A DNA stretch of 64,000 bases, taken from contig NZ_CP031447.1 of NCBI RefSeq assembly GCF_003391095.1, positions 2,976,001-3,040,000 of the forward strand. Direction: 5' to 3'. The position numbers were made by a program, and so were the translations under genes. Position 1 is the stretch's first letter. Every line of letters starts with the position of its first letter. Below the pieces are notes generated by a model. The model saw nothing but the letters and a program-made list of their open reading frames with translations, ran no database searches and was not told the origin of the DNA. This stretch comes from Austwickia chelonae. GTDB lineage: Bacteria > Actinomycetota > Actinomycetes > Actinomycetales > Dermatophilaceae. Positions 1-64,000 of the stretch are shown one piece after another.

Positions 1-489
1 GAGTGAACCGTATTCGTGGACGACCGGGGTGATGCCGGCGTTGAGCAGCTGCGCGTAGGTGCGGGCGGTGGTCTCCTGGACGCCGGTGCGTCCGGTGGCG
101 AGGGTGGCCAGGCGGAGCAGCATCAGCGCGCGGACGGTCTCGGTCTCGACCTGGGGTCCGCTGCCTGCAGCGTGGCTGCGTATCAGGCTGACCTGGAGGC
201 GGGCTCGTTTCTCCGGGGGGATGGAGGTGGTGGCCAGCGCCCCGAATCCGGTGGAGATGCCGTAGTGGGGGATGTCGTCGTCGGCGAGTGCGTCGATGAC
301 GTCGCGGGTGCGACGGATCCGTTCGAGAGCATCTTCGGCAAGGACGACCTGGGCACCGTGGCGGGCGACGGCGACGACATCGGCCACGCTGAGCGGCTGA
401 GCACCGACGACGACCTGGGTGTGCCCGGTGGCGGCGGAACCGCCGGTGTGGGACGGCGGCGCGGGCGGTGACGTGGAGGATGAAGTCAT
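1..489 (-). CDS. hutH: Histidine ammonia-lyase, N-terminal part (runs off window)
   Basis: This is the first 163 codons of an aromatic amino acid lyase, most likely histidine ammonia-lyase, which deaminates L-histidine to urocanate in the cytoplasm as the first step of the Hut pathway. The diagnostic stretch is HYGISTGFGALATTSIP at about residues 85-101, which carries the active-site Tyr and the YGxxTGFG signature of the family. LIRSHAAGSG and the GVQETTARTYAQLLNAGITPVVHEYGS region follow, again as in the family. The Ala-Ser-Gly triad that forms the MIO cofactor should come immediately after the window edge. The start is the ATG at 489; AAGAGG abuts it directly, so translation may be leaderless or use a slightly later start. 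Phenylalanine or tyrosine ammonia-lyase is possible but less likely in this group. Confidence 0.88.
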   Translation of the reverse strand, partial: MTSSSTSPPAPPSHTGGSAATGHTQVVVGAQPLSVADVVAVARHGAQVVLAEDALERIRRTRDVIDALADDDIPHYGISTGFGALATTSIPPEKRARLQVSLIRSHAAGSGPQVETETVRALMLLRLATLATGRTGVQETTARTYAQLLNAGITPVVHEYGSL

Positions 490-563
490 CCTCTTATCGA
501 ACTGTGGCGGGCACGGCCGTCGTGGGATCTGTCACCGATCTGTGTCTCGGATCCGAGACAAGG

Positions 564-935
564 TCAAGGCCTCTCCGTGGCCAGCCACCGGCAGCGTTCC
601 TCCGTGGTGATCTCGTCGCCGGAGGTGGACTTCCCCTTCGGGTAATGGACCTTCCAGAATTCGTCCTCCTTGGTGGCCACAGCGGATCTACTGCCTTTGT
701 CGCGGTAGAGGATCGTGACCGTGGCACAGGATTGCCAGATGTGGTGGACGACGACCTCGGACAGCTGCCCTTTGTCGTTCTCTGCCCGATGAACTGCCTG
801 CCGGATCCGGGATTCGTCCTCGTACATGTCTGAATTCGTTGAAGCGCAGCCGGTGACCCCGACCAGTAATGCCGCGATCAGTGTCCCCGCCGACAGTGTG
901 GCCGCTTTTTCCCTCACCCTCGCCTCGGCTCCCAT
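564..935 (-). CDS. Small putative lipoprotein
   Basis: A 123-residue protein with a lipoprotein signal peptide: a basic start (MGAEARVREK), a hydrophobic stretch, and a lipobox ending GVTGC at about residue 27. After lipidation at that Cys it would sit on the outer face of the membrane. The rest is charged, contains two more cysteines (WQSCATV and EERCRW) and matches no family I recognise. I chose the ATG at 935 because GAGGA lies about 7 bases upstream and the signal peptide begins there; the frame stays open further upstream. It is transcribed away from the GtrA-like gene. Function unknown. Confidence 0.7.
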   Translation of the reverse strand: MGAEARVREKAATLSAGTLIAALLVGVTGCASTNSDMYEDESRIRQAVHRAENDKGQLSEVVVHHIWQSCATVTILYRDKGSRSAVATKEDEFWKVHYPKGKSTSGDEITTEERCRWLATERP

Positions 936-1102
936 CGAGATATCCTCATGCGGCCGTTGCACCATGCCGTGGACAAACCGGAGTGCCGCCGGAATGTTTA
1001 CCGAGATTTTGGAAACCAGCGCCTCCCTTGGCGGAAACACCGGACCAAAAGCCCAACTCCATCGATCCGGGCTGGTCAAAGGCACGGTGTTACTGTCGAC
1101 GA

Positions 1103-1651
1103 GTGCGCAAGCTCTGGAACCACGCAGGACTACGTCAGATCGTCGTCTTCGGTGTCATCGGTGCTCTGGGCGTCCTGGTCAACCTCGCCATCAGCATCGT
1201 GTTGCATCGCGCCAACGGCGGCACCGTCAACGCCGGTGACCCGCTGTTCTCCCTGCCCGGAGGGGAATACTCCTTCCGGTTCCGGAATTTCGTCTGGTTG
1301 GCGGCCTTCTTCGGCGCCAATCTCTCCAACTTCGAGTTGAACCGGCGTTACACCTTCGCGAATCACTCCGCCGGACGCTGGTTCCGTCGCTATCTCGCCT
1401 TCTGCGGTTCGGGAATCGTCGCGATGTTCGTCGGAATGATCTGTCAGTGGGCACTCACCCACCCGGATTCCTTCTTCTACCTCGACTATTCCTGGCTCAA
1501 CGAGTCCGAGGGCATCCGTTCCCGGGAGTACTGGGCGCAGATCATCGCCATCTTCGTCTCGACCCCGGTGAACTTCGTGGCCAGTAAATATCTGGTCTTC
1601 CGTCACCGCCCGACCAGTGAGACCCTCGACCCCTCGCTGGAAGGCCAGTAG
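1103..1651 (+). CDS. GtrA-like membrane protein
   Basis: A 182-residue integral membrane protein of the GtrA/DPMS family, small proteins thought to help flip polyprenyl-linked sugars during cell-envelope glycosylation. The four-helix layout is visible: QIVVFGVIGALGVLVN, then FVWLAAFFGANLSNFELNRRYTF with the family's N-x-x-WxF-like region, then a third helix around GIVAMFVGMICQWAL, and a last helix ending TPVNFVASKYLVFR, the typical GtrA C-terminus. The frame is open from 869, but only the GTG at 1103 puts the first membrane helix near the N-terminus; the ribosome site is weak. It converges with the ABC operon, leaving 6 bases between stops. Confidence 0.8.
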   Translation: MRKLWNHAGLRQIVVFGVIGALGVLVNLAISIVLHRANGGTVNAGDPLFSLPGGEYSFRFRNFVWLAAFFGANLSNFELNRRYTFANHSAGRWFRRYLAFCGSGIVAMFVGMICQWALTHPDSFFYLDYSWLNESEGIRSREYWAQIIAIFVSTPVNFVASKYLVFRHRPTSETLDPSLEGQ

Positions 1652-1657
1652 ACCGGC

Positions 1658-2431
1658 CTACGTTTCCCCGGCCAACCCCCGATAGGCGATCACCAGTGAG
1701 CCCTGCCCGTCGCGCAGCACCTCCGCCTCCACGCGGAACACCCGGCGGATCAGCTCCGAGGTGAGCACCTCCCCCGTCGGCCCCGACGCCACCACCCGCC
1801 CCACCTCCAGCACGTACACCAGGTCGCAGAAGTGCGACGCCAGGTTCAGGTCGTGGAAGACGGCCACCGTCGTCACCGGAAGCGAACGCACCACCTCCAG
1901 GATCTCCCACTGCTGATGCACGTCCAGATGGTTCGTCGGCTCGTCCAACAACAGGCAGGGCGTCTGCTGGGCGATCGCCCGCGCCACCACCACCCGCTGC
2001 TGCTCGCCACCGGACAAGGACGAATACTCCCGGTCCGCGAGATCGGACATCCCCACCGAGGACAACGCCTGCCGCACGATCTCGTGATCCGCAGCCGTAT
2101 CGCGTTCCATCAGCCGCTTGTACGGCGCCCGCCCCAACAGGACCAGATCACGCACGGTGACGTCGAAGGCGTACTGGTTGTGCTGGGCGACCACCGCGAC
2201 CGTGCGCGCCACCTCGGGAACACTCATCCGAGCCAACGGCCGTTCCCCGAAGAGGACCTGCCCCCGAGCCGGGACCGTCAACCGGGACAGACACCGCAAC
2301 AAGGTCGTCTTACCGCTGCCATTCGGCCCGACCACCCCGACACACGTACCGCTGGGCGCCTCCAGATGCACGTCCTGCAGGATCTGCCGCCCGGCGACCG
2401 CACAGGACACGTCCTCGGCCCGCACTCTCAT
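1658..2431 (-). CDS. ABC transporter ATPase, FecE/BtuD type
   Basis: A 257-residue ATPase that powers uptake of an iron chelate or corrinoid. Walker A is GPNGSGKTT (about residues 36-44), the signature is LSGGEQQRVVVARA, Walker B is PCLLLDEPTNHLD, and the switch His is in AVFHDLNLA, all intact. The order VRDLVLLGRAPYK is typical of FecE/FhuC/BtuD ATPases. It overlaps the upstream permease by ATGA, so the two are translationally coupled. As the last gene of a binding protein-permease-ATPase operon behind a cobalamin-riboswitch-like leader, it most likely serves a vitamin B12 or other corrinoid importer; a siderophore substrate cannot be excluded. Confidence 0.93.
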   Translation of the reverse strand: MRVRAEDVSCAVAGRQILQDVHLEAPSGTCVGVVGPNGSGKTTLLRCLSRLTVPARGQVLFGERPLARMSVPEVARTVAVVAQHNQYAFDVTVRDLVLLGRAPYKRLMERDTAADHEIVRQALSSVGMSDLADREYSSLSGGEQQRVVVARAIAQQTPCLLLDEPTNHLDVHQQWEILEVVRSLPVTTVAVFHDLNLASHFCDLVYVLEVGRVVASGPTGEVLTSELIRRVFRVEAEVLRDGQGSLVIAYRGLAGET

Positions 2432-3447
2432 CGCAAACCCCCGAAACGATACGTACTGCGCGCCATCAACCAGATGAACACCGGCGCCCCGATCGACGAG
2501 GTCACGATCCCGATGGGCAGCTCACCCCCGTCCAGGACGACCCGGGCCACCACATCGGCCCATACCAGGAAGACACCACCGAAAAGCGCCGAACAGGCCA
2601 ACGACCGACGGTGATCGGTACCGACGACCATGCGCACCACGTGCGGGACGATCAACCCGACGAAACCGATGGTCCCCGCCGCGTAGACCGCCATGCCGAT
2701 CCCCAAGGAGGAGAGCAACAGGTACAGGTGACGACAACGCACCATGTCCCGGCCGAGGGTCAACGCCGTCTCGTCACCGAGCAACATCAGATTCAACACC
2801 CGGTACTGGGTGAGGAAGAAAGCCACCACCGCGCAGACCACCGGCACGATGACGACCAGGTTCTCCCACCTGGCTCCCGCCACCGAACCCATCAACCAGA
2901 AGGTCACCTCCTGGAGTCCACGCGCGTCATGGGCGAGGAAGACGACCAGGCTGGTGAACGCCCCGGTGACCGAGCTCAACGCGAGACCGGCCAGCAGCAG
3001 CCGCACCGCGTCGGCCCGCCCGCCGACACTCGCGAGCATCTGCACCGCCAACGAGACCAGGAAAGCCCCGGCGAAAGCGCACACGCCGACAGCATTGCCC
3101 GCCACCCACTGGCCCAGCCCGGCCATCAACGCCAAGGTCGCGCCCAGCGAAGCCCCCGAGGAGATCCCTAGGACGTACGGATCGGCCAGCGGATTGTTCA
3201 CCACCGCCTGCATGACCACCCCGGAGGTCGCCAGGATCGTGCCGACCGCCACCGCCAGCACCGTGCGCGGCAGCCGGACGAACCAGACGATGTCTCGGAC
3301 CGGGCCTTCCTCGGCCGGATTCGCCAAGGCGTACACGATCTGCGACACCCCCAGATCGGTCGCGCCGATCCGGACCGCGCCCAAGACCGACGCGCCCAAG
3401 ACCACCATCAGGACCGGGACCATCGGGAACCTGCGCAGGTCAAGCAC
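2428..3447 (-). CDS. ABC transporter permease, FecCD family
   Basis: A 339-residue membrane permease with about ten helices, of the FecCD/BtuC family. Family landmarks are RLPRTVLAVAVGTILATSGVVMQ, NPLADPYVLGISSGASLGA, and the C-terminal GTIGFVGLIVPHVVRM loop that contacts the ATPase. It forms the homodimeric channel for the ATPase and lipoprotein encoded on either side. The start is a GTG inside the last codons of the binding-protein gene, giving an 8-base overlap. The length is normal for the family. The substrate is inferred from the leader only: corrinoid more likely than ferric siderophore. Confidence 0.92.
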   Translation of the reverse strand: MLDLRRFPMVPVLMVVLGASVLGAVRIGATDLGVSQIVYALANPAEEGPVRDIVWFVRLPRTVLAVAVGTILATSGVVMQAVVNNPLADPYVLGISSGASLGATLALMAGLGQWVAGNAVGVCAFAGAFLVSLAVQMLASVGGRADAVRLLLAGLALSSVTGAFTSLVVFLAHDARGLQEVTFWLMGSVAGARWENLVVIVPVVCAVVAFFLTQYRVLNLMLLGDETALTLGRDMVRCRHLYLLLSSLGIGMAVYAAGTIGFVGLIVPHVVRMVVGTDHRRSLACSALFGGVFLVWADVVARVVLDGGELPIGIVTSSIGAPVFIWLMARSTYRFGGLR

Positions 3448-4492
3448 TTAGCGCCTTCGTGAAGGTGGTGATGCCGTCCTGGGTGCGCAACCCACTGCAG
3501 TAGATCGACGACAGCGCCACCGGATGCACCTTCTTCGCCTTCACCGCTGTCAACCCGGCCAGCGCCGGATCCTCCAGGACGGTGTTCACCGCTTTCGCAG
3601 AAGCCTCGGCATCCGCTCCGTAGAACACCATGAAGATGTGTTCCGGGTCGGCCTCGATGAGCTGCTCGGCACCGATCTGTTTCTTGTCGTCGCTCTCCCC
3701 GACGGCGAGCTTCACCCCGGCAGAGTCGGCGATGCTCCCGGCCAGTGACGTCTTGCCGTAGACCCGGAACTGTCCCGATGTCGCCTCCAGGACGGCGATG
3801 CCCTGCTGTGCAGGCTGCTTCTCCTGCGCCTTCTTCGCCTGGTCGAGAGCGCCCTTCATCTCGGCGACGATCTTCTCGGCTTCACGTTGCTTGTCGAAGA
3901 TCTTCCCGATGTTGAGGATGTCCTCATATTCGAAATCGACCTTCTGCGGCACCTTCGGGCCTTGGGCGTAACTGTTCAACGACATGTACGTGTTGATGCC
4001 GCGGTCGTGCCAGAAACCGACATCCCCCCACTTCTTCTCCTGGAAGGCGCCGTACCAGCCCAGGATCAGATCGGGCCGCAGCGCGATGGCCTCCTCCTTC
4101 GACGGAAAAGCCTGAGCCTTCTTCACCCCGGCCCATCTCTCCACGAGATCCTCACGCACTGGCGCAGAGGTCGGTGCCGCCATCGAGATCTTGTCGGCCA
4201 GGCCCAACGCAAGCATGATCTCGATGTTGTTATGCCCTTCGACCAGCACCTTCTTCGGGGTCTCCTTGACGGTGATCTCCTTCTTCCGGTGACCGAAGTC
4301 GAAGGTCGACAAGGTCAACGGGTACGCGGTGTCCTTCGACCCGGCGGCTGAGGCCTGGCTTTTCCCCGCGTCCTTCGTGGTCTTCGTGGCATCACAACCA
4401 GCCGTCCCGACGGCGAGCGCAGCCGCCACCAGCATCGCGGTGGCAACGCGCAGCTGTACCCGTGGCTGTCGGGGTGTGGAGTGGGTGCGCAT
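3440..4492 (-). CDS. ABC substrate-binding lipoprotein, BtuF/FepB-like
   Basis: A 350-residue lipoprotein that captures substrate outside the membrane for the downstream permease and ATPase. It has a signal peptide and lipobox (AVGTAGC, Cys at about residue 32), a charged linker, then a two-lobed class III binding fold: KVLVEGHNNIEIMLALGLADKI, RPDLILGWYG and a central helix, ending in the second lobe around LAGLTAVKAKKVHPV. The ATG at 4492 has AAGGG 8 bases upstream. The leader between this start and the divergent IclR gene looks like a cobalamin riboswitch, so expression probably falls when B12 is plentiful. Confidence 0.88.
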   Translation of the reverse strand: MRTHSTPRQPRVQLRVATAMLVAAALAVGTAGCDATKTTKDAGKSQASAAGSKDTAYPLTLSTFDFGHRKKEITVKETPKKVLVEGHNNIEIMLALGLADKISMAAPTSAPVREDLVERWAGVKKAQAFPSKEEAIALRPDLILGWYGAFQEKKWGDVGFWHDRGINTYMSLNSYAQGPKVPQKVDFEYEDILNIGKIFDKQREAEKIVAEMKGALDQAKKAQEKQPAQQGIAVLEATSGQFRVYGKTSLAGSIADSAGVKLAVGESDDKKQIGAEQLIEADPEHIFMVFYGADAEASAKAVNTVLEDPALAGLTAVKAKKVHPVALSSIYCSGLRTQDGITTFTKALSA

Positions 4493-4589
4493 GGGTTTTT
4501 CCCTTCGGTCGGCACAGACCGGGGAGGCAGGGAACGGGCACGACGCCGTGACGACCTGCCCCTCCGGCGGGGGCAACTGGCCGTGGTCG

Positions 4590-4700
4590 GCGCGCGCCCC
4601 CATGACCGGGCTCAGCCCTTGCGGGGCTCCTACCGTTGCGCGACAGCGTCGGGATCAACCGAACTTCGAGGACGTGGCAGTGGATGCCAGCGGCAACAGG
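4590..4700 (-). promoter_or_regulatory. Cobalamin-riboswitch-like leader
   Basis: Read on the minus strand this leader has the ordered conserved blocks of an adenosylcobalamin aptamer. They are GGCATCCACTGCCACG, then GAAGTTCGGTTGATCCCGAC (resembling GGAAGTCCGGTGxGAATCCGG), then the B12-box-like GCTGTCGCGCAACGGTAG at 4630-4647, then a small GC hairpin, then GAGCCCGGTCAT. About 30 bases on, a GC hairpin with GGGGCAGG / CCTGCC arms (4523-4565) could be the expression platform before the ATG at 4492. The match was made by eye and several positions deviate. A thiamine-pyrophosphate switch was considered and fits worse. Confidence 0.55.
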
Positions 4701-4790
4701 CTAGCAGCCCAGGTTTTTTCGTCTTCAGCAGGTGGGCGGGGCCGTGCGGGTCGGGAGGCTGCGGGGTGCGGGCGCGTCTAGGCTCGGGGG

Positions 4791-5555
4791 ATGACTGGCC
4801 CGGTGCCTGCCGCCCAACACACTTTGGACGTCCTGTTGTTGCTCTCCCGGCATGTGGAGCCGTTGCCGGCGGCGGCGATGGCCCGTGATCTGGGTCTGCC
4901 TCGTTCGACGATGTACAAGTTGTTGGGCGCGCTGGCCTCGAGGGGTTTCGTGACCCATCTGCCGGAGAGCCGCCGGTATGCGCTCGGCCCGGCGGCTTTC
5001 GAGCTGGGGACGGCGTACACCCGGCAGGCGCCCTTGGCGCGGATCGGTCGGCCGTTGGTGTCGCGGCTGGTGGAGGCTCTCGGGGAGACGGCTCATCTGG
5101 CGGTCTTGCACGGACGAGATGTGATCTACGTGGTGGAGCAGCGGGCCCCGCGTCGCCCGCCCTTGGTGTCGGATGTGGATGTGCGCCTGCCTGCCGGGTT
5201 GACGGCGAGCGGGTTGGCAATGCTGGCGAAGTTGCCGTCCGCACAGGTGCGGGCGCTCTTTCCCGATCCGAGCAGTTTCGTCACCCGGCATGATGTGGGC
5301 CCGTCCTCGCTCCGGGAGCTGCGGGCTGCGCTCCGTGACGTCCGGCAGCAGGGTCATGCCCACGAGCGGGACAGTGTGACGCCTGGTTTCGAGTCGGTGG
5401 GGGTGGCGGTCCTCGACCGGCACGGTCATCCGGTGGCGAGTTTGGCCGCGACCTGGCCGTCCGGGGCCTTGGAGGTCCCAGTGGAGGACGTGGTTGCCCG
5501 GCTGCGTTCGGCGGCCGGTGAGCTGGGTCGGCGGGTCGCCGGGTCGGTGGGCTGA
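4791..5555 (+). CDS. IclR-family transcriptional regulator
   Basis: A 254-residue cytoplasmic DNA-binding regulator. The N-terminal winged helix-turn-helix (about residues 8-70) reads HTLDVLLLLSRH, then ARDLGLPRSTMYKLLGAL, as in IclR proteins. The C-terminal effector domain (about 80-250) contains the family's LVEALGETAHLAVLHGRDVIYV, GLTASGLAMLA, and FESVGVAVLDRHGHPVASL with the conserved 'a.s.av.apv.d..g..va' pattern. It is divergent from the corrinoid-type uptake operon, and its promoter lies beside the riboswitch-like leader. IclR proteins usually control catabolic genes; whether it acts on its neighbours or on hutH cannot be told here. Confidence 0.88.
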   Translation: MTGPVPAAQHTLDVLLLLSRHVEPLPAAAMARDLGLPRSTMYKLLGALASRGFVTHLPESRRYALGPAAFELGTAYTRQAPLARIGRPLVSRLVEALGETAHLAVLHGRDVIYVVEQRAPRRPPLVSDVDVRLPAGLTASGLAMLAKLPSAQVRALFPDPSSFVTRHDVGPSSLRELRAALRDVRQQGHAHERDSVTPGFESVGVAVLDRHGHPVASLAATWPSGALEVPVEDVVARLRSAAGELGRRVAGSVG

Positions 5556-5613
5556 TCCCTTCCGGGGTGGACGGTACCGCTGGGGCGATCAGCCCGGCGG
5601 ACGGAGGCGGGGT

Positions 5614-7688
5614 TCAGGTCCGTCGTCGCGGGTTTCCGATGGCCAGCAGAAGCGCGCCGGTGGCCATCAGCAGGCAGCCGCCGCCGAGGAGCAGTTCGGT
5701 GGGCACGGTCGTGCCGGAGTGCGGCAGTGTGTCAGCGGCGGGTCGGGCCAGCGCGGTCACCGGTCTGGCCGTGTCGTCGACGCGGGGCTGTCGTGGTGAT
5801 CTTCCCGGGCCTGGGGTGGGCGGTGGGGCTGGCTCGGAGCCGACCGACCCGTTCTCCTCCGGCGGTGGTGGCGGCATCGGCACCGAAGGGTCCGAGGAGG
5901 CCGGGACGGGGACCGGTTCGTCGGTCACCGGTGTCGGTTCGGTGGCATTCGTCGGGGGGATCGGCGCGGAAGACACTGGCGGGTGGGAGGGCACCCAGCT
6001 GTCGGACGGTTCGGGTCGGGGCAGCGGGCGGGGCGCGGTGGGCGGGGGCGTCGTGCTGGTCGGGGGCGTCGTGGGCGGGGTGCTGATGGGCGGTGCTGTG
6101 GTGGTCGAGCTCGTGGTCGGCGGGGTGCTGGTCACACTCGTCGTACTGGTCGGGGGCGTCGTCGTGGGAGCGGTGGTCGGAGGCACGCTCGTGGTCGGGG
6201 GTACGGTCGTGGTCGGGGGTACGGTCGTGGTCGGGGGTACGGTCGTCGTTGTCGTCGTCGGCGGGGGCGTCGCCACTGTCACGAAGCCGAAGTCTAAGGA
6301 GTCGTCACGTTGCCCGTTGGCCGTCAGATCCCCGGATATCGCAGACCAGGTGCTGCTGTCCTTCGTCCGGTCACCGCCGGCCCCGGCGATCGTCGGGGTC
6401 AACCCGGCCAAGGCCTCCGCTGAAGCCGTGCGTTGCACGACCACGGTGTAATACTGCCCGGCTGGCAGCGCGGGTAGCCCGGTGAAGCTGTACCGGCCAT
6501 CCGCGCCGGTGCTCTCCGGGGGGGATCTCGTCGTCGTTGATGTCGTGGGCCGGGTTGCCGTTCTCGTCGAGGATCTCCAGCATCACTCCGGGGATGCCCG
6601 GCTCTCCCGGGTCCTGCACTCCGTTCCGGTTGAGGTCCTTCCACACCAGGTCCCCGACGGTGACGCTGATGCTGCCGACGCCCTGGCCACCGGCTTCGGT
6701 GCGACGCACCGTGTAGACGTCGGCCGGGGAACTGAATCCGGCGGCCTGCATCGACGCGGTGTTCTCGTAGCTCGCGGCCGAGGCCCGGGTGATGGAGGTG
6801 CGCAGGCTGAAGTAGATGTTCTCCCCTGGGTAGATCGCGGGCTCTCCCGGATAGTGACCGGTCAGGGTGATCTGCAACTGGTTCGGCGAGCACGAGGTCA
6901 CGGTGTAAAGCGTCGACGGCAGCCTGGTGGTGTCCGGCACTCCACCTGCAAGGTACTCCCGCTGCCGACCGATCACGCTGGAACAGTCGATGGTGTGCCC
7001 TGGCCCGGGGGTGTCGGTGATCACCACCGGCGAAGCAACACCCTGGACGGGGCCGGTCGGCATGAAGACCCCCCAGACCAACGCCTCCGTGGGTGAGGTG
7101 CTGCCTTCGGAGGAGTCGGCCCAGACCCCCGTCTTGCCGAAGGCCTGTTCGGTGCCGCCCTCGGCGTCGGCGACATGGTCGATCGTGATCGAGTTCGGGA
7201 TCTCGGCGAAGGACAACACGTACGACTTCGTGGTGTTGCGGTCGACGGTCTGCGACCAACTCGCCGAGAAGTACACCGACCCCTTCGTCCCCGAATGGGT
7301 GTCCACATAATCCGTGAGCGTGAAAACAGCCTGGTTGCCGGACCAGACGACCCGGGCGACCAGGGCACCGTCCGGGGCGTGTACGTCGAAGGGTGCGGTG
7401 GAGGTCGCCACGAGTTCCGGTGGCAGGGTCAGGGTGAAGGTGTCTCCGGCGTGCGCGCCCGACGGGATCGTCCATTCGGCGTCCAACCGGGCTGCGCCGC
7501 CGGTCGGCATCTCAGAAGTCGACGAGGTGATCCCCCGTGAACACGCCCGTCAGCACAGCGGCTCGGGCCGGAGCGACTCCCGACCAGGACAGAGCAGCCA
7601 TCAATGCGAAGACCAGACCGAGCAGCCCCGCAACCTGGGAAGCTCGTCGTTCGTCCAACGCCGACCGTTCCTGCCGTGATCCCGTCAT
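5614..7688 (-). pseudogene. Wall-anchored SdrD-like surface protein, split by two frameshifts
   Basis: Three consecutive frames read as one secreted, cell-wall-anchored protein. Part 1 (from ATG 7688, GAGAGG 6 bases upstream) is a signal peptide ending [12 protein letters not shown]. Part 2 (about 7530-6525) is an adhesin-like domain ([19 protein letters not shown]) and the start of an SdrD B-type repeat ([19 protein letters not shown]). Part 3 (about 6518-5614) completes that repeat and continues into a Pro/Thr-rich stalk, a sorting motif LPHSG, a hydrophobic helix and an RRR tail. Deleting one base in a G5 tract (7532-7536, coding strand G) and one in a C7 tract (6518-6524, coding strand C) restores one frame of about 690 codons. 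This may be phase variation, recent inactivation, or homopolymer sequencing error. Confidence 0.75.
6190..6243 (-). repeat. Three 18-bp tandem repeats in the Thr/Pro stalk
   Basis: Three near-identical 18-base units (plus-strand unit cgtggtcgggggtacggt) encode TTTVPP-type hexapeptides in the stalk of the wall-anchored protein. More degenerate copies flank them. Such stalks carry adhesin heads away from the wall and vary in length by slippage. Confidence 0.8.
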
Positions 7689-7867
7689 CGAGTACCTCTC
7701 CGTGACTCGCCTCGGACGGCAGCGCGAATCGGCTCCCAGCTCCGGGCTCCCCCTCTCTTCGGCAGATGCGGCGAATTCCTGAGGGAAACAAGGAAATCGA
7801 CTAAAATTTGAGGCCAAGGCACGGCTGCCGGACAGGCCACAGCCGCCCAGATGACAGAGGGTTCACG

Positions 7868-8278
7868 ATGGGACTCGCCGGCAGGATCGACACCGGGCGC
7901 GCAGCAGAGATCACCGCCCATCTCGTCTCCGCCGTGGCCTGTGTCATGGCTTCGGTCACTGCGGGCGGCACGTCATGGCTCTGCATCAACGCACTGGTCC
8001 CGGTGGTCTACGGGGTCGCCTTGTGGGCTGCCTACGCCCCCACCGCTACCCGAGAGCAAGCCGACCCGCTCAGCGATTCGCTCTTCGAGAGTCTCATCCG
8101 GCTGACCGCCACCGCTGCCCTCTGTTTCGGCGTGCACTGGTACCGGCCGACCGGCGGCATCCTGGGGATCTTCCAGCTGTACTTCCTGGCGCAGATCCTG
8201 CTCGCCACGGCCTGCACCGTCCCCGGGAAGACCCGGGCCGGACAGCACCGAGCCGACCCTGCCCCGGCTGCCTGCTGA
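7868..8278 (+). CDS. Hypothetical small membrane protein
   Basis: A 136-residue protein of no recognised family with about four hydrophobic segments: EITAHLVSAVACVMASVTAG, LCINALVPVVYGVALWAAY, LIRLTATAALCFGVHWY and GIFQLYFLAQILLATACT. It ends in a short charged tail. The ATG at 7868 has AGAGGG 7 bases upstream; the frame is open from 7808. It stands alone between the wall-anchored protein and the next small membrane gene. Function unknown. Confidence 0.6.
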   Translation: MGLAGRIDTGRAAEITAHLVSAVACVMASVTAGGTSWLCINALVPVVYGVALWAAYAPTATREQADPLSDSLFESLIRLTATAALCFGVHWYRPTGGILGIFQLYFLAQILLATACTVPGKTRAGQHRADPAPAAC

Positions 8279-8314
8279 AGGCCCGGCACACTGGGAACCC
8301 GCTCTCGAAGCCGT

Positions 8315-8563
8315 TCAAGGCCGACGACTCATCTGCCCGACGACCACCAGGGCCAGCGCGGTGAAGGCAAAAGACGCGATCGTGCCCCAGATGGCCTCCT
8401 TGAAAACCGACGGCAGAGGAGCAGGAGCGGCGGCCTTCTCCGCCGACGATTCGACCGCCCCGGCCGGGAGTGTCCCCGCACCGACGAAGACGAACGCCAC
8501 GGCGAAGATCACACCGAGCACCACGAGAACACGCACCACATCGCCCCGCCTGACAGATGTCAC
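8315..8563 (-). CDS. Hypothetical small membrane/secreted protein
   Basis: An 82-residue protein starting at GTG 8563 with GGGGAGG about 9 bases upstream. It has an N-terminal hydrophobic segment (VLVVLGVIFAVAFVFVGAG) that could be a signal anchor, a short Ala/Pro/Glu-rich linker, and a second hydrophobic segment (IASFAFTALALVVVG) before a basic tail. Two helices with a small loop are the only visible features; no family is recognised. Confidence 0.5.
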   Translation of the reverse strand: MTSVRRGDVVRVLVVLGVIFAVAFVFVGAGTLPAGAVESSAEKAAAPAPLPSVFKEAIWGTIASFAFTALALVVVGQMSRRP

Positions 8564-8761
8564 CGTCCAGGCACCTCCCCCTCAGCACCGTGCCCAGGCA
8601 GCACCGACCCGATGCAGCCTGCCGAACACCGATATATCGGCCGTACCGGTCGGAGGTTTAGTCCCGACAGCAGTCTCCGACCGGAACAATGGGGTCCGGC
8701 CCGTCTCAACGAGAACATCCGCCACCAGCCCCTGTCGGCAGCACCCGGTACCTTCCCTGAC

Positions 8762-9397
8762 ATGACCCACGCGCCCGAAACCGAAGATGTCACCGCGATC
8801 GTGCTCTGCGGCGGCACCTCACGACGCTTCGGCGGCGGCGACAAGACCACCGCGCAGGTCGACGGCGAAAGCATCCTCAACCGGCTGCTCCTCGGGCTGC
8901 CCGACCGGTGGACGGTGATCTGCGTCGGCACCCCACGCCCGACGGCCCGCCCCGTGATCTGGACGAGAGAAGACCCGCCCGGCAGCGGCCCGCTCGCCGG
9001 GATCGCCGCCGGGATCGCCGAGAGCCGCACCCGGTACACCGTCGTCCTCGCCGGCGACCAGCCCTTCGCCGCCGAAGCCGTCCGTGATCTCGTGACCGCG
9101 CTCGCCGCCGCCGACGACGGGCTCCACGACCGGTACACCGCGGCCCAGAACACCCCCGAAAAACACGTCGACGGCGTTCAAGCCCTCGACACCGCCGGCG
9201 AACACCAACCGCTCCTGGCCGCCTATCGCACCCAGGCCCTGCGCGCCGTCCTGCCCGTCGACGCCCGCAATCGCGGGGTACGCCGCGTCCTCGCACCCCT
9301 GCACTGCACCGGCCTCGACGTCGCCGGGCACACCACCTGGGATGTCGACACCACCGAAGACCTGGCCCGCGCCCAGCAACACGTCCGCGGCACCTGA
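8762..9397 (+). CDS. mobA: Molybdenum cofactor guanylyltransferase MobA-like
   Basis: A 211-residue nucleotidyltransferase that would attach GMP to molybdopterin to make MGD for molybdoenzymes. The N-terminus has the MobA/GlmU-like loop VLCGGTSRRFGGGDKTT (about residues 14-30) with the catalytic Lys. PPGSGPLAGIAAGIA and VVLAGDQPF follow, the latter with the metal-binding Asp; the C-terminal TWDVDTTEDLARA is also typical. The length is normal. The ATG at 8762 was chosen because the family begins just before the loop; no good ribosome site is visible. No molybdoenzyme is nearby. A related NTP transferase such as MocA is the alternative. Confidence 0.82.
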   Translation: MTHAPETEDVTAIVLCGGTSRRFGGGDKTTAQVDGESILNRLLLGLPDRWTVICVGTPRPTARPVIWTREDPPGSGPLAGIAAGIAESRTRYTVVLAGDQPFAAEAVRDLVTALAAADDGLHDRYTAAQNTPEKHVDGVQALDTAGEHQPLLAAYRTQALRAVLPVDARNRGVRRVLAPLHCTGLDVAGHTTWDVDTTEDLARAQQHVRGT

Positions 9398-9443
9398 CCC
9401 CCGGCATCGCCCCGATCCGAGGAAGCCCGTCTAGGGTTGGTCC

Positions 9444-10427
9444 ATGCAGGCCATCACCATCCCCACCCCCGGTGACGACGTCGACGCCCTGGTCCTTGCC
9501 GAGGTCACCGACCCCACACCCGCCCCCGACGAGATCGTCATCGACGTCGCCGCAGCCGGAGTGAACCGGGCCGACCTGCTCCAACGCCGAGGTTTCTACG
9601 ACCCGCCCCCCGGCGCCTCCCCCCTACCCGGCCTCGAAGTCGCCGGGACCGTCTCCGTCGTCGGCAACCAGGTCACCACCTGGCGGGTCGGCCAAGAGGT
9701 CTGCGCTCTACTCACCGGCGGCGGCTACGCCGAGAAGGTCGCCGTCCCCGCCGGACAAGTACTACCCGTACCCAGCGGACTCAGCCTCGTCGAAGCCGCC
9801 TCCCTGCCCGAAGTGGCCTGCACCGTCTGGTCGAACCTGTTCATGACCGCCCACCTGCGCCCCGGCGAAGTCGTCCTCCTGCACGGCGGCTCCTCCGGCA
9901 TCGGCACCATGGCCATCCAGCTCGCCCGTGAAGTCGGCGCCACCGTCGCCGTCACCGCCAGCACCGACCTCAAACTCGACGCCTGCCGCAGCCTCGGCGC
10001 CGAAATCCTCATCAACTACCGGGAGAGCGACTTCGTCGAAGAGATCCGCACCGCCACCGACGGACGCGGCGCAGACGTCGTCCTCGACCTCGTCGGCGCC
10101 AAATACCTCCAACGCAACATCAAAGCCCTCGCCACCGGTGGACGACTCGTCGTCATCGGCCTCCAAGGCGGAGTCAAAGCCGAGATCAACCTCAACGCCC
10201 TGCTCACCAAACGGGCCACCCTCACCGCCACCTCCCTACGCGCCCGCCCGGCAGAGGAGAAAGTCGCCATCGTGGCTGCCGTCCGGGAACACGTGTGGCC
10301 CCTCGTCGAAGCCGGACGGGTTCAGCCCGTCGTTCACGAGACCCTGCCCCTGGCCGAGGCCGCCGAAGCCCACCGGATGCTGGAAGCCAGCAGCCACATC
10401 GGGAAGGTCGTCCTCGCCGTCGAGTGA
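9444..10427 (+). CDS. NAD(P)H-quinone oxidoreductase, zinc-free MDR family
   Basis: A 327-residue medium-chain reductase of the QOR/PIG3 group, which reduces quinones or enones with NADPH. The GroES-like N-terminus (VNRADLLQRRGFYDPPPGASPLPGLEVAG) is characteristic of PIG3-like proteins. The Rossmann fold follows with LLHGGSSGIGTMAIQLA at about 152-168 and ADVVLDLVGAKY. The cysteines that bind zinc in alcohol dehydrogenases are absent. It sits alone, followed by the iron-box-preceded permease operon. The physiological substrate is unknown. Confidence 0.88.
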   Translation: MQAITIPTPGDDVDALVLAEVTDPTPAPDEIVIDVAAAGVNRADLLQRRGFYDPPPGASPLPGLEVAGTVSVVGNQVTTWRVGQEVCALLTGGGYAEKVAVPAGQVLPVPSGLSLVEAASLPEVACTVWSNLFMTAHLRPGEVVLLHGGSSGIGTMAIQLAREVGATVAVTASTDLKLDACRSLGAEILINYRESDFVEEIRTATDGRGADVVLDLVGAKYLQRNIKALATGGRLVVIGLQGGVKAEINLNALLTKRATLTATSLRARPAEEKVAIVAAVREHVWPLVEAGRVQPVVHETLPLAEAAEAHRMLEASSHIGKVVLAVE

Positions 10428-10467
10428 CCGACCACCGACGGTTCAGCTGCCGGACATTCCACCCATC

Positions 10468-10486
10468 CAGGCTTAGGGCAACCTAA
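10468..10486 (+). promoter_or_regulatory. Degenerate DtxR/IdeR-type iron box
   Basis: TTAGGGCAACCTAA is a compact palindrome 25 bases before the permease start. In the best register it matches 13 of 19 positions of the IdeR consensus TWAGGTWAGSCTWACCTWA. Its place before a siderophore-type permease operon is what one expects of a site for iron-dependent repression, but the spacing of the half-sites is not standard. Confidence 0.45.
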
Positions 10487-10510
10487 GTATGGTGTGATAC
10501 CAAGGCACAC

Positions 10511-11509
10511 ATGACCCGTCGGCTTCCCGGTGTCGTCGCGCTGATCGGCGGCCTTCTCCTCGCCACTTGCCTCAGCCTCGCCATCGGCGCGCGCACCGTC
10601 CCCCCGGGTCAGATCCTCGACACCCTGCTCGCCGGCCCCGGCCAACGCAGCGACATCGCCGTCGTCGTATGGGAACTGCGCGTCCCCCGCACCGCGATCG
10701 CCGTCGCCGTCGGCGCCGCCCTCGGGCTCGCCGGGGCACTCGTCCAAGGACATACCCGCAATCCGTTGGCCGACCCCGGCATCCTCGGCGTCACCGCCGG
10801 CGCGTCCTTCTTCGTCGTCCTCGGTGCCTTCCTCTTCCGGGTGACCGACCCGCAGGCACAGGTCTGGTTCGCCTTCGTCGGCGCCGCGGTCGGTACAGCC
10901 GCCGTCTTCGCGGTCTGCGCCGCCGGGAACAACAGCGTCAACCCGTTGACCCTGGTCCTCGCCGGCGCCGCACTCAGCGCCTTCCTGACCGCTTTGACCA
11001 GTGCGATGGCCCTCACCGACGACACCAGCCTGAACATCCGCCGGTTCTGGGCCGCCGGGTCCGTCGCCGCCCGCGACCTCGACGCCCTCAGCCATGTCCT
11101 CCCCTACCTGGTCGTCGGCGCCGTCCTCGCCCTGGCCACCGGCCCCACCCTGACCGTCCTCGCTCTCGGCGACGACAGCGCCCGCGCCTTGGGCGTACCG
11201 ATCACCCTCGTCCGCTGGGCCGGTTTCCTCACCATCGCCCTGCTCACCGGCGCCGCGACCGCCGTCGCCGGGCCGATCAGCTTCCTCGGCCTCGTCGTCC
11301 CGCACATGGCGCGTGCCGTGACCGGGCCGGACTACCGGTGGCTGCTGCCCTGTTCCGCCTTGTTGGGGTCGATCATCATCCTGCTGGCCGACACCGCGGG
11401 GCGGATCATCGCGATCCCCGGCGAGGTGGAAGTCGGCATCGTCACCGCCTTGCTGGGCGCGCCCGTCTTCATCGCTCTCGTCCGCCGTCGATCGCTGGTG
11501 CACCTATGA
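10511..11509 (+). CDS. Siderophore ABC permease 1, FecCD family
   Basis: A 332-residue, roughly ten-helix permease of the FecCD family, likely half of a heterodimeric ferric-siderophore channel. Landmarks are VVWELRVPRTAIAVAVGAALGLAG, NPLADPGILGVTAGASF and GPISFLGLVVPHMAR. It overlaps the next permease by ATGA (stop 11507-11509, start 11506), so the pair is translationally coupled, as in FepDG/FhuB-type systems. There is no binding protein in this operon; the lipoprotein at 39854-40855 is a candidate partner. An iron box precedes it. Confidence 0.92.
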   Translation: MTRRLPGVVALIGGLLLATCLSLAIGARTVPPGQILDTLLAGPGQRSDIAVVVWELRVPRTAIAVAVGAALGLAGALVQGHTRNPLADPGILGVTAGASFFVVLGAFLFRVTDPQAQVWFAFVGAAVGTAAVFAVCAAGNNSVNPLTLVLAGAALSAFLTALTSAMALTDDTSLNIRRFWAAGSVAARDLDALSHVLPYLVVGAVLALATGPTLTVLALGDDSARALGVPITLVRWAGFLTIALLTGAATAVAGPISFLGLVVPHMARAVTGPDYRWLLPCSALLGSIIILLADTAGRIIAIPGEVEVGIVTALLGAPVFIALVRRRSLVHL

Positions 11510-12606
11510 CCTGTCAGTCGCCCTCTGTCGTCGAATCCGTCACCGTCCCCGACGAGGTCTTGCGAGGAGGGCGACGTCATCTGCGGGTGGGGCCGTTGTC
11601 CCTGTTGGTGTCCGTCCGGAATGTCGTGTTGGCCGTGTGTTGTCTCCTGGTGGGAGTGCTCGTCCTGGCTGCCGGGCTCACCGTCGGTGACTACCCGTTG
11701 ACGGTGCCGGACGTGCTGCGCATCCTCGGCGGCTACGGCACTGCCATCGAGACCCGGATCGTGGTGGAGTGGCGGTTGGCGCGCGCCCTGGTGGCCGGTG
11801 CGGTCGGTCTGGCGTTGGGGTTGGCGGGGGCGTTGACGCAGAACACGGCTCGTAATGCTTTGGCCAGTCCGGACATTCTGGGGATCTCGATGGGTGCGTC
11901 GGCGGCGGCGGTCGCGGTGATCGCTGCCGGTGCCACGGGGGTGGTCGTGTCCGCGGTGGCGATCCCGGTGGCCTCCTTGGTGGGTTCTTTGGCGACGGCG
12001 GCGACGATCTATCTGTTGGCGTGGAAGCAGGGCATCGATACTTACCGGCTCGTGCTGATCGGTATCGGGGTGAACTCGATGCTGGCGTCCTCGGTGACTT
12101 TCGTGTTGGTGCGTGCCGATCTGAATACGGCTTCGCGGGCGACGGCGTGGCTTTCGGGGAGTGTCAACGGCCGGTCCTGGCCGGAGCTGGTGCCCTTGTC
12201 GGTGGTGCTGGCGGTGACGGTGTTGGTGCTGCCGGTGGCGGCGCACGAGTTGACGGCGTTACGGCTGGGTGAGGACAGTGCGTCGGCGTTGGGGGTGGAT
12301 CTGCATCGGGCGCGGCGTCGGTTGTTGTTCGTCGCGATCGCGTTGACGGCGGTGTCGGTGGCGGCGGCGGGGCCGGTCGGTTTCGTGGCTTTCGTGGCTC
12401 CGCAGCTGGCCAGGCGGATCTTCGCGACGAGCACTCCGCCGTTGGTGGGTAGCGCCTTGTGTGGGGCCTTGCTGGTGCTGACGGCCGATCTGGTGGCGCG
12501 CACGCTGCTGCCCTGGGAGTTGCCGGTCGGGATCGTCACGGCCGCGATCGGTGGGCCCTTCCTGCTGTACGTCATCATTCGCACCGACCGGAAGGTCACC
12601 TTGTGA
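11506..12606 (+). CDS. Siderophore ABC permease 2, FecCD family
   Basis: A 366-residue second permease of the FecCD family, with a longer polar N-terminus (about 40 residues) before the first helix at VRNVVLAVCCLLVGVLVL. Family motifs are VVEWRLARALVAGAVGLALG, NALASPDILGISMGASAAA and AGPVGFVAFVAPQLARR. It differs clearly from permease 1, pointing to a heterodimeric channel. The start is the ATG overlapping the previous stop; the open frame extends far upstream but that part is a shadow. It overlaps the ATPase start by GTGA. Confidence 0.92.
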   Translation: MTCQSPSVVESVTVPDEVLRGGRRHLRVGPLSLLVSVRNVVLAVCCLLVGVLVLAAGLTVGDYPLTVPDVLRILGGYGTAIETRIVVEWRLARALVAGAVGLALGLAGALTQNTARNALASPDILGISMGASAAAVAVIAAGATGVVVSAVAIPVASLVGSLATAATIYLLAWKQGIDTYRLVLIGIGVNSMLASSVTFVLVRADLNTASRATAWLSGSVNGRSWPELVPLSVVLAVTVLVLPVAAHELTALRLGEDSASALGVDLHRARRRLLFVAIALTAVSVAAAGPVGFVAFVAPQLARRIFATSTPPLVGSALCGALLVLTADLVARTLLPWELPVGIVTAAIGGPFLLYVIIRTDRKVTL

Positions 12607-13469
12607 GCCTCAACGAAGCCACTCCTACTGTTGTCGGCCCTGTTGCCGGACCGGATCCGCGGGCGGCGGCACCGCGGTTGACGGTGCACGGCGCTCGGAT
12701 CGGGTACGGCGACAAGGTCGTCCTGCCGGAGGTCGATCTGTCCATTCCGACGGGGGTGATCACCACGGTCATCGGGCCGAACGGGTGTGGGAAGTCGACG
12801 TTGTTGCGCAGCTTGGCGCGACTGCTGCCGCCGTTGGCCGGGCGGGTCTGTCTGGACGGGCAGGATCTGTACCGGTTGCGTCCTCGGCAGGTGGCCACCG
12901 TGATCGGTCTGCTCCCGCAGATGCCGGTCGCCCCGGAGGGGATGACGGTCGCCGATCTGGTCGCTCTGGGAAGGCATCCGCATCACAGTTGGCTGCGCCA
13001 GTGGGCGGCGGATGACGCCGATCATGTCCGGCGGGCCTTGGAGCTGACGGGGGTGGGTGACCTGGCGGGGCGCACCGTGGACACGCTGTCGGGTGGGCAG
13101 CGGCAGCGGGTGTGGCTGGCGATGGCGTTGGCCCAGGACACCGACATCGTGCTTCTCGACGAGCCGTCCACCTACCTGGACCTGGCGCATGCCTTGGATC
13201 TGCTCGACCTGGTCGATGTCCTGCACGACGAGCGGGGGCGCACCGTGGTGATGGTCCTGCACGATCTGGTGCTCGCGACCAGGTACAGCGACCACCTGGT
13301 GGTGATGAAGGACGGCCGAGTGGTGACGGCCGGGGCACCGCAGGAGGTCATCACGGCGGAACTCCTGGCGGAGGTCTTCGGGCTACAGGCTCAGGTAGTG
13401 TCCGATCCGGTCAGCGACCGGCCGTTGATCGTTCCGATCGGGCGTAGGCACACCACGGTCGTGCGCTGA
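12603..13469 (+). CDS. Siderophore ABC ATPase, FepC type
   Basis: A 288-residue ATPase that completes the operon. Walker A is GPNGCGKST (about residues 58-66), signature LSGGQRQRVWLAMA, Walker B DIVLLDEPSTYLD, and the switch His in VMVLHDLVLATRYSDHLV. LVALGRHPHHSWLRQW matches FepC/FhuC proteins, where aromatic residues follow GRHP. The GTG start overlaps the upstream stop. The first about 25 residues are a polar extension. Predicted role: energising uptake of a ferric siderophore, probably the one made by the NRPS locus about 27 kb away. Confidence 0.93.
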   Translation: MSLNEATPTVVGPVAGPDPRAAAPRLTVHGARIGYGDKVVLPEVDLSIPTGVITTVIGPNGCGKSTLLRSLARLLPPLAGRVCLDGQDLYRLRPRQVATVIGLLPQMPVAPEGMTVADLVALGRHPHHSWLRQWAADDADHVRRALELTGVGDLAGRTVDTLSGGQRQRVWLAMALAQDTDIVLLDEPSTYLDLAHALDLLDLVDVLHDERGRTVVMVLHDLVLATRYSDHLVVMKDGRVVTAGAPQEVITAELLAEVFGLQAQVVSDPVSDRPLIVPIGRRHTTVVR

Positions 13470-13671
13470 GCTGTCGTCGCTGCTGCGGGTCGCGGGATCG
13501 CGGTGGGGGACGGGTGGCAGATGGCGGGGTCGGCCGTGTCGGGATCCGCGGTGGCGCGGCGTGTCGCTGTCGAGGGCGGCCTGCTTTGTTCAACCCGGAA
13601 CCGGCTGATCGCGAGCAGAACCCCCCGGTTAACGTGGGTGGCCGACGCCGACCAGCCATAAGGAAGCAGCG

Positions 13672-14613
13672 ATGACTGACCACGACGAACGTTCCCTGGA
13701 GGAAGAGCCGGTGCGCGCAAATATGCGGCTGGCCCCCTTCGAAGCCATGTCCCATTGGGTCAGGACCCTGGAGGATGCCTCCTGGCCGCTGACGGAGAGC
13801 GCTTTCCGTGAGACCGTCGACCGTTTCGGGTGGGGGCAGTCGTGGCCGACGCAGCAGGGGGACCAGGTCACTGCCGTGGAGGTGGCGGTGACCGATCAGG
13901 TGGGTGTGCTTCCGCCGGAGGAGGAGAAGTCGTTGGCGTTGAACATCTTCGCCGATGTCTGTAACCACTTCCGTCAGGTGCGGGGCATGCCGGAGAGTTC
14001 GGTGTGTGATGGGTCGACCATGATGATGGCCTGGCGGTTGGCCAATGGCGGTTCTGCGCTGGTGAAGAAGACCCGTTGGGGGGTCACCCTGTGGGTGATG
14101 GGCCCGGCGCGTGCCGAGGAGATGCGTGCTACGCCGTGGGGGCAGGTGAACCGGTGGACCACCTGGGAGGACTTCGAGGCGGCACTCACCCGGGTGTTGC
14201 GGGAGCAGTTGGATGCCCGTACCCGGGTCACGTTCTTCTCTTGTGGGGACGACGGCGAGTCCGGCCCGAGTGTGGAGATCGACAAGAACGAACCGGATTG
14301 GCACGAGTCACCTGATCTGTTGATCAGCGGGGTCGTTCAGGGGGTGGGGCAGTCGCTCCCCGAGGACGTGTCGGTGGCTGGTTGGGAGTGGGTTGAGGAG
14401 AACGGCTGCTGGTCGATGCGGCATCTGTGGCCGGCTCCGTGGGATCTGTATCCGTTGATCGCGCAGTCGGTGTGCGTGATGATGCGCAGCCACGGGGTGT
14501 CGTCTCCTGACCAGTTGTCCTATGCGGCGTACCGGTCGGTGTCGGAGGACGGTCTATTGCCCGAGGAGGGTGTGCTTTTCGGGGAATTGGGGATCCGGCG
14601 GGCGACGGCCTGA
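13672..14613 (+). CDS. Unknown two-domain cytoplasmic protein (DUF6301/TY-Chap-like)
   Basis: A 313-residue acidic, Trp-rich soluble protein without signal peptide or membrane segment. The first half (DASWPLTESAFRETVDRFGW) resembles the actinobacterial DUF6301 pattern. The second half (NRWTTWEDFEAALTRVLREQLDARTRVTF) resembles TY-Chap-type or YbjN-like chaperone/immunity domains. Both assignments rest on pattern memory only. GGAAG lies 8 bases before the ATG. Such proteins often sit near secretion or polymorphic-toxin loci; none is visible here apart from the cytolysin downstream, which has its own AT-rich upstream region. Function unknown. Confidence 0.65.
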   Translation: MTDHDERSLEEEPVRANMRLAPFEAMSHWVRTLEDASWPLTESAFRETVDRFGWGQSWPTQQGDQVTAVEVAVTDQVGVLPPEEEKSLALNIFADVCNHFRQVRGMPESSVCDGSTMMMAWRLANGGSALVKKTRWGVTLWVMGPARAEEMRATPWGQVNRWTTWEDFEAALTRVLREQLDARTRVTFFSCGDDGESGPSVEIDKNEPDWHESPDLLISGVVQGVGQSLPEDVSVAGWEWVEENGCWSMRHLWPAPWDLYPLIAQSVCVMMRSHGVSSPDQLSYAAYRSVSEDGLLPEEGVLFGELGIRRATA

Positions 14614-14882
14614 GCTTGTTCGTGGAGGGTGCCGGGGTCGGCCCGGAAGCGGGCTTCTGGAGGTGTTCCAGGGTGCGTGTCCGGACCGGCCCCGGCTGCA
14701 TAATAGATACGCTGCTCAATATAAAAAACAGGAATTATCTGCTATTATTTTTTGTACAACAATGGCGTGCAGTTATTTGCGGGACATTTCATCCAACGTA
14801 CGCATGATTCAAAGTCACGTTTTGGCTAAATGAAACTCCACCAAAAGTTCCCCAACGCCCAAAAAACTTCATTTTTTTAGGT

Positions 14883-14903
14883 CATATAGGACATATAGGA
14901 CAT
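14883..14903 (+). repeat. Tandem catatagga direct repeats
   Basis: Two exact head-to-tail copies of the 9-mer catatagga followed by cat, about 105 bases before the cytolysin start. The 9-base period, close to one helical turn, is compatible with a regulator binding the same face of DNA, but no function is shown. Confidence 0.5.
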
Positions 14904-14930
14904 CACGGACTTGCCCCCTCGTGTTAGCGT

Positions 14931-14942
14931 CCGAACGTTCGG
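14931..14942 (+). promoter_or_regulatory. Perfect palindrome ccgaacgttcgg, candidate operator
   Basis: A 12-base perfect palindrome lies 66 bases upstream of the cytolysin ATG, just before an AT-rich segment that could hold the promoter. It resembles a binding site for a dimeric regulator such as TetR. No regulator gene is adjacent, so this is only a candidate. Confidence 0.35.
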
Positions 14943-15008
14943 TTGTCGAAAAATATTTCTTATCGCCAGCCTGGGCCTTCCATCTGAGCCACCCGTGAAG
15001 GATCACAG

Positions 15009-16571
15009 ATGACCATCCCCTTCTCGCCCTCAAAGGCATCAGCAACACTCGCCTCGCTCGTCGTGACCGTCGCCCTCACGGCGCCCGTCGCCTCCTATGC
15101 AGCCCCAGTCACCGGTTCGCCAGCACCGATGGCAGCTCGCTGCTCCGACGACGAAACCAACTCCTACGTCCGCGGCCTCAACTACAAGCCAGAAGACGTC
15201 TTGAAGCATGATGGTGAAAAAATCACCAACCCGCCAAAGAGTGAAGGCGAAATGAAGGACGGCGTCTTCCGTGTCATCACGAAGAACCGCCGCACCATCT
15301 CCAACAAATCGACCGACATTGCCGCCACCAACTCGACTGCCAGCACCATCTATCCTGGCGCTCTTCTCCTGGGCGACAAGAACTTCGTCGAGAATCAGCC
15401 CACTCTCGTCAACATGGACCGCAAACCGTTGACGATGAGCGTCAACCTGCCCGGCATGGACGGCAAGTCCAACAGCGAGTCCGTGAAGAACCCCACCCGG
15501 TCGGACACCAACGGCGCCCTCAACACCCTCCTCGAGCGGTGGAACAAGGACTATGCGCCCAAGTACCCCAACCCGCCGGCCACCATGCAGTACGAAGAAA
15601 CGATGGCCTACACGCAGGACCAGTTGATCGCCAAGTTCGGTGTCGGCTCCGCCATCCCGATCACCAAGCTGGGCGTCGACTTCACCGGCATCCGCGAAGG
15701 CAAGAAGCAGACCTCCGTGGTCTCCTTCAAGCAGATCTTCTACACCGCCTCCGTCAACGACCCGGGCGCCCCCTCGGACATGATCGCCAACAGCGTCTGC
15801 GGGAAAGGCCTGAAAGAGCGCGGCATCAACGCCTCCGCACCGCCCGTGTACGTCTCCAGCGTCTCCTACGGACGCCAGATGTACGTCAAGCTGGAAACCA
15901 GCTCGACCTCCTCCAAGGTCGAGGCCGCGTTCAAGGCCATCGTCAAGGGCGTCGACATCAGCGGCAACATCGAGTACCAGAAGATCATCGCCAACTCGAA
16001 CTTCCGCGCCATCGTCCTCGGCGGATCGTCCAAGGGCCAGTCCGAGGTCGTCACCGGCAAGCTGGCCGACCTGAAGAAGGTCATCAACGCCGACGCGAAC
16101 TACAGCCGCACCAACCCCGGAGTCCCGATCTCCTACACGGCGAAGTTCCTGAAGGACAACGCCCAGGCCGCGGTGCACAACAACTCCGAATACGTCGAGA
16201 CCAAGGTCACCACGTACCGCAACGGCAAGCTCAACCTCGCCCACAAGGGCGGCTATGTCGCCCGGTTCAAGGTCGGCTGGGACGAGATCGCCTACGAGAA
16301 CGGCGAGGAGAAGAAGACCCATAAGGAATGGGATGGCAACGGCAAGGACCGCACCGCCCCCTTCAACACAGTGATCCCGCTGCCTGCCAACGCCCGCAAC
16401 ATCACGGTCTTCGCCGAAGAGGCCACCGGCCTCGCCTGGGAGCCCTGGCGCACCGTCCGCGATGACAAGGACCTGCCCCTGGCCAAGGAGCGGAACATCG
16501 CGATCTGGGGCACCACCCTGCACCCGAAGTCCGACAACAAGGTCCCCGAGGACAAGCACGAGGACGACTGA
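15009..16571 (+). CDS. Secreted cholesterol-dependent cytolysin
   Basis: A 520-residue pore-forming toxin of the thiol-activated (cholesterol-dependent) cytolysin family, secreted to oligomerise on cholesterol-rich host membranes. It has a Sec signal peptide ending near SYAAPVTG. The family core follows: NSYVRGLNYKPEDVLKHDGE, YPGALLLGDKNFVENQPTLV, and a membrane-inserting region around SYGRQMYVKLETSSTSSKVEAAFKA. The C-terminal domain 4 carries the tryptophan-rich undecapeptide as EATGLAWEPWR (about residues 480-490). The canonical form is ECTGLAWEWWR, so the activating Cys is Ala and the second Trp is Pro, a change also seen in pyolysin-like toxins. The length is within the family range. GAAGGA lies about 7 bases before the ATG. 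Confidence 0.95.
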   Translation: MTIPFSPSKASATLASLVVTVALTAPVASYAAPVTGSPAPMAARCSDDETNSYVRGLNYKPEDVLKHDGEKITNPPKSEGEMKDGVFRVITKNRRTISNKSTDIAATNSTASTIYPGALLLGDKNFVENQPTLVNMDRKPLTMSVNLPGMDGKSNSESVKNPTRSDTNGALNTLLERWNKDYAPKYPNPPATMQYEETMAYTQDQLIAKFGVGSAIPITKLGVDFTGIREGKKQTSVVSFKQIFYTASVNDPGAPSDMIANSVCGKGLKERGINASAPPVYVSSVSYGRQMYVKLETSSTSSKVEAAFKAIVKGVDISGNIEYQKIIANSNFRAIVLGGSSKGQSEVVTGKLADLKKVINADANYSRTNPGVPISYTAKFLKDNAQAAVHNNSEYVETKVTTYRNGKLNLAHKGGYVARFKVGWDEIAYENGEEKKTHKEWDGNGKDRTAPFNTVIPLPANARNITVFAEEATGLAWEPWRTVRDDKDLPLAKERNIAIWGTTLHPKSDNKVPEDKHEDD

Positions 16572-16600
16572 CACGGCCGTTGAGAACCACGGCACGCCAT

Positions 16601-16644
16601 CAGCAGCGGGGCCAGGACGAAAATGCGTCCTGGCCCCGCTGCTG
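16601..16644 (+). terminator. Strong hairpin after the cytolysin gene
   Basis: Perfect 19-base arms (cagcagcggggccaggacg and its complement) flank a 6-base loop, 29 bases after the cytolysin stop. No T-run follows, which is common for actinobacterial terminators. It may also end transcription of the opposing small gene. Confidence 0.75.
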
Positions 16645-16672
16645 GTATTCAGACGAAGAAAGGGTGCGTCAT

Positions 16673-16951
16673 CTACTCGGAGCGAACTTTCAGACGTTCG
16701 GAGAACAGATTCCCGCCGCCATAAACAAGACACCCGAGCACCAGCGCCCCCAAGGCGCTGTCGTCGAGCAACCCTTCAGTTTCCTGAAGCACGGCGACAG
16801 CCAGAGCGAAGACAAACCACAGAAATTTATGAAGCTTCCTCGTTCGTACCTCGACGTTGTGCCATAAAAGCAGCTCCCCCGGCTCCAAGCCTCCTCGGGG
16901 CCCCATGGTAAGGCCAAGCCATTCCACCGTTCTCTTCACCACACCTGGCAT
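16673..16951 (-). CDS. Small membrane protein, possible bPH-type fragment
   Basis: A 92-residue protein from ATG 16951 with GAAGGG about 7 bases upstream. MGPRGGLEPGELLLWHN near the N-terminus recalls the 'L.pGE.vl' opening of bacterial PH-like proteins. Two hydrophobic segments follow (LHKFLWFVFALAVAVL and ALGALVLGCLVYGGG). It may be a complete small membrane protein or a truncated piece, as it borders the decayed island. Family assignment is weak. Confidence 0.4.
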   Translation of the reverse strand: MPGVVKRTVEWLGLTMGPRGGLEPGELLLWHNVEVRTRKLHKFLWFVFALAVAVLQETEGLLDDSALGALVLGCLVYGGGNLFSERLKVRSE

Positions 16952-17077
16952 CGCGCAACCCTTCGATCACTGTTGATCCGTAGAGCCACATCACATCACC
17001 GGATACGCATCCAGTCACCCGGATCCGACTCTTGCTCTTCAGGACCACTGAACCGTCCCGGAGTATTCGGAGACTTT

Positions 17078-18024
17078 CTAGTTTGAGGACGCGACGGTTG
17101 TCGCGGGCTCGTGGTGGGCAGCGTAGTAGGCGGCTTCGGCGCCGCGGGTGGGATGTCGCCGCAGTAGCCGTAGAGGCTCCGGTGGTTGAACCAGTCGACC
17201 TATTCGGCGGTTGCGCACTCGACGGCGTCGACGTTCTTCCAGGGGCCGCAGGGCTTGATGACTTCGGTCTTGTACAGGCCGTTCATCGTCTCGGCCAGGG
17301 CGTTGTCGTAGCTGGACCCGACCGCGCCAACGGATACCATGATCCCGGTGTCGGCGAGCCGCTCGGTGTAGCGAATAGCGACGTATTGCGAGCCTTGGTC
17401 CGTGTGCGCCACCACCTGAGCGAGGTCGGCGCCAGCACGTTGGCGGGTCCAGATCGCCTGCTCGAGCGCGTCCAGGACAAGCTGAGTCGTCATCGACGTG
17501 CCGCACCACCGTCCGATGATCCGACGCGCGTACGCGTCGATCACGAACGCGACGTACACCCAGCCCGACCAGGTCGACACGTACGTCATGTCCGCCGCCC
17601 ACAGCCGGTCCGGGGCGAGCGGGGCGAAGCGTCGGTTGACCAGGTCACGCGGTCGCGGCGCGCGAGCGTCGGGGATCGTGGTCCGCTTCACCTTGCCGCG
17701 GACCGCGCCGACCAGGCCTTCGGCGGTCATGAGCCGCTCGACGGTGCACCGGGTGACCGGGATCCCTTCACAGTTCAGCGCGAGCCACACCTTTCGGGCA
17801 CCGTAGACGCCGTAGTTGCTGGCATGGACCCGGCGGATCTCCTCGACCAGCACAGCGTCGCGCTGAGCGCGGGTGGACTGCGCGCTTTTGAGGTACTCGT
17901 AGTATCTCGATGGGGCGACCGGCAGGCCGTTCTCGGTCAGCACGGTGCAGATCGGCTCGACACCCCAACGCAGGCCGTCCCCGTCACGGTGGTCGGCGTG
18001 TTCGCGGACGAAGTCCACTATCAC
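17078..18024 (-). pseudogene. IS3 OrfB transposase (rve integrase core), broken
   Basis: The DDE integrase core is clear: LWAADMTYVSTWSGWVYVAF (first Asp), VVAHTDQGSQYVAIRY (second Asp) and SSYDNALAETMNGLYKTE (Glu). After CATAE the frame meets TAG where the family has a Tyr codon (AEYVDWFNHR), a nonsense change at 17200. A frameshift then separates GYCGDIPP from the last AAYYAAHH segment, which ends at 17078. Two lesions make it a pseudogene unless the base calls are wrong. Confidence 0.8.
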
Positions 18025-18340
18025 TGTCGAGCTCGGCCGCGAAGAAAACCGATGCCGCCTTCAGAATCACGTTCGCCCACTTCAGCTCAGCGTTCTCCCA
18101 CCGCAACCGCTTCAGCTCAGCGTTTTCCTCGGTCGTGACGCCGGCACGCTGCCCGTCGTCGATTTGAGCTTGGCGGACCCCACTTGCGAACCTTCTTCGG
18201 GGTTGTGATGCCCAGCAGCGTCGCGACGCAGGACATCGCCGCCCACCCGACTCCCCCTCAGCGCGAGTCTCGGCGACCATCCGCGCCGCCCGAGACTTCA
18301 ACTCCTCCGGGCACTGCCTGCTCGTACTCCCTGACCTGAC
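17984..18340 (-). pseudogene. IS3 OrfA (HTH) remnant
   Basis: The small helix-turn-helix protein of the same element. VRQAQIDDGQRAGVTTEENA and the leucine-zipper-like ELKRLRWENAELKWANVILK are in one frame. The N-terminal MVAETRAEGES is in frame but the recognition-helix section between them is shifted, indicating an internal frameshift pair. It overlaps OrfB, as expected where programmed frameshifting joins the two. Confidence 0.65.
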
Positions 18341-18396
18341 TCCAACCTTCCCAACGATCGGAGTCTCCGGATGTACCGGGGCGGTTCAACTAGCCT

Positions 18397-18580
18397 CTAC
18401 TCAGGGAAACCACCCGCAAAAACGCACCCAACCTTATCCACAATCGCCTTACCGTCCCCAGAGAACTCTGTGTCGCCGAAGATGACCTGCCCACCGGTGA
18501 GCTGCACCCCGGCGAAGTCGCTACCGTCGAAGACGGCTCCGGTGAAGTCGAACCAGGAAGTCGCCGCTGCGGGATCTTGT
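18397..18580 (-). pseudogene. Pentapeptide-repeat protein, C-terminal remnant
   Basis: Outside the IS3 right end, minus-strand codons read SWFDFTGAVFDGSDFAGVQL then GGQVIFGDTEFSGDG, ending in GCVFAGGFPE and a stop at 18397. The repeated F-x-x-[AST]-x-F pattern (FDFTGA, FDGSDF, FGDTEF) is typical of pentapeptide-repeat right-handed helices. Only about 55-60 codons remain and no start is visible, so it is a fragment. Confidence 0.6.
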
Positions 18581-18635
18581 GAGTGATGACGACGATCGTC
18601 AGACGGACTTTACGACTCTCAGAGCGATGAGGCTC

Positions 18636-18677
18636 CTTGACCTCCTCCCCCACCTTCAGGTGGGGGAGGAGGTCAAG
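18636..18677 (+). terminator. 42-base near-perfect palindrome
   Basis: Two 20-base arms (plus-strand cttgacctcctcccccacct and its exact complement) face each other across a 2-base loop. It lies between the pentapeptide remnant and the ABC exporter. It could be a bidirectional terminator or the end structure of an IS200/IS605-type element; no transposase of that kind is seen. Confidence 0.6.
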
Positions 18678-18794
18678 ACGCGCAGATGGCTCGGGTACGT
18701 CGCGCCCGTGGAGAGAACATCGCAAGGATCGCTGAAGACTTCGGGGTAGGTGCCTCTCGACAACAACACGGGCGGTCGAGGAGTGTTGCCTTGG

Positions 18795-20816
18795 TCAGGC
18801 CTGAAGGCCTGGGGTCAATTGTGAGGCGAAGATCCGCACGTAGTGGCCCTGAAGTGCGACCAACTCCTCGTGACTGCCACTCTCGACGATCTGACCATCG
18901 ACGAGGACGTGGATGACGTCCGTGCGCGCCACCGACGTCAGCCGGTGACTGATCGAGATCAAGGTACGGTCGCCTAGAGCAAAGAAATGGTCGTAGATGG
19001 CCTTTTCTGCCAGCGCGTCAAGGGCCGAGGTGGGTTCGTCAAGAACGATGACCTTGGCATCACGATAGAAGGCCCGCGCCAGGGCCAACCGCTGCCACTG
19101 CCCGCCGGATAGGTCGGTGCCGATCCGACCCTCTTCGTCCTCCATCCAGGGGTCGACGTACGTGTCGAGCCCGTGCGGCAGGGTGCGGACGAAGCCAGCC
19201 AGCTGCGCTTTGTTCAGCGCCTCCCAGATCGACGCTTCATCGACCGGGCGGTCGACGGCTCCCCAGGCGACATTCTCTCGGATCGTGGCAAAGGAGTAGT
19301 GGAGGAAGTCTTGCTTGAGTAGAGCCACCTGAGTGTGCCAGGTCGCTGGTTCACACTCGGCGAGGTCCTGGCCACCAATCAGGACCCGACCCGTCTCTGG
19401 TCGATAGATGCCCAGGATGAGTTTGAGCAGGGTGCTCTTACCGGCCCCGTTCTCCCCGACGAGGGCCACATGATGACCGGCCGGGATCTGCAGACTGATG
19501 TCGCGCAGGACGAGTGGTCGATCCGCCCCAGGGTAACGGAAGGCGACCTTCTCGAGGGTGATGTCCGGCATCGGAGCGGGGACCCGATTGATGGGAGGTG
19601 GGCCGTCATCGAGCTGCATGAAACGTTGGTAGTCGAAGAGATTGACCACATCCTGGTCTACTTCGGCAACAGCCGTCACGAATTGGTTGGCTGCTTCGAT
19701 TGCTCGACGAACCACCTGCTGGACGAAGACGAACTGCCCGAGAGATTGGGTGCCTGCACTGATCCTCAAAGTGACCCACACAAGGGCCCCCACCTCGACC
19801 AGGGCCTCGACTGCATCAGCGAGGAGCCGCTTGAGGATGTACTCGCGTTCCTGATCGAGCCGCTCCCGCTCATCCCGGTCACGCAGGGTGGCCCGCAGTG
19901 CGAGCAGGTGACGTACCAGGCCGTACGAGCGGAGCTCGACGATGGCCTTTGGATGGAGCATTCGCTGCTCGATGCCCACTCGTCGACGTCGGGTCTCGAT
20001 CGTGCCATTCCAGTGAGCCCACTGCTTGCGGGTGAGTTGGAACTGCAGCCACATGCCCGGTGTGACAGCGACCAGGACGGCCAGCGCGAGCCAGGGATTG
20101 ACGATGGCCAGCGCTGCCAGGCTCAGCACGACAGCGATCAACGCGCCGAACAGCACCGCAATCTTGTCGAAGGCCTGGGCAAAGTTCTTGGCGAAGCGGG
20201 CTGCCCGATCATACAGGTCGGCGGTGCTCTTGTCCTCGTACCGCCAGAAGGCAAGGGAGGCGAAGCGGTCGAACATCTTGTCGCTGATGCGGCACTCGAC
20301 GGAGAACACCAGCTTCTGGTGCACGTAGATCGAGATGCTCGACCACAAGGCCGTGAGCAGGCCGACGCCGGCCGTGAGCGTAATGTACACGAAGACTTGG
20401 TCGACCGCCCCGGGCTCCTTGGCGACGACCTGACCGAGAGCGGTCGTCGTGCGAGCGGCGAAGAAGGTGGTCACGATGGGCAGGAGAGCATCGAGAATCG
20501 CGCCGACAATGGCGAGCGTCACCGCCAATGGGGCCGCGGTGAAACTCAGTTTCGCCAGATTGCCCATGGCTCCGAGTCGCTGGATCAGGGTCAGCTCGTC
20601 ACCGTCCAGTTGCTCGATGGCCTCGTCTCCCGACCCGTCGCTGCCCCGCGTATCGTGCGAACTCAATGCAACCGCCGCTACCAGCGACAGGCGAGCTCGC
20701 GCGCCGGGTCTGCCGGGCGATCTCGACCCGACGGACCCGGCGCACAGAGCGGCAGGAGAACGTCGAGTGTACCCAGCACCCAGGTTCCTTGCCCGGGATA
20801 TGAGGCGGCACTCCAT
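18795..20816 (-). CDS. ABC exporter, fused membrane and ATPase domains
   Basis: A 673-residue (at most) ABC exporter half-transporter. The membrane domain spans about residues 85-390, with helices such as FTAAPLAVTLAIVGAILDAL and VLFGALIAVVLSLAALAIV. The ATPase domain (about 420-670) has Walker A GENGAGKST, a Q-loop at LLKQDFLHYS, signature LSGGQWQRLALARA, Walker B AKVIVLDEPTSALD and the His of ISISHRLTSV, all intact. The upper start (20816) lacks a ribosome site and the first about 50 residues are low-quality sequence; a TTG near 20664 (LSSHDTRG) is a plausible alternative. The type resembles peptide/lantibiotic exporters, but no precursor or modifying enzyme is next to it. Confidence 0.85.
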   Translation of the reverse strand: MECRLISRARNLGAGYTRRSPAALCAGSVGSRSPGRPGARARLSLVAAVALSSHDTRGSDGSGDEAIEQLDGDELTLIQRLGAMGNLAKLSFTAAPLAVTLAIVGAILDALLPIVTTFFAARTTTALGQVVAKEPGAVDQVFVYITLTAGVGLLTALWSSISIYVHQKLVFSVECRISDKMFDRFASLAFWRYEDKSTADLYDRAARFAKNFAQAFDKIAVLFGALIAVVLSLAALAIVNPWLALAVLVAVTPGMWLQFQLTRKQWAHWNGTIETRRRRVGIEQRMLHPKAIVELRSYGLVRHLLALRATLRDRDERERLDQEREYILKRLLADAVEALVEVGALVWVTLRISAGTQSLGQFVFVQQVVRRAIEAANQFVTAVAEVDQDVVNLFDYQRFMQLDDGPPPINRVPAPMPDITLEKVAFRYPGADRPLVLRDISLQIPAGHHVALVGENGAGKSTLLKLILGIYRPETGRVLIGGQDLAECEPATWHTQVALLKQDFLHYSFATIRENVAWGAVDRPVDEASIWEALNKAQLAGFVRTLPHGLDTYVDPWMEDEEGRIGTDLSGGQWQRLALARAFYRDAKVIVLDEPTSALDALAEKAIYDHFFALGDRTLISISHRLTSVARTDVIHVLVDGQIVESGSHEELVALQGHYVRIFASQLTPGLQA

Positions 20817-21115
20817 TTGTGAGAACTGTTGCAGGCCACCTCCCGGGTCAGTTCCCAGCCTGGAGCAGGGGAGGTGGCGACCAGGACGCGCGAATAGCCC
20901 ATAGTCGGCACAACTGCTTCGCCAGGGCCGTCGGTCGATCGGGAGGACGTTTCGTGGCTCACGAAGAGACAGCGTATGGCTGTTTTCTGAATGGCACCTG
21001 GAGTTGCCAGGCGATCCTCCCGGCGAAGCCCGCCCTTTCTCTCGGGAAGAAGCGCACGAGCGGTATCATCAGGGAGCCAGTCGTCTCCTGGCCGCCGGAG
21101 AGGGCCCTCGCACTT

Positions 21116-21138
21116 GACCTTGACGTAGCGTCAAGGTC
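21116..21138 (+). promoter_or_regulatory. MerR-operator-like palindrome
   Basis: GACCTTGACG-tag-CGTCAAGGTC is a 10-base-arm palindrome overlapping a TTGACC -35-like hexamer, the arrangement seen in MerR/TipAL-type promoters of actinobacteria. It now lies at the broken end of a methyltransferase remnant, so it may be a relic from a deleted regulator gene. Confidence 0.4.
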
Positions 21139-21425
21139 AGAGGCTTCGGAAGATAGCCGATCATATCCGCCTCAATCAGCTCCACTCGCCCAGCGAGGTC
21201 CTCCTGATCAACTTTTTGGCGAGTGACGTCCAGCATCTCCACCGAGACATCGACACCAGTTACTTGAGCGCCTAATTTTGCGAGACGAGCGCGCCCCTAC
21301 CGGCAGCACAACCTAATTCAAGAAATCGACTCTTTTCTTGCGCGAGAAACTTATAGAAATCGAGGCCTCACGTATAGCCATCAGTTATGTCGTAAAATCG
21401 GGCTACCGTTCGATTTGACGAGCAA
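21130..21425 (-). pseudogene. Class I SAM methyltransferase remnant
   Basis: Minus-strand codons read RTVARFYDITDGYT, a TGA, then GLDFYKFLAQEKSRFLELGC and AAGRGALVSQN in the same frame. After a one-base shift they continue LGAQVTGVDVSVEML, VDQEDLAGRVELIEADMIG. This is motif I (LELGCxxGR), motif II (VTGVDVS) and the motif III region (ELIEADM) of a SAM-dependent methyltransferase. With an in-frame stop, a frameshift and no C-terminal half it cannot be functional. Codon use is AT-richer than the chromosome. Confidence 0.7.
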
Positions 21426-22065
21426 TCGAGCACCGTTCATACCATCTATTAATGGACTAAGGGACGCCTCCGGCCCACAGCTGGACAGTCGCGATTGCGT
21501 GGGAGAAATTCTCAATTAAAAGTTAAATCTGAGAAATCAATAGTCAGGCGCTTGTTGAGCAGGGAAAGTTCACAGCAGTGTCAGGGCCCAGCCAGATCGA
21601 TCTGAATCAGGCCTTACCTGGCAATAAACGTGAAGTTCTCTGAGGCTAGCGCCCTGTTTTCTAGACTCAGGATCGTTAAAAGCTTCTTGCGCCGAGATGT
21701 TATACAAGCCCCCGGGGGGACACCTGGAGTCGGCCATCCCTGCCCAATCGCAGATCATCATCCCTGAAACCATCTGAGTTCCTCACCAGACTCTTAGTTC
21801 GAATGCGGGCCAGGCTGCAGGAGCACACGGGCTCCAATGCCACGTTGCCTGGGCAAGGCACCATGTTCAGCGTTGGCACCTTCAGGCCCGAAACTCCGGA
21901 TCCGCCAACCCTGGGCAACCGCTGTCGGCCCCCGCCCCTTCTCTCCAGGTCCCTTTATGTGTAGGGAATTTCGAGGCTAAATCCGGTCATGTGGGTCTGC
22001 AAACGAGACACGCACAGAACCAGGCTGGACTTCGCTTCACATATTCGGCAATCACGACAGAGGCC

Positions 22066-22587
22066 CTATCGGCCGGCCCGGGTAGGTGCATCGAGTTCCA
22101 CGATGGTGCGAGACAGGAGGCTTCCGAGCAGTGGCCCTATACAGATCGCGATGACAACTGTGCCGACGCCTAAGGTGCCGCCCAACAGCCAACCGGTGAC
22201 CGCAACCACGATCTCGATACAGGTCCTGACTCGGTGGACAGGCTGTCCAGTGGCTCGAGTGAGGCCAGTCATAATGCCGTCGCGGGGCCCCGCGCCGAAC
22301 TGGGCGCCCAGATACAGAGCGTCGAAAAAGGCCAGCATCAGCACCCCGATCACGAGGTACATGGCCCTGGCAGGCCATGACTCTGCTGGTGGAAGCAGCA
22401 GAGCGGTCCAATCGGCGGTCAAGCCCACGAGACACACATTGAGAACAGTTCCCAGGCCAGGCATCTCGCCCAAGGGGATCCATGCCACCAGCACGGTCAA
22501 GGCGATCAGATTCGTCGTCCAGCCAAAACTCATCCCTGTCTGATGAGCAACCCCTTCAGCCAGGACATTCCAGCTCGCAGCTCCCAA
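22066..22587 (-). pseudogene. YczE/YitT-type membrane protein, 5' end lost to IS
   Basis: About 173 codons of a membrane protein resembling the YczE/YyaS family: ASWNVLAEGVAHQTGMSFGW (family PWDVL..G), a helix LVAWIPLGEMPGLGTVLNV, then AFFDALYLGAQFGAGPRDGI with the conserved G-aGPRDgl motif, and TGWLLGGTLGVGTVV. The expected first helix is missing because the frame runs straight into the inverted repeat of the IS3 element at 22590. It is therefore 5'-truncated and lacks its promoter. Function of the family is unclear. Confidence 0.7.
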
Positions 22588-22635
22588 TCTGAATCGCCCC
22601 GGGTTCGGTGAAGACTCTGATTCCTGGGAAGGATG

Positions 22636-22966
22636 ATGAGTGTCATGGCGGCACCGAGGAAGTACAGCCTGGAGTTGAAGGAGCGGGCCACGCGGATGGC
22701 GGTTGAGGCTCGGCAGGATCCGGCCTCGCGGGCGGGGGCGATCAAGCGGATCGGTGATCAGCTCGGGGTGCTTCCGGAATGCCTTGCGGACCTGGGTGAA
22801 GCAGGCTGAGATCGATGGCGGTCTGCGCGCCGGAACGGCCAGCGAGGAGACGGCGAGGTTGGCCGAGCTCGAGCGTGAGGTCCGTGAGTTGCGTCGGGCG
22901 AATCACATTTTGAAGACCTCGGCGGCTTTCTTCGCGGCGGAGCTCGATCGCCCCACCTGCAGGTAG
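22636..22966 (+). pseudogene. IS3 OrfA (HTH), frameshifted
   Basis: The start is in one frame ([20 protein letters not shown], then [11 protein letters not shown]). The rest, [20 protein letters not shown] and the zipper-like [19 protein letters not shown] ending AELDRPTCR, is in another. The shift falls at about 22770-22785. The intact product would bind the element's ends together with OrfB. Confidence 0.7.
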
Positions 22967-23959
22967 TGGCCTACATCGACGCCCATCGACGCGAGGTGGT
23001 CGATGGGTGTCAGGTCGGGGTCGAGCCGATCTGTGCAGTGTTGAAAGACGCCGGTGTGCAGATCGCCCCGAGCAGCTACTACGCCGCCAAGTCCAGGCCG
23101 CTGTCTGTGCGGGCGGTGCGGGACGTGGAGTTGACCGAGCTGATCGGCCAGGTCCACCGGGAGAACCTGGGCGTGTACGGCGCCCAGAAGGTGGATGCGC
23201 CAGGACGTCAGCGTGGCCTGCTGCACGGTCGAGCGACTCATGCGGGCCCAGGGCCTGCGGGGCATTCCGCGAGAGAAGACGCGCAAGACCACCACGGCTG
23301 ATGGCGCGCAGACCCCGCAGCGGGCCGGTCTGGTCGAGCGCGAGTTCGTCGCAGCAGCGCCGAACCAACTGTGGGTCGCGGATCTGACGTACGTGCGCAC
23401 GCACGCGGGGTGGACCTACGTCGCGTTTGTGCTGGACGTGTTCAGCCGGATGGTCGTGGGCTGGCAGGTGTCGACCTCGCTGCGCACCGATCTGGCGCTG
23501 GACGCCTTGGACATGGGACTGTGGCTGCGGCGCCGTTGCGGGCAGGACACCTCCAGTCTGATTCACCACAGCGACAGAGGAGTTCAGTATCGAGCGATTC
23601 GCTACACCCAACGACTGGCCGAAGCCCAGGGCGTCGCATCGGGCGGCTCCCGCGGGGATAGCTACGACAACGCGATGGCCGAGGCGCTGAACTCGCTGTT
23701 CAAGGCCGAGTGCATCCGCAATCCGGTGATGCGCCCGGTTGGCGGCTGGAAGAACGTCAGCGACATAGAGATCGCCGTTGCCGAGTACGTGGACTGGTAC
23801 AACCACCGACGCCTACACGGCGAGATCGGTTTCGTCCCACCAAAGGAGTTCAAGGCCGCGTACTGGGACGGCCAGCAGCCCCAGCACTACCCTGAAAACA
23901 CCGTCCTCATCGAGGCCGGAACCAACCAGAACAGCCTCTACGAAACCCGGGGCGATTCA
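22966..23959 (+). pseudogene. IS3 OrfB transposase, frameshifted
   Basis: The N-terminal part (YIDAHRREVVDGCQVGVEPI to NLGVYGAQKV) and the catalytic part (from CCTVERLMRAQGLRG) are in different frames, shifted near 23195-23215. Catalytic landmarks are WVADLTYVRTHAGWTYVAF, SLIHHSDRGVQYRAIRY and GDSYDNAMAEALNSLFKAE, followed by EYVDWYNHRRLHGEIGFVPP. The frame runs through the right inverted repeat without a stop, another sign of decay or of an altered end. Confidence 0.75.
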
Positions 23960-24413
23960 ACCCGTCGCGCCATAGCAACGCTGCTACACATCCGCAACAT
24001 CGAGGATCTACCCACGTGCGGCATACACAGGCAATTGAGCCTGACACCACTCCCCTTTGCACGTCCCAGGTGTGCCGGATGGCTGAAGCGCCGACGCCAC
24101 TTGAGGCGGTCGCCACGGGCGCCTCGGTCAGAGACAGAGGCGTCGACGACGGACTGCGGGCGGCACAGACAAAAGGCAAGATCCCCCTCCCGTTCGCCAG
24201 CCCACCGGGGAGGCGCACAGTTCTCCGAGCAGATCAGAGGCCGTCCGTCCCCCACCGCCCAGCCGCGGTGATCTCGCGCTGCTGGGACGCGCCGAAAAGT
24301 CCGGTTGTGTCCTCCCCACGCGGCCGGGCCACACGGGGTAGGTTCCCACTGTCGGATCTGATGCAGTCACCCGACATAAACGTGCGTTACCACGGCCAAG
24401 AGTAGAAGCAACA
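23960..24413. other. Intergenic stretch before the peptide cluster
   Basis: About 450 bases with no credible gene; open frames on either strand lack ribosome sites and recognisable motifs. The last 100 bases must contain the promoter for the repeat peptide gene, but I cannot point to a convincing -35/-10 pair. Confidence 0.5.
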
Positions 24414-24599
24414 ATGAGCGACCAGCAGAACGACTTTGACTTCAACGAGATCACTGACGAAGAAGCCATCATGAGTCACTCCTCGGACAACTCGCGGGCG
24501 GTCGTTAACCCCTCCTCGGACAACTCGCGGGCGGTCGTTAACCCCTCCTCGGACAACTCGCGGGCGGTCGTTAACCCCTCCTCGGACAACTCGCGATGA
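24414..24599 (+). CDS. Candidate RiPP precursor peptide with repeated core
   Basis: A 61-residue peptide built like a multi-core RiPP precursor. Residues 1-22 are an acidic leader-like segment (containing DFDFNEITDEEAI). Then come three perfect copies of the 11-mer SSDNSRAVVNP and a terminal SSDNSR. The repeats are also identical at DNA level (33 bases, including synonymous positions), so they expanded recently. The next genes are an MFS transporter and a 2OG/Fe(II) oxygenase, fitting export and oxidative tailoring, for example hydroxylation of Asn, Asp, Val, Pro or Arg. I recognise no known RiPP class: no Cys, no class-specific leader motif. The alternative is a non-modified repeat protein. 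The ribosome site is weak (AGAAG about 8 bases upstream). Confidence 0.65.
   Translation: MSDQQNDFDFNEITDEEAIMSHSSDNSRAVVNPSSDNSRAVVNPSSDNSRAVVNPSSDNSR
24480..24595 (+). repeat. 33-bp perfect tandem repeats (3 plus partial) in the precursor gene
   Basis: Units at 24480-24512, 24513-24545 and 24546-24578 are identical, followed by the first 17 bases of a fourth that runs into the stop codon. Each unit encodes one 11-residue core. There are no spacers, so this is not a CRISPR array. Confidence 0.97.
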
Positions 24600-24617
24600 T
24601 TCACAGAAAGTAAAAGT

Positions 24618-24650
24618 GAGTGGCGGGGGGTCTGACGTCCCCCGCCACTC
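24618..24650 (+). terminator. Hairpin between precursor and exporter genes
   Basis: GAGTGGCGGGGG and CCCCCGCCACTC arms flank a loop, 18 bases after the precursor stop and 10 before the MFS start. No T-run follows. In peptide clusters such a partial terminator lets the precursor be made in excess over the export and tailoring proteins. It lies where the MFS ribosome site would be, so it could also limit translation. Confidence 0.65.
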
Positions 24651-24659
24651 CCCAATATC

Positions 24660-25835
24660 ATGCCAACAAAATTCACCAGACCCATCCTGCTAGCGGCCAT
24701 CCTGGCATCTTCCGTGTGCTACTTCATGGCCGTTCCTCTAATACCGCTGTACGTAGCGCAGCTAAACCCTCGATCCCCCCTCGCAGGGCCCACTCTCGCC
24801 ATCTCATTCGTCTTAAGCGGACTATTCTCCCCGCTGTGGGGCAAACTGGCTACCAGGTATGGAACTAAGCCAATGCTAATCAGATCATCCTTGATGATCT
24901 GCCTCGCTTATGCTCTGAGCGCTAACGCCACCAGTGTCTCTGGACTCTTCTTATCGAGGTGCCTCGCAGGCGTAGCCTCTGGATTTGTACCCATCGCCTC
25001 AAGCACTCTTGCCCAGCTGAGCACGCCTGAAACAAGAAACCGCGACCTTTCTTGGATAACTTCCTTCCGCACCGGCGGCACCCTCGCCGGCCCAGCCATT
25101 GGTGCGGCTATTGTCTGGTCCACCGGCAGTTATCGAATCACCTTCCTCGCATCGGCGGGGTTGAGCCTCTTCACGCTCAGCGCGGCTCTAATCTCCCCAA
25201 ACATAAAAGTCCAGGATCGGTCAATATCGACCCAACTGCAGACGCGGCACACGACCAAAACTGCGTATTGGATGCCCATCTGTGCCGTTTTCGCTCTAAC
25301 TGTTTCATCCATGCTCCTGGGAACCTGGTTGCCCTTATCATTGTCAAGCAGCTCCAGCGCTATATCTGCTGCTCCAGTTTTAGCGACGATCACGACAGCC
25401 TCGGCCCTCATCACCATGACCCTGGCGCCCTTCTGGGGACAGCTAGCAGACAGGAGGAAGCCTGGCCTCATCCTTATTCTTACGCTCATACTTCCCATTC
25501 CAATTATCCTCGGACTGCTATTTTCGGACAATCACCTCACAGTTGGATTTCTTATCATAGCGGCCTCGGCTGTCGGCGCGGACACCATCGGATTGCTCTC
25601 CGCGGAGACGACCAAAAAGCTAGCCGAACAGGACATCGCTCCTTTCTTCGGATGGACCAACACTGCAACGCAATATGGCAATGCATTAGGAGCTGGCCTC
25701 GCTCCTATCGCGATGGGAATGTGGACTCAACTTCCTATTGTTCTTTCAGTGGCGCTCGATTTACTTTCGGTGCTTATTATTTTTATTTTCTTAAAATCTG
25801 GAGCGGATGGACAGTATGCATCTAGAGGCGAATAA
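24660..25835 (+). CDS. MFS exporter of the peptide cluster
   Basis: A 391-residue, 12-helix major facilitator. The N-terminal half has the motif-A-like loop LSGLFSPLWGKLATRYGTKP between helices 2 and 3. A second copy, TLAPFWGQLADRRKPGLIL, is in the C-terminal half, as in DHA1-type drug/peptide exporters. GTLAGPAIGAAI in helix 5 resembles antiporter motif C. Codons are visibly less GC-biased than the chromosome. The start ATG directly follows the hairpin. Its placement between precursor and oxygenase suggests it exports the mature peptide; a general drug exporter is the alternative. Confidence 0.85.
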   Translation: MPTKFTRPILLAAILASSVCYFMAVPLIPLYVAQLNPRSPLAGPTLAISFVLSGLFSPLWGKLATRYGTKPMLIRSSLMICLAYALSANATSVSGLFLSRCLAGVASGFVPIASSTLAQLSTPETRNRDLSWITSFRTGGTLAGPAIGAAIVWSTGSYRITFLASAGLSLFTLSAALISPNIKVQDRSISTQLQTRHTTKTAYWMPICAVFALTVSSMLLGTWLPLSLSSSSSAISAAPVLATITTASALITMTLAPFWGQLADRRKPGLILILTLILPIPIILGLLFSDNHLTVGFLIIAASAVGADTIGLLSAETTKKLAEQDIAPFFGWTNTATQYGNALGAGLAPIAMGMWTQLPIVLSVALDLLSVLIIFIFLKSGADGQYASRGE

Positions 25836-26415
25836 CAGCCCATTCCTGTGGGCGCTGGGAAGGAACGTCCTCCCCGTTGAGTGCACTAAAGCACTGGTGG
25901 CATACCTAGACCACTTCGGCGCCTGGGTGCCGTCAAAAAGTGCGATTGCCCGCAACTCCGCTTACTATCTAAATTCGCAGGAAATACTCACGCCGCCAGG
26001 CTTGCGTATTGCGGTGGCCACCCTAACCCCATCTATCGAGGCTAGTGTTGCCTCCGCTTTTAAGATTGAAGCGCTCACAACAAGTCAGGTGATGTTGAAC
26101 CGTTGGCTTCCCGGCGATTATGCACACCCTCACACGGATGCAATGGGTGACCCTTCAAATCCGCATTATTTCTCACATCGAGCCCTGTTGTATTTGACGC
26201 CCACCGAAAAGCAGTTAGCTGGGGGAGATCTTGTTCTTCACGGCGCCTCCGAACTCGACCCCACTACTCGTCGCATTCGCCCGGACTGCAACACGCTGGC
26301 CGCCCTTGCTATGTCCCCCGAATCCGTCCACTCGGTCGATAAGATCGTTTCAGGAACACGGTATTCCATCGTATGGAGCTTGAGGCCAAGCACAACAGAT
26401 AGGAATGTTTCATGA
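25807..26415 (+). CDS. 2-oxoglutarate/Fe(II)-dependent oxygenase
   Basis: A 202-residue protein with the double-stranded beta-helix signature of P4Hc/2OG-FeII oxygenases. The metal ligands are H-x-D in YAHPHTDAMGD (about residues 105-115) and a distal His in SPESVHSVDKI. The co-substrate Arg follows in SGTRYSIVWSL. RALLYLTPTEKQLAGGDLVL is the usual 'yLn..w..GGel.l' strand. It overlaps the MFS gene by about 29 bases (or 20 if the ATG at 25816 is used), so the two are co-translated. In this setting it is the candidate enzyme that hydroxylates or otherwise oxidises the repeat peptide cores. GC is low like its neighbours. Confidence 0.8.
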   Translation: MDSMHLEANNSPFLWALGRNVLPVECTKALVAYLDHFGAWVPSKSAIARNSAYYLNSQEILTPPGLRIAVATLTPSIEASVASAFKIEALTTSQVMLNRWLPGDYAHPHTDAMGDPSNPHYFSHRALLYLTPTEKQLAGGDLVLHGASELDPTTRRIRPDCNTLAALAMSPESVHSVDKIVSGTRYSIVWSLRPSTTDRNVS

Positions 26416-26550
26416 ACAGCGAGTCGCAGCAACTCCCAGTCGAACTGTGGCAGATGGCCGCGGGGGTGGCCCTCGATTCCAAACCGGACCGCTTGACTAT
26501 GTATGTACGCGAGACGGGACGCATGTTTTCTATGACCGGAATCGCAGCTT
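26412..26550 (+). pseudogene. Gene of the peptide cluster truncated by IS30
   Basis: The ATG overlaps the oxygenase stop (ATGA), so this was the next gene of the same operon. About 46 codons remain, starting MNSESQQLPVELWQMAAGVA and ending with METGRMFSMTGIA-like sequence at the IS30 left end (26551). The remnant has no recognisable motif. Its product was presumably another tailoring, protease or immunity protein. Confidence 0.55.
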
Positions 26551-27636
26551 GGTGTAAATGGGTCAGTGCCTCGCCTGGGATGATCTGGGGGTTCCTGGGT
26601 GGAGAGGGTGTTGTGGGTGCGTGGTCGGGCGTTGTCGTTGGTGGAGCGGGAGGAGATCTCGCGGGGTATCGCGGTGGGTGAGTCGGGTCGGGTGATCGCG
26701 GCCAGATTGGGTCGTGATCATGGGGTGGTCAATCGTGAGATCGCTCGCTGTGGTGGCCGGTCACAGTACCGGGGACACTGCGCACAGGAGCTGGCGCGGG
26801 TGCGTGCCCGCCGGGCGAAGCTGCGCAAGGTTGAGACCTGCCCGGCGTTGTTGGAGCTGGTGAACGCTGGCCTGGGTCAGGGGTGGTCGCCGCGCCAGAT
26901 CGCGGGACGACTGGTCAAAGACCATCCCGAGCGGCCACAGTGGCAGGTGTCCCACGAAGCGATCTATCAAGCGTTGTACTGCCAGGCCCGCGGGCAACTG
27001 CGAGTCGAGCTCAAGGGTGTCCTGCGCCGTGGCGGTACCGCCAGGGTCAGCCGGGCCCAGCGGGCTGCGATCAGTGCAGGCAGAGAAGCGATCCTGGACA
27101 AGGTCATGATCAGCGAACGACCCGCCGAGGCCGAGGACCGGGCTGTGCCCGGACACTGGGAAGGCGACCTCGTCATGGGCGCGGGGAACCGCTCGGCGGT
27201 CATCACTCTGGTCGAACGCACCAGCCGCTACGTCATCCTGCAACGCCTGCCCTATGACCACAGTGCGCCCCGCGTGGCGTTCTTCCTCTCCCAAGCGATG
27301 AGTCGGCTGCCCGCTCTGTTGCGCCGGTCCCTGACCTGGGACCAAGGCCGCGAAATGGCCCGACACGCCACGTTCACCATCAATACCGGCATCCCCGTGT
27401 TCTTCGCTGACCCCCACTCACCCTGGCAACGCGGTAGCAACGAGAACATCAACGGCCTCCTACGCCAATACCTCCCCAAAGGAACCGACCTGTCCACCCA
27501 CACACAAACCGACCTCGACAACATCGCCTACCTCCTCAACGGGCGCCCCCGCGAAACCCTCGACTTCGACACTCCCGCCGAAAAACTCGATACAATCCTC
27601 ACTCAAGCAGGCGAGGCACTCACCGGTTGATACCGC
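26551..27636 (+). mobile_element. IS30-family element
   Basis: About 1086 bases with inverted ends sharing GTGCCTCGCCTG. The left end starts GGTGTAAATGGGTCA and the right end, read inward, starts GCGGTATCAACCGGTGA. One intact transposase gene fills it. It interrupts the peptide operon on the left and abuts a secreted-protein gene whose signal peptide is incomplete on the right. Confidence 0.8.
26599..27630 (+). CDS. IS30-family transposase
   Basis: A 343-residue transposase that appears complete. The N-terminal HTH is IS30-like (LSLVEREEISRGIAVGESGR, VIAARLGRDHGVVNREIAR). The C-terminal DDE core has VPGHWEGDLVMGAGNRSAVI (first Asp), SLTWDQGREMARH (second Asp) and SPWQRGSNENINGLLRQYLP (Glu), the classical IS30 ending. 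GTG start at 26599. The gene has normal high-GC codon use, unlike the AT-richer genes it split, so it arrived later. Confidence 0.92.
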   Translation: MERVLWVRGRALSLVEREEISRGIAVGESGRVIAARLGRDHGVVNREIARCGGRSQYRGHCAQELARVRARRAKLRKVETCPALLELVNAGLGQGWSPRQIAGRLVKDHPERPQWQVSHEAIYQALYCQARGQLRVELKGVLRRGGTARVSRAQRAAISAGREAILDKVMISERPAEAEDRAVPGHWEGDLVMGAGNRSAVITLVERTSRYVILQRLPYDHSAPRVAFFLSQAMSRLPALLRRSLTWDQGREMARHATFTINTGIPVFFADPHSPWQRGSNENINGLLRQYLPKGTDLSTHTQTDLDNIAYLLNGRPRETLDFDTPAEKLDTILTQAGEALTG

Positions 27637-27666
27637 CCTGTTACCGGTGGATTGATTACCACTGCA

Positions 27667-28245
27667 ATGATTTTTGGGTCTATTGGATCTGCATCTGCTA
27701 TCCCAATGGGAGAGCGCCATAGCGACATCTCTTCTCAGCCTGCATCTGCTCCATCGGCCAATGAGATAGAACTAGCAAAGCGTTTCGAGGAAGGGTTCCG
27801 GGTTCTCTTTACGGAAGTTATCATTCAGAGCCCTTCGGGAACCTGGTCTGTCAGCGAGAAGGGGCTTGCTAAGCACCCTGATATTTCCAGGTCAGGTGCC
27901 ATCTCCGTCGCTTCTGCAATGAACGGTCCAGAAGGACTTGCAGGTGCTGTACGCGCAGGAGCCTCCGCTGGATCGATAAACTTTGATGAGCCTGTAATTA
28001 CTACTCATGGCGCAACAGACTATGCAAAATGTGTTCTTAAAGGAGTTGTCCCTGGGGGACTCATTGCATTCCTTGACTGGAGGGCTATTTCTAGTATGAT
28101 CCAGCAGAAAGCTTGGCCTAAGCTCGGGCTTTACATCGGAAAGCATGCCGCTAAGCATGGCATGAAAGACGCTGTTAAACTTACTCCTGGCGGGCTGGCT
28201 CTCAGTGTAATTGGGTCAGCAGCAGGGTGTGCTGTTTGGGGATGA
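27667..28245 (+). CDS. Secreted protein with hydrophobic C-terminus (possible bacteriocin-like), 5' end doubtful
   Basis: About 192 residues starting MIFGSIGSASAIPMGE, which looks like the last part of a signal peptide ending at an AxA site. The usual charged and hydrophobic start is missing because the IS30 end lies only 30 bases upstream. A polar middle follows. The C-terminal third has two cysteines and glycine-rich amphipathic stretches (AKCVLKGVVPGGLIAFLDW and LTPGGLALSVIGSAAGCAVW), a pattern seen in actinobacterial secreted proteins of unknown role and reminiscent of membrane-active bacteriocins. It overlaps the next, membrane-protein, gene by ATGA. Low GC. Confidence 0.5.
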   Translation: MIFGSIGSASAIPMGERHSDISSQPASAPSANEIELAKRFEEGFRVLFTEVIIQSPSGTWSVSEKGLAKHPDISRSGAISVASAMNGPEGLAGAVRAGASAGSINFDEPVITTHGATDYAKCVLKGVVPGGLIAFLDWRAISSMIQQKAWPKLGLYIGKHAAKHGMKDAVKLTPGGLALSVIGSAAGCAVWG

Positions 28246-28640
28246 TAACTATGACTATCGGTAGACGTAGAGGATTCGGAGAAATATTCTGCTTTGGGAT
28301 TGCGTCAGCTTCTGCGTTGATGGTAAGCATCTCTGACTCAAACCCAGCATGGATGATTTGTGCTTTTCTTTCAGCTGTTGCCTATTCTGGAGTGGTATAC
28401 AGGGCACTAAAGGACGACGCGGATAGCATCCAAGAAAGAAATCACGTCTACTTCAACAATCGAGCTCGATTGTTTGTTGCAGCCATTCTATGCGCTTTTA
28501 CTCCATGGTATAGGCCCATGGGACTGATTATCGCCGCAGTAGAATGTGGATTCTTGATATCGATCATCTATCGAGTGTTCAAGAACGAGGATGGAGAGCC
28601 TCGAGCAGGGAAGGGGTTGCGCCTAATGGGCGATGTCTGA
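28242..28640 (+). CDS. Small membrane protein coupled to the secreted protein
   Basis: A 132-residue protein with about four hydrophobic segments: IFCFGIASASALMVSIS, AWMICAFLSAVAYSGVVY, LFVAAILCAFTPWY and MGLIIAAVECGFLISIIY. Its start overlaps the preceding stop (ATGA), so production is tied to that secreted protein. The pairing suggests an immunity or anchoring partner, but nothing in the sequence proves it. No family recognised; low-GC codon use. Confidence 0.6.
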   Translation: MITMTIGRRRGFGEIFCFGIASASALMVSISDSNPAWMICAFLSAVAYSGVVYRALKDDADSIQERNHVYFNNRARLFVAAILCAFTPWYRPMGLIIAAVECGFLISIIYRVFKNEDGEPRAGKGLRLMGDV

Positions 28641-28733
28641 ACATTACAGAAATGATGGGATTTCGCTTCTCACTTTGCTGAGATTTAAATCTCACATATC
28701 TCTTTAATCAGGTCTCTTGCCTCATATCTAATT

Positions 28734-28781
28734 CAATGGAGCGGGATTACCAAGCCGTAGCTTGGTAATCCCGCTCCATTG
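28734..28781 (+). terminator. Hairpin with 21-base perfect arms
   Basis: caatggagcgggattaccaa(g) and its exact complement flank a 6-base loop (ccgtag). It lies 94 bases after the small membrane protein gene and ends that transcription unit; lack of a T-run is in line with other hairpins of this window. Confidence 0.75.
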
Positions 28782-28958
28782 AGGGATCTTCGGACTTGAG
28801 CGTGGGTTGAGTACGGTGGCGTGCTCGATGCCGGGACGGGGGTAGGGGTCGAGGTCCCTGGCAGTATCAGAGGACTTCTACCCCCTCTGTTCGCCAAGCA
28901 CCTCGACTGTGCCTGACTCTACTTCGCTGTGCTCTCCTGCCGGATCATGCTCGTCGTG

Positions 28959-29929
28959 CCAGGCCTGGAGCCTTTTTCATCTGGCGGGTTGACCTGCGGT
29001 GATGAGGGTGGTGACGGCGGTGACGATGGGCGTGGCCTGTTCGGGTGAGGAGCGTAGGCGTCGGAGCACGTGCCAAGACTTGAGTTGGGTGTTGCTGCGT
29101 TCGCTGCAGGCGCGCAGCCGTCCGTGGGCGGCGTTGTAGGCCTTCTCGTTGCGCGAGAGGTCGCGTCGTTCGAAGTGGCCGGTGGCCTGGTTGCGGCGGA
29201 CGGCGCGGATCGGGACGGAGATCCCGGAGCCGATACCGAGGTAGCCACGGTCGGTCAGGACCGCTTTCCTGGCGGTGGTCAAGGTCGCCGGTTTCTCGGG
29301 GAGTTGATGCTGCCGGGCGGCCGTGATGTCGTGCCGGGCGCCGGGTAGGGCTGCTGAGGTCCACAGCAGTTCTCCGAGGGGGCCGGCGATGACCTGGACG
29401 TTCATGCCGTGGTGGTGGACCTTACCGGAGAAGTACTCGCGGTCGGTGCCGCGCTTGGTCATCCTGACCCGGTCGGTGGGGATGACGGTGTCGTCCAGGA
29501 CGAGGTAGGCCTTCGCTTGCGCCACGACCAGGGCCTGATCGAGGGGGGGAGCTATCGCGGCCAACACCTGGCAGGCCTCGCGGATGTACCGGAAGACGGT
29601 CGCAACGCCGATTCTGAACCCGGCTGCCAGGGCGGTGTAGGTCGGATTGTCATGCAGATAGGCCAGCACCAGCAGGGCTTGATCGCGGGCTGAGAGCCGA
29701 CGCCAGATCACTTTGGCCGCGGCCCGATGCCGGTGCAGCGCGTTGGTGAGCAGATCCAGGGTGGTGGTGGACATGGCCAGACCGACGGGGTAGACAAGCA
29801 TGACGGGGCTCCTGGCAGGGGTGACTGAACTGACAATCACCGCTCCTACCAGGAGCTTCGTTATCTCCCCGGATCACACGCCACACGAGACCCAACCGTC
29901 ACACAGGATGGAAAAGGCTCCGGGTCTGG
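28959..29929 (-). mobile_element. IS5-family element nested in an ISL3 remnant
   Basis: About 971 bases with inverted ends: CCAGGCCTGGAGCCTTTTTC at 28959 and CCAGACCCGGAGCCTTTTCC read inward from 29929. It carries one apparently intact transposase on the minus strand. The sequence on its right continues an ISL3 transposase zinc-finger region, and the sequence on its left (LSCRIMLVVPG) could be the adjoining upstream part, so it probably inserted into an ISL3 element. Confidence 0.8.
28977..29801 (-). CDS. IS5-family transposase (DDE_Tnp_4 type)
   Basis: A 274-residue transposase. It has an N-terminal HTH_Tnp_4-like region (LSARDQALLVLAYLHDNPTY, then GVATVFRYIREACQVL) and a DDE core: YLVLDDTVIPTDRV, FSGKVHHHGMNVQVIAGP, RKAVLTDRGYLGIGSG, and RRDLSRNEKAYNAAHGRLRA with the terminal Glu region in CSERSNTQLK. 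The ATG at 29801 has AGGAG 8 bases upstream. No frameshift is seen, so it may be active. Confidence 0.88.
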   Translation of the reverse strand: MLVYPVGLAMSTTTLDLLTNALHRHRAAAKVIWRRLSARDQALLVLAYLHDNPTYTALAAGFRIGVATVFRYIREACQVLAAIAPPLDQALVVAQAKAYLVLDDTVIPTDRVRMTKRGTDREYFSGKVHHHGMNVQVIAGPLGELLWTSAALPGARHDITAARQHQLPEKPATLTTARKAVLTDRGYLGIGSGISVPIRAVRRNQATGHFERRDLSRNEKAYNAAHGRLRACSERSNTQLKSWHVLRRLRSSPEQATPIVTAVTTLITAGQPAR

Positions 29930-30135
29930 TGGGCTGCTCGGTCTGCGGAGTGGTCGTGCATGCGCACGACCGCGACGACGTGACGCTGGTGGACGCGCCG
30001 TCGTTCGGTCGACCGGTGCGTCTGGTGTGGGTCAAGCGCCGGTACACCTGTGGCGAACCAGCCTGTACGGGTGGGACCTTCGTCGAGCAGGACGTCCGAG
30101 GGACCACACAGGTAGCTCTGCTCCTCACGAGATGA
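29922..30135 (+). pseudogene. ISL3-family transposase fragment
   Basis: About 70 codons of an ISL3 transposase N-terminal zinc finger: VGCSVCGVVVHAHDRDD, LVDAPSFGRPVRLVWVKRRY, and TCGEPACTGGTFVEQD, with paired cysteines (CxxC and CxxxxC). The frame ends at 30135 after LLLTR, long before the catalytic region, and the start is cut by the IS5 element. Confidence 0.75.
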
Positions 30136-30148
30136 CACCTCATGTCGT

Positions 30149-30277
30149 TGAATCGCCCCCGGTGAATCCGGAGGAATCAATAGTGCGGCAGTTTCAGCCC
30201 CTGAACTAGCTGGGCCTGACCAGCGTAGTAGGCCTGTTCCAGTTCGGAAGGCGGGATGTCGCCGCAGTACTCGTCAA
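30149..30277 (-). pseudogene. IS3 end and OrfB C-terminal scrap
   Basis: An IS3-type inverted repeat (TGAATCGCCCCCGGTGAATC, from 30149) is followed on the minus strand by the last about 33 codons of an OrfB: DEYCGDIPPSELEQAYYAGQ, ending GLKLPHY and a stop at 30177. The rest of that element is gone. It differs from both larger IS3 copies in the window. Confidence 0.7.
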
Positions 30278-30414
30278 GATCCCGTCACGGCGATGCCATG
30301 AACTCAGGTGACCTTTATCGGAGCGGCTCACAACGCCGCGTGGGCGCACGAATGAGACTCGAAAGATGACCGATGATGTAGGCGAACTATGTCAGAGAAC
30401 TCACTGTATCGGCC

Positions 30415-30711
30415 TCATCTTTCCTCTGAGATGTGTAGAAATCTCAACGTGATCCACGAGCTTATTATGCCTCCACCGACAACCATGAAAGCAGTCCCCA
30501 GCGCATGCAGAAAATAGCTTATGCCAATAGTTCGCGTATAACTATTGAAAAGCTCATCGATTGAAGTAGACGTCGGCCCTTGCTGCAAGACGACCCCAAG
30601 GACGACACAGCAGATGCCGAGCGGTAGAAGATGGCGATATCTCATGCTTTCGCAGGCTAACCGGAGTGACCCGTCTGGCCAGATGAACACTCCGCCGCAT
30701 ACCAAAACCAC
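30415..30711 (-). CDS. Hypothetical small membrane protein
   Basis: Up to 98 residues from GTG 30711, or 76 from the ATG at 30645. Two hydrophobic segments (LLPLGICCVVLGVVLQ and HALGTAFMVVGGGIISSWI) flank a polar loop. AT-richer codons than the chromosome. It stands alone between the IS scraps and the siderophore locus. No family recognised and no strong ribosome site. Confidence 0.35.
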   Translation of the reverse strand: MVLVCGGVFIWPDGSLRLACESMRYRHLLPLGICCVVLGVVLQQGPTSTSIDELFNSYTRTIGISYFLHALGTAFMVVGGGIISSWITLRFLHISEER

Positions 30712-30931
30712 AGCAAACGACTGAGCTCCAGCCTTAGGTTCAGCCGCAATATCTCCCCAAAAATCGGCGCACGTAAACCTGCCGGATTAGGCTGCAGGCC
30801 AGCGCTTCAGACCGGACCAACTCAGCTGCATAAACCTTTACGCAAGACCACGACCAAGCGTTTATCGTTGTCCAAACGTTCTTCGACCTGCTGGTGCCGC
30901 AGGCGTCGCCTCATCCAGCAGCCGAGCCCGG
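30712..30931. other. Intergenic, end of island
   Basis: About 220 bases with no gene seen; composition rises from AT-rich to the high GC of the siderophore locus, marking the island boundary near 30.85 kb. Confidence 0.5.
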
Positions 30932-32806
30932 TCAGGACTCGCAGCGACCGGCCCGCCACAGCTGGGCATACCGGCCGTCCGCCGCCAACAGCTCCTCGTG
31001 CGAACCGGATTCCACCACCGCACCGGAATCCATCACCACGATGCGATCAGCCAGCCGTGCCTGCTCCAGACGGTGAGCGACCACCACCGACGTCCGACCC
31101 GCCGCCAAACGCATCGCCGCCTCGTCCACCCCGGCGCCAGGCTCAGAACTCTCCTCCGAGGCAGCCTCGTCCAAGACCACCACCGGCGGATCCAACAAAG
31201 CCACCCGGGCGATCGCGATCTGCTGAGCACGCACCGGCGACACCGGCACCCCGCCACCACCGATCACCGTGTCCACGCCATCGGGCAAGGACGCCACCCA
31301 CTCCGACAGCCCCGCCACCTCCACCGCAGCCTGCACCGCAGCCTCATCGGCCTCCGGCACCGCCAAACACAGATCGTCCCGCAAAGACCCCGAGAAGACA
31401 TGGCTCTCCTGCGCGATCAACACCAGCGAGCGCGCCCGCACCCGCGGCGGCATCGACGCCACATCCACCCCGCCCAAAAGCACCTGGCCGCCCTGCGGGC
31501 TGCGCACCCCGGTGAACAAGGCCGCCACCGTCGACTTGCCCGCGCCCGACGCCCCCACCAAGGCCAAGGAGGACCCCTGCGGCACCGTCAGATCGAAACC
31601 GTCCAGCACGCGGGCACCCCCGTCGTAGGCGAAGGTCAACGCCTGCGCGGTCAGATCACCCGAACAGGGCACGACTGCTCCCTGAGTCGCTGTTCCGTCC
31701 GTCGGCTCCGCGTCCCGTCCCGGCCCCACCCCAGGCCCACCAGCCGTCTTCTGTTCGCCGATCTGCCCGGTCGGCATGTCCGTTCCCAGGCCTACGATCC
31801 GCTGTAGGGACACCGACGCCGACTGCACCTGGTCGATGACCATCACCAGCGCACCGATCGGGCCGAAAAGTCTGAAGAAGAACAGGCTCGCTGCGGTGGC
31901 CTGGCCCACCGAGACCTCGCCGGCCTGTACCAGCCAGGTGCCGACCGCCAAGAGCACGCTCACCCCGAGGAATTCCGCCAGGTTCACCCCGGCGAACAGG
32001 CGGGTCGTCGCGACCTGTACCAGCACCGTCAACCGGGTGACCTGCCACGACGGTCGGGAAGCCCGGGGACGGCGGTAGTCCTGCAGTTGCAGCGCCCGCA
32101 AGGTCGAGGCGCCCTCGGCGATCCCGAGGACTTCACCGGCCCGGGATGCCCTGGCCGCGCGTTCTTCCACGTACAGCGGCGGTGCTTCCCGCCGGTACCG
32201 GCGCACCACGAAGGCGTACACCGGTGAGGTCACCACCACGAGGGCAACCACGAAAGACCAATGGATGCCGGCCATTCCCACCGCGGTGACCAGTACGGCT
32301 GCGCCGGCGCCGGTCAGCGCAGGGACGGCCTGGTTGACCGCCGATGTCACTGCTGCGACGTCATCGGTCGTCCGCGAGACGATGTCTCCGCTGCCGGCCC
32401 GCTCCACCCGTGCCAGCGGCCGACGCAGGGCAGCCCGCATCGCCTGCTCGCGCAGGTCGGCGACCACCCGGTCGGCGGCCCCCGCGGAGAGGACCGTCCC
32501 TACCCCGTGTGCTGCCGCGCCCGCGAGGGTCGCCGCCGCCATCACCGCGATCGACCGGACCACTGCGTCCGAACCTGATCCGAGGAGCGGGACCTCACGG
32601 CCTCGGACGATGTCGACCAGTCCGCCCAGCACCGCTGGTAGCGCCAGGCCGCAGAAAGCGGCGAAGAGCAGCAGCGGCACCGCGAGGGCGACCCGCCAGG
32701 TCTGCGGGCGGCCCAACCGGCGGGTCTCCGCCCAGACTTCGCGGCCTGAGGCGAGCGCGAAGGTTTCCGGGGCCGAGGTGTCGGCGGTAGGGGTGGGTGT
32801 GGTCAC
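30932..32806 (-). CDS. Siderophore ABC half-transporter A (IrtA/YbtP-type)
   Basis: A 624-residue exporter-fold ABC protein: membrane domain about residues 25-330, ATPase about 395-620. Walker A GASGAGKST, Walker B PPVVVLDEAASE and the switch His in VVVAHRLEQ are intact. Where the LSGGQ signature should be the sequence reads VPVSPVRAQQIAIAR, so the signature is lost. The partner encoded just upstream has the opposite pattern. The GTG start overlaps the partner's stop by GTGA. Beside a siderophore-interacting reductase, the pair resembles IrtAB and YbtPQ, which have the exporter fold but import ferric siderophores; export of the siderophore is the alternative. Confidence 0.85.
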   Translation of the reverse strand: MTTPTPTADTSAPETFALASGREVWAETRRLGRPQTWRVALAVPLLLFAAFCGLALPAVLGGLVDIVRGREVPLLGSGSDAVVRSIAVMAAATLAGAAAHGVGTVLSAGAADRVVADLREQAMRAALRRPLARVERAGSGDIVSRTTDDVAAVTSAVNQAVPALTGAGAAVLVTAVGMAGIHWSFVVALVVVTSPVYAFVVRRYRREAPPLYVEERAARASRAGEVLGIAEGASTLRALQLQDYRRPRASRPSWQVTRLTVLVQVATTRLFAGVNLAEFLGVSVLLAVGTWLVQAGEVSVGQATAASLFFFRLFGPIGALVMVIDQVQSASVSLQRIVGLGTDMPTGQIGEQKTAGGPGVGPGRDAEPTDGTATQGAVVPCSGDLTAQALTFAYDGGARVLDGFDLTVPQGSSLALVGASGAGKSTVAALFTGVRSPQGGQVLLGGVDVASMPPRVRARSLVLIAQESHVFSGSLRDDLCLAVPEADEAAVQAAVEVAGLSEWVASLPDGVDTVIGGGGVPVSPVRAQQIAIARVALLDPPVVVLDEAASEESSEPGAGVDEAAMRLAAGRTSVVVAHRLEQARLADRIVVMDSGAVVESGSHEELLAADGRYAQLWRAGRCES

Positions 32807-34575
32807 GAGGTGGCTCCTGCCGTGCGTTCGAGGGAGGCCTCGGGCTGGGCGTCGCCGTCCTCGTCGGGGGTGGGCTCGGGAAGGGTGATCGTCCGGTCGG
32901 CGACGGCCCGCCAAGCCGGGGATGCGGTGCACACCAGGGTGATTCCTTCGGCGCGGAAGTCGCGTACGCTGCGGGCGACCTGGTTCTCGGTGACGGCGTC
33001 GACGGCGGTCGTCGGGTCGTCGAGCAGGAGGACGGCGGGGCGTCCGGCGAGGGCGCGGGCGAGGGCGACCCGTTGGCGTTGTCCGCCGGAGAGTCGACGG
33101 CCTGCTTCGCCGATCTGGGTGTGTCCGCCTTCGGGGAGGAGCGCGAGGACGTCGTCGAGGCCGGCGGCTGTCTGGGCTGCGCGGGTGTTGTCCGGGGTTC
33201 CGCGGCCGGCGGCGACGGCGTCGTCCAGGGTGTCGGGGAAGAGGTGGGTGTCGTGGGGTGCGACGTGGACGACGGTGCGGATGAGGTCGACGGGGCAGTC
33301 GGCGAGATCGGTGCCGGAGAAGGTGGCCCGGTCGTCCGGTCCTGGGGTCGCGGTGGAGGTGCCGCCGAGGAGGCGTCCGAGTTGGGCGTTCTGCTCAGGT
33401 GTCGCCTCGATCACGACGAGTTCCCCTTCTCCGAAGCGGTACTGACGGCCAGCGACCCACAGCGCCAGTTCCCCGTCCCGCTTCGTCTCCCCCTCAACCG
33501 GGACCTGAGCACCAAGTACGGTGCTCAGGTTCCGGTTGAGGGTGGGGCCTTGTTGGTCGTGGGGGGTGCGGAGGAGGGTCAGGACCCGTTCTGCTGAAGC
33601 CAGTCCTGCCGCCCAGAAGATGCCGACATTGCGTCCGAGCAGCGTCATCGGGCCGACCACCAGCTGGGTGAGAGCAACCACCGTGACCAGCTCACCGATC
33701 GTGAACTGCCCGTGCACCGTACGGTGAGCGGCGACTCCGGCGACAGCGACCACGAAGAGCCCCCCGGCCAAGGCGGTCGAACTCTCCATCACCGCCCGCG
33801 AACCATTGGCGCGCAATGCCGCATCCAGGGCAGACCGCGACGAGGTCTCGTACCGGCGGCGGGCCTCCGGCTCGGCACCCAGACCCTTCACGACCCGCAA
33901 GCCGCTGATCAGGTCGGCTGCCGTGCCCGCAGCAGCCGCAGCAGCGGCCTGCGCACCACGCAACCGGGCCGCCAACGGCCGCATCGCCCGGTCGGCGACC
34001 GCGACGGTGACCGCGGCACCGATCAGGACCCCGACGGCCAAGGGCCACCAGATGACCGCCAGCAGCACACCCACGGCGAACAGCGCGGCGATCTCCCCCA
34101 CCGGGAAGAACGAGATCAATTTGGTGCGGGCCACCGCCTGCACGTCACTACTGGCCACCGCGAGCAGATCCCCGGCGAGACGAGGACGCCCGCCGAAACC
34201 ACGCGCATCGAGGATGCGGTCGGTGGTCAAGGTGCGCAGCTCGTGCTCCACCTGGCCGTAACCGGCGAAAGCCAGCCGCGCCCCCATCCGGTAGCCGGTG
34301 GACAACACCACGAAAGCCATGCCGAGCACGCCCACATAGGTGAGGGTCCCGGCGAGATCCCCTGCGGCGACAGGACCGTCCAAGGCCCAGCCGATCAGCA
34401 GGGGAACGCACGCCTCACCGACCTGGTGGAGCACGGCCAGGACGGCGGCGAGCGCGGTACGCCGAGGATGAGCGGTCAGGACCTGCCGGAGCAGGCCTGC
34501 CGGGGTGGTGTCCTCGGTGATCTGCAGGGTGCGGTCGTCGATGCGGGAGTCATCGGGGACGCAGGTGATCGGCAC
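32803..34575 (-). CDS. Siderophore ABC half-transporter B with degenerate ATP site
   Basis: A 590-residue partner. Membrane domain about residues 25-320, with helices such as LIGWALDGPVAAGDLAGTLTYV and IAALFAVGVLLAVIWWPLAV. In the ATPase domain the Walker A region reads VVIEATPEQNAQLGRLLGG, lacking the GxxGxGKS/T loop and its Lys. The Walker B is RPAVLLLDDPTTAVD, and the switch region VCTASPAWRAV has no His. The signature LSGGQRQRVALARA is perfect. The domain therefore cannot bind ATP normally but can complete the site of partner A. A palindromic repeat lies in the linker at 33491-33542. GTG start 1 base after the upstream stop, with GGAGAG 8 bases before. Confidence 0.85.
   Translation of the reverse strand: MPITCVPDDSRIDDRTLQITEDTTPAGLLRQVLTAHPRRTALAAVLAVLHQVGEACVPLLIGWALDGPVAAGDLAGTLTYVGVLGMAFVVLSTGYRMGARLAFAGYGQVEHELRTLTTDRILDARGFGGRPRLAGDLLAVASSDVQAVARTKLISFFPVGEIAALFAVGVLLAVIWWPLAVGVLIGAAVTVAVADRAMRPLAARLRGAQAAAAAAAGTAADLISGLRVVKGLGAEPEARRRYETSSRSALDAALRANGSRAVMESSTALAGGLFVVAVAGVAAHRTVHGQFTIGELVTVVALTQLVVGPMTLLGRNVGIFWAAGLASAERVLTLLRTPHDQQGPTLNRNLSTVLGAQVPVEGETKRDGELALWVAGRQYRFGEGELVVIEATPEQNAQLGRLLGGTSTATPGPDDRATFSGTDLADCPVDLIRTVVHVAPHDTHLFPDTLDDAVAAGRGTPDNTRAAQTAAGLDDVLALLPEGGHTQIGEAGRRLSGGQRQRVALARALAGRPAVLLLDDPTTAVDAVTENQVARSVRDFRAEGITLVCTASPAWRAVADRTITLPEPTPDEDGDAQPEASLERTAGATS
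33491..33542. repeat. Palindromic repeat inside the ABC-B coding region
   Basis: ccctcaaccgg...ccggttgaggg forms an imperfect hairpin of about 23-base arms. Its 44-base core matches the palindrome at 60858-60903 at 37 of 44 positions by eye. Here it is in frame and encodes the linker (LNRNLSTVLGAQVPVE) between membrane and ATPase domains. It behaves like a dispersed palindromic element rather than a terminator. Confidence 0.6.
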
Positions 34576-34576
34576 G

Positions 34577-36409
34577 TCAGCTGCTCTCCGGGCCGGCGCG
34601 GAAGGTGACGGCGTGCTGTCCCCAGCCGACGGGGTCGAGGCCGGTGAGGGTGGTTCCGGTGACGGCGGCGAGCGCTTCGAGGTCGCTGCGGGTGGGCAGC
34701 GCGGCGCCGTGCAGGCAGAGCCTGCGCAGGTCGTCCTCGAGTTCGTGTTCGTCCGGCCTGGCCGGGTCGAGCAGCGGGGTGACCATGACGAGTCGCCCGG
34801 TGTTGCTGAGGAGTTCGCTGATCAAGGCGGGGAGGTCCTCGGCAGCGGTGGTGCCGGGCAGGTCGACGGCGACGACGGTGTCGGCCGGGGCCGGGAGCTG
34901 TCCGGGCCGGGGTGCCGCGGTGAAGGTGACGGCGGCCCTGCGGGCGGCGCTCATCTCGTCGCGGCAGCGGCGGAGCTGCCGGTCGTCACCGGTGACGGTG
35001 ACCGACAGGTCGGGGCGTTGCCGGATGATCTCGTCGGCGTAGACCCCGGCTCCCGGGCCGAGGACGGTGACCTGTTCGCCGTCCGTCAGGTCGAGGACGG
35101 GAGGCAGTGCCGGAGCGGTGAACCCGGCTTCCTGGGCGACCCGGTCGGCGTGGTCGTCGGCGATCTCGCCGTCGCCGGTGAGTTCGGCGACGATCGTCTG
35201 CCCGTCCTGGGAGGCGCATTCGCCGGTGTGCAGCCCGGCGAGGAGGCCGATGAAGGCGAGATCCCGGCGGGCGGCGGCTCCGGTGAGGGAGGCGACCATG
35301 TGGGAGTCGGGGTCGGAGAGTTCGTTGCCCAGCGGGGTCAGGTGCAGGAATCCTTCGTCGTCGAGTCGCAGGTATTCCAGGGCGCCGAGGTAGCGGACCA
35401 GGCGGGCGAGTCGTTCGGCGGGGACGCCGGTGCGTCCGGCGAGGTCGGGCAGGTTGTCGACGCCTTCGTCGATGGCGGCGAACAGGTCGATCTCGCAGGC
35501 GGCGCGGATCGCGAAGGCCGGGGCGAGTTCGGTCGTCTCGTGGATGACGGCGGTCGGGCGGGGCCCGGTGGCTTCGACGTCGATGGTCGAGGGGTCGTCG
35601 CCCATGGTGACGACGGGACGTTCCTTCCAGTAGCCGGTGATCTCGACGTCGCTCCTGGGGAGTCCGCAGTCGTGGGTGAACCAGCGGCGCAGCGGTTTGA
35701 TCCGTCCGGCTTCCCCGGCGACCCACACGTACGGGGTGCCTTCGCCGAGGGGGCATTCCTGGGTGGTCCGGATGAAGTCGCCGCCTTCGGCGCGTACCAC
35801 CCAGGTGGTACGGGCGTCGGCCTGGGTGGCCAGTGGGACGATGTGGTCGGTCTCGGCGACTTCGACGACGGCCTGCACGGGAAAGCCTGCGGGGAGTTCT
35901 TCCAGGCAGCGGGCGATGGCGGGCAGTGCCGTCTCGTCGCCGGCGACGAGGAGGCTGTCGGCGTGGGTGGGCAGTGCCGAGGAGGCCTTGGGTCCGGCGA
36001 CGTGGACGGTTTGTCCGGGGCGGGCGCGCCCGGCCCAGGTCGAGGCGAGTCCGGCGATGTGTTGGGCGAAGTCGACGACGAGCTGTCCGGTCTCGGTGTC
36101 GAAGCTGCGCACCGTGTAGGTGCGGGCCAGGGAGATGGTGCGTTCGTCCCAGTCGAGGCGACCGTCGGGCAGGGGCTCGGGTGCGACGGCTTCCCCGGTG
36201 GCGGGGTCGGGGACGATGATCTTCACGTCGTCGTCGAAACCGTTGCTGACCAGCGCGGGGACGGCGACGCCATTCCGTTCGTGAGCGTGGAGTCCGGGGC
36301 CGCCCAGGACGACCCGGCGCATGCCGGGGCTGAGGTCGTAGGCGTCGATCACCTGGAGTTCCCGGACGGTGATGGGGTAGACGGTCCGGTCGCGGCTGGT
36401 GCGGGGCAT
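34577..36409 (-). CDS. Siderophore-interacting FAD reductase fused to a methyltransferase-like domain
   Basis: A 610-residue two-part protein. Residues about 1-280 are a siderophore-interacting protein (ViuB/YqjH type) that reduces ferric siderophore in the cytoplasm. Landmarks are SPGMRRVVLGGPGL, the FAD motif RTYTVRSFD, LLVAGDETALPAIARCLEEL and VWVAGEAGRIKPLRRWF..GYWKER. Residues about 310-605 resemble a plant-type/acylserotonin O-methyltransferase: a dimerisation winged helix (DLAGRTGVPAERLARLVRYL, EYLRLDDEGFLHLTPLGNEL), then a Rossmann part with VTVLGPGAGVYADEI in place of the usual DxGGGxG. The degenerate SAM loop makes catalysis doubtful. It is co-transcribed with the ABC pair. Confidence 0.85.
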   Translation of the reverse strand: MPRTSRDRTVYPITVRELQVIDAYDLSPGMRRVVLGGPGLHAHERNGVAVPALVSNGFDDDVKIIVPDPATGEAVAPEPLPDGRLDWDERTISLARTYTVRSFDTETGQLVVDFAQHIAGLASTWAGRARPGQTVHVAGPKASSALPTHADSLLVAGDETALPAIARCLEELPAGFPVQAVVEVAETDHIVPLATQADARTTWVVRAEGGDFIRTTQECPLGEGTPYVWVAGEAGRIKPLRRWFTHDCGLPRSDVEITGYWKERPVVTMGDDPSTIDVEATGPRPTAVIHETTELAPAFAIRAACEIDLFAAIDEGVDNLPDLAGRTGVPAERLARLVRYLGALEYLRLDDEGFLHLTPLGNELSDPDSHMVASLTGAAARRDLAFIGLLAGLHTGECASQDGQTIVAELTGDGEIADDHADRVAQEAGFTAPALPPVLDLTDGEQVTVLGPGAGVYADEIIRQRPDLSVTVTGDDRQLRRCRDEMSAARRAAVTFTAAPRPGQLPAPADTVVAVDLPGTTAAEDLPALISELLSNTGRLVMVTPLLDPARPDEHELEDDLRRLCLHGAALPTRSDLEALAAVTGTTLTGLDPVGWGQHAVTFRAGPESS

Positions 36410-36434
36410 GGGCTCCTCGTTCGTGGCGATGTGG

Positions 36435-36470
36435 AGCCCGGCCGTCAGGGGCAGACCTGACGGCCGGGCT
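36435..36470 (-). terminator. Hairpin between hydroxylase and reductase genes
   Basis: agcccggccgtcagg and cctgacggccgggct form a 15-base perfect stem around a 6-base loop, 22 bases after the hydroxylase stop. It probably attenuates read-through into the reductase and ABC genes or marks the end of the biosynthetic transcript. Confidence 0.7.
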
Positions 36471-36491
36471 GGTTGTGGGGAGTCTGGTGTT

Positions 36492-37754
36492 TCAGGCGCT
36501 GGCGCGCTCCTGACCTGCTCGGGCGGCCAGGATGCTGTCGAGGATCTCGCTGCTGCGCAGGGCGAGGTTCGACAGCAGCGCCGAGGTCAGTCCGTGGGTG
36601 TGTTCCACCCCGCCGTTGAGGTACACGGAAGGAAGCGCGTCTTCGACAGGGGCCCAACGATAGTCGCGGAGTACGGCGGGGAGCCCGTTGTCGTGGCGGT
36701 ACCAGCGGGCGCTGTTGCCGAAGAGGTCGGCGGGGTCGGCGCCACGGTAGCCGGTGGCCATGACGACGGCGTCGGCCCGCAGGGTCTCTTCTCGTCCGTT
36801 CATCAGGTCGCGGACGGTGAGGGTGACGCCGTCGGCGTCCTCGGTGCAGTCGACGGCTTCGGTGCAGTTGTGGATGTGCAGGCGGGGTCGGCCGGTGACG
36901 AGTTCTTCGTAGGCGCGGGTGTAGAGGTCTTCGATGAGGACGGGGTCGACGGCGGAGTAGTTGGTGCCCCGGTGGTAGCGGTACATGCGTTCGCGGACCT
37001 GCGGGTCGGCGCCGTGCCAGCGGTCGACCATGTCGGGGTCGAAGATGCGGTTGGCGAACGGCGAGTCGTCGGCGGGGGTGTAGCCGACCTTGCCGAAGAC
37101 GGCGTGGATGGTGCGTTCGGGGCAGGTGTCGTGCAGGTGCTGGGCGGCTTCGGCGGCGGACTGCCCGGAGCCGATCACGACGGCCGTGCGGATCTTGCCC
37201 GGTGCGGCGTCCAGGGAGGTGAGCAGGTCGTGGGTGTGGAAGACCCGGTCGGAGGCGTCGGCCCAGACGGGCATGATCGGGACGAGCCCGGGGGCGTGGA
37301 CGAGGCTGCGCCCGTGGAAGGTGGCGCCGTCGGCGGTGGTGACGGTGACCTGGTTGCCGGCCCGGTCGACCTCGACGCCGGTGACGGTACTCCCGTAGCG
37401 GGCGACGTCCTCGACGTGTTTCGCGGCCCAGGTGAGATAGTCGGCGAATTCCTGACGGGTGGGGAAGAAGCTCTGTTTGTTGACGAAGTCCGGAAGCCGT
37501 CCGGCCTGGTGGACATAGGTCAGGAAGGACAGCGGGTGGGCCGGGTCGCGGTAGGTGACGAGGTCTTTCAGGAAGGAGATCTGCATGGTGGTCCCGGGGA
37601 GCATCATGCCGGGATGCCAGGTGAAGTGGTCGCGTTTCTCGAGGAAGATCGCCGTGATCCTACGATCGGCGGGGGCTTCGCGGTTGTGGTCTGCGAGGGC
37701 GATGGCCAGGGCGATATTGGCGGGGCCGAAGCCGATGCCGATGATGTCGTACAC
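36492..37754 (-). CDS. L-ornithine N5-monooxygenase
   Basis: A 420-residue flavin monooxygenase of the SidA/PvdA/IucD family that N-hydroxylates ornithine (or lysine) to make the hydroxamate precursor of a siderophore. FAD motif GIGFGPANIALAIALAD at about residues 6-22; substrate and FAD region WHPGMMLPGTTMQISFLKDL; NADPH motif VVIGSGQSAAEAAQHL; C-terminal ATGYR motif at about 343 and LNGGVEHTHGLTSALLSNLA. Ornithine rather than lysine is preferred because the last NRPS A domain carries an N-hydroxyornithine-type code. GTG start with GAAGAGG 6 bases upstream, and an iron box 46 bases upstream. Confidence 0.93.
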   Translation of the reverse strand: MYDIIGIGFGPANIALAIALADHNREAPADRRITAIFLEKRDHFTWHPGMMLPGTTMQISFLKDLVTYRDPAHPLSFLTYVHQAGRLPDFVNKQSFFPTRQEFADYLTWAAKHVEDVARYGSTVTGVEVDRAGNQVTVTTADGATFHGRSLVHAPGLVPIMPVWADASDRVFHTHDLLTSLDAAPGKIRTAVVIGSGQSAAEAAQHLHDTCPERTIHAVFGKVGYTPADDSPFANRIFDPDMVDRWHGADPQVRERMYRYHRGTNYSAVDPVLIEDLYTRAYEELVTGRPRLHIHNCTEAVDCTEDADGVTLTVRDLMNGREETLRADAVVMATGYRGADPADLFGNSARWYRHDNGLPAVLRDYRWAPVEDALPSVYLNGGVEHTHGLTSALLSNLALRSSEILDSILAARAGQERASA

Positions 37755-37799
37755 GAGAAGCCTCTTCGGTGTTGTGTCGTACCAGGGAGAACCAGCTAC

Positions 37800-37818
37800 T
37801 TAGGTAAGGCTAACCTCA
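37800..37818 (-). promoter_or_regulatory. DtxR/IdeR iron box before the hydroxylase
   Basis: TTAGGTAAGGCTAACCTCA matches the 19-base IdeR consensus TWAGGTWAGSCTWACCTWA at 18 of 19 positions. It overlaps the stop codon of the adenylating-enzyme gene and sits 46 bases before the hydroxylase start, giving that gene and those below an iron-repressed promoter of their own. Confidence 0.85.
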
Positions 37819-39489
37819 TTTTTGCGCTAAGGGGAGTTCGGAATCCTCACGCAATCCACGCTTACTGACCTTTCCCACCCCCGTCTGCGGAAATTCCCGC
37901 ACCAGATGCACCACATCCGGAATCGCGAAGGACGCCAACCCCCGCGCCCGCAAGAACTGCCGCAGACCCCGCGCATCCGGAACATCCGCCGCCTCCGGAT
38001 CACGCACGATCACATAAGCGCACACCCGCTCCCCCAACACCTCGTCCGGCAGACCCACCACCGACACGTCGTGCACCGCCGGATGCGCCAACAACTCGTT
38101 CTCCACCGCCTCCGGAGCAACCTTCTCCCCGCCACGGTTGATCTGATCCTTCGCCCGGCCGACCACCACCAGATGACCCGACGGCAACTGCCGCACCACA
38201 TCCCCCGTCCGATAAAAACCCTCCGCCGTGAACGAACGCGCATCGTGCTCCGGCGCCCGGTGATAACGACGAATCGTGTACGGACCCCGCGTCAACAAAT
38301 GCCCCGGCTCCCCCGAAGCCACCGGAACATCCGCATCATCGACCACCAGCACCTCGTCCCACGACGACTGCGGACACCCCTGCGTCGACAACACCAACTC
38401 CGGGTCGTCGTCGAACCGGGTGTAATTCACCAGGCCCTCGGCCATCCCGAAAACCTGCTGCAAAGCGCAACCCAACTCCGGGACCACCCGACAGGCCACC
38501 GACTCGCTCAACTTCGCGCCACCGACCCACAACACCCGCAAAGAAGACAACTCCGACCGCTCCCGCAGCGGCGAATTCAACCAGGCCAACAACAACGGCG
38601 GCACCAGCGCCACCGCCGTCACCCCCTGCGCCTCGATCAACGGCAGACAGGTCGACGGGCTCGGATCCGCCGCCAGGACCACCTGCGCGCCCACCATGAA
38701 CGCCCCCAGGATCCCCGGCGAACTCATCGTGAAATTGTGCGACGCCGGCAACACCACCAACATCACGTCGTCCCCGGTCAACGCCGTCACCTCGACACTG
38801 GCCCGCACCGAGTACACATACTCCGCATGCGTCCGCGGAATCAGCTTCGGCACCCCCGTCGTCCCACCGGACAACTGGAAGAACGCCAAGGACAACGCCG
38901 ACACCTCGGCCCGCGCCACCGGAGCACACCCCGACGCCACCGACCACGGATCCTCCGCCCGATCCGCGACCAACACCACCTCCACCTCGGGAAACTCCGC
39001 ACGCACCATCGACGGCACCGCCGCGAACCGCTCCCCCGGACGATCCGGACCCACGTACGCCCGCGCCGGAGCCAGACCCACGAAATGCCGCACCTCCGCC
39101 GCACCGTGCGCCGCCAGAGCGAACACCGGCACCGCCCCCAACCGGTGCACCGCGAAGACCGTCTCCACGAAAGCCACCGAATTCGGCAGATGAACCACCA
39201 CGGCGTCCCCGACACCGACCCCCCGCGCCGCCAACACCCGCGCCGCCCGATCGACCGCCGCATCCAACTGCGCATAGGTCGCCCGGCGGTACCGGTCGCT
39301 CACCGCAGGACGATCCGGCCACCGACGGGCCGCCTCCGCCAACAGGTCGTCCAGCGTGTCCTCGGTCCACAGGCCCTCACGTCGATAACGGTCCACCAGC
39401 TCCGCAGGGAACCCCGACACGGTGTGCCCCTCCGGAACACCCCCATCCGGACCCACCGTGGGCTCGACCTTCGACGACGACATGGACAC
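37816..39489 (-). CDS. dhbE: Aryl-acid adenylating enzyme (2,3-dihydroxybenzoate/salicylate-AMP ligase)
   Basis: A 557-residue stand-alone adenylation enzyme of the EntE/DhbE/MbtA group. It activates 2,3-dihydroxybenzoate (or salicylate) and loads it on an aryl carrier protein, here that at 54608. A3 motif FQLSGGTTGVPKLIPRTH, aryl-acid-pocket segment LPASHNFTMSSPG, FGMAEGLVNYTRFDDD, and A8/A10 regions FYRTGDVVRQLPSGHL and QTGVGKVSKRGLRE are all present. The His-Asn pair of DHB enzymes is kept. The start is GTG 39489 (GGAG 5 bases upstream) or the ATG two codons later. Genes making the aryl acid (entABC type) are not in the window. Confidence 0.92.
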   Translation of the reverse strand: MSMSSSKVEPTVGPDGGVPEGHTVSGFPAELVDRYRREGLWTEDTLDDLLAEAARRWPDRPAVSDRYRRATYAQLDAAVDRAARVLAARGVGVGDAVVVHLPNSVAFVETVFAVHRLGAVPVFALAAHGAAEVRHFVGLAPARAYVGPDRPGERFAAVPSMVRAEFPEVEVVLVADRAEDPWSVASGCAPVARAEVSALSLAFFQLSGGTTGVPKLIPRTHAEYVYSVRASVEVTALTGDDVMLVVLPASHNFTMSSPGILGAFMVGAQVVLAADPSPSTCLPLIEAQGVTAVALVPPLLLAWLNSPLRERSELSSLRVLWVGGAKLSESVACRVVPELGCALQQVFGMAEGLVNYTRFDDDPELVLSTQGCPQSSWDEVLVVDDADVPVASGEPGHLLTRGPYTIRRYHRAPEHDARSFTAEGFYRTGDVVRQLPSGHLVVVGRAKDQINRGGEKVAPEAVENELLAHPAVHDVSVVGLPDEVLGERVCAYVIVRDPEAADVPDARGLRQFLRARGLASFAIPDVVHLVREFPQTGVGKVSKRGLREDSELPLAQK

Positions 39490-39574
39490 AGCACTCCTTC
39501 AGAAGAGGACGACAAGAACAGGACGGACACGCCGCCACCACCGACGAGGACGCCCCCGCCCGGACACACCGCCG

Positions 39575-39604
39575 GGGTGGCCCCTCAGATCAGAGGGGCC
39601 ACCC
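39575..39604 (-). terminator. Hairpin after the MbtH-like gene
   Basis: gggtggcccctc and gaggggccaccc form a 12-base perfect stem with a 6-base loop, 8 bases after the mbtH stop and before the adenylating-enzyme gene. It probably ends or attenuates the NRPS transcript. Confidence 0.7.
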
Positions 39605-39612
39605 GCGACAGA

Positions 39613-39819
39613 TCAGCGGATCGACAACGGGCGCATGTCGACCCACGTACGTTCCACGAACTCGCAGCACTCGGCCCGCGACGCCCCCTCAGGCGCGCCG
39701 AAGACGACCCGCCAGCCCCCGGGCAACTCCCGGAACACCGGCCACAAGGAATACTGCTCCTCCTCATTGACGAGTACGAAGAACCGGCCGGACTCGTCGT
39801 CGAACGGATTGGTCGACAT
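39613..39819 (-). CDS. mbtH: MbtH-like NRPS chaperone
   Basis: A 68-residue MbtH protein, which binds and activates NRPS adenylation domains. Family residues are in place: NPFDDESGRFFVLVNEEEQY, SLWPVF, PGGWRVVFG, and the C-terminal CEFVERTWVDMRPLS with the conserved Trp. Compared with most members the central segment has an extra Ala/Glu-rich turn with two adjacent Cys (AECCEF). AAGGAG lies 8 bases before the ATG. It follows the NRPS and lipoprotein genes, the usual position in siderophore operons. Confidence 0.95.
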   Translation of the reverse strand: MSTNPFDDESGRFFVLVNEEEQYSLWPVFRELPGGWRVVFGAPEGASRAECCEFVERTWVDMRPLSIR

Positions 39820-39853
39820 CAGGTCACTCCTTAACTGACGGTGTGGACGACGC

Positions 39854-40855
39854 TCAGGAGAACGTCTTCTCGAGCAGATCCAGCGTCTGCAATGCGCTGT
39901 CGTAATCAGGTCGGTAACTCGTCGCCGGGAACTCGTTCACCTTCTTGCCAGTGAACGACGGCAACTGCGAATAGACCGGGTCTGCCTGTAGCTCAGCCAA
40001 CTTCGGACCACCTACCGGGATCACGAAGGTATTCGGCGCATCGGCCACCTTCGGCAGCAACTCCTTGCTGACATTGAACGAGTCCCCCGACCCGTACAAC
40101 TTCGGCTTGTCGGCCTTCTCATGGACGTCATCCATGTCGAAGCCAACCTCCTTCAACAACGACGGAAGCGCCGCCGTCGAAGGCACCAGACTCGGCTCCT
40201 TCGTCTGCAAGGAGAGCATCACCGCGGTCTTGCCCTCAGGCACCTTGATCTTGCCCTTCACCTCGGCGACCCGCTTCGTGTACGCCTCGATGAGCTCGTC
40301 GGCCTTCTTCGTGCGCCCGGCCGCATCGGCGACCATCCGCAACTGTTCCTTCCAGTCGGTCACCGACGTCGGCACCAGCACCGTCGGAGCGATCGCCTTC
40401 AGGTCGTCATACCGCTTGTCGGCCTGCACCGCAGAGATCCCCTGACCACCGCCGATGATCAGATCCGGCTTCGCTGCCGCCACCGCCTCGATGCTCAGCT
40501 CCTCGCCGCCGGGCAGCGCCTTCGTCCCCTGCTTCGTCGCCGGGTCGGCCCACGAAGGCGGGAACTCCCCCTTCAGGTCGGTGACCCCCAACACCCGGGT
40601 GTCCGTCGCCGCGACCGGCGCCTCCAACCGGAAGGCATAACCCGCCAAACCACCGGTCAGAACCACGATCCGCTTGGGCTCCTTCGGCACCTGGATGTCA
40701 CCCTTGGCACTCTTCACCGTGCGTTTCTCATCACCGGAACCAGCCGTCCCCTCGGACCTGCCCTGGGTGCACCCCGACAGGACAACCGCTGCCGCAAGGC
40801 ACGACGCGGTCAACGGAACGGCGCGTGGTCGTCGCTTCATGCTGGGAAAGGTCAC
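39854..40855 (-). CDS. Siderophore-binding lipoprotein (ABC)
   Basis: A 333-residue FepB/FhuD-type binding lipoprotein. Signal peptide and lipobox VVLSGC (Cys at about residue 25). Then the class III binding fold: [40 protein letters not shown], a long connecting helix, and a second lobe with [17 protein letters not shown]. The GTG at 40855 overlaps the NRPS stop by GTGA and has GAGGAG 7 bases upstream; this is better supported than the ATG at 40840. No permease gene follows, so it likely feeds the permeases at 10.5-12.6 kb or hands ferric siderophore to the IrtAB-like pair. Confidence 0.9.
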
Positions 40856-43800
40856 GATGATTCTCCTCGGATGTGCTGGTGCGTACCGCTCGATCGCTGC
40901 TCGACAAGCGGAGATGGAAGGCGCTGACCGGCAGCGGCCAGCGAAGGATCGGCGTCCAGGAGCGGAACGACCTGGCTCCAGCCCTCGTCCGTCGCGATCC
41001 CGGCGTGGTCGAAGGGCACGAAGTGCACTGCCAACGACCCACGATGTGCCCGGCGCCACCCGATATCGGGCGTCCAACCGGGCCGTCCCGGCAGGGCCTC
41101 CCCGGCACCGTCGCCACCGACACGACGGTCGGCTTCGGCCACCACCAAGGTCACTGCCCCCGGATAGTCGGGAAGCCTCGCCTCATCGGCGAACCGGAGA
41201 CACCGGGCCAGATTCGCCCGCAAGGACTCCAACAGCGCCGACGAACGCCGAGCAGCCTCCGCGGTCAGACCGGCGATCCGCATGACCTGCTCGTCGGTGG
41301 TCGGCAGCGCAGACGACCCCCGCGGCGGAACATCCGCACCGCGCGGAGGCTCGCTGTCCAGCAACCCGACGAAAGCGACCTGCTGCCCGGCAGCACGCAG
41401 CCGCCCGGCCATCGCATAGGCCACCGTGCCACCGAAGGAATAGCCCAACAGGTGATAGGGCCCCTCGGGCTGGACGCCCCGGATCGCCGCGACATAGTGC
41501 TCGACGAGGCCGTCGAAGGTCTCCACCGGGCCGAGGACGCCCGGCTCGGGGAGTTGGATCCCGACGACCGGACGGTCGGCCCGCAGCCGCCGGGCCAAGG
41601 GCAGGAAGGGCAGGGCGTAGCCGCCGCCGGGGTGGATACAGAACAAGGGTTCGCCGCTGCCGGAGCGACGCAAGGGCAGCAGAATGTCCTGCCCCGGCCG
41701 CTCCTCCTCCGACGCGCTGGGCACCGTCGCAGCGATCTGCCCCAGGACGACCCCGGCCAGCAGATCAGCCACGTCCACGTCGACACCGGCACGTTCAGCC
41801 ATCGTCGACAGACGCATCGCCCGCAACGAATCCCCGCCCAGGTCGGGCCAGGCATCCTCCGGACCGACCCGGGCGACCTCCAGATCGAGCACCTGCGCCA
41901 CCAGAGCACAGACCGCCCGTTCGGCCGCGGTGGCCGGACGCCGGCCCACCCCCGTGACGACCGGAGCCGGGTCGGGCAAGGCCGGACGGTCGAGCTTGCC
42001 GTTCGCATTCAGCGGAAGAGCGTCGACCTCGACGACCGCCGACGGGATCTGATGCACCGGCAGGACATCCCGCAGCGCGGAACGCACCCCGGACACCTCC
42101 CACCGTCCGCTCCCGTCGACGACGACCCACGCCACCAGACGGGCCGCTGCACCGCTCCCCCGGACATCGACGGCACACCCCTGCACACCGGGCAGTTCAC
42201 GCACCGCACACTCGGTCTCCCCCGGCTCGATCCGGATACCGCGGATCTTGACCTGACGGTCGGTACGGCCCAGGTAGCTCAACGTCCCGTCGGCTTCTCG
42301 GCGCACCAGATCACCCGTGCGGTACATCCGGCTGCCGTCGTCGGCGAAGGGATCGGCCACGAAAGCTGCCGCCGTAGCCGCCGGACGTCCCGCATAGCCG
42401 TGCGCAGCGCCGTCACCGGCCAGATAGAGCTCACCGCAGGCGCCCACCGGTACTTCTCGCAGACCTGAGTCCAAGACATACGGGCGGCAGTTGCGCACCG
42501 GCTTTCCCAGGCAGGGAGACGGATTCGCGGCGAAGTCCGAGCCGAAGGCGTTGATGGTGAACTCGGTCGGCCCGTACAGGTCGTACCCGGCGACATCGGG
42601 GCGTTCCCGCAGCATCGTCCACAGCTGCGGTGGCACCGCCTCACCGCCGGTCATCACCAGCACCGGGTGGACGTCACCGTCGAGCAGGCCCGCGTCGATC
42701 AGCTCCCGGGCGTAGGAAGGAGTCACATTGACCACGTCGATCCCCACCCGCCGGTAGTGCGGCACCAACCGGTCAGGACGGAGACGTTCCGCCTCGTCGA
42801 TGACGTGCATCTCATGCCCGGCGAGCATCCAGAAGAGCTCCTCCCACGACATGTCGAAGGCGAAGTTCACCGTGTGCGCGATCCGCAAGGTGCGACCGGC
42901 CCGGGTCACCGTCGGAGCGAAGATCTCGTCCCGATGGTTGTGGTACATCGCCGTCAACCCGCGATGGCCGATGACCACCCCCTTGGGCAGACCGGTCGAC
43001 CCGGAGGTGTACATCACGTACGCCGGATCGTCGGCATGCGCCGGGCCCGCGAGGCGCTCCGCCGGAACCGACGGCATGGGCCGGTCGCCGTCCAGGATCG
43101 GAAGGATCTCGTCGAGCACGATCAACTCCGGCGCGCTGCCGCCCGGGCAGCCGGTGAAGTTCTCCCCCGTCCGGCGGTCCACGACGACAGCTGCGGCGCC
43201 GGCGTCAGCGGCCAGATCGCGCAACCGACGCGCCGGAAGCACCGGGTCCAAGGGGACATAGGCGGCGCCCGTGCGCAGGACGGCGAAGATCGCCACGATG
43301 TGGTCGGCCGTGCGCGGCACACAGATGCCGACCCGGTCGCCGCGGCCCAATCCGTGATCGGCGAGGACCGCCGCCATCCGGGTGACCCGTTCGTCGACCT
43401 GCCGGGCGGTGAGCCGGGTCTCCCCGCAGACGAGACTCCCGGCATCCGGAGTCGCCACAGCCCGCTCCCGCAGGAGGGCGTCGACGCTGCCCTCTGGTCG
43501 CCCCGGCTCCGGGACGACGACCGGGGCGGGCCGGTCACCGACGACCGGGCTCCCGGTCAGCACGGACACCGGAGTTCCCTCGGGCAGGGTGCCCAGGTCG
43601 GCGAGGATGTCGGCGACCCGGGTGAAAAGGTCGGCGATCCGCGCCGGATCAGCCAGGTCGTCGCGGTGCTCGCAGGTCAACACGATCTCCTGATCCGCGC
43701 CCTGCAGGTCGCAGTCCAGGACCACCGGGTAGTGGGTGGCGTCGACGGCTTCGGCGCGAACCACCCCGGCCCGGGCGAAGACCTCGTTCACCGACGACTG

Positions 43801-46800
43801 CCGGGGAGTGTTCCGCACCACGAGCAGGGTGTCGAACAACGGGTTACGTCCGGCGATGCGGTGGACCTCGGCCAGACCGACCTGCTGATACTCCTGCAAG
43901 CGCCCCTGGTCACGGAAGAGCCTGCGGGCCAGGTCGACGATCTTCTCCGCAGGGTCGACCCGCACCCGCACCGGGACGGTGTTGATCGTCAGCGTGACCA
44001 TGCGTTCCACACCGGGGACGCGCGGATCCCGTCCGGAGACCGTCGAACCGAAGACGATGTCGTCGGCTCCGCTGACCGCCCGCAATGCCAGCCCCCACGC
44101 CGCGGAGACCAGCAGGGCCGGGCCCACCCCCCAGGTGCGGGCCCGGGCTCGTAACCGGTCCGCAGTCACCGAGTCGATGGACCGGCGGCTCCGTGACGGA
44201 GTGGCCGCCGCAGCTTTCGCCCCGGGGACGCCCAGGAGGGTGGCATCGCCCAGGTCGGTCAGGTAGTCACGCCAGGCTGCGGCGGCCTCCTCCGGATCTG
44301 CGCCGACGACGACACGCAGGTGGTCCCGGAAGTCGGGTGCGGCAGGCAGCGCCGCCTCGTCCTGTCCCTGATGGCGGCGCACCAGTCGGAAGAGCTCCTC
44401 GAAGAGCGCCGACTGCGACCAGGCGTCGGTCAACAGGTGGTGTTGGGTGATGAGCAGACGGTCGAGCCCGCCGGGCAGGTGGACGACGGTCGCGCGGATC
44501 AGCGGCGGCGCAGCCGGGTCGATGCGGGTCGCGAACTCACGCGCGGCGATCCGCATCGCGGCTTCTTCGCCGTCGGCGTCCTCCTCGGTCAAGGGCACCC
44601 GAGCGGCCGGGGCGAGGAATTGCACCGGCCGGCCGAATCCGTGATGGGTGAATCCTGCACGCAGAGAAGGATGTCGGCGCAGCAGATCGGCCAGCGCTGC
44701 CTGGACGGCGGTCAGATCGAGGCCGCCGGGCAGATCGAAGTGGTGCTGCACCACGTAGGCGTCGGCGGTGTCCGCGTCCAAGGTGGACTGGGTGTACATG
44801 CCCTCCTGGAGAGGAGTGACCTGGAGTGCTTCGGTCCAGCCGGGGCAGAGTTCGTCGAGGAGGCGGCTCTGCTCAGGGGTGGGCTCGACGGTGATCCGAC
44901 GCTCCGGACGGTCGGTCGACGTGTCGGCCGGGCCGTCCACGGCCTGCCCGCCGTCCTTGTCCGGAGTGGCGTCCCCGACGGAGCCGATCGGGGTCGCGGC
45001 GGCGGCGAGCGCGCCGAGGGTGTCGGTGGCGAAGACCTCTGCCACGGTCGTCTCGTATCCGGCGGAACGGACCGCTGCGACGAGCCGTACCGAACTGATG
45101 CTGTCGCCGCCCAAGGTGAAGAAGCCGTCGTCGGGTCCGCTGCCCGTCGTCCCCAGGAGGATGTCGACGGCGGCGCAGACGGCCTGTTCGGCGGGGGTGT
45201 CGGGGCGTCGTCCGGCGGCGGTCTGCACGGCGGGTTCGGGCAGTCTCGCCCGGTCGATCTTGCCGTTGAGGGTCATCGGCAGGGCGTCGACGACGGTGAT
45301 CACGGTGGGCAGCATGTAGTCGGGCAGGTGCCCGGCGGCGTCGGCGCGGATCTGCGCGGGGTCGACCTGGGACCCGTCGAGGGGGACGACGTAGCCGAGC
45401 AGTCTCGGAGTGCCTTGGGCGTCGGGTCGGACGGTGGCCGCAGCGCGACGTACCCCGGTCGCCGCGGCGAGCGCCTTCTCGACCTCGCCGAGTTCGATGC
45501 GGTGGCCGCGGACTTTGACCTGGTCGTCGGCGCGGCGCAGGAAGGTGATGCGGCCGTGGCGCCGGACGACGAGGTCGCCGGTGCGGTAGAGGCGGCGGCC
45601 GGGCCGGTCGGGGTCGGCGACGAAGCGGGCGGCGGTCAGGCTGGGGCGGGCCAGGTATCCGCGGGCGAGTTGAGCGCCGCCGAGGTAGAGCTCGCCGGCG
45701 ACGCCGTCGGGAACATCGCGCAGGGCGCTGTCGAGGATGCGGGTGTGGACGTCGGTCCAGGGTGCGCCGATGGTGACCGGGCCGTCCGGGGTGAGCAGGT
45801 CACAGGTCGCCCAGACGGTGGCTTCGGTGGGTCCGTAGACATTGCGGGCGTCCTGGCAGTGTCGGGCCATGGCGGCGCCGAGGTCGGTGGGGACGGCTTC
45901 GCCGCCGATGAGGGCGCGTACTGCGGCCAGGGTGGTGTCCTGGTGTTCTTCGGCATGGTCGATCAGGGCCCGCCACAGTGAGGGTGTCGCTTGGAGGACG
46001 TCGATGTGTTCGTCGGCGAGGAGGCCGGTGAGGGTCTCAGGGTCGAGGATGTCGTCGCGGCGGGCGATGACGACGGTGCCGCCGGCGAGCAGGGGTGCGA
46101 ACAGTTCGAGTCCGGCGATGTCGAAGGAGACGGTGGTGACGGCGAGGAGGCGGGCGCCGGGGGCGATCCACTGGTCGGCGAGCACGGTGTCGAGGAAGAC
46201 GGCGAGGTTCGCCGCGGTGATCATCACCCCTTTGGGGCGGCCGGTCGAGCCGGAGGTGTGGATGACGTAGGCGAGGTCGTCGGTGCTGCCGGGCAGGGGT
46301 GGGAGGGTCTGCGGTCCGGTGTCCTCCTGGCCGTGTTGGTCGAGGGTGTCCAGCAGGAGGGTGGGTGCGCCCAGGTCGGGCAGTTCGGCGGCGGTGTCCG
46401 TAGTGGTGAGCAGGCAGATCGGGGTGGCGTCCTCGCACATGGCGGCCAGACGGCTCGCCGGGTGCCCGGTGTCCAGGGGCATGTAGGCGGCACCGACGCG
46501 CAGCACGGCCAGGAGTGCGATGAGCATCCGGGTCGAACGGGGGACGGCGACGCCGACGATGTCGCCTCGGCCGATGCCGCGGCGGTGGAGTTCAGCGGCA
46601 GTGCGGTCGACCTGGCCGAGGAGTTCCTGGTAGGTCAGTTCGTCGGTGCCGCAGCGGACGGCGACCTGGTCGGGGGTGTGCGCGGCTTGGGCGGCGAGGC
46701 GGGCGGGCACGCTGTCGGGGGCGCGCTCGCGGGTGGGTGGGTCGGCGGGCCGGTCGGTGTCGAGGGTGATCCGGTCGAGGGTGTCCGCCGGTGCGGTGAC

Positions 46801-49800
46801 GAGGTGGTGCAGCACGGTGGTGACGGTGTCGGCGAGCAGGTCGACGGTGGCCGGGTCGAAGAGGTCGGCGGCGCCGGTGAGACGGAGCGCTCGGTGGCCG
46901 TCGGCGTGGTCGACGAGCCACAGTGCGGCGTCGAATCTGCTGGTGGTGGTGCGGGTGTCGACGGCGGTCGCGGTGAGCGTCCCGAAGGCGGGCAGGGGTG
47001 CGGGTGTCTCGTGGGAGACGAGGGTCTGGAAGAGGGGGTGCCGGGCTTGGGATCGGCTGGTGACGCAGTGGTCGACGACGGTTTCGAAGGGTAGTCCGCG
47101 GTGTTCCAGGGCGTTCAGGACTTGCGCGCGGATGCGGTGGATCAGGTCGCGTCCGGTGGGTCGTCCGGTCAGGTCGGCGCGGATGACCATCGTGTTCACG
47201 AAGTAGCCGATGGCGCGGGGGTGCCCGTCGGGGTCGTCCCGCAGGGTGACGGTGCTGCCCAGGGGGATGTCGGTGCCGGCTCCGAGGAGTTGCCAGGCCG
47301 CGGCGACGGCGGCTTGCACGATCATCAGCGGGCTGACGCCTTCGGTGGCGGCGAGGGTGTCGATGCCGCGGGCGGTGTCCTCGTCGAGGGCGCGCACGGT
47401 GACCTGGCCTTGGCTGCTGCCGTGGTCGGGTCGGGGCCGGTCGACGGGCAGGTCGAGTTCTTCGGGGAGCCCGGCGAGCGCGGTGGTCCAGTGGTCGAGG
47501 GCGCGGATGTCGGCGTGGGGGTCGAGGTCCGGGGTGTCGGCGATGACGGGTGTCTCGTCGACGGGCTGTCCGTGGAGGTGTGCCTGGTAGGCCTCGGCGA
47601 GTCCGCCGAGGAGGGGGCCTGCGGAGGCGGCGTCGACGGCGATGTGGTGGGCGGTGACGAGCAGGATGTGGTCGTCGGGGGCGAGGGTCACCACGTGGGC
47701 GCGGGTGGGCTGTTCACGGGTGATGTCGACGGCATGGCCGGGGTCGGCGAGGATCTGCGCGACGGCGCCCTCGGGGGTGGTTCCGGTGGGAGCGTCGAGG
47801 CGGGTGGGCGCGGTGGTCTCGTCGAGGGGTAGGACGGTCAGGGTGGGGCTGCCGTCGGGGGCGACGGGGTAGATGGTGCGTAGGACGGGGTGGCGGGCGA
47901 GGACGCTCCGCCAGGCGGCGTCGAGGGCGGCTTCGGACCAGGGTCCGTGCAGGCGCACGGCGAAGGGGACGTCGTGGGTGGTGCTGGGTCCTTCGAGCTG
48001 GTGGAGGAACCAGAGTCGTCGCTGGGAGGCGGTGAGTCCGTCGTCGGGGGTCGGGGCGAGGGGTGTTCGGGGGGCGCTGGTCGAGGGGTGGGTGGTGTCC
48101 GTGCCGTCGGGGCGGGCAGGGGTGTGGTCGACGGAGGTGGTGGTCGAGGCGGTGAACCGGTCGGTGCGGTGGACGCGGGCGGCGATGCCGGTGGCGGTCC
48201 GTCCGTCGAAGATGTCGTTGACCTTGAGGGCGAGGCCGTGGCGTCGCATCGCGCCGAGCAGGCGCATGGCGATCAGGGAGTGTCCGCCGAGTTCGAAGAA
48301 GTCGTCGTGGACGCCGATGTGGTCGTGGCCGAGCCGTTCGGCCATCAGGATGGCGATGGTGGTGGCGACCTGGTCGTCGACGGTGGCGGCGGTGGAAGTG
48401 GCGTCGTCGGGTGCTGCGTCGACGGTGGCCGGGGTGACGTCCGGGGTGATGGATGCCGGTGGAGCCTCGGCCGTGGCCTGTTCGGGGAGGGTGATCAGCT
48501 CGCCGATGCGGGCGTCGTCGCGGGTGACGAGCGCGGTGAGCAGTTCCCCGAGGCGGTCGCGTAGGCCGGTGGCGGCGGTCTCGTCGAAGACGTGCGGGTC
48601 GTGGTCGATGACGACGACGAATCCGTCGGCGGGTGGGGCGATGACGGTCACCGGGTAGTGGGTGCCGCCGCTGCTGTCGATCCCGGTCAGGCGGAGGCCT
48701 TCGCCGTGTTCCGGCGCGGGCGAGGGGTAGTTCTCGTAGACGACGAGGCTGTCGAAGAGTCGTCCGGCTCCGGCGTCGCGTTCCACGACGGCCAGTGGGG
48801 CGTGTTCGGCCCGGTGCATGGCGTTGTGGCCGTCTTGGAGCCGGGCGAGGGTGGTGAAGAGGTCGTCGTCGGCGTCCAGGGTCAGCCGGCAGGGCACGGT
48901 GTTCGCGAAGAGCCCGACCATGCGTTCCACGCCGGGCAGGTCGGTGGGCCGTCCGGACACGGTGGTCCCCCAGAGGACGTCTCGCTGTCCGGTGCGTTCG
49001 GCGAGGAGCAGTGCCCAGGCGCCTTGGAGGAGGGTGTTGGGGGTGAGGCCGTGTCGTCGGGCGGTCTCGGGGAGCGCGGCGGCGGTGTCGTCGGTGAGGG
49101 GGACGTGGCTGCGGACGGCGCTGCCGGGGCCTTGGGGGCGGTGTCCGGGGGCGAGGAGGGTTCCTTCGTGGACTCCGGCGAGGCGGGTGCGCCAGGCCTG
49201 CCGGGTTTCATGTTCGCTCCGGTCGGACAGGTGGGCCAGGTAGTCCCGCCAGGGGGTGACGGCGGGAAGGTCGGCGACGCCGTGATCGTGGGCGTGGAGT
49301 ACTTCGTGGGCGAAGATCGGTGTCGACCAGCCGTCGGTGAGCAGGTGGTGTCCGCCGAGGATCAGGCGGTGTTCTCCGGCGGGCATGGCGATGAGGGTCG
49401 CGGTGATCAGTGGCGCGGCGGCGATGTCGACCTGGCGGCAGGCGGTGCGGCGCAGGATGCGGTCGGCGGCGCGGCGGGCTGCGGCGGCGGGCAGTGCGCT
49501 GAGGTCGTGGGTGTCGAAGGGGATGTCGACGTGACGGGGTTGGATCTGTACGGGGTGGTCGAGGCTGTCGACGTCGAAGGCGGCGCCCATCTGCGGGTGG
49601 CGGGCAACCGTGTCGTGCAGTGCTGTTCGCAGGCGTTCGGCGTCGACCGGGCCGGTGATGTCCAGGGCTGCGGCCAGCGTGTAGGCGTCGTGGTCGTCGC
49701 TGAGGGCGTGGAAGAGCAGCCCTTCCTGGAGGGGGCTGAGCGGCAGGATGTCGGCGATGGCGCCGTGGCGGTCTTCCAGTGCGGCGAGGGTGGCCAGGTC

Positions 49801-52800
49801 GACGCCGGGGACGGCGAGGTCGCTGGGGCTGGCTCCGCCGGTGGTGTTCCGGGCGTGCACGGTGAGCGCGGCGAGACTCTCGGCCCAGCGGGCGCGTAGG
49901 TCGTCGGTCGTGGCTTCGTCGAGGAGTTCGCCGGCGAAGGTCCATTCGACGCTGAGCCGGGGCCCGTCGGTGTCTTCGGCGACGAAGACGTTGACGGCGA
50001 GGGTTTCGGTGAGGGCGCGTCGGGCCGGCTCGCAGACGTGGAAGGTCTGGTCGGTGGGGAGGGTCCAGTCGTCTTCGGTCGAGGTGAAGCGGCCGAGGTA
50101 GTTGAGGACGATCTCGGGGGCGGGCAGTGCCGCGAGGGTGTGGCCGGCTTGTGGGTCGTGGTGGCGCAGCAGTCCGTAGCTGCTGCCTCCGTCGGGGACG
50201 GATCGGCGGGCTTCTTTGGCGGCGCGCAGGATCCAGCCGGCGTAGGTGCCACCGCAGAGGGCGTCGTCGAGGGCTTCGGCGGTGGTGGCTTGGCTGGGCA
50301 GGTCGAGCCGGACGGGGAATTCGGTGGTGAACCAGCCGAGGGTGGCGCTGAGGTCGGGGTGTCCGGGGAGCCCGTCGCGTCCGTGGCTTTCCATGGTGAC
50401 GGCGCGGCTGTGGCCGGGGCGGCCGTGGTCGAGGTCGTGCCCGGCGAGGGTGAGGTGGAGGGCGGCGAGGAGGACTTCTTCGGGGGTCGTCCGGTAGGCC
50501 TGGGGAAGGTCGGTGAGGACGGCGCGGGTGGTGGCGTGGTCGGCGCGGTCGACGGCGCGGCGTGCGGTGGCGTAGGTGTCGCGGGTCGGGTCGGGTCGGC
50601 GCCTGCCGAGGGGCGTTTCGGCCCCGGTGAGGGTGTTGGTCCAGTGGTCGAGTTGTCCGCGCAGCTGCCCTGCGGCGGCGTGGTCGGCGGCGGTGGTGGC
50701 CGCGTGCCGCCAGGAGGTGTGGACGGCGGCGAGCTCGGGGTCGTGGTCGTGGACGGCGGCGGTGTATGCGGCGCGGAGGTCGTGGGTGAGCAGGCGCCAG
50801 CTGAGCCCGTCGACGGCGAGGTGGTGGGCGACGACGAGGAGCCGGTCGCCGGGGGTGCGCTGCGGGTCGCCGGTCGGGGTGTGGCCGGGCAGGACAGCGA
50901 GTCGCAGTAACTGTCCTGCCCGGGGGTCGAGGTCACCGGCGAGTCGTTCGGCGTGGTCGGTGAGGTGGTGGGGGTCGTCGACCGGGTCGAGAGCGGTGAC
51001 GACCTGGTCGGCGGGGACGGCTCCGGTGCGGCGGACGAGCAACCGGGCGTCGGTGGTGGTGCGGTCGTCGAGGACGATGCGTAGGGCGTCGTGGTGGTCG
51101 AGCAGGCGGGCGACGGCGGCGGTCAGGGCGGCGATGTCCAGGGTGGTGTGCGTGTCGAGCACGGTCCATTGGGCGTAGCCGCGGAGTCCGTCGGGGTCGA
51201 CGGTGGTGGCGAGGGCATTGCGGACGACGGGCGGTGCGGGGAAGCCGCCGATCGGGGCGTCGTCGCGCAGGGTGGTCGGGGCCGGGGCGTCCTGGTTCCC
51301 GGTGGCGTCCGTACCACTACCGGGGTCGACCCGCTTGGCGTGTGCGGCGATGCGGGCGAGGCTCTGGGAGGACAGGAGGTCGCGGGGGCTGAGGTCGAGC
51401 CCGGCGCGGCGGGCGCGGGCGGCGATGGTGATGGCGGTGATGCTGTCGCCGCCGAGAGCGAGCAGGTCACGGTCGACGTCGATGTCGGGGTGGCCGAGAA
51501 CGTCGGCGACGACGTCGGCGAGGTCTTTTTCGGGCCCGGTGGCGGCGGCGCGGCCGGTGTGTTCGGCGTGGGGTGCGGGCAGCGCGGCGTGGTCGGTTTT
51601 CCCGTTGACGGTGGTGGGGAAGGCGTCGAGGACGACGATGTGGGCGGGGACGAGGTAGTCGGGATGGTTCTCGGCGAGGCGGTTTCGGAGGCCGTCGGCG
51701 GTGAGGGTGTCGCGGTCACCGGTGACATAGCCGATGAGGTGTTGCCGGTCGGCGGGTCCGCCGGTGAGCACGGCAGATCCGGTGACGCCTGGCTGGCTGT
51801 GCAGGATGGCTTCGACTTCGGCGAGTTCGACGCGGTGTCCGCGGATCTCGACTTGTCGGTCGGCCCGTCCGAGGTAGGCGTATCCGCGTCCGGGGATCCA
51901 CCGGGCGAGGTCGCCGGTGCGGTACATGCGTCCGCCGGGGGTGAACGGGTCGGCGACGAAGCGGGCGGCGGTTTCGATGGGTCGGTTCAGATAGCCGCGG
52001 GCGAGTTGTGGCCCGGCCAGGTACAGTTCGCCGGTTTCACCGTCGGCGACGGGGTGCAGGGCGTGGTCGAGCAGGTAGGCGCGGGTGCCGGTCAGGGGTG
52101 AACCGAGGTGTGGTTCGCCGGGGTCGACGGCGGTGTGGACGGCGTCGACGGTGGCCTCGGTGGGGCCGTACATGTTCCAGGTGTCGATGTCGGTGGCGGC
52201 GAGGGTCTGCCAGAGGTTCGCGGGGAGGGCTTCGCCGCCGAGCAGCAGGGTGCTCAGTCGGTGGGCGCCGGTGGTCAGTCCGCTTTCGACGAGGGCTGCG
52301 GCGAGGGAGGGGGTGGTGTCGAGGACGTCGATGTCGTCGGCGGCGAGGGTGGCGGTGAAGGCCGTCGGGTCGGTGGGCAGGGTGGGTTCGTACAGGTGGA
52401 CGCGGTGGCCGCTGAATATCCAGGACAGTTGGTCGAGGGCTGCGTCGAAGGCGAAGGCCGCGGTGTGGGCGACGGCGACGCGGGGGCGCCCGGCGCGTCG
52501 GGCCGCAGCGGGGTGCAGGGTGTGGCGGTGGTGGCGCAGCAGGTGGGTGAGGGCGCTGACGGGGATGGCGACACCCTTGGGGGTTCCGGTGGTGCCGGAG
52601 GTGTGCAGCACGTAGGCGAGCCGGTTGCTGCTGCCTGCAGGCAGCACGGGCGCTGCGGTGTCCTGGTCGGCGATGGCCAGTTGAGTGGCATTGTCGGACA
52701 GGTCGAGTCGGGGTGTGCCGGGGGCAAGGTCCGGGTCGCCGGTGTCGTCGGTGATGACGAGGGCCGGGGCGAGGTCGGCGGCGATGGTCCGTCTGCGGGC

Positions 52801-54519
52801 GGCCGGGTGTTCGCGATCGATGATGCTGTAGGCGGCGCCGGCGCCGAGGACGCCGAGCAGGCAGGTCACGAGGGTGGCACTGCGGGACAGGTCGAGGGCG
52901 ACGATGTCGTCGGGGCCGAGTCCGTGGGCGCGGAGGTGGCGGGCCATCCGGTGGACGTCTTCGGCGAGCCGACGGCCGGTGAGGGCGTTTTCGCCGCAGA
53001 CGAGGACGGTGTCCTCGGCGTGCTCGCGGGCGAGGACACCGAGCAGCGCGACGGGGTGGTCGCCGCCGGTGGGGGTGGGCAGGGCGTCGGCTCGGTGGCG
53101 TTCGGCGTGTATCCGGGCGTCGTCGGCGTGCAGGGCGAGCGCGCCGATGGTGGGGCCGTCCTGGGCGGGGTGGTCGGCGGGGGTGTCCTGGTCGGCGGGG
53201 ATGTCACCGGTGAGGGTGTCGATGATGTGGACGAGGGCGTCGAGGCGGTGGCGTAGCCGGGTGGCAGGGATGCGGGTGGGGTCGGTTTCGAAGCTGAGTT
53301 CGAGTCCGCCGCTGGGGTGGGGGGTGACGGTGAGGCCGAGGTCTTCGGGGGGCCCGCCGGCGATATTGCGCAGGACGCCGGGGTGTCCGGCGAAGTTGAG
53401 GCTGAGGTCGAAGACTTTGATGTTGATGCCGATGCCGTGGAGGAGTTCCCCGGGGATCCCGGTTTCCGGGGGGAGGTCTTCGCCGCGGAGGTTCTGGTGG
53501 GCGCGGGTGTCGGCGACGGCGCGGATGATCTGGGTGAGGAGTTCGCCGCGGGTGTTCTCGGGGTGGGCGTGGACGCGGAGGGGGAGCACGTTGACGGCCA
53601 TGGCGGGGGTGCGTAGATGGCGTCCGCTGCGGGTCATCATCGGGAGGGCGATGACGAGGTCTTCCATGCCGGTGAGGCGGTGGAGGTAGGCGGCGTAGCA
53701 GGTGAGGAGGGCGTCGACCCAGGTTCCTTCGCGGGTGCGGCCGAGGTCGCGTAGCGCTTGCAGGGTGTCGGGGGTCAGGACGGTGCGGGCCATGACGGTG
53801 CGTCCGCTGGTGCCGACGGGCGGGGTGGGGCGTCCGTCGACGGAGGGGGTGGGGGTGAGGATGTCGCGCCAGTGGGCGAGGTCTGTTTGGCGGGCGGTGG
53901 AGTCGCGGTAGTCGAGGTCGTCGCGGACGAGGTCGGGGATGGTGCCGAAGCGGTGGGGTGGGGCGTCCTTGCCGCGGGTGAGTGCGGTGTAGTGGGCGGC
54001 GATCCGGCGGGTGAGCAGGGCGGCGGAGTATCCGTCGATGAGGAGGTGGTGGTAGAGCTGGATGCACCAGATCTCGTGGTCGTCGAGGTGGAGCAGGGTG
54101 TACTGGTAGAGCTGCCGGCCGGTCATGGTGCGGCAGTGTTCGGCGGTGGCTGCGCGGGTGTCGTCGACGATGGCTTGGGCGTGCGCGTGGGGGTCGGGGC
54201 TGTTCCGCAGGTCGATGATCTGGGGTGCCTCGGCGGGGGTGTCGTCGATGTATTGGCGCGGACCGTCGGGGGTGTCGAGGAAGCGCAGGCGGAGGGTCTG
54301 GGCGTCGTCGACGGTGCGGCGTACGGCGTCGGCGAGGCGGTGGATGTCGGGGGCGTCGGCGTCGTGGGGTACGCGGAGTTCGAGGATTTCGCCGACGACG
54401 TAGGTGAGGGTGGCCGGGTCGAGGCGTTGGGCGTGCCAGATCCCGAGTTGCGCGCTGGTCAGTGGCATGGCCTCGTGCCCCTGGGCCTGGTCGGCTGCGG
54501 GGTGCGAGTGGCTGCGCAT
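40852..54519 (-). CDS. Four-module siderophore NRPS
   Basis: A 4555-residue synthetase. Order with approximate residues: C1 15-430 (HHLLIDG at 155); A1 480-985; T1 LGGDS 1023; E 1065-1530 (HHLAVDG 1232); C2 1590-2000 (HHLLTDG 1725); T2 LGGHS 2077 with no A domain before it; C3 2150-2580 (HHIAVDA 2292); A2 2600-3090; T3 LGGDS 3136; C4 3210-3640 (HHLLTDA 3362); A3 3670-4180; T4 LGGDS 4228; TE 4270-4530 (GYSFGG 4360, His near 4502). By-eye specificity residues: A1 D-A-D-D-L-G-M-V-D (acidic pocket, basic substrate likely, epimerised); A2 D-I-L-Q-L-G-V-V-W (glycine); A3 D-M-E-N-M-G-L-I-N (N5-hydroxyornithine). C1 should accept the aryl group from the stand-alone carrier protein. Predicted chain: aryl-D-basic-[Gly]-Gly-hOrn. 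AGGAG lies 9 bases before the ATG; an iron box lies upstream. Confidence 0.95.
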
Positions 54520-54551
54520 GGGTGTTGCTCCTCAGGTGAACATCTCAAAAT

Positions 54552-54570
54552 TTAGGCAAGGCTAACCTAA
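54552..54570. promoter_or_regulatory. DtxR/IdeR iron box in the NRPS/carrier-protein divergon
   Basis: TTAGGCAAGGCTAACCTAA matches 18 of 19 positions of TWAGGTWAGSCTWACCTWA. It lies 33 bases before the NRPS start and 38 before the carrier-protein start, so one site can repress both divergent transcripts when iron is sufficient. Confidence 0.88.
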
Positions 54571-54607
54571 TACTTGCGATTCTTGACATTCTCCGAGGAG
54601 TTCACCG

Positions 54608-54826
54608 ATGCAGAACCTCATGCGCGCCCTTACCGAGCACATTGCCGACGCTCTGGGCGTCTCCCCCGCCGACGTCGATCCCGACATCAGCCTCGCCGAC
54701 CAGGGCCTCGATTCCGTGCGAATGATGGGAGTGGTCGAGCTCATTCGTGAGGCCGGCCATGACATCGACTTCATCGATCTGGCCGACGACCCCCGGCTGA
54801 ATGCCTGGGAAGAACTGTTCGCCTAA
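54608..54826 (+). CDS. Stand-alone aryl carrier protein
   Basis: A 72-residue carrier protein whose phosphopantetheine site is DQGLDSVRMMGVVELI (Ser at about residue 37). GLDSVRMM is the signature of the ArCP domain of EntB/DhbB-type proteins rather than of peptidyl carriers. It would hold the activated dihydroxybenzoate or salicylate for the first C domain of the NRPS. In EntB the ArCP is fused to isochorismatase; here it is free. GAGGAG lies 7 bases before the ATG. It is divergent from the NRPS and shares its iron box. Confidence 0.92.
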   Translation: MQNLMRALTEHIADALGVSPADVDPDISLADQGLDSVRMMGVVELIREAGHDIDFIDLADDPRLNAWEELFA

Positions 54827-54925
54827 ATGTGGCCTGCATCACATGATGAAGATGTAACCCTCAAAGTTGGTTCGCTCCAGTACCATTCCCCCGTCAACAT
54901 TGAATGAGCGACGTCTGGAGCCCCC

Positions 54926-55564
54926 GTGGACAAGACCGCCACCGTCGAACCGACGTCCCCTTCGAGCACACCTGCCTCGCCGCCACCCGAGGCTTCGCCC
55001 GCGTCGTCCGCACCTCCCGAACATGCCGCTGCGCCGCACCGCCGCTTCAGCAGTACTGTCGGTGCAGTGTTGTTCGCTTCCCGCTGGCTACAGGCACCGC
55101 TCTACTTCGGGCTCGTGACCGCGCAGATGTTCTACGTCTTCACCTTCATGAAGGAGTTGTGGCATATCGCCAGCCACATCACCGATCTGAAGGAATCGGA
55201 CATGATGCTCATGGTGCTGGGCCTGGTCGACGTGGTGATGGTCGCCAACCTGCTGATCATGGTCATCGTCGGCGGCTACGAGACCTTCGTCTCCCGGGTC
55301 GATCTGAAGGATCACCCCGACCAGCCGGAGTGGCTCAGCCATGTCAACGCCAACGTGTTGAAGGTCAAACTCGCCATGGCGATCATCGGGATCAGCTCGG
55401 TGCACCTGCTGAAGACCTTCGTCGAGGCCAAGAGCTACTACGCGACGATGGGTTCGACGGCCACCGCTCTACTGCTCTCCCAGACGGCGATCCACCTGGC
55501 CTTCATCCTGTCGGCGATGGGCCTGGCCTGGATCGACAACTCCTCCCGCCAGACTTCCCACTGA
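54926..55564 (+). CDS. UPF0114 (YqhA-like) membrane protein
   Basis: A 212-residue membrane protein of the UPF0114 family, function unknown. A Pro/Ser/Ala-rich N-terminal tail of about 40 residues precedes the conserved core: FASRWLQAPLYFGLVTAQMF, LVDVVMVANLLIMVIVGGYE, then WLSHVNANVLKVKLAMAIIG and ISSVHLLKTFV, and a last helix near LAFILSAMGLAWID. GTG start at 54926 with GGAG 5 bases upstream. A long hairpin follows it. It is not obviously part of the siderophore system. Confidence 0.9.
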   Translation: MDKTATVEPTSPSSTPASPPPEASPASSAPPEHAAAPHRRFSSTVGAVLFASRWLQAPLYFGLVTAQMFYVFTFMKELWHIASHITDLKESDMMLMVLGLVDVVMVANLLIMVIVGGYETFVSRVDLKDHPDQPEWLSHVNANVLKVKLAMAIIGISSVHLLKTFVEAKSYYATMGSTATALLLSQTAIHLAFILSAMGLAWIDNSSRQTSH

Positions 55565-55580
55565 CGACCACTACGCCACG

Positions 55581-55638
55581 AGCGCGAACAGCGGCTCCCA
55601 CCACGACCCAGAGTCGGTGGGAGCCGCTGTTCGCGCTC
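55581..55638 (+). terminator. Long-stem hairpin after the UPF0114 gene
   Basis: Perfect 22-base arms (agcgcgaacagcggctccca then cc, and complement) with a 14-base loop, starting 16 bases after the stop codon. It separates this gene from the MFS gene; no T-run. Confidence 0.75.
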
Positions 55639-55815
55639 TGCCGCCAAAAGAGTTCGCTTTCCATCACCGCTCCGGGCTAACCTCGGCGGTCCTGCCGCCG
55701 ACATGACCCAGGGGTGTCGTCCACGACATCCCCACGGCCGTTCCCCTCCGCCGGGGCGAACCGGCCGACCGGTTCCGTACGGACGAGCCGACCCATCCCG
55801 CCACCGGAGGAACCT

Positions 55816-57246
55816 GTGAAGCCCGAACGCCTCGACGACAGCACGACGCCGCCGGATCCGTCCGCCGCCACGCCCGCTGCCCCCGACGAGTACGCCGACC
55901 ACTCCGTACTGACCTGGCTGGTCGCGGCGACCTTCGTGGTGATCCTCAACGAGACGATCATGACCACGGCGATCCCCCGCCTGATGGTCGACCTGCGAAT
56001 CAGTGCTTCGTCGGCCCAATGGCTGTCGACAGCCTTCATGTTGACGATGGCCGTGGTCATCCCGACGACGGGGTGGCTGCTGCAACGACTGACCACCCGG
56101 GCCGCCTATCTGACGGCGATGTCGACCTTCTGCGCGGGCACCCTGTTGGCCGGGCTGGCACCCACCTTCGCAGTGCTCCTCCTCGCCCGGGTCGTGCAGG
56201 CCTGCGGTACCGCAGTGATGATGCCGCTACTGATGACGACGTTGATGCACGTCGTCCACGAACGTGACCGCGGCCGGGTCATGGGCAATGTCTCCCTCGC
56301 CATCTCGGTGGCCCCCGCGCTGGGCCCAGCCGTGTCCGGGGTCATCCTGCAGGCCCTGTCATGGCGGTGGATCTTCCTGCTCGTGCTCCCGGTGGCTGCC
56401 GCGGTGACCCTGGCCGGGCTGCGCGGGCTGCGCAACGTGGGTGAGCCCTCCGCGGAGAAGCTCGACCTGTTCAGCGTCCTGTTGTGCGCGGTGGGTTTCG
56501 GCGCCCTGGTGTACGGGCTGAGCGAGATCGGCGTCCCCCAACAGCGGATGGTCGGCGCTTCGGCGCTGGTGGTCGGAGTGGTCGGAGTCGCCGTGTTCAC
56601 CTGGCGTCAAAAGGTTCTGGCCGCTGTGGGTTCGGCTCTCCTGGACGTTCGGGTGCTGGCGATCCGTACCTTCGCGTCGGCGATGGCGGCGATGTCGATC
56701 TCGTTCATGTCCTTGATGGGCGCTGTCATCGTATTGCAGCTGTACCTGCAGGAGGTCCGTCACGTGACCCCCTTGGAGGCCGGGCTGGCGGTGATGCCCG
56801 GTGGTATCGCGATGGGTCTGGCCGGTCCGGTGGTGGGCCGGTTGTACGACCGTTTCGGTCCGCGCCCGCTGCTCGTCCCGGGCGGTTGCTTGCTGGTGGG
56901 AGGGTCGCTGGGTTTGGCTCTCCTCGGCAGTCAGACCCCGCTGCCCTTCGTGGTGGCGGCCCACATGGTGCTCTCCTTGGGCCTGGCTCTGGTCTTCACG
57001 CCCTTGTTCACCGTGGGGCTGGGTGCGGTGCCTGAGCAGCTCTATTCGCACGGCTCCTCGGTATTGGGCACCACCCAGCAGGTGGCCGGGGCGATGGGGA
57101 CGGCAGTCTTCGTGGCTGTCCTGGCGGCCAGCGGTGGCGGGGTGGTCGGAGTGCGTTGGGCTTTCGGGGTCGCGGTGGTCCTGGCCGTGGTGACCTTGGC
57201 CCTGGTGTCGACCCTGCGTGCCGGAGGCAGCGAGAAATCCTCCTGA
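55816..57246 (+). CDS. MFS drug-exporter-like protein (DHA2, EmrB/QacA type)
   Basis: A 476-residue, 14-helix major facilitator. The DHA2 hallmarks are VVILNETIMTTAIPRLMVDL in helix 1, SSAQWLSTAFMLTMAVVIPT, LLLARVVQACGTAVMMPLLM, and the antiporter motif C in APALGPAVSGVILQ. EVRHVTPLEAGLAVMPGG and AGPVVGRLYDRFGPRPLL are typical of the C-half. GTG start at 55816 with GGAGG 5 bases upstream. It probably exports drugs or toxic compounds by proton antiport; siderophore export is possible from its position but no iron box precedes it, only a half-site near 55672. Confidence 0.9.
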   Translation: MKPERLDDSTTPPDPSAATPAAPDEYADHSVLTWLVAATFVVILNETIMTTAIPRLMVDLRISASSAQWLSTAFMLTMAVVIPTTGWLLQRLTTRAAYLTAMSTFCAGTLLAGLAPTFAVLLLARVVQACGTAVMMPLLMTTLMHVVHERDRGRVMGNVSLAISVAPALGPAVSGVILQALSWRWIFLLVLPVAAAVTLAGLRGLRNVGEPSAEKLDLFSVLLCAVGFGALVYGLSEIGVPQQRMVGASALVVGVVGVAVFTWRQKVLAAVGSALLDVRVLAIRTFASAMAAMSISFMSLMGAVIVLQLYLQEVRHVTPLEAGLAVMPGGIAMGLAGPVVGRLYDRFGPRPLLVPGGCLLVGGSLGLALLGSQTPLPFVVAAHMVLSLGLALVFTPLFTVGLGAVPEQLYSHGSSVLGTTQQVAGAMGTAVFVAVLAASGGGVVGVRWAFGVAVVLAVVTLALVSTLRAGGSEKSS

Positions 57247-57358
57247 ACAGTGCATACGCAGGTTTCTTCTGTGCCTAGGATGCAGCGCATGCGCTTCCCC
57301 CGCGGCACCACCTTGGCCGTGGTCACCGAATCTGTACACAGCATTGGAGCCGGACACC

Positions 57359-57532
57359 GTGAAAAAAGTCAGCGACGACTTCCGACGCTATGACGACGAT
57401 GTCGTCAGCAAGACCCGCAAGGGTGTGCGCGAGACCACCAGCTGGATCCGACTGATCGCAGACGCGGTCAAAATATTCCGCGACATCGCCAAGACCATCC
57501 TGGACATCGCCAGTTGGTTCAACCGGCGGTGA
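57359..57532 (+). CDS. 57-residue amphipathic peptide
   Basis: A small gene from GTG 57359 (GGAG about 9 bases upstream) ending at 57532, 12 bases from the convergent response-regulator stop. The product is highly charged in its first half (VKKVSDDFRRYDDDVVSKTR) and amphipathic helical in its second (IRLIADAVKIFRDIAKTIL, ending SWFNRR). It has no signal peptide and no recognised family. Confidence 0.45.
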   Translation: MKKVSDDFRRYDDDVVSKTRKGVRETTSWIRLIADAVKIFRDIAKTILDIASWFNRR

Positions 57533-57544
57533 ACCGTTCCGCGG

Positions 57545-58186
57545 TCAGAGCAGCCCGTGCTCGTACGCGTAGATGACCAGTTGGATCCGGTCCCGTAGGC
57601 CCGTCTTGGCGAGGATGCGGGAGATATGGGTCTTGACGGTCGCCTCGGAGAGGACCTCCAATGCGGAGATCTCCGCATTGGACAGGCCTTTCGCCGCGTG
57701 CAGCAGGATCTCCTTCTCCCGCGGGGTCAACCGGTCGTATCTCTGGTCGGGTCGCCCAGGCACATGGGACCGGGAGTGTTCGAGCAGCCGGCGCACGGAT
57801 CCGGCGGCGACGACCTGATCTCCGGCGGCGACAGCGCGCACGGACGCCAGCACGAACTCGGGTTGGGACGATTTGAGGATGAAACCGCTGGCTCCAGCGG
57901 CGATGGCTTCGGTGACCGAGTCGTCGAGGTCGAAGGTCGTCAGCACGAGGACGGCGGGGGCCTCGCCACCGGATCGGACGATCTGTCGGGTGGCTTCGAT
58001 GCCGTCCATGGTGGGCATTCGCACGTCCATGAGGATGACGTCCGGTTTCAGTTGAGCAGCGGCACGCACCGCCTGGGCGCCGTCCCCGCATTCGGCGATC
58101 ACGTCCAGGTCGCTCTGCGAGCGCAAGAGCATGGCGATGCCTGCGCGGAAGAGTGCTTGGTCGTCGGCGAGCACGACCCGGATCAT
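57545..58186 (-). CDS. NarL/LuxR-type response regulator
   Basis: A 213-residue response regulator. Receiver domain about 1-120: VVLADDQALFRAG (acidic pair), phosphoacceptor Asp in PDVILMDVRMPTMDG at about 54, and conserved Thr/Lys in VLVLTTFDLDD and GFILKSSQP. C-terminal LuxR HTH: LTPREKEILLHAAKGLSNAE, then SEATVKTHISRILAKTGLRD. The ATG at 58186 overlaps the kinase stop (ATGA) and has AGGAG 7 bases upstream. It acts with the adjacent histidine kinase; target genes unknown. Confidence 0.95.
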   Translation of the reverse strand: MIRVVLADDQALFRAGIAMLLRSQSDLDVIAECGDGAQAVRAAAQLKPDVILMDVRMPTMDGIEATRQIVRSGGEAPAVLVLTTFDLDDSVTEAIAAGASGFILKSSQPEFVLASVRAVAAGDQVVAAGSVRRLLEHSRSHVPGRPDQRYDRLTPREKEILLHAAKGLSNAEISALEVLSEATVKTHISRILAKTGLRDRIQLVIYAYEHGLL

Positions 58187-59334
58187 CCTGGTTCTCCTTG
58201 GGTTACGGGCAAGGTGATCTCGACCTGCCAACGGTGATGAATACGTCCGGCCCGGAAGGTGCCGCCGAGGAGACGCACGCGTTCGGCCATCCCGTCGAGA
58301 CCGTGTCCCTGATGGGTCGGATCGTCCTGGGTACGAACGACATTCGTCACAGTCAGACGGTAGCCGTTCCCCCAGGTCTCGGTGACTTCCACCGGTTCGG
58401 TGAGCTCACCGTACTTCAGGGCGTTGGTGAGCGACTCGGTGAGGAGCCGTTCGGCGGTGACGGCGATCAGCGGATGGTCGAGGACGGTGCCGGTCTCAGT
58501 GTGTTCGAGGCGCATCCCGGATTCACGCATGCAGGTGAACAACTGGTGTCGTCCACCGGTCAGCGGGCGTTCTCCGGAGTCGCCGGCGCGCAGGTCCTCG
58601 AGGAGGCTGCGCACCTCGTCCATCGATTGTCGGGCGGTGTCGGCGATGACTTTCAGTGCCTGTTCGGCTTCGTCGGGTGCTTCGTGGAGACGGTACCGGG
58701 CTCCGTCGGCCTGGGCGGCGACCACGGCCCAGGAGTGCCCGACGATGTCGTGCATGTCAGCGGCGATCCGACGACGGGTCTGCTCCTGATGGTAGAGATC
58801 TGCGAGGCGTCGCTGTTCGACGGCGTCGATCCGCGCCTGGACAGCGATGTCCTTCTGCAGTTTGGCGTAGCCGGTCGCCCACCCGCCGAAGGCGACCCCG
58901 GCAGCGGGCAGCGTGTACAACGCGCCGCCGTAGAACAGGACGAGCGGCGAGGATTGTTCGACATGTGGGGCGAACGACGACGACAGCCCGGTGACGAAAT
59001 CGACACCGGACGCCAGGGAGGCCGCTCCGCAGCAGATCAGTCCCCATCTGCGGAGTCGCTCGTCGGGGTCGGTGCCGAGCCGTTTCGCCAGCAGGAAGTA
59101 GACCCAGGCCACTGGGTAGAGGACTGTCCCGGAGACGACTTGGACCGCCCCGGAGGCCAGCGCCAAGGCCGACATGTGCCACGGACGGTCCTTCTGCGTG
59201 AGGAGTGCCCCGGAGATCAGCAGCATCGTGACCGCTGCTGCGTCTGCACCGGACATGAAGAGCGGCGCGGCAGGGATCCCGAAGAGGGCCGCGAGCACTC
59301 GTTCCCAGCGCAGCCACCTCGGTCGGGAGATCAT
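58183..59334 (-). CDS. Sensor histidine kinase, HisKA_3 (NarX/DesK) type
   Basis: A 383-residue membrane kinase. About six hydrophobic segments occupy residues 10-170 (for example AAVTMLLISGALL and VVSGTVLYPVAWVYFLLA), with no large extracellular domain. The HisKA_3 motif is RRRIAADMHDIVGHSWAVVA (phosphoacceptor His at about 208). The ATPase part has a weak N-box (LLTESLTNALKYGE) and the G-box GHGLDGMAERVRLLGG. It should phosphorylate the response regulator with which it overlaps. The signal is unknown; DesK-like kinases often sense membrane state. Confidence 0.93.
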   Translation of the reverse strand: MISRPRWLRWERVLAALFGIPAAPLFMSGADAAAVTMLLISGALLTQKDRPWHMSALALASGAVQVVSGTVLYPVAWVYFLLAKRLGTDPDERLRRWGLICCGAASLASGVDFVTGLSSSFAPHVEQSSPLVLFYGGALYTLPAAGVAFGGWATGYAKLQKDIAVQARIDAVEQRRLADLYHQEQTRRRIAADMHDIVGHSWAVVAAQADGARYRLHEAPDEAEQALKVIADTARQSMDEVRSLLEDLRAGDSGERPLTGGRHQLFTCMRESGMRLEHTETGTVLDHPLIAVTAERLLTESLTNALKYGELTEPVEVTETWGNGYRLTVTNVVRTQDDPTHQGHGLDGMAERVRLLGGTFRAGRIHHRWQVEITLPVTQGEPG

Positions 59335-59454
59335 GACGACAGTCTGCCCCGTCCGGGGTGTTCACGCAGGTAGAGACGTCTTGCGCTGACAGCGTGGACT
59401 TTTGAGAGAAAAAAGACAAGACCCGGCTTTCCGGCGACATGTCCGTACCCCTAG

Positions 59455-60831
<1,377 letters not shown>

Positions 60832-60857
60832 CCCCACATCTCCCCTACCACTCCCCC

Positions 60858-60903
60858 ACAACCGTGACCTGGGCACCGAGTTCGGTGCCCAGGTCACGGT
60901 TGT
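60858..60903. terminator. Shared hairpin between gdhA and ppdK; dispersed palindrome
   Basis: Perfect 22-base arms with a 2-base loop (acaaccgtgacctgggcacc at the start) lie between the convergent stops of gdhA and ppdK, serving both as terminator. A closely similar palindrome lies inside the ABC-B gene at 33491-33542, which suggests a dispersed repeat family. Confidence 0.8.
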
Positions 60904-60916
60904 TCAGCGGGTCAGG

Positions 60917-63619
60917 TCAGCGGAAGTCGCTGCCTTCTGCGGTGCCGGAGGCGCGTCCGGCCTCCAGGCGCGCCACCGGCACCCGGAAGGGGCTGCACGA
61001 CACGTAGTCCAGACCCACCGTGTTGAAGAAGTGGATCGACTGCGGGTCGCCGCCGTGCTCACCACACACACCGAGGTGCAGCTCGGGACGGGTGTCCCGG
61101 CCTGCCCGCGCGGCCAGGTCGACGAGCTTGCCGACGCCGCTCTGGTCAAGGGTCTCGAAGGGGCTGACCCCGAAGATGCCTCGCTCGATGTAGTTGCTGA
61201 AGAAGGAACCTTCGACGTCGTCCCGGCTGAAGCCCCACGTGGTCTGGGTGAGGTCGTTCGTGCCGAAGGAGAAGAACTCGGCGGCTTCGGCGATCTCACC
61301 GGCGGTGATGGCGGCGCGGGGCAGCTCGATCATGGTGCCGATCGGGACGTCGCGCAGGTCGACCCCGGTGGATTCGGAGACCTCGGCGGCTACCTGACGG
61401 ATGGCCTCCTTCATGATCTCCAGTTCCTGCACGGCACCGACCAGCGGGATCATGATCTCCGGCTTGGGGTCGCCACCGGCCTTACGACGCTCGGCAGCGG
61501 CTTCCAGGATCGCCTTGGCCTGCATCTCGAACAGGCCGCGGATGACCAGCCCGAGGCGTACCCCGCGCAGACCCAGCATCGGGTTCTGTTCGTGCATACG
61601 TTCCACGGCGGCCATGATCTTGCGCTGGTCCTCGGCGAGGTCGAGGCCCTGTGCCTGGGCGCGCGCTTCGAGGTGGATCATCTCCGACTGTGCGGGGAGG
61701 AACTCGTGCAGCGGCGGGTCGAGCAGACGGATGGTGACCGGCAGCCCGTCCATGGCTTCGAGGATCTCGACGAAGTCGCCCTTCTGGAGCGGGGCGAGGG
61801 CATCGAGCGCGGCCTTCTTCCCGTCGACGCTGTCGGCGAGGATGAGGTCTTCGACGAGCTGGCGGCGGTCACCGAGGAACATGTGCTCGGTACGGCACAG
61901 GCCGATGCCCTGAGCGCCGAAGCGACGTGCGCGAGCGGCGTCTTCGCCGGTGTCGGCATTGGCGCGGACCCGCAGGCGGCGCTGGTCGTCGGCGATCCGC
62001 ATGATGCGGTCGACGGCTTTGACGAGTTCGTCGGCGGCGATCTCTTCGTCGTTGAGCTGCCCTTCGAAGTACTTCACGACGGGCGGGTCGACGACGGGGA
62101 CCTCACCGGAGAAGACTTCACCGGTGGTGCCGTCGATGGAGATGACTTCTCCGGCCCGCAGGACGGTGCCGTCCTTGAGGGTCATGCTTCCGGCGCGGAC
62201 GTCGATGTCGAGTTCTTCGGCACCGCACACGCAGGTCTTGCCCATGCCGCGGGCGACGACGGCGGCATGGGAGGTCTTCCCACCGCGGCTGGTGAGGATG
62301 CCCTGGGCGGCGATCATTCCGGTCAGGTCGTCGGGGTTGGTCTCCCGGCGGACGAGGATGACCTTCTTGCCTTCCTGGACGGCTTCGACGGCGGCATTGC
62401 TGGAGAAGCAGATCTCACCGACGGCGGCACCGGGCGAGGCGTTCATGCCCTTGGCGATGCGGGTCTTGGGTGCGGCGGCGTCGAACTTGGGGAACATCAG
62501 GTTGACGAGCTGGTCGCCGTTGACGCGCTGGAGTGCTTCGCCTTCGCTGATCTTGCCTTCGTCGACGAGCTGGCAGGCGATCTTGAAGGCCGCTTCGGCG
62601 GTGCGCTTGCCGACGCGGGTCTGCAGCATCCAGAGCTTCTTGTTCTGGACGGTGAATTCGATGTCGCACAGGTCTTTGTAGTGCGCTTCGAGGGTGGACA
62701 TGATGTCCATGAGCTGGTCGTAGGCGGCTTTGTCGACGCGTTCCATGTCGGCGAGGGACATGGTGTTGCGGATACCGGCGACGACGTCTTCGCCCTGGGC
62801 GTTCTGGAGATAGTCGCCGTAGACGCCCTGCTGTCCGCTGGCGGGGTCGCGGGTGAAGGCGACGCCGGTGCCGGATTCCATGCCGAGGTTGCCGAAGACC
62901 ATGGAGCAGACGTTGACCGCGGTGCCGAGGTCGGCAGGGATGCGCTCCTGGCGGCGGTAGAGGACGGCGCGTTCGGAGTTCCATGAGCGGAAGACCGCTC
63001 GCATCGCTTCGAGCAGTTGCTCCTTGGACTCCTGGGGGAAGTCCTTGCCGGTCTCTTCCTTGATGATCGCTTTGAAGCGTTCGACGATCTTCCGGAAGTC
63101 GGCGGCGTCGAGGTCGAGGTCGGACTTGGTGCCCTTGGCGTCCTTCGTCTCGTCCATGACGTCTTCGAACTTCTCGCCCTCGATGTCGAGGACGGTCTTG
63201 CCGAACATCTGGAGGAGTCGACGGTAGGAGTCCCAGGCGAAGCGGTCGTTGCCGGTGACGGTGGCCAGGCCGTTGACGGATTCGTCGTTGAGTCCGATGT
63301 TGAGGACGGTCTCCATCATTCCGGGCATGGAGAATTTGGCACCGGAGCGCACCGAGACGAGGAGGGGATCGTTCGGGTCGCCGAGTTTCTTACCGTTTTC
63401 CGCTTCGATCTGGGCGACATATTCGTCGATCTGCGCGGAGAGTTCTTCGGGTTCGCTGCCTTGGGCGAGATAAGCCTTGCAGGCTTCGGTGGTGATCGTG
63501 AACGAGGGGGGAACTGGCAGGCCCATGTTGTGCATTTCGGCGAGGTTTGCACCTTTTCCGCCCAACAGGTCCTTCATGTCCTTATTGCCCTCGGAGAGGC
63601 CATACACGAACTTGCTCAT
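60917..63619 (-). CDS. ppdK: Pyruvate phosphate dikinase
   Basis: A 900-residue enzyme interconverting pyruvate, ATP and phosphate with phosphoenolpyruvate, AMP and pyrophosphate. N-terminal ATP-grasp part: VYGLSEGNKDMKDLLGGKGA, LLVSVRSGAKFSMPGMMETV. Central phosphohistidine domain: ILTSRGGKTSHAAVVARGMG with the catalytic His at about 453 (many homologues have Met for the Lys before TSH). C-terminal TIM-barrel: NPMLGLRGVRLG, and the catalytic Cys in LGVCGEHGGDP near 834. The length is typical. It ends facing gdhA with a shared hairpin. A possible iron box lies 166 bases upstream of the start. Confidence 0.97.
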   Translation of the reverse strand: MSKFVYGLSEGNKDMKDLLGGKGANLAEMHNMGLPVPPSFTITTEACKAYLAQGSEPEELSAQIDEYVAQIEAENGKKLGDPNDPLLVSVRSGAKFSMPGMMETVLNIGLNDESVNGLATVTGNDRFAWDSYRRLLQMFGKTVLDIEGEKFEDVMDETKDAKGTKSDLDLDAADFRKIVERFKAIIKEETGKDFPQESKEQLLEAMRAVFRSWNSERAVLYRRQERIPADLGTAVNVCSMVFGNLGMESGTGVAFTRDPASGQQGVYGDYLQNAQGEDVVAGIRNTMSLADMERVDKAAYDQLMDIMSTLEAHYKDLCDIEFTVQNKKLWMLQTRVGKRTAEAAFKIACQLVDEGKISEGEALQRVNGDQLVNLMFPKFDAAAPKTRIAKGMNASPGAAVGEICFSSNAAVEAVQEGKKVILVRRETNPDDLTGMIAAQGILTSRGGKTSHAAVVARGMGKTCVCGAEELDIDVRAGSMTLKDGTVLRAGEVISIDGTTGEVFSGEVPVVDPPVVKYFEGQLNDEEIAADELVKAVDRIMRIADDQRRLRVRANADTGEDAARARRFGAQGIGLCRTEHMFLGDRRQLVEDLILADSVDGKKAALDALAPLQKGDFVEILEAMDGLPVTIRLLDPPLHEFLPAQSEMIHLEARAQAQGLDLAEDQRKIMAAVERMHEQNPMLGLRGVRLGLVIRGLFEMQAKAILEAAAERRKAGGDPKPEIMIPLVGAVQELEIMKEAIRQVAAEVSESTGVDLRDVPIGTMIELPRAAITAGEIAEAAEFFSFGTNDLTQTTWGFSRDDVEGSFFSNYIERGIFGVSPFETLDQSGVGKLVDLAARAGRDTRPELHLGVCGEHGGDPQSIHFFNTVGLDYVSCSPFRVPVARLEAGRASGTAEGSDFR

Positions 63620-64000
63620 GAGTACTTTCCCGGTACCTTCCCTGTGCGCCAGTGAACGGGGTCGGACGACAGCCTAGGACCTTTGGCAGGGGTACATCGC
63701 AGGGCCTAGGTCCCAGGTTCACACCGAACCCGTTGCAGCTTGGGCAACTTGGCCGTCTACAGATTCGCCCATACTGCGGCAAATTAAGGCAAGCCTTCCC
63801 ATATCAGCGCTGTTCAGGGTGGGGTGCGTCCCGCCCGAGCACCACTCACCTTCTTCGGCGCGTCGACCCTCGACAGGTCGGGACACCCCGCCTCCCCCCT
63901 GGGAATCGCGCGAGAGGTCGGCCCGATGGGGATCCCGTCAGGAGTTGAACGCTTCACGATTCCTCGGCCGTTCGGGAGATGACAGTACGCAGACAGCCGG
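63620..64000. other. Upstream region of ppdK to window end
   Basis: About 380 bases without a credible gene. It contains an inverted pair cctagg-ac / gcctaggtcc around 63675-63710 close to the ppdK start, and an IdeR-like site at 63785-63803. A short plus-strand open frame here has no ribosome site or motif. Confidence 0.55.
63785..63803. promoter_or_regulatory. Candidate DtxR/IdeR-like box upstream of ppdK
   Basis: TAAGGCAAGCCTTCCCATA agrees with TWAGGTWAGSCTWACCTWA at about 16 of 19 positions, with mismatches mainly in the right half. It lies 166 bases before ppdK and could equally serve a gene beyond the window. Confidence 0.35.

Follow-up and report, generated by a model that had tools for sequence, protein, structure and literature searches.

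A compact gene run on the forward strand of the Austwickia chelonae genome, combining a peptide gene with perfect internal repeats, an MFS transporter gene and a 2OG/Fe(II) oxygenase gene, probably forms a RiPP-like pathway, in which the repeats would be hydroxylated and the product then exported. We infer the modification, the target residue, the cleavage and the export. In favour of this reading are the perfect repeats behind an acidic leader, the compact run of genes with a common low GC content, the same gene order in the sister species Austwickia sp. TVS 96-490-7B, the kinship of the oxygenase to YhhC, its intact iron- and 2OG-binding residues, and a fold group that contains peptide hydroxylases. 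The reading is weakened by the single intact example among the searched data, the decayed copy in TVS 96-490-7B that has no repeats, the absence of the segment ETDFYEQ and an identity of at most 24% to the oxygenase relatives, an MFS transporter of generic efflux-like character, and an operon cut by an IS30 element. A. chelonae is a reptile skin pathogen (PMC6256576). Its genome comprises 3,631,970 bases, the contig under study 3,628,119 bases, and the window, i.e., the whole stretch of DNA analysed, 64,000 bases.

Gene run, repeat peptide and flanking elements

The order on the forward strand is precursor-like ORF, hairpin, MFS gene, oxygenase gene, short ORF and IS30 element (Table 1), and transposase genes of the IS3 and IS30 types lie on either side of the cassette. 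Overlapping genes of shared low GC had been claimed in the initial annotation, and both features were recovered: the MFS and oxygenase genes overlap by 29 nt, or by less if the oxygenase starts at the later ATG at 25816, the oxygenase gene and the short ORF at 26412 overlap by 4 nt, and the GC content of the cassette genes is 0.535-0.59 versus 0.664 for the window.

Table 1. Coordinates of the cassette features in the window
Feature	Position	Strand	Basis or remark
Putative precursor, acidic leader-like portion	24414..24479	+	MSDQQNDFDFNEITDEEAIMSH; ORF
Repeat region, 3x SSDNSRAVVNP + SSDNSR	24480..24596, stop codon 24597-24599	+	TRF
Hairpin between precursor and MFS genes, without T-run	~24618-24650	+	fold energy
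MFS transporter, predicted exporter	24660..25835	+	PF07690 2.3e-28
2OG/Fe(II) oxygenase, distant YhhC relative	25807..26415	+	PF13640 3.5e-7; NF041706 2.5e-14
5' end (47 codons) of another ORF, truncated by IS30	26412..26552	+	4-nt overlap with oxygenase gene
IS30-family insertion ending the operon	26553..27634, ends approximate	+	NF033563 2.9e-79

The ORF 24414-24599 encodes 61 aa, MSDQQNDFDFNEITDEEAIMSH followed by three perfect SSDNSRAVVNP units and a final SSDNSR, in agreement with the initial annotation, which had also seen the acidic, leader-like character of the first half (computed pI 4.05). On the DNA level the repeat has a 33-nt period and 3.5 copies with 100% matches over 117 nt, 24479-24595 (TRF), and a lag-33 identity run of 84 bases; the perfect DNA repeat places the identical 11 residues in every unit. 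A chance or artefactual origin of the repeat was ruled out by this period, copy number and match rate. The core contains the residues S, N, V, D, R, A and P only, without any aromatic residue, and presents one Pro per full unit, the final unit stopping at SSDNSR without Pro. When the window was filtered for perfect tandem repeats (period 12-89, at least 40 bases and at least 1.5 periods), one other run passed beyond the precursor repeat in the 64 kb, an 18-nt repeat at 6189-6246. The TRF entry for this 18-nt repeat spans window positions 6173-6246 with 4.1 copies and 94% matches.

The hairpin that had been annotated after the precursor gene is a strong fold with -27.9 kcal/mol and a z of -3.19, and one of 200 shuffles was equally good. 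It was not listed in the terminator scan of the sequence and has no T-run, hence it is possibly an attenuation or RNA-processing element. Such a strong hairpin directly behind the repeat ORF would suit an explanation in which the oxygenase and the MFS transporter make a small molecule and export it, or confer resistance against it, and translation of the repeat ORF, serving as a regulatory leader, governs expression of the genes behind it by way of the hairpin. We consider this explanation quite improbable: a conserved acidic N-terminus and 3.5 identical 11-residue units would serve no obvious purpose in a regulatory ORF, and the missing T-run argues against it as well.

The run ends at the IS30 copy, whose inverted-repeat arms are located at 26551-26577 and 27608-27634. 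The ORF at 26412 that it cuts had no Pfam or NCBIfam family match, and none of the other 185 genomes of the family contained a relative at E <= 0.01. Since this ORF is cut, the cassette may be incomplete, and the operon may be incomplete or inactive. By eye the ORF resembled a PqqD-like recognition domain; this candidate was rejected, as it ranked 983rd among itself and 5000 shuffles, a weak test with 47 codons. The PqqD-region profile was built from 24 of 30 loci, leaving out four that were too short and two without a readable frame, and one of the 24 sequences (L023) was read on the wrong strand. No PqqD was found in the A. chelonae genome at E <= 1e-6. A protease or recognition domain for the cassette was not identified, the genome-wide search covering PqqD alone.

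Right of the IS30 copy lies a gene for a small protein that looks secreted by eye (27652-28245, forward strand), with a weak match to the EntV bacteriocin family of 17.6 bits against a cut-off of 130; its 5' end is perhaps cut by IS30. A hydrophobic ORF overlaps it (28227-28640, forward strand) and could encode its immunity protein. The GC content of this pair (27652-28640) is low, 0.45-0.54, and a perfect 23-bp inverted repeat with a 4-nt loop at 28733-28782 is perhaps the terminator behind it.

The oxygenase, its fold and its distribution

The oxygenase is most likely a diverged YhhC-type enzyme. The only significant NCBIfam match was NF041706 (2OG_matur_YhhC) with 53.4 bits, and oxygenase residues 8-192 aligned to positions 2-180 of the 182 in this profile, almost its full length. 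With 53.4 bits against the NCBI cut-off of 150, identity as a YhhC equivalog was ruled out. The earlier assignment as a 2OG/Fe(II) oxygenase with HxD, distal His and Arg is well founded, given the PF13640 match and the conservation of H109, D111, H175 and R185, which were identical in all 57 sequences of the alignment. Identity to the 56 aligned relatives was at most 24%; local BLAST identities reached 33%, over one third of the oxygenase length. The segment ETDFYEQ, exact in 47 of these relatives, is absent from the A. chelonae protein; as a YhhC signature it is an observation from the present alignment.

The predicted structure (pLDDT 87.9) has a prolyl-4-hydroxylase-type fold, a double-stranded beta-helix carrying the HxD...H triad and the 2OG-binding Arg, and P. 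putida P4H, Tpa1, OGFOD1 and PHD2 were among the top matches. Peptide and protein hydroxylases belong to this fold group. The closest solved structure was PolD, an enzyme of polyoxin biosynthesis, and the small-molecule enzymes PolD and PasI were among the best neighbours, thus the fold does not demonstrate a peptide substrate. Both PolD and the resemblance of the transporter to multidrug and tetracycline efflux families would fit small-molecule chemistry with a regulatory repeat ORF, but a ribosomal peptide is the substrate of the curated family closest to the oxygenase. Judged by sequence, the run appears to join a precursor-like peptide with a modifying enzyme, a 2OG oxygenase with kinship to a RiPP oxygenase.

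Close relatives of the oxygenase were absent from all collections searched at the following thresholds. A word-based search of 5.8 billion proteins gave 195 candidates, among which the oxygenase itself was the only one at E <= 1e-5. It was found in its own genome only among 186 genomes of the family (E <= 1e-6) and, with profile A1, among 396 genomes of the phylum (E <= 1e-4). Profile A4 retrieved from 333 genomes of the class the A. chelonae protein plus five weak matches, none above 34.9 bits, which sit inside longer frames of 295-426 aa. Relatives were present in none of 79 pattern stretches from GTDB genome contigs, in none of eight stretches from viral contigs and in no phages; the plasmid search yielded one match, a Vibrio YhhC. 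A profile made from the oxygenase and the Vibrio YhhC matched 264 proteins, the best 120 of which were listed.

The transporter and the locus in the sister species

The transporter claim stands on the PF07690 match, and the NCBIfam matches point to generic drug-efflux families (multidrug, tetracycline). Its closest relatives, with 54-64% identity, were confined to Austwickia, followed by proteins of 40-46% identity on metagenome contigs. At E <= 1e-30 the search of the protein collection, with 7998 candidates scored, returned six MFS proteins: two from the own genome, one from the sister species and three from metagenome contigs. Two of 186 family genomes held the transporter at E <= 1e-40, the own genome with two copies and one of the same genus, and it was absent at this threshold from the two other genomes of the genus. 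Among 396 genomes of the order it was present at E <= 1e-35 in the own genome only; the sister species did not appear in this search, either because it was not sampled or because the initial screening step passed it over. None of seven viral contig stretches matched the MFS relative P0125.

The second copy in the A. chelonae genome (L009:7845-9011; C1, about 2491844-2493010) is 56% identical to the cassette transporter. An acyl-CoA dehydrogenase gene (PF00441 2.9e-49) lies directly upstream. A tblastn search of this locus gave no leader match among the matches listed, and the best oxygenase match, with an E of 0.36, was located inside the MFS gene itself. From its sequence context this is an orphan copy without a convincing precursor or oxygenase alongside. 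Directly behind it, a stretch resembles by eye an IS30 remnant, without a Pfam match.

Elsewhere in the window, the reverse strand encodes at 18795-20816 an ABC transporter permease/ATPase. Exporters of peptides and bacteriocins are among its NCBIfam matches, those listed all scoring far below the cut-off.

Export of a small ribosomal peptide by an MFS transporter is known from microcin C, a heptapeptide with an adenylating modification enzyme and the MFS exporter MccC. The A. chelonae cassette is alike in the combination of peptide and MFS transporter and differs from microcin C, which has no oxygenase and no repeats.

In Austwickia sp. TVS 96-490-7B, a leader-bearing ORF, an MFS gene and an oxygenase remnant follow each other in the same order as in A. 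chelonae, and this shared order makes common descent of the three genes as a unit most likely. The ORF in front of the MFS gene has 36 residues, MSDKQDDIHFDCNEIADPEMAKNLSSELALIRRICE, lacks the repeats and has no Pro after SS. The part kept comprises the first 17 residues of the A. chelonae leader, with the common motif MSDxQxD..FDxNEIxD. The comparison of its leader with that of A. chelonae scored 51; none of 10000 shuffles reached this value (maximum 39), and the match was the best of 3150 six-frame windows in the 19-kb stretch. A leader search at E <= 0.01 had not returned this copy, which was found by its position. The DNA around the ORF also aligns to A. chelonae. Over 24 aligned codons we observed 6, 7 and 12 differences at codon positions 1, 2 and 3, and 5 codons had changed silently and 10 non-silently.

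The transporter of TVS 96-490-7B is 62% identical and split over two reading frames. Directly behind it, one of the three frames matched oxygenase residues 18-103 with a score of 60, compared to a maximum of 56 in 5000 shuffles, and in a separate run none of 300 shuffles was as good; this window was the best of 624, the next (55) overlapping it and the best elsewhere scoring 46. The tblastn E value was 0.28 in a three-sequence database. On the DNA level the downstream stretch scored 25 against the oxygenase gene, a value equalled by 275 of 500 shuffles. We read this stretch, from the frame comparison, as a broken oxygenase remnant, at best a fragment. No trace of the ORF at 26412 was seen in it, and the next ORF of at least 150 aa is on the opposite strand. 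The TVS 96-490-7B cassette is decayed. The acidic leader is kept, with a differing downstream part, in one relative that is itself decayed. For the earlier interpretation as a RiPP cluster the outcome is mixed: the gene order in the sister species and YhhC as the nearest curated family speak for it, the absence of repeats in that species speaks against it.

Proposed pathway and comparison with known systems

The closest comparison is to the YhhA/YhhB/YhhC triceptides. In the one Vibrio YhhC locus examined, YhhC adjoins its precursor and a radical SAM maturase, and the precursor YhhA carries YDR and HNR motifs and has no Pro in its C-terminal part. In the work of Sugiyama et al. 2022, YhhC is said to be a beta-hydroxylase acting inside rings made by YhhB. 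In both systems a short precursor lies next to a 2OG/Fe(II) oxygenase, the two enzymes being equal in size and having a common HxD...H...R site. They differ in that the A. chelonae oxygenase scores 53 bits against a cut-off of 150, lacks ETDFYEQ and is at most 24% identical, and that the A. chelonae system has neither a SPASM radical SAM enzyme nor aromatic core residues. A search for SPASM (PF13186) gave no match in the A. chelonae genome at E <= 0.001, with 8 of 14 control genomes positive. According to PMC11002830, YhhB links Tyr or His to the C-beta of Arg, and the three-residue core motif of triceptides needs an aromatic residue. The cassette does not encode a triceptide, since its core has no aromatic residue and the genome no SPASM match at this threshold.

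Two further systems share single traits. In the Tvg cluster of Halomonas anticariensis, as described in PMC11002830, polycyclopropylglycine peptides arise from TVGG repeats by the radical SAM enzyme TvgB. By that description the cluster resembles the present one in combining transporters and an iron/alpha-ketoglutarate enzyme with a precursor that bears repeats, whereas modification by TvgB and the placement of TvgC under IPR018724 set the cluster apart. PMC13097080 describes SmaO/SmaX, in which an oxygenase introduces a beta-hydroxyl group on Asp of a linear RiPP precursor in a graspetide cluster. By this account it is a precedent for Asp hydroxylation on a linear precursor, and it differs by a graspetide synthetase in its cluster, none being seen in the A. 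chelonae gene run.

In the pathway we propose, the oxygenase would be recruited by docking, probably on the acidic leader (MSDxQxD..FDxNEIxD), since the first 17 residues of this leader are kept in TVS 96-490-7B. The diverged YhhC-type enzyme would then hydroxylate one residue per unit with Fe(II), O2 and 2-oxoglutarate, adding +16 Da per unit, which would shift the [M+H]+ of the 11-mer from 1145.555 to 1161.549. A putative protease would remove the leader and might also cut the units apart, and export of the product would fall to the MFS transporter; an action on competing bacteria is a guess. The likeliest target would be the beta-carbon of Asp or Asn in SSDNSR. These residues are our first guess because Asp or Asn stands between the ring residues in the Vibrio YDR and HNR motifs, and by this analogy an Asp or Asn adjoining Arg is a plausible target of a YhhC-type enzyme. 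The main alternative within the same pathway is the Pro of AVVNP, preceded by Asn, which would give a hydroxyproline-containing repeat peptide. The prolyl-4-hydroxylase-type fold with P. putida P4H, Tpa1, OGFOD1 and PHD2 among its top matches and the single Pro in each full unit are in line with such a target. It is nevertheless unlikely, with a last unit that ends before the Pro, and with Pro missing both from the C-terminal portion of YhhA in Vibrio and after SS in the TVS 96-490-7B ORF.

The locus may instead be the remnant of a larger RiPP pathway, in which the gene cut at 26412 and further genes since lost would have encoded the class-defining enzyme, with the oxygenase as an accessory and the locus inactive or its product incomplete, an explanation that overlaps partly with the preferred one. 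The IS30 copy in a gene overlapping the oxygenase gene by 4 nt, the decay in TVS 96-490-7B and the radical SAM gene next to the Vibrio YhhC would be expected from such a loss. We regard it as rather unlikely, because none of the leader, MFS and oxygenase ORFs is broken in A. chelonae, a SPASM maturase was not found in the genome, and the core offers no aromatic residue for a cyclophane; the opposite orientation of the next ORF of at least 150 aa in TVS 96-490-7B counts in the same direction, though genes may have been lost there.

Retaining the RiPP-like reading, we regard the locus as a variation on a known theme, in which a diverged YhhC-type oxygenase is the candidate tailoring enzyme and a second maturase was not seen. 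The initial annotation could assign neither this core nor a lone 2OG oxygenase paired with an MFS transporter to any RiPP class. For the lone oxygenase this holds only for the locus in its present state, because the IS30 copy cuts off the next gene. That the cassette represents a new class is possible, if doubtful; such a class would have as its sole tailoring enzyme a YhhC-type hydroxylase parted from its radical SAM partner, a leader with FDxNEIxD guiding the beta-hydroxylation of Asp or Asn in each unit, and a dedicated MFS transporter. We do not call it a new class, since there is one intact example, known from sequence, and the cut gene at the operon end may have encoded another enzyme. 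Among the papers listed from the mainly open-access literature on RiPP 2OG oxygenases and repeats, on triceptides and YhhC, and on Austwickia, no description of the cluster was recognised.

Action of the oxygenase on the unmodified repeats would, if true, show that a YhhC-type hydroxylase does not depend on a cyclophane formed beforehand. If the proposed pathway is true, precursor, MFS exporter and one oxygenase constitute a very small RiPP architecture, one that escapes RiPP mining keyed on radical SAM enzymes, P450 or recognition domains.
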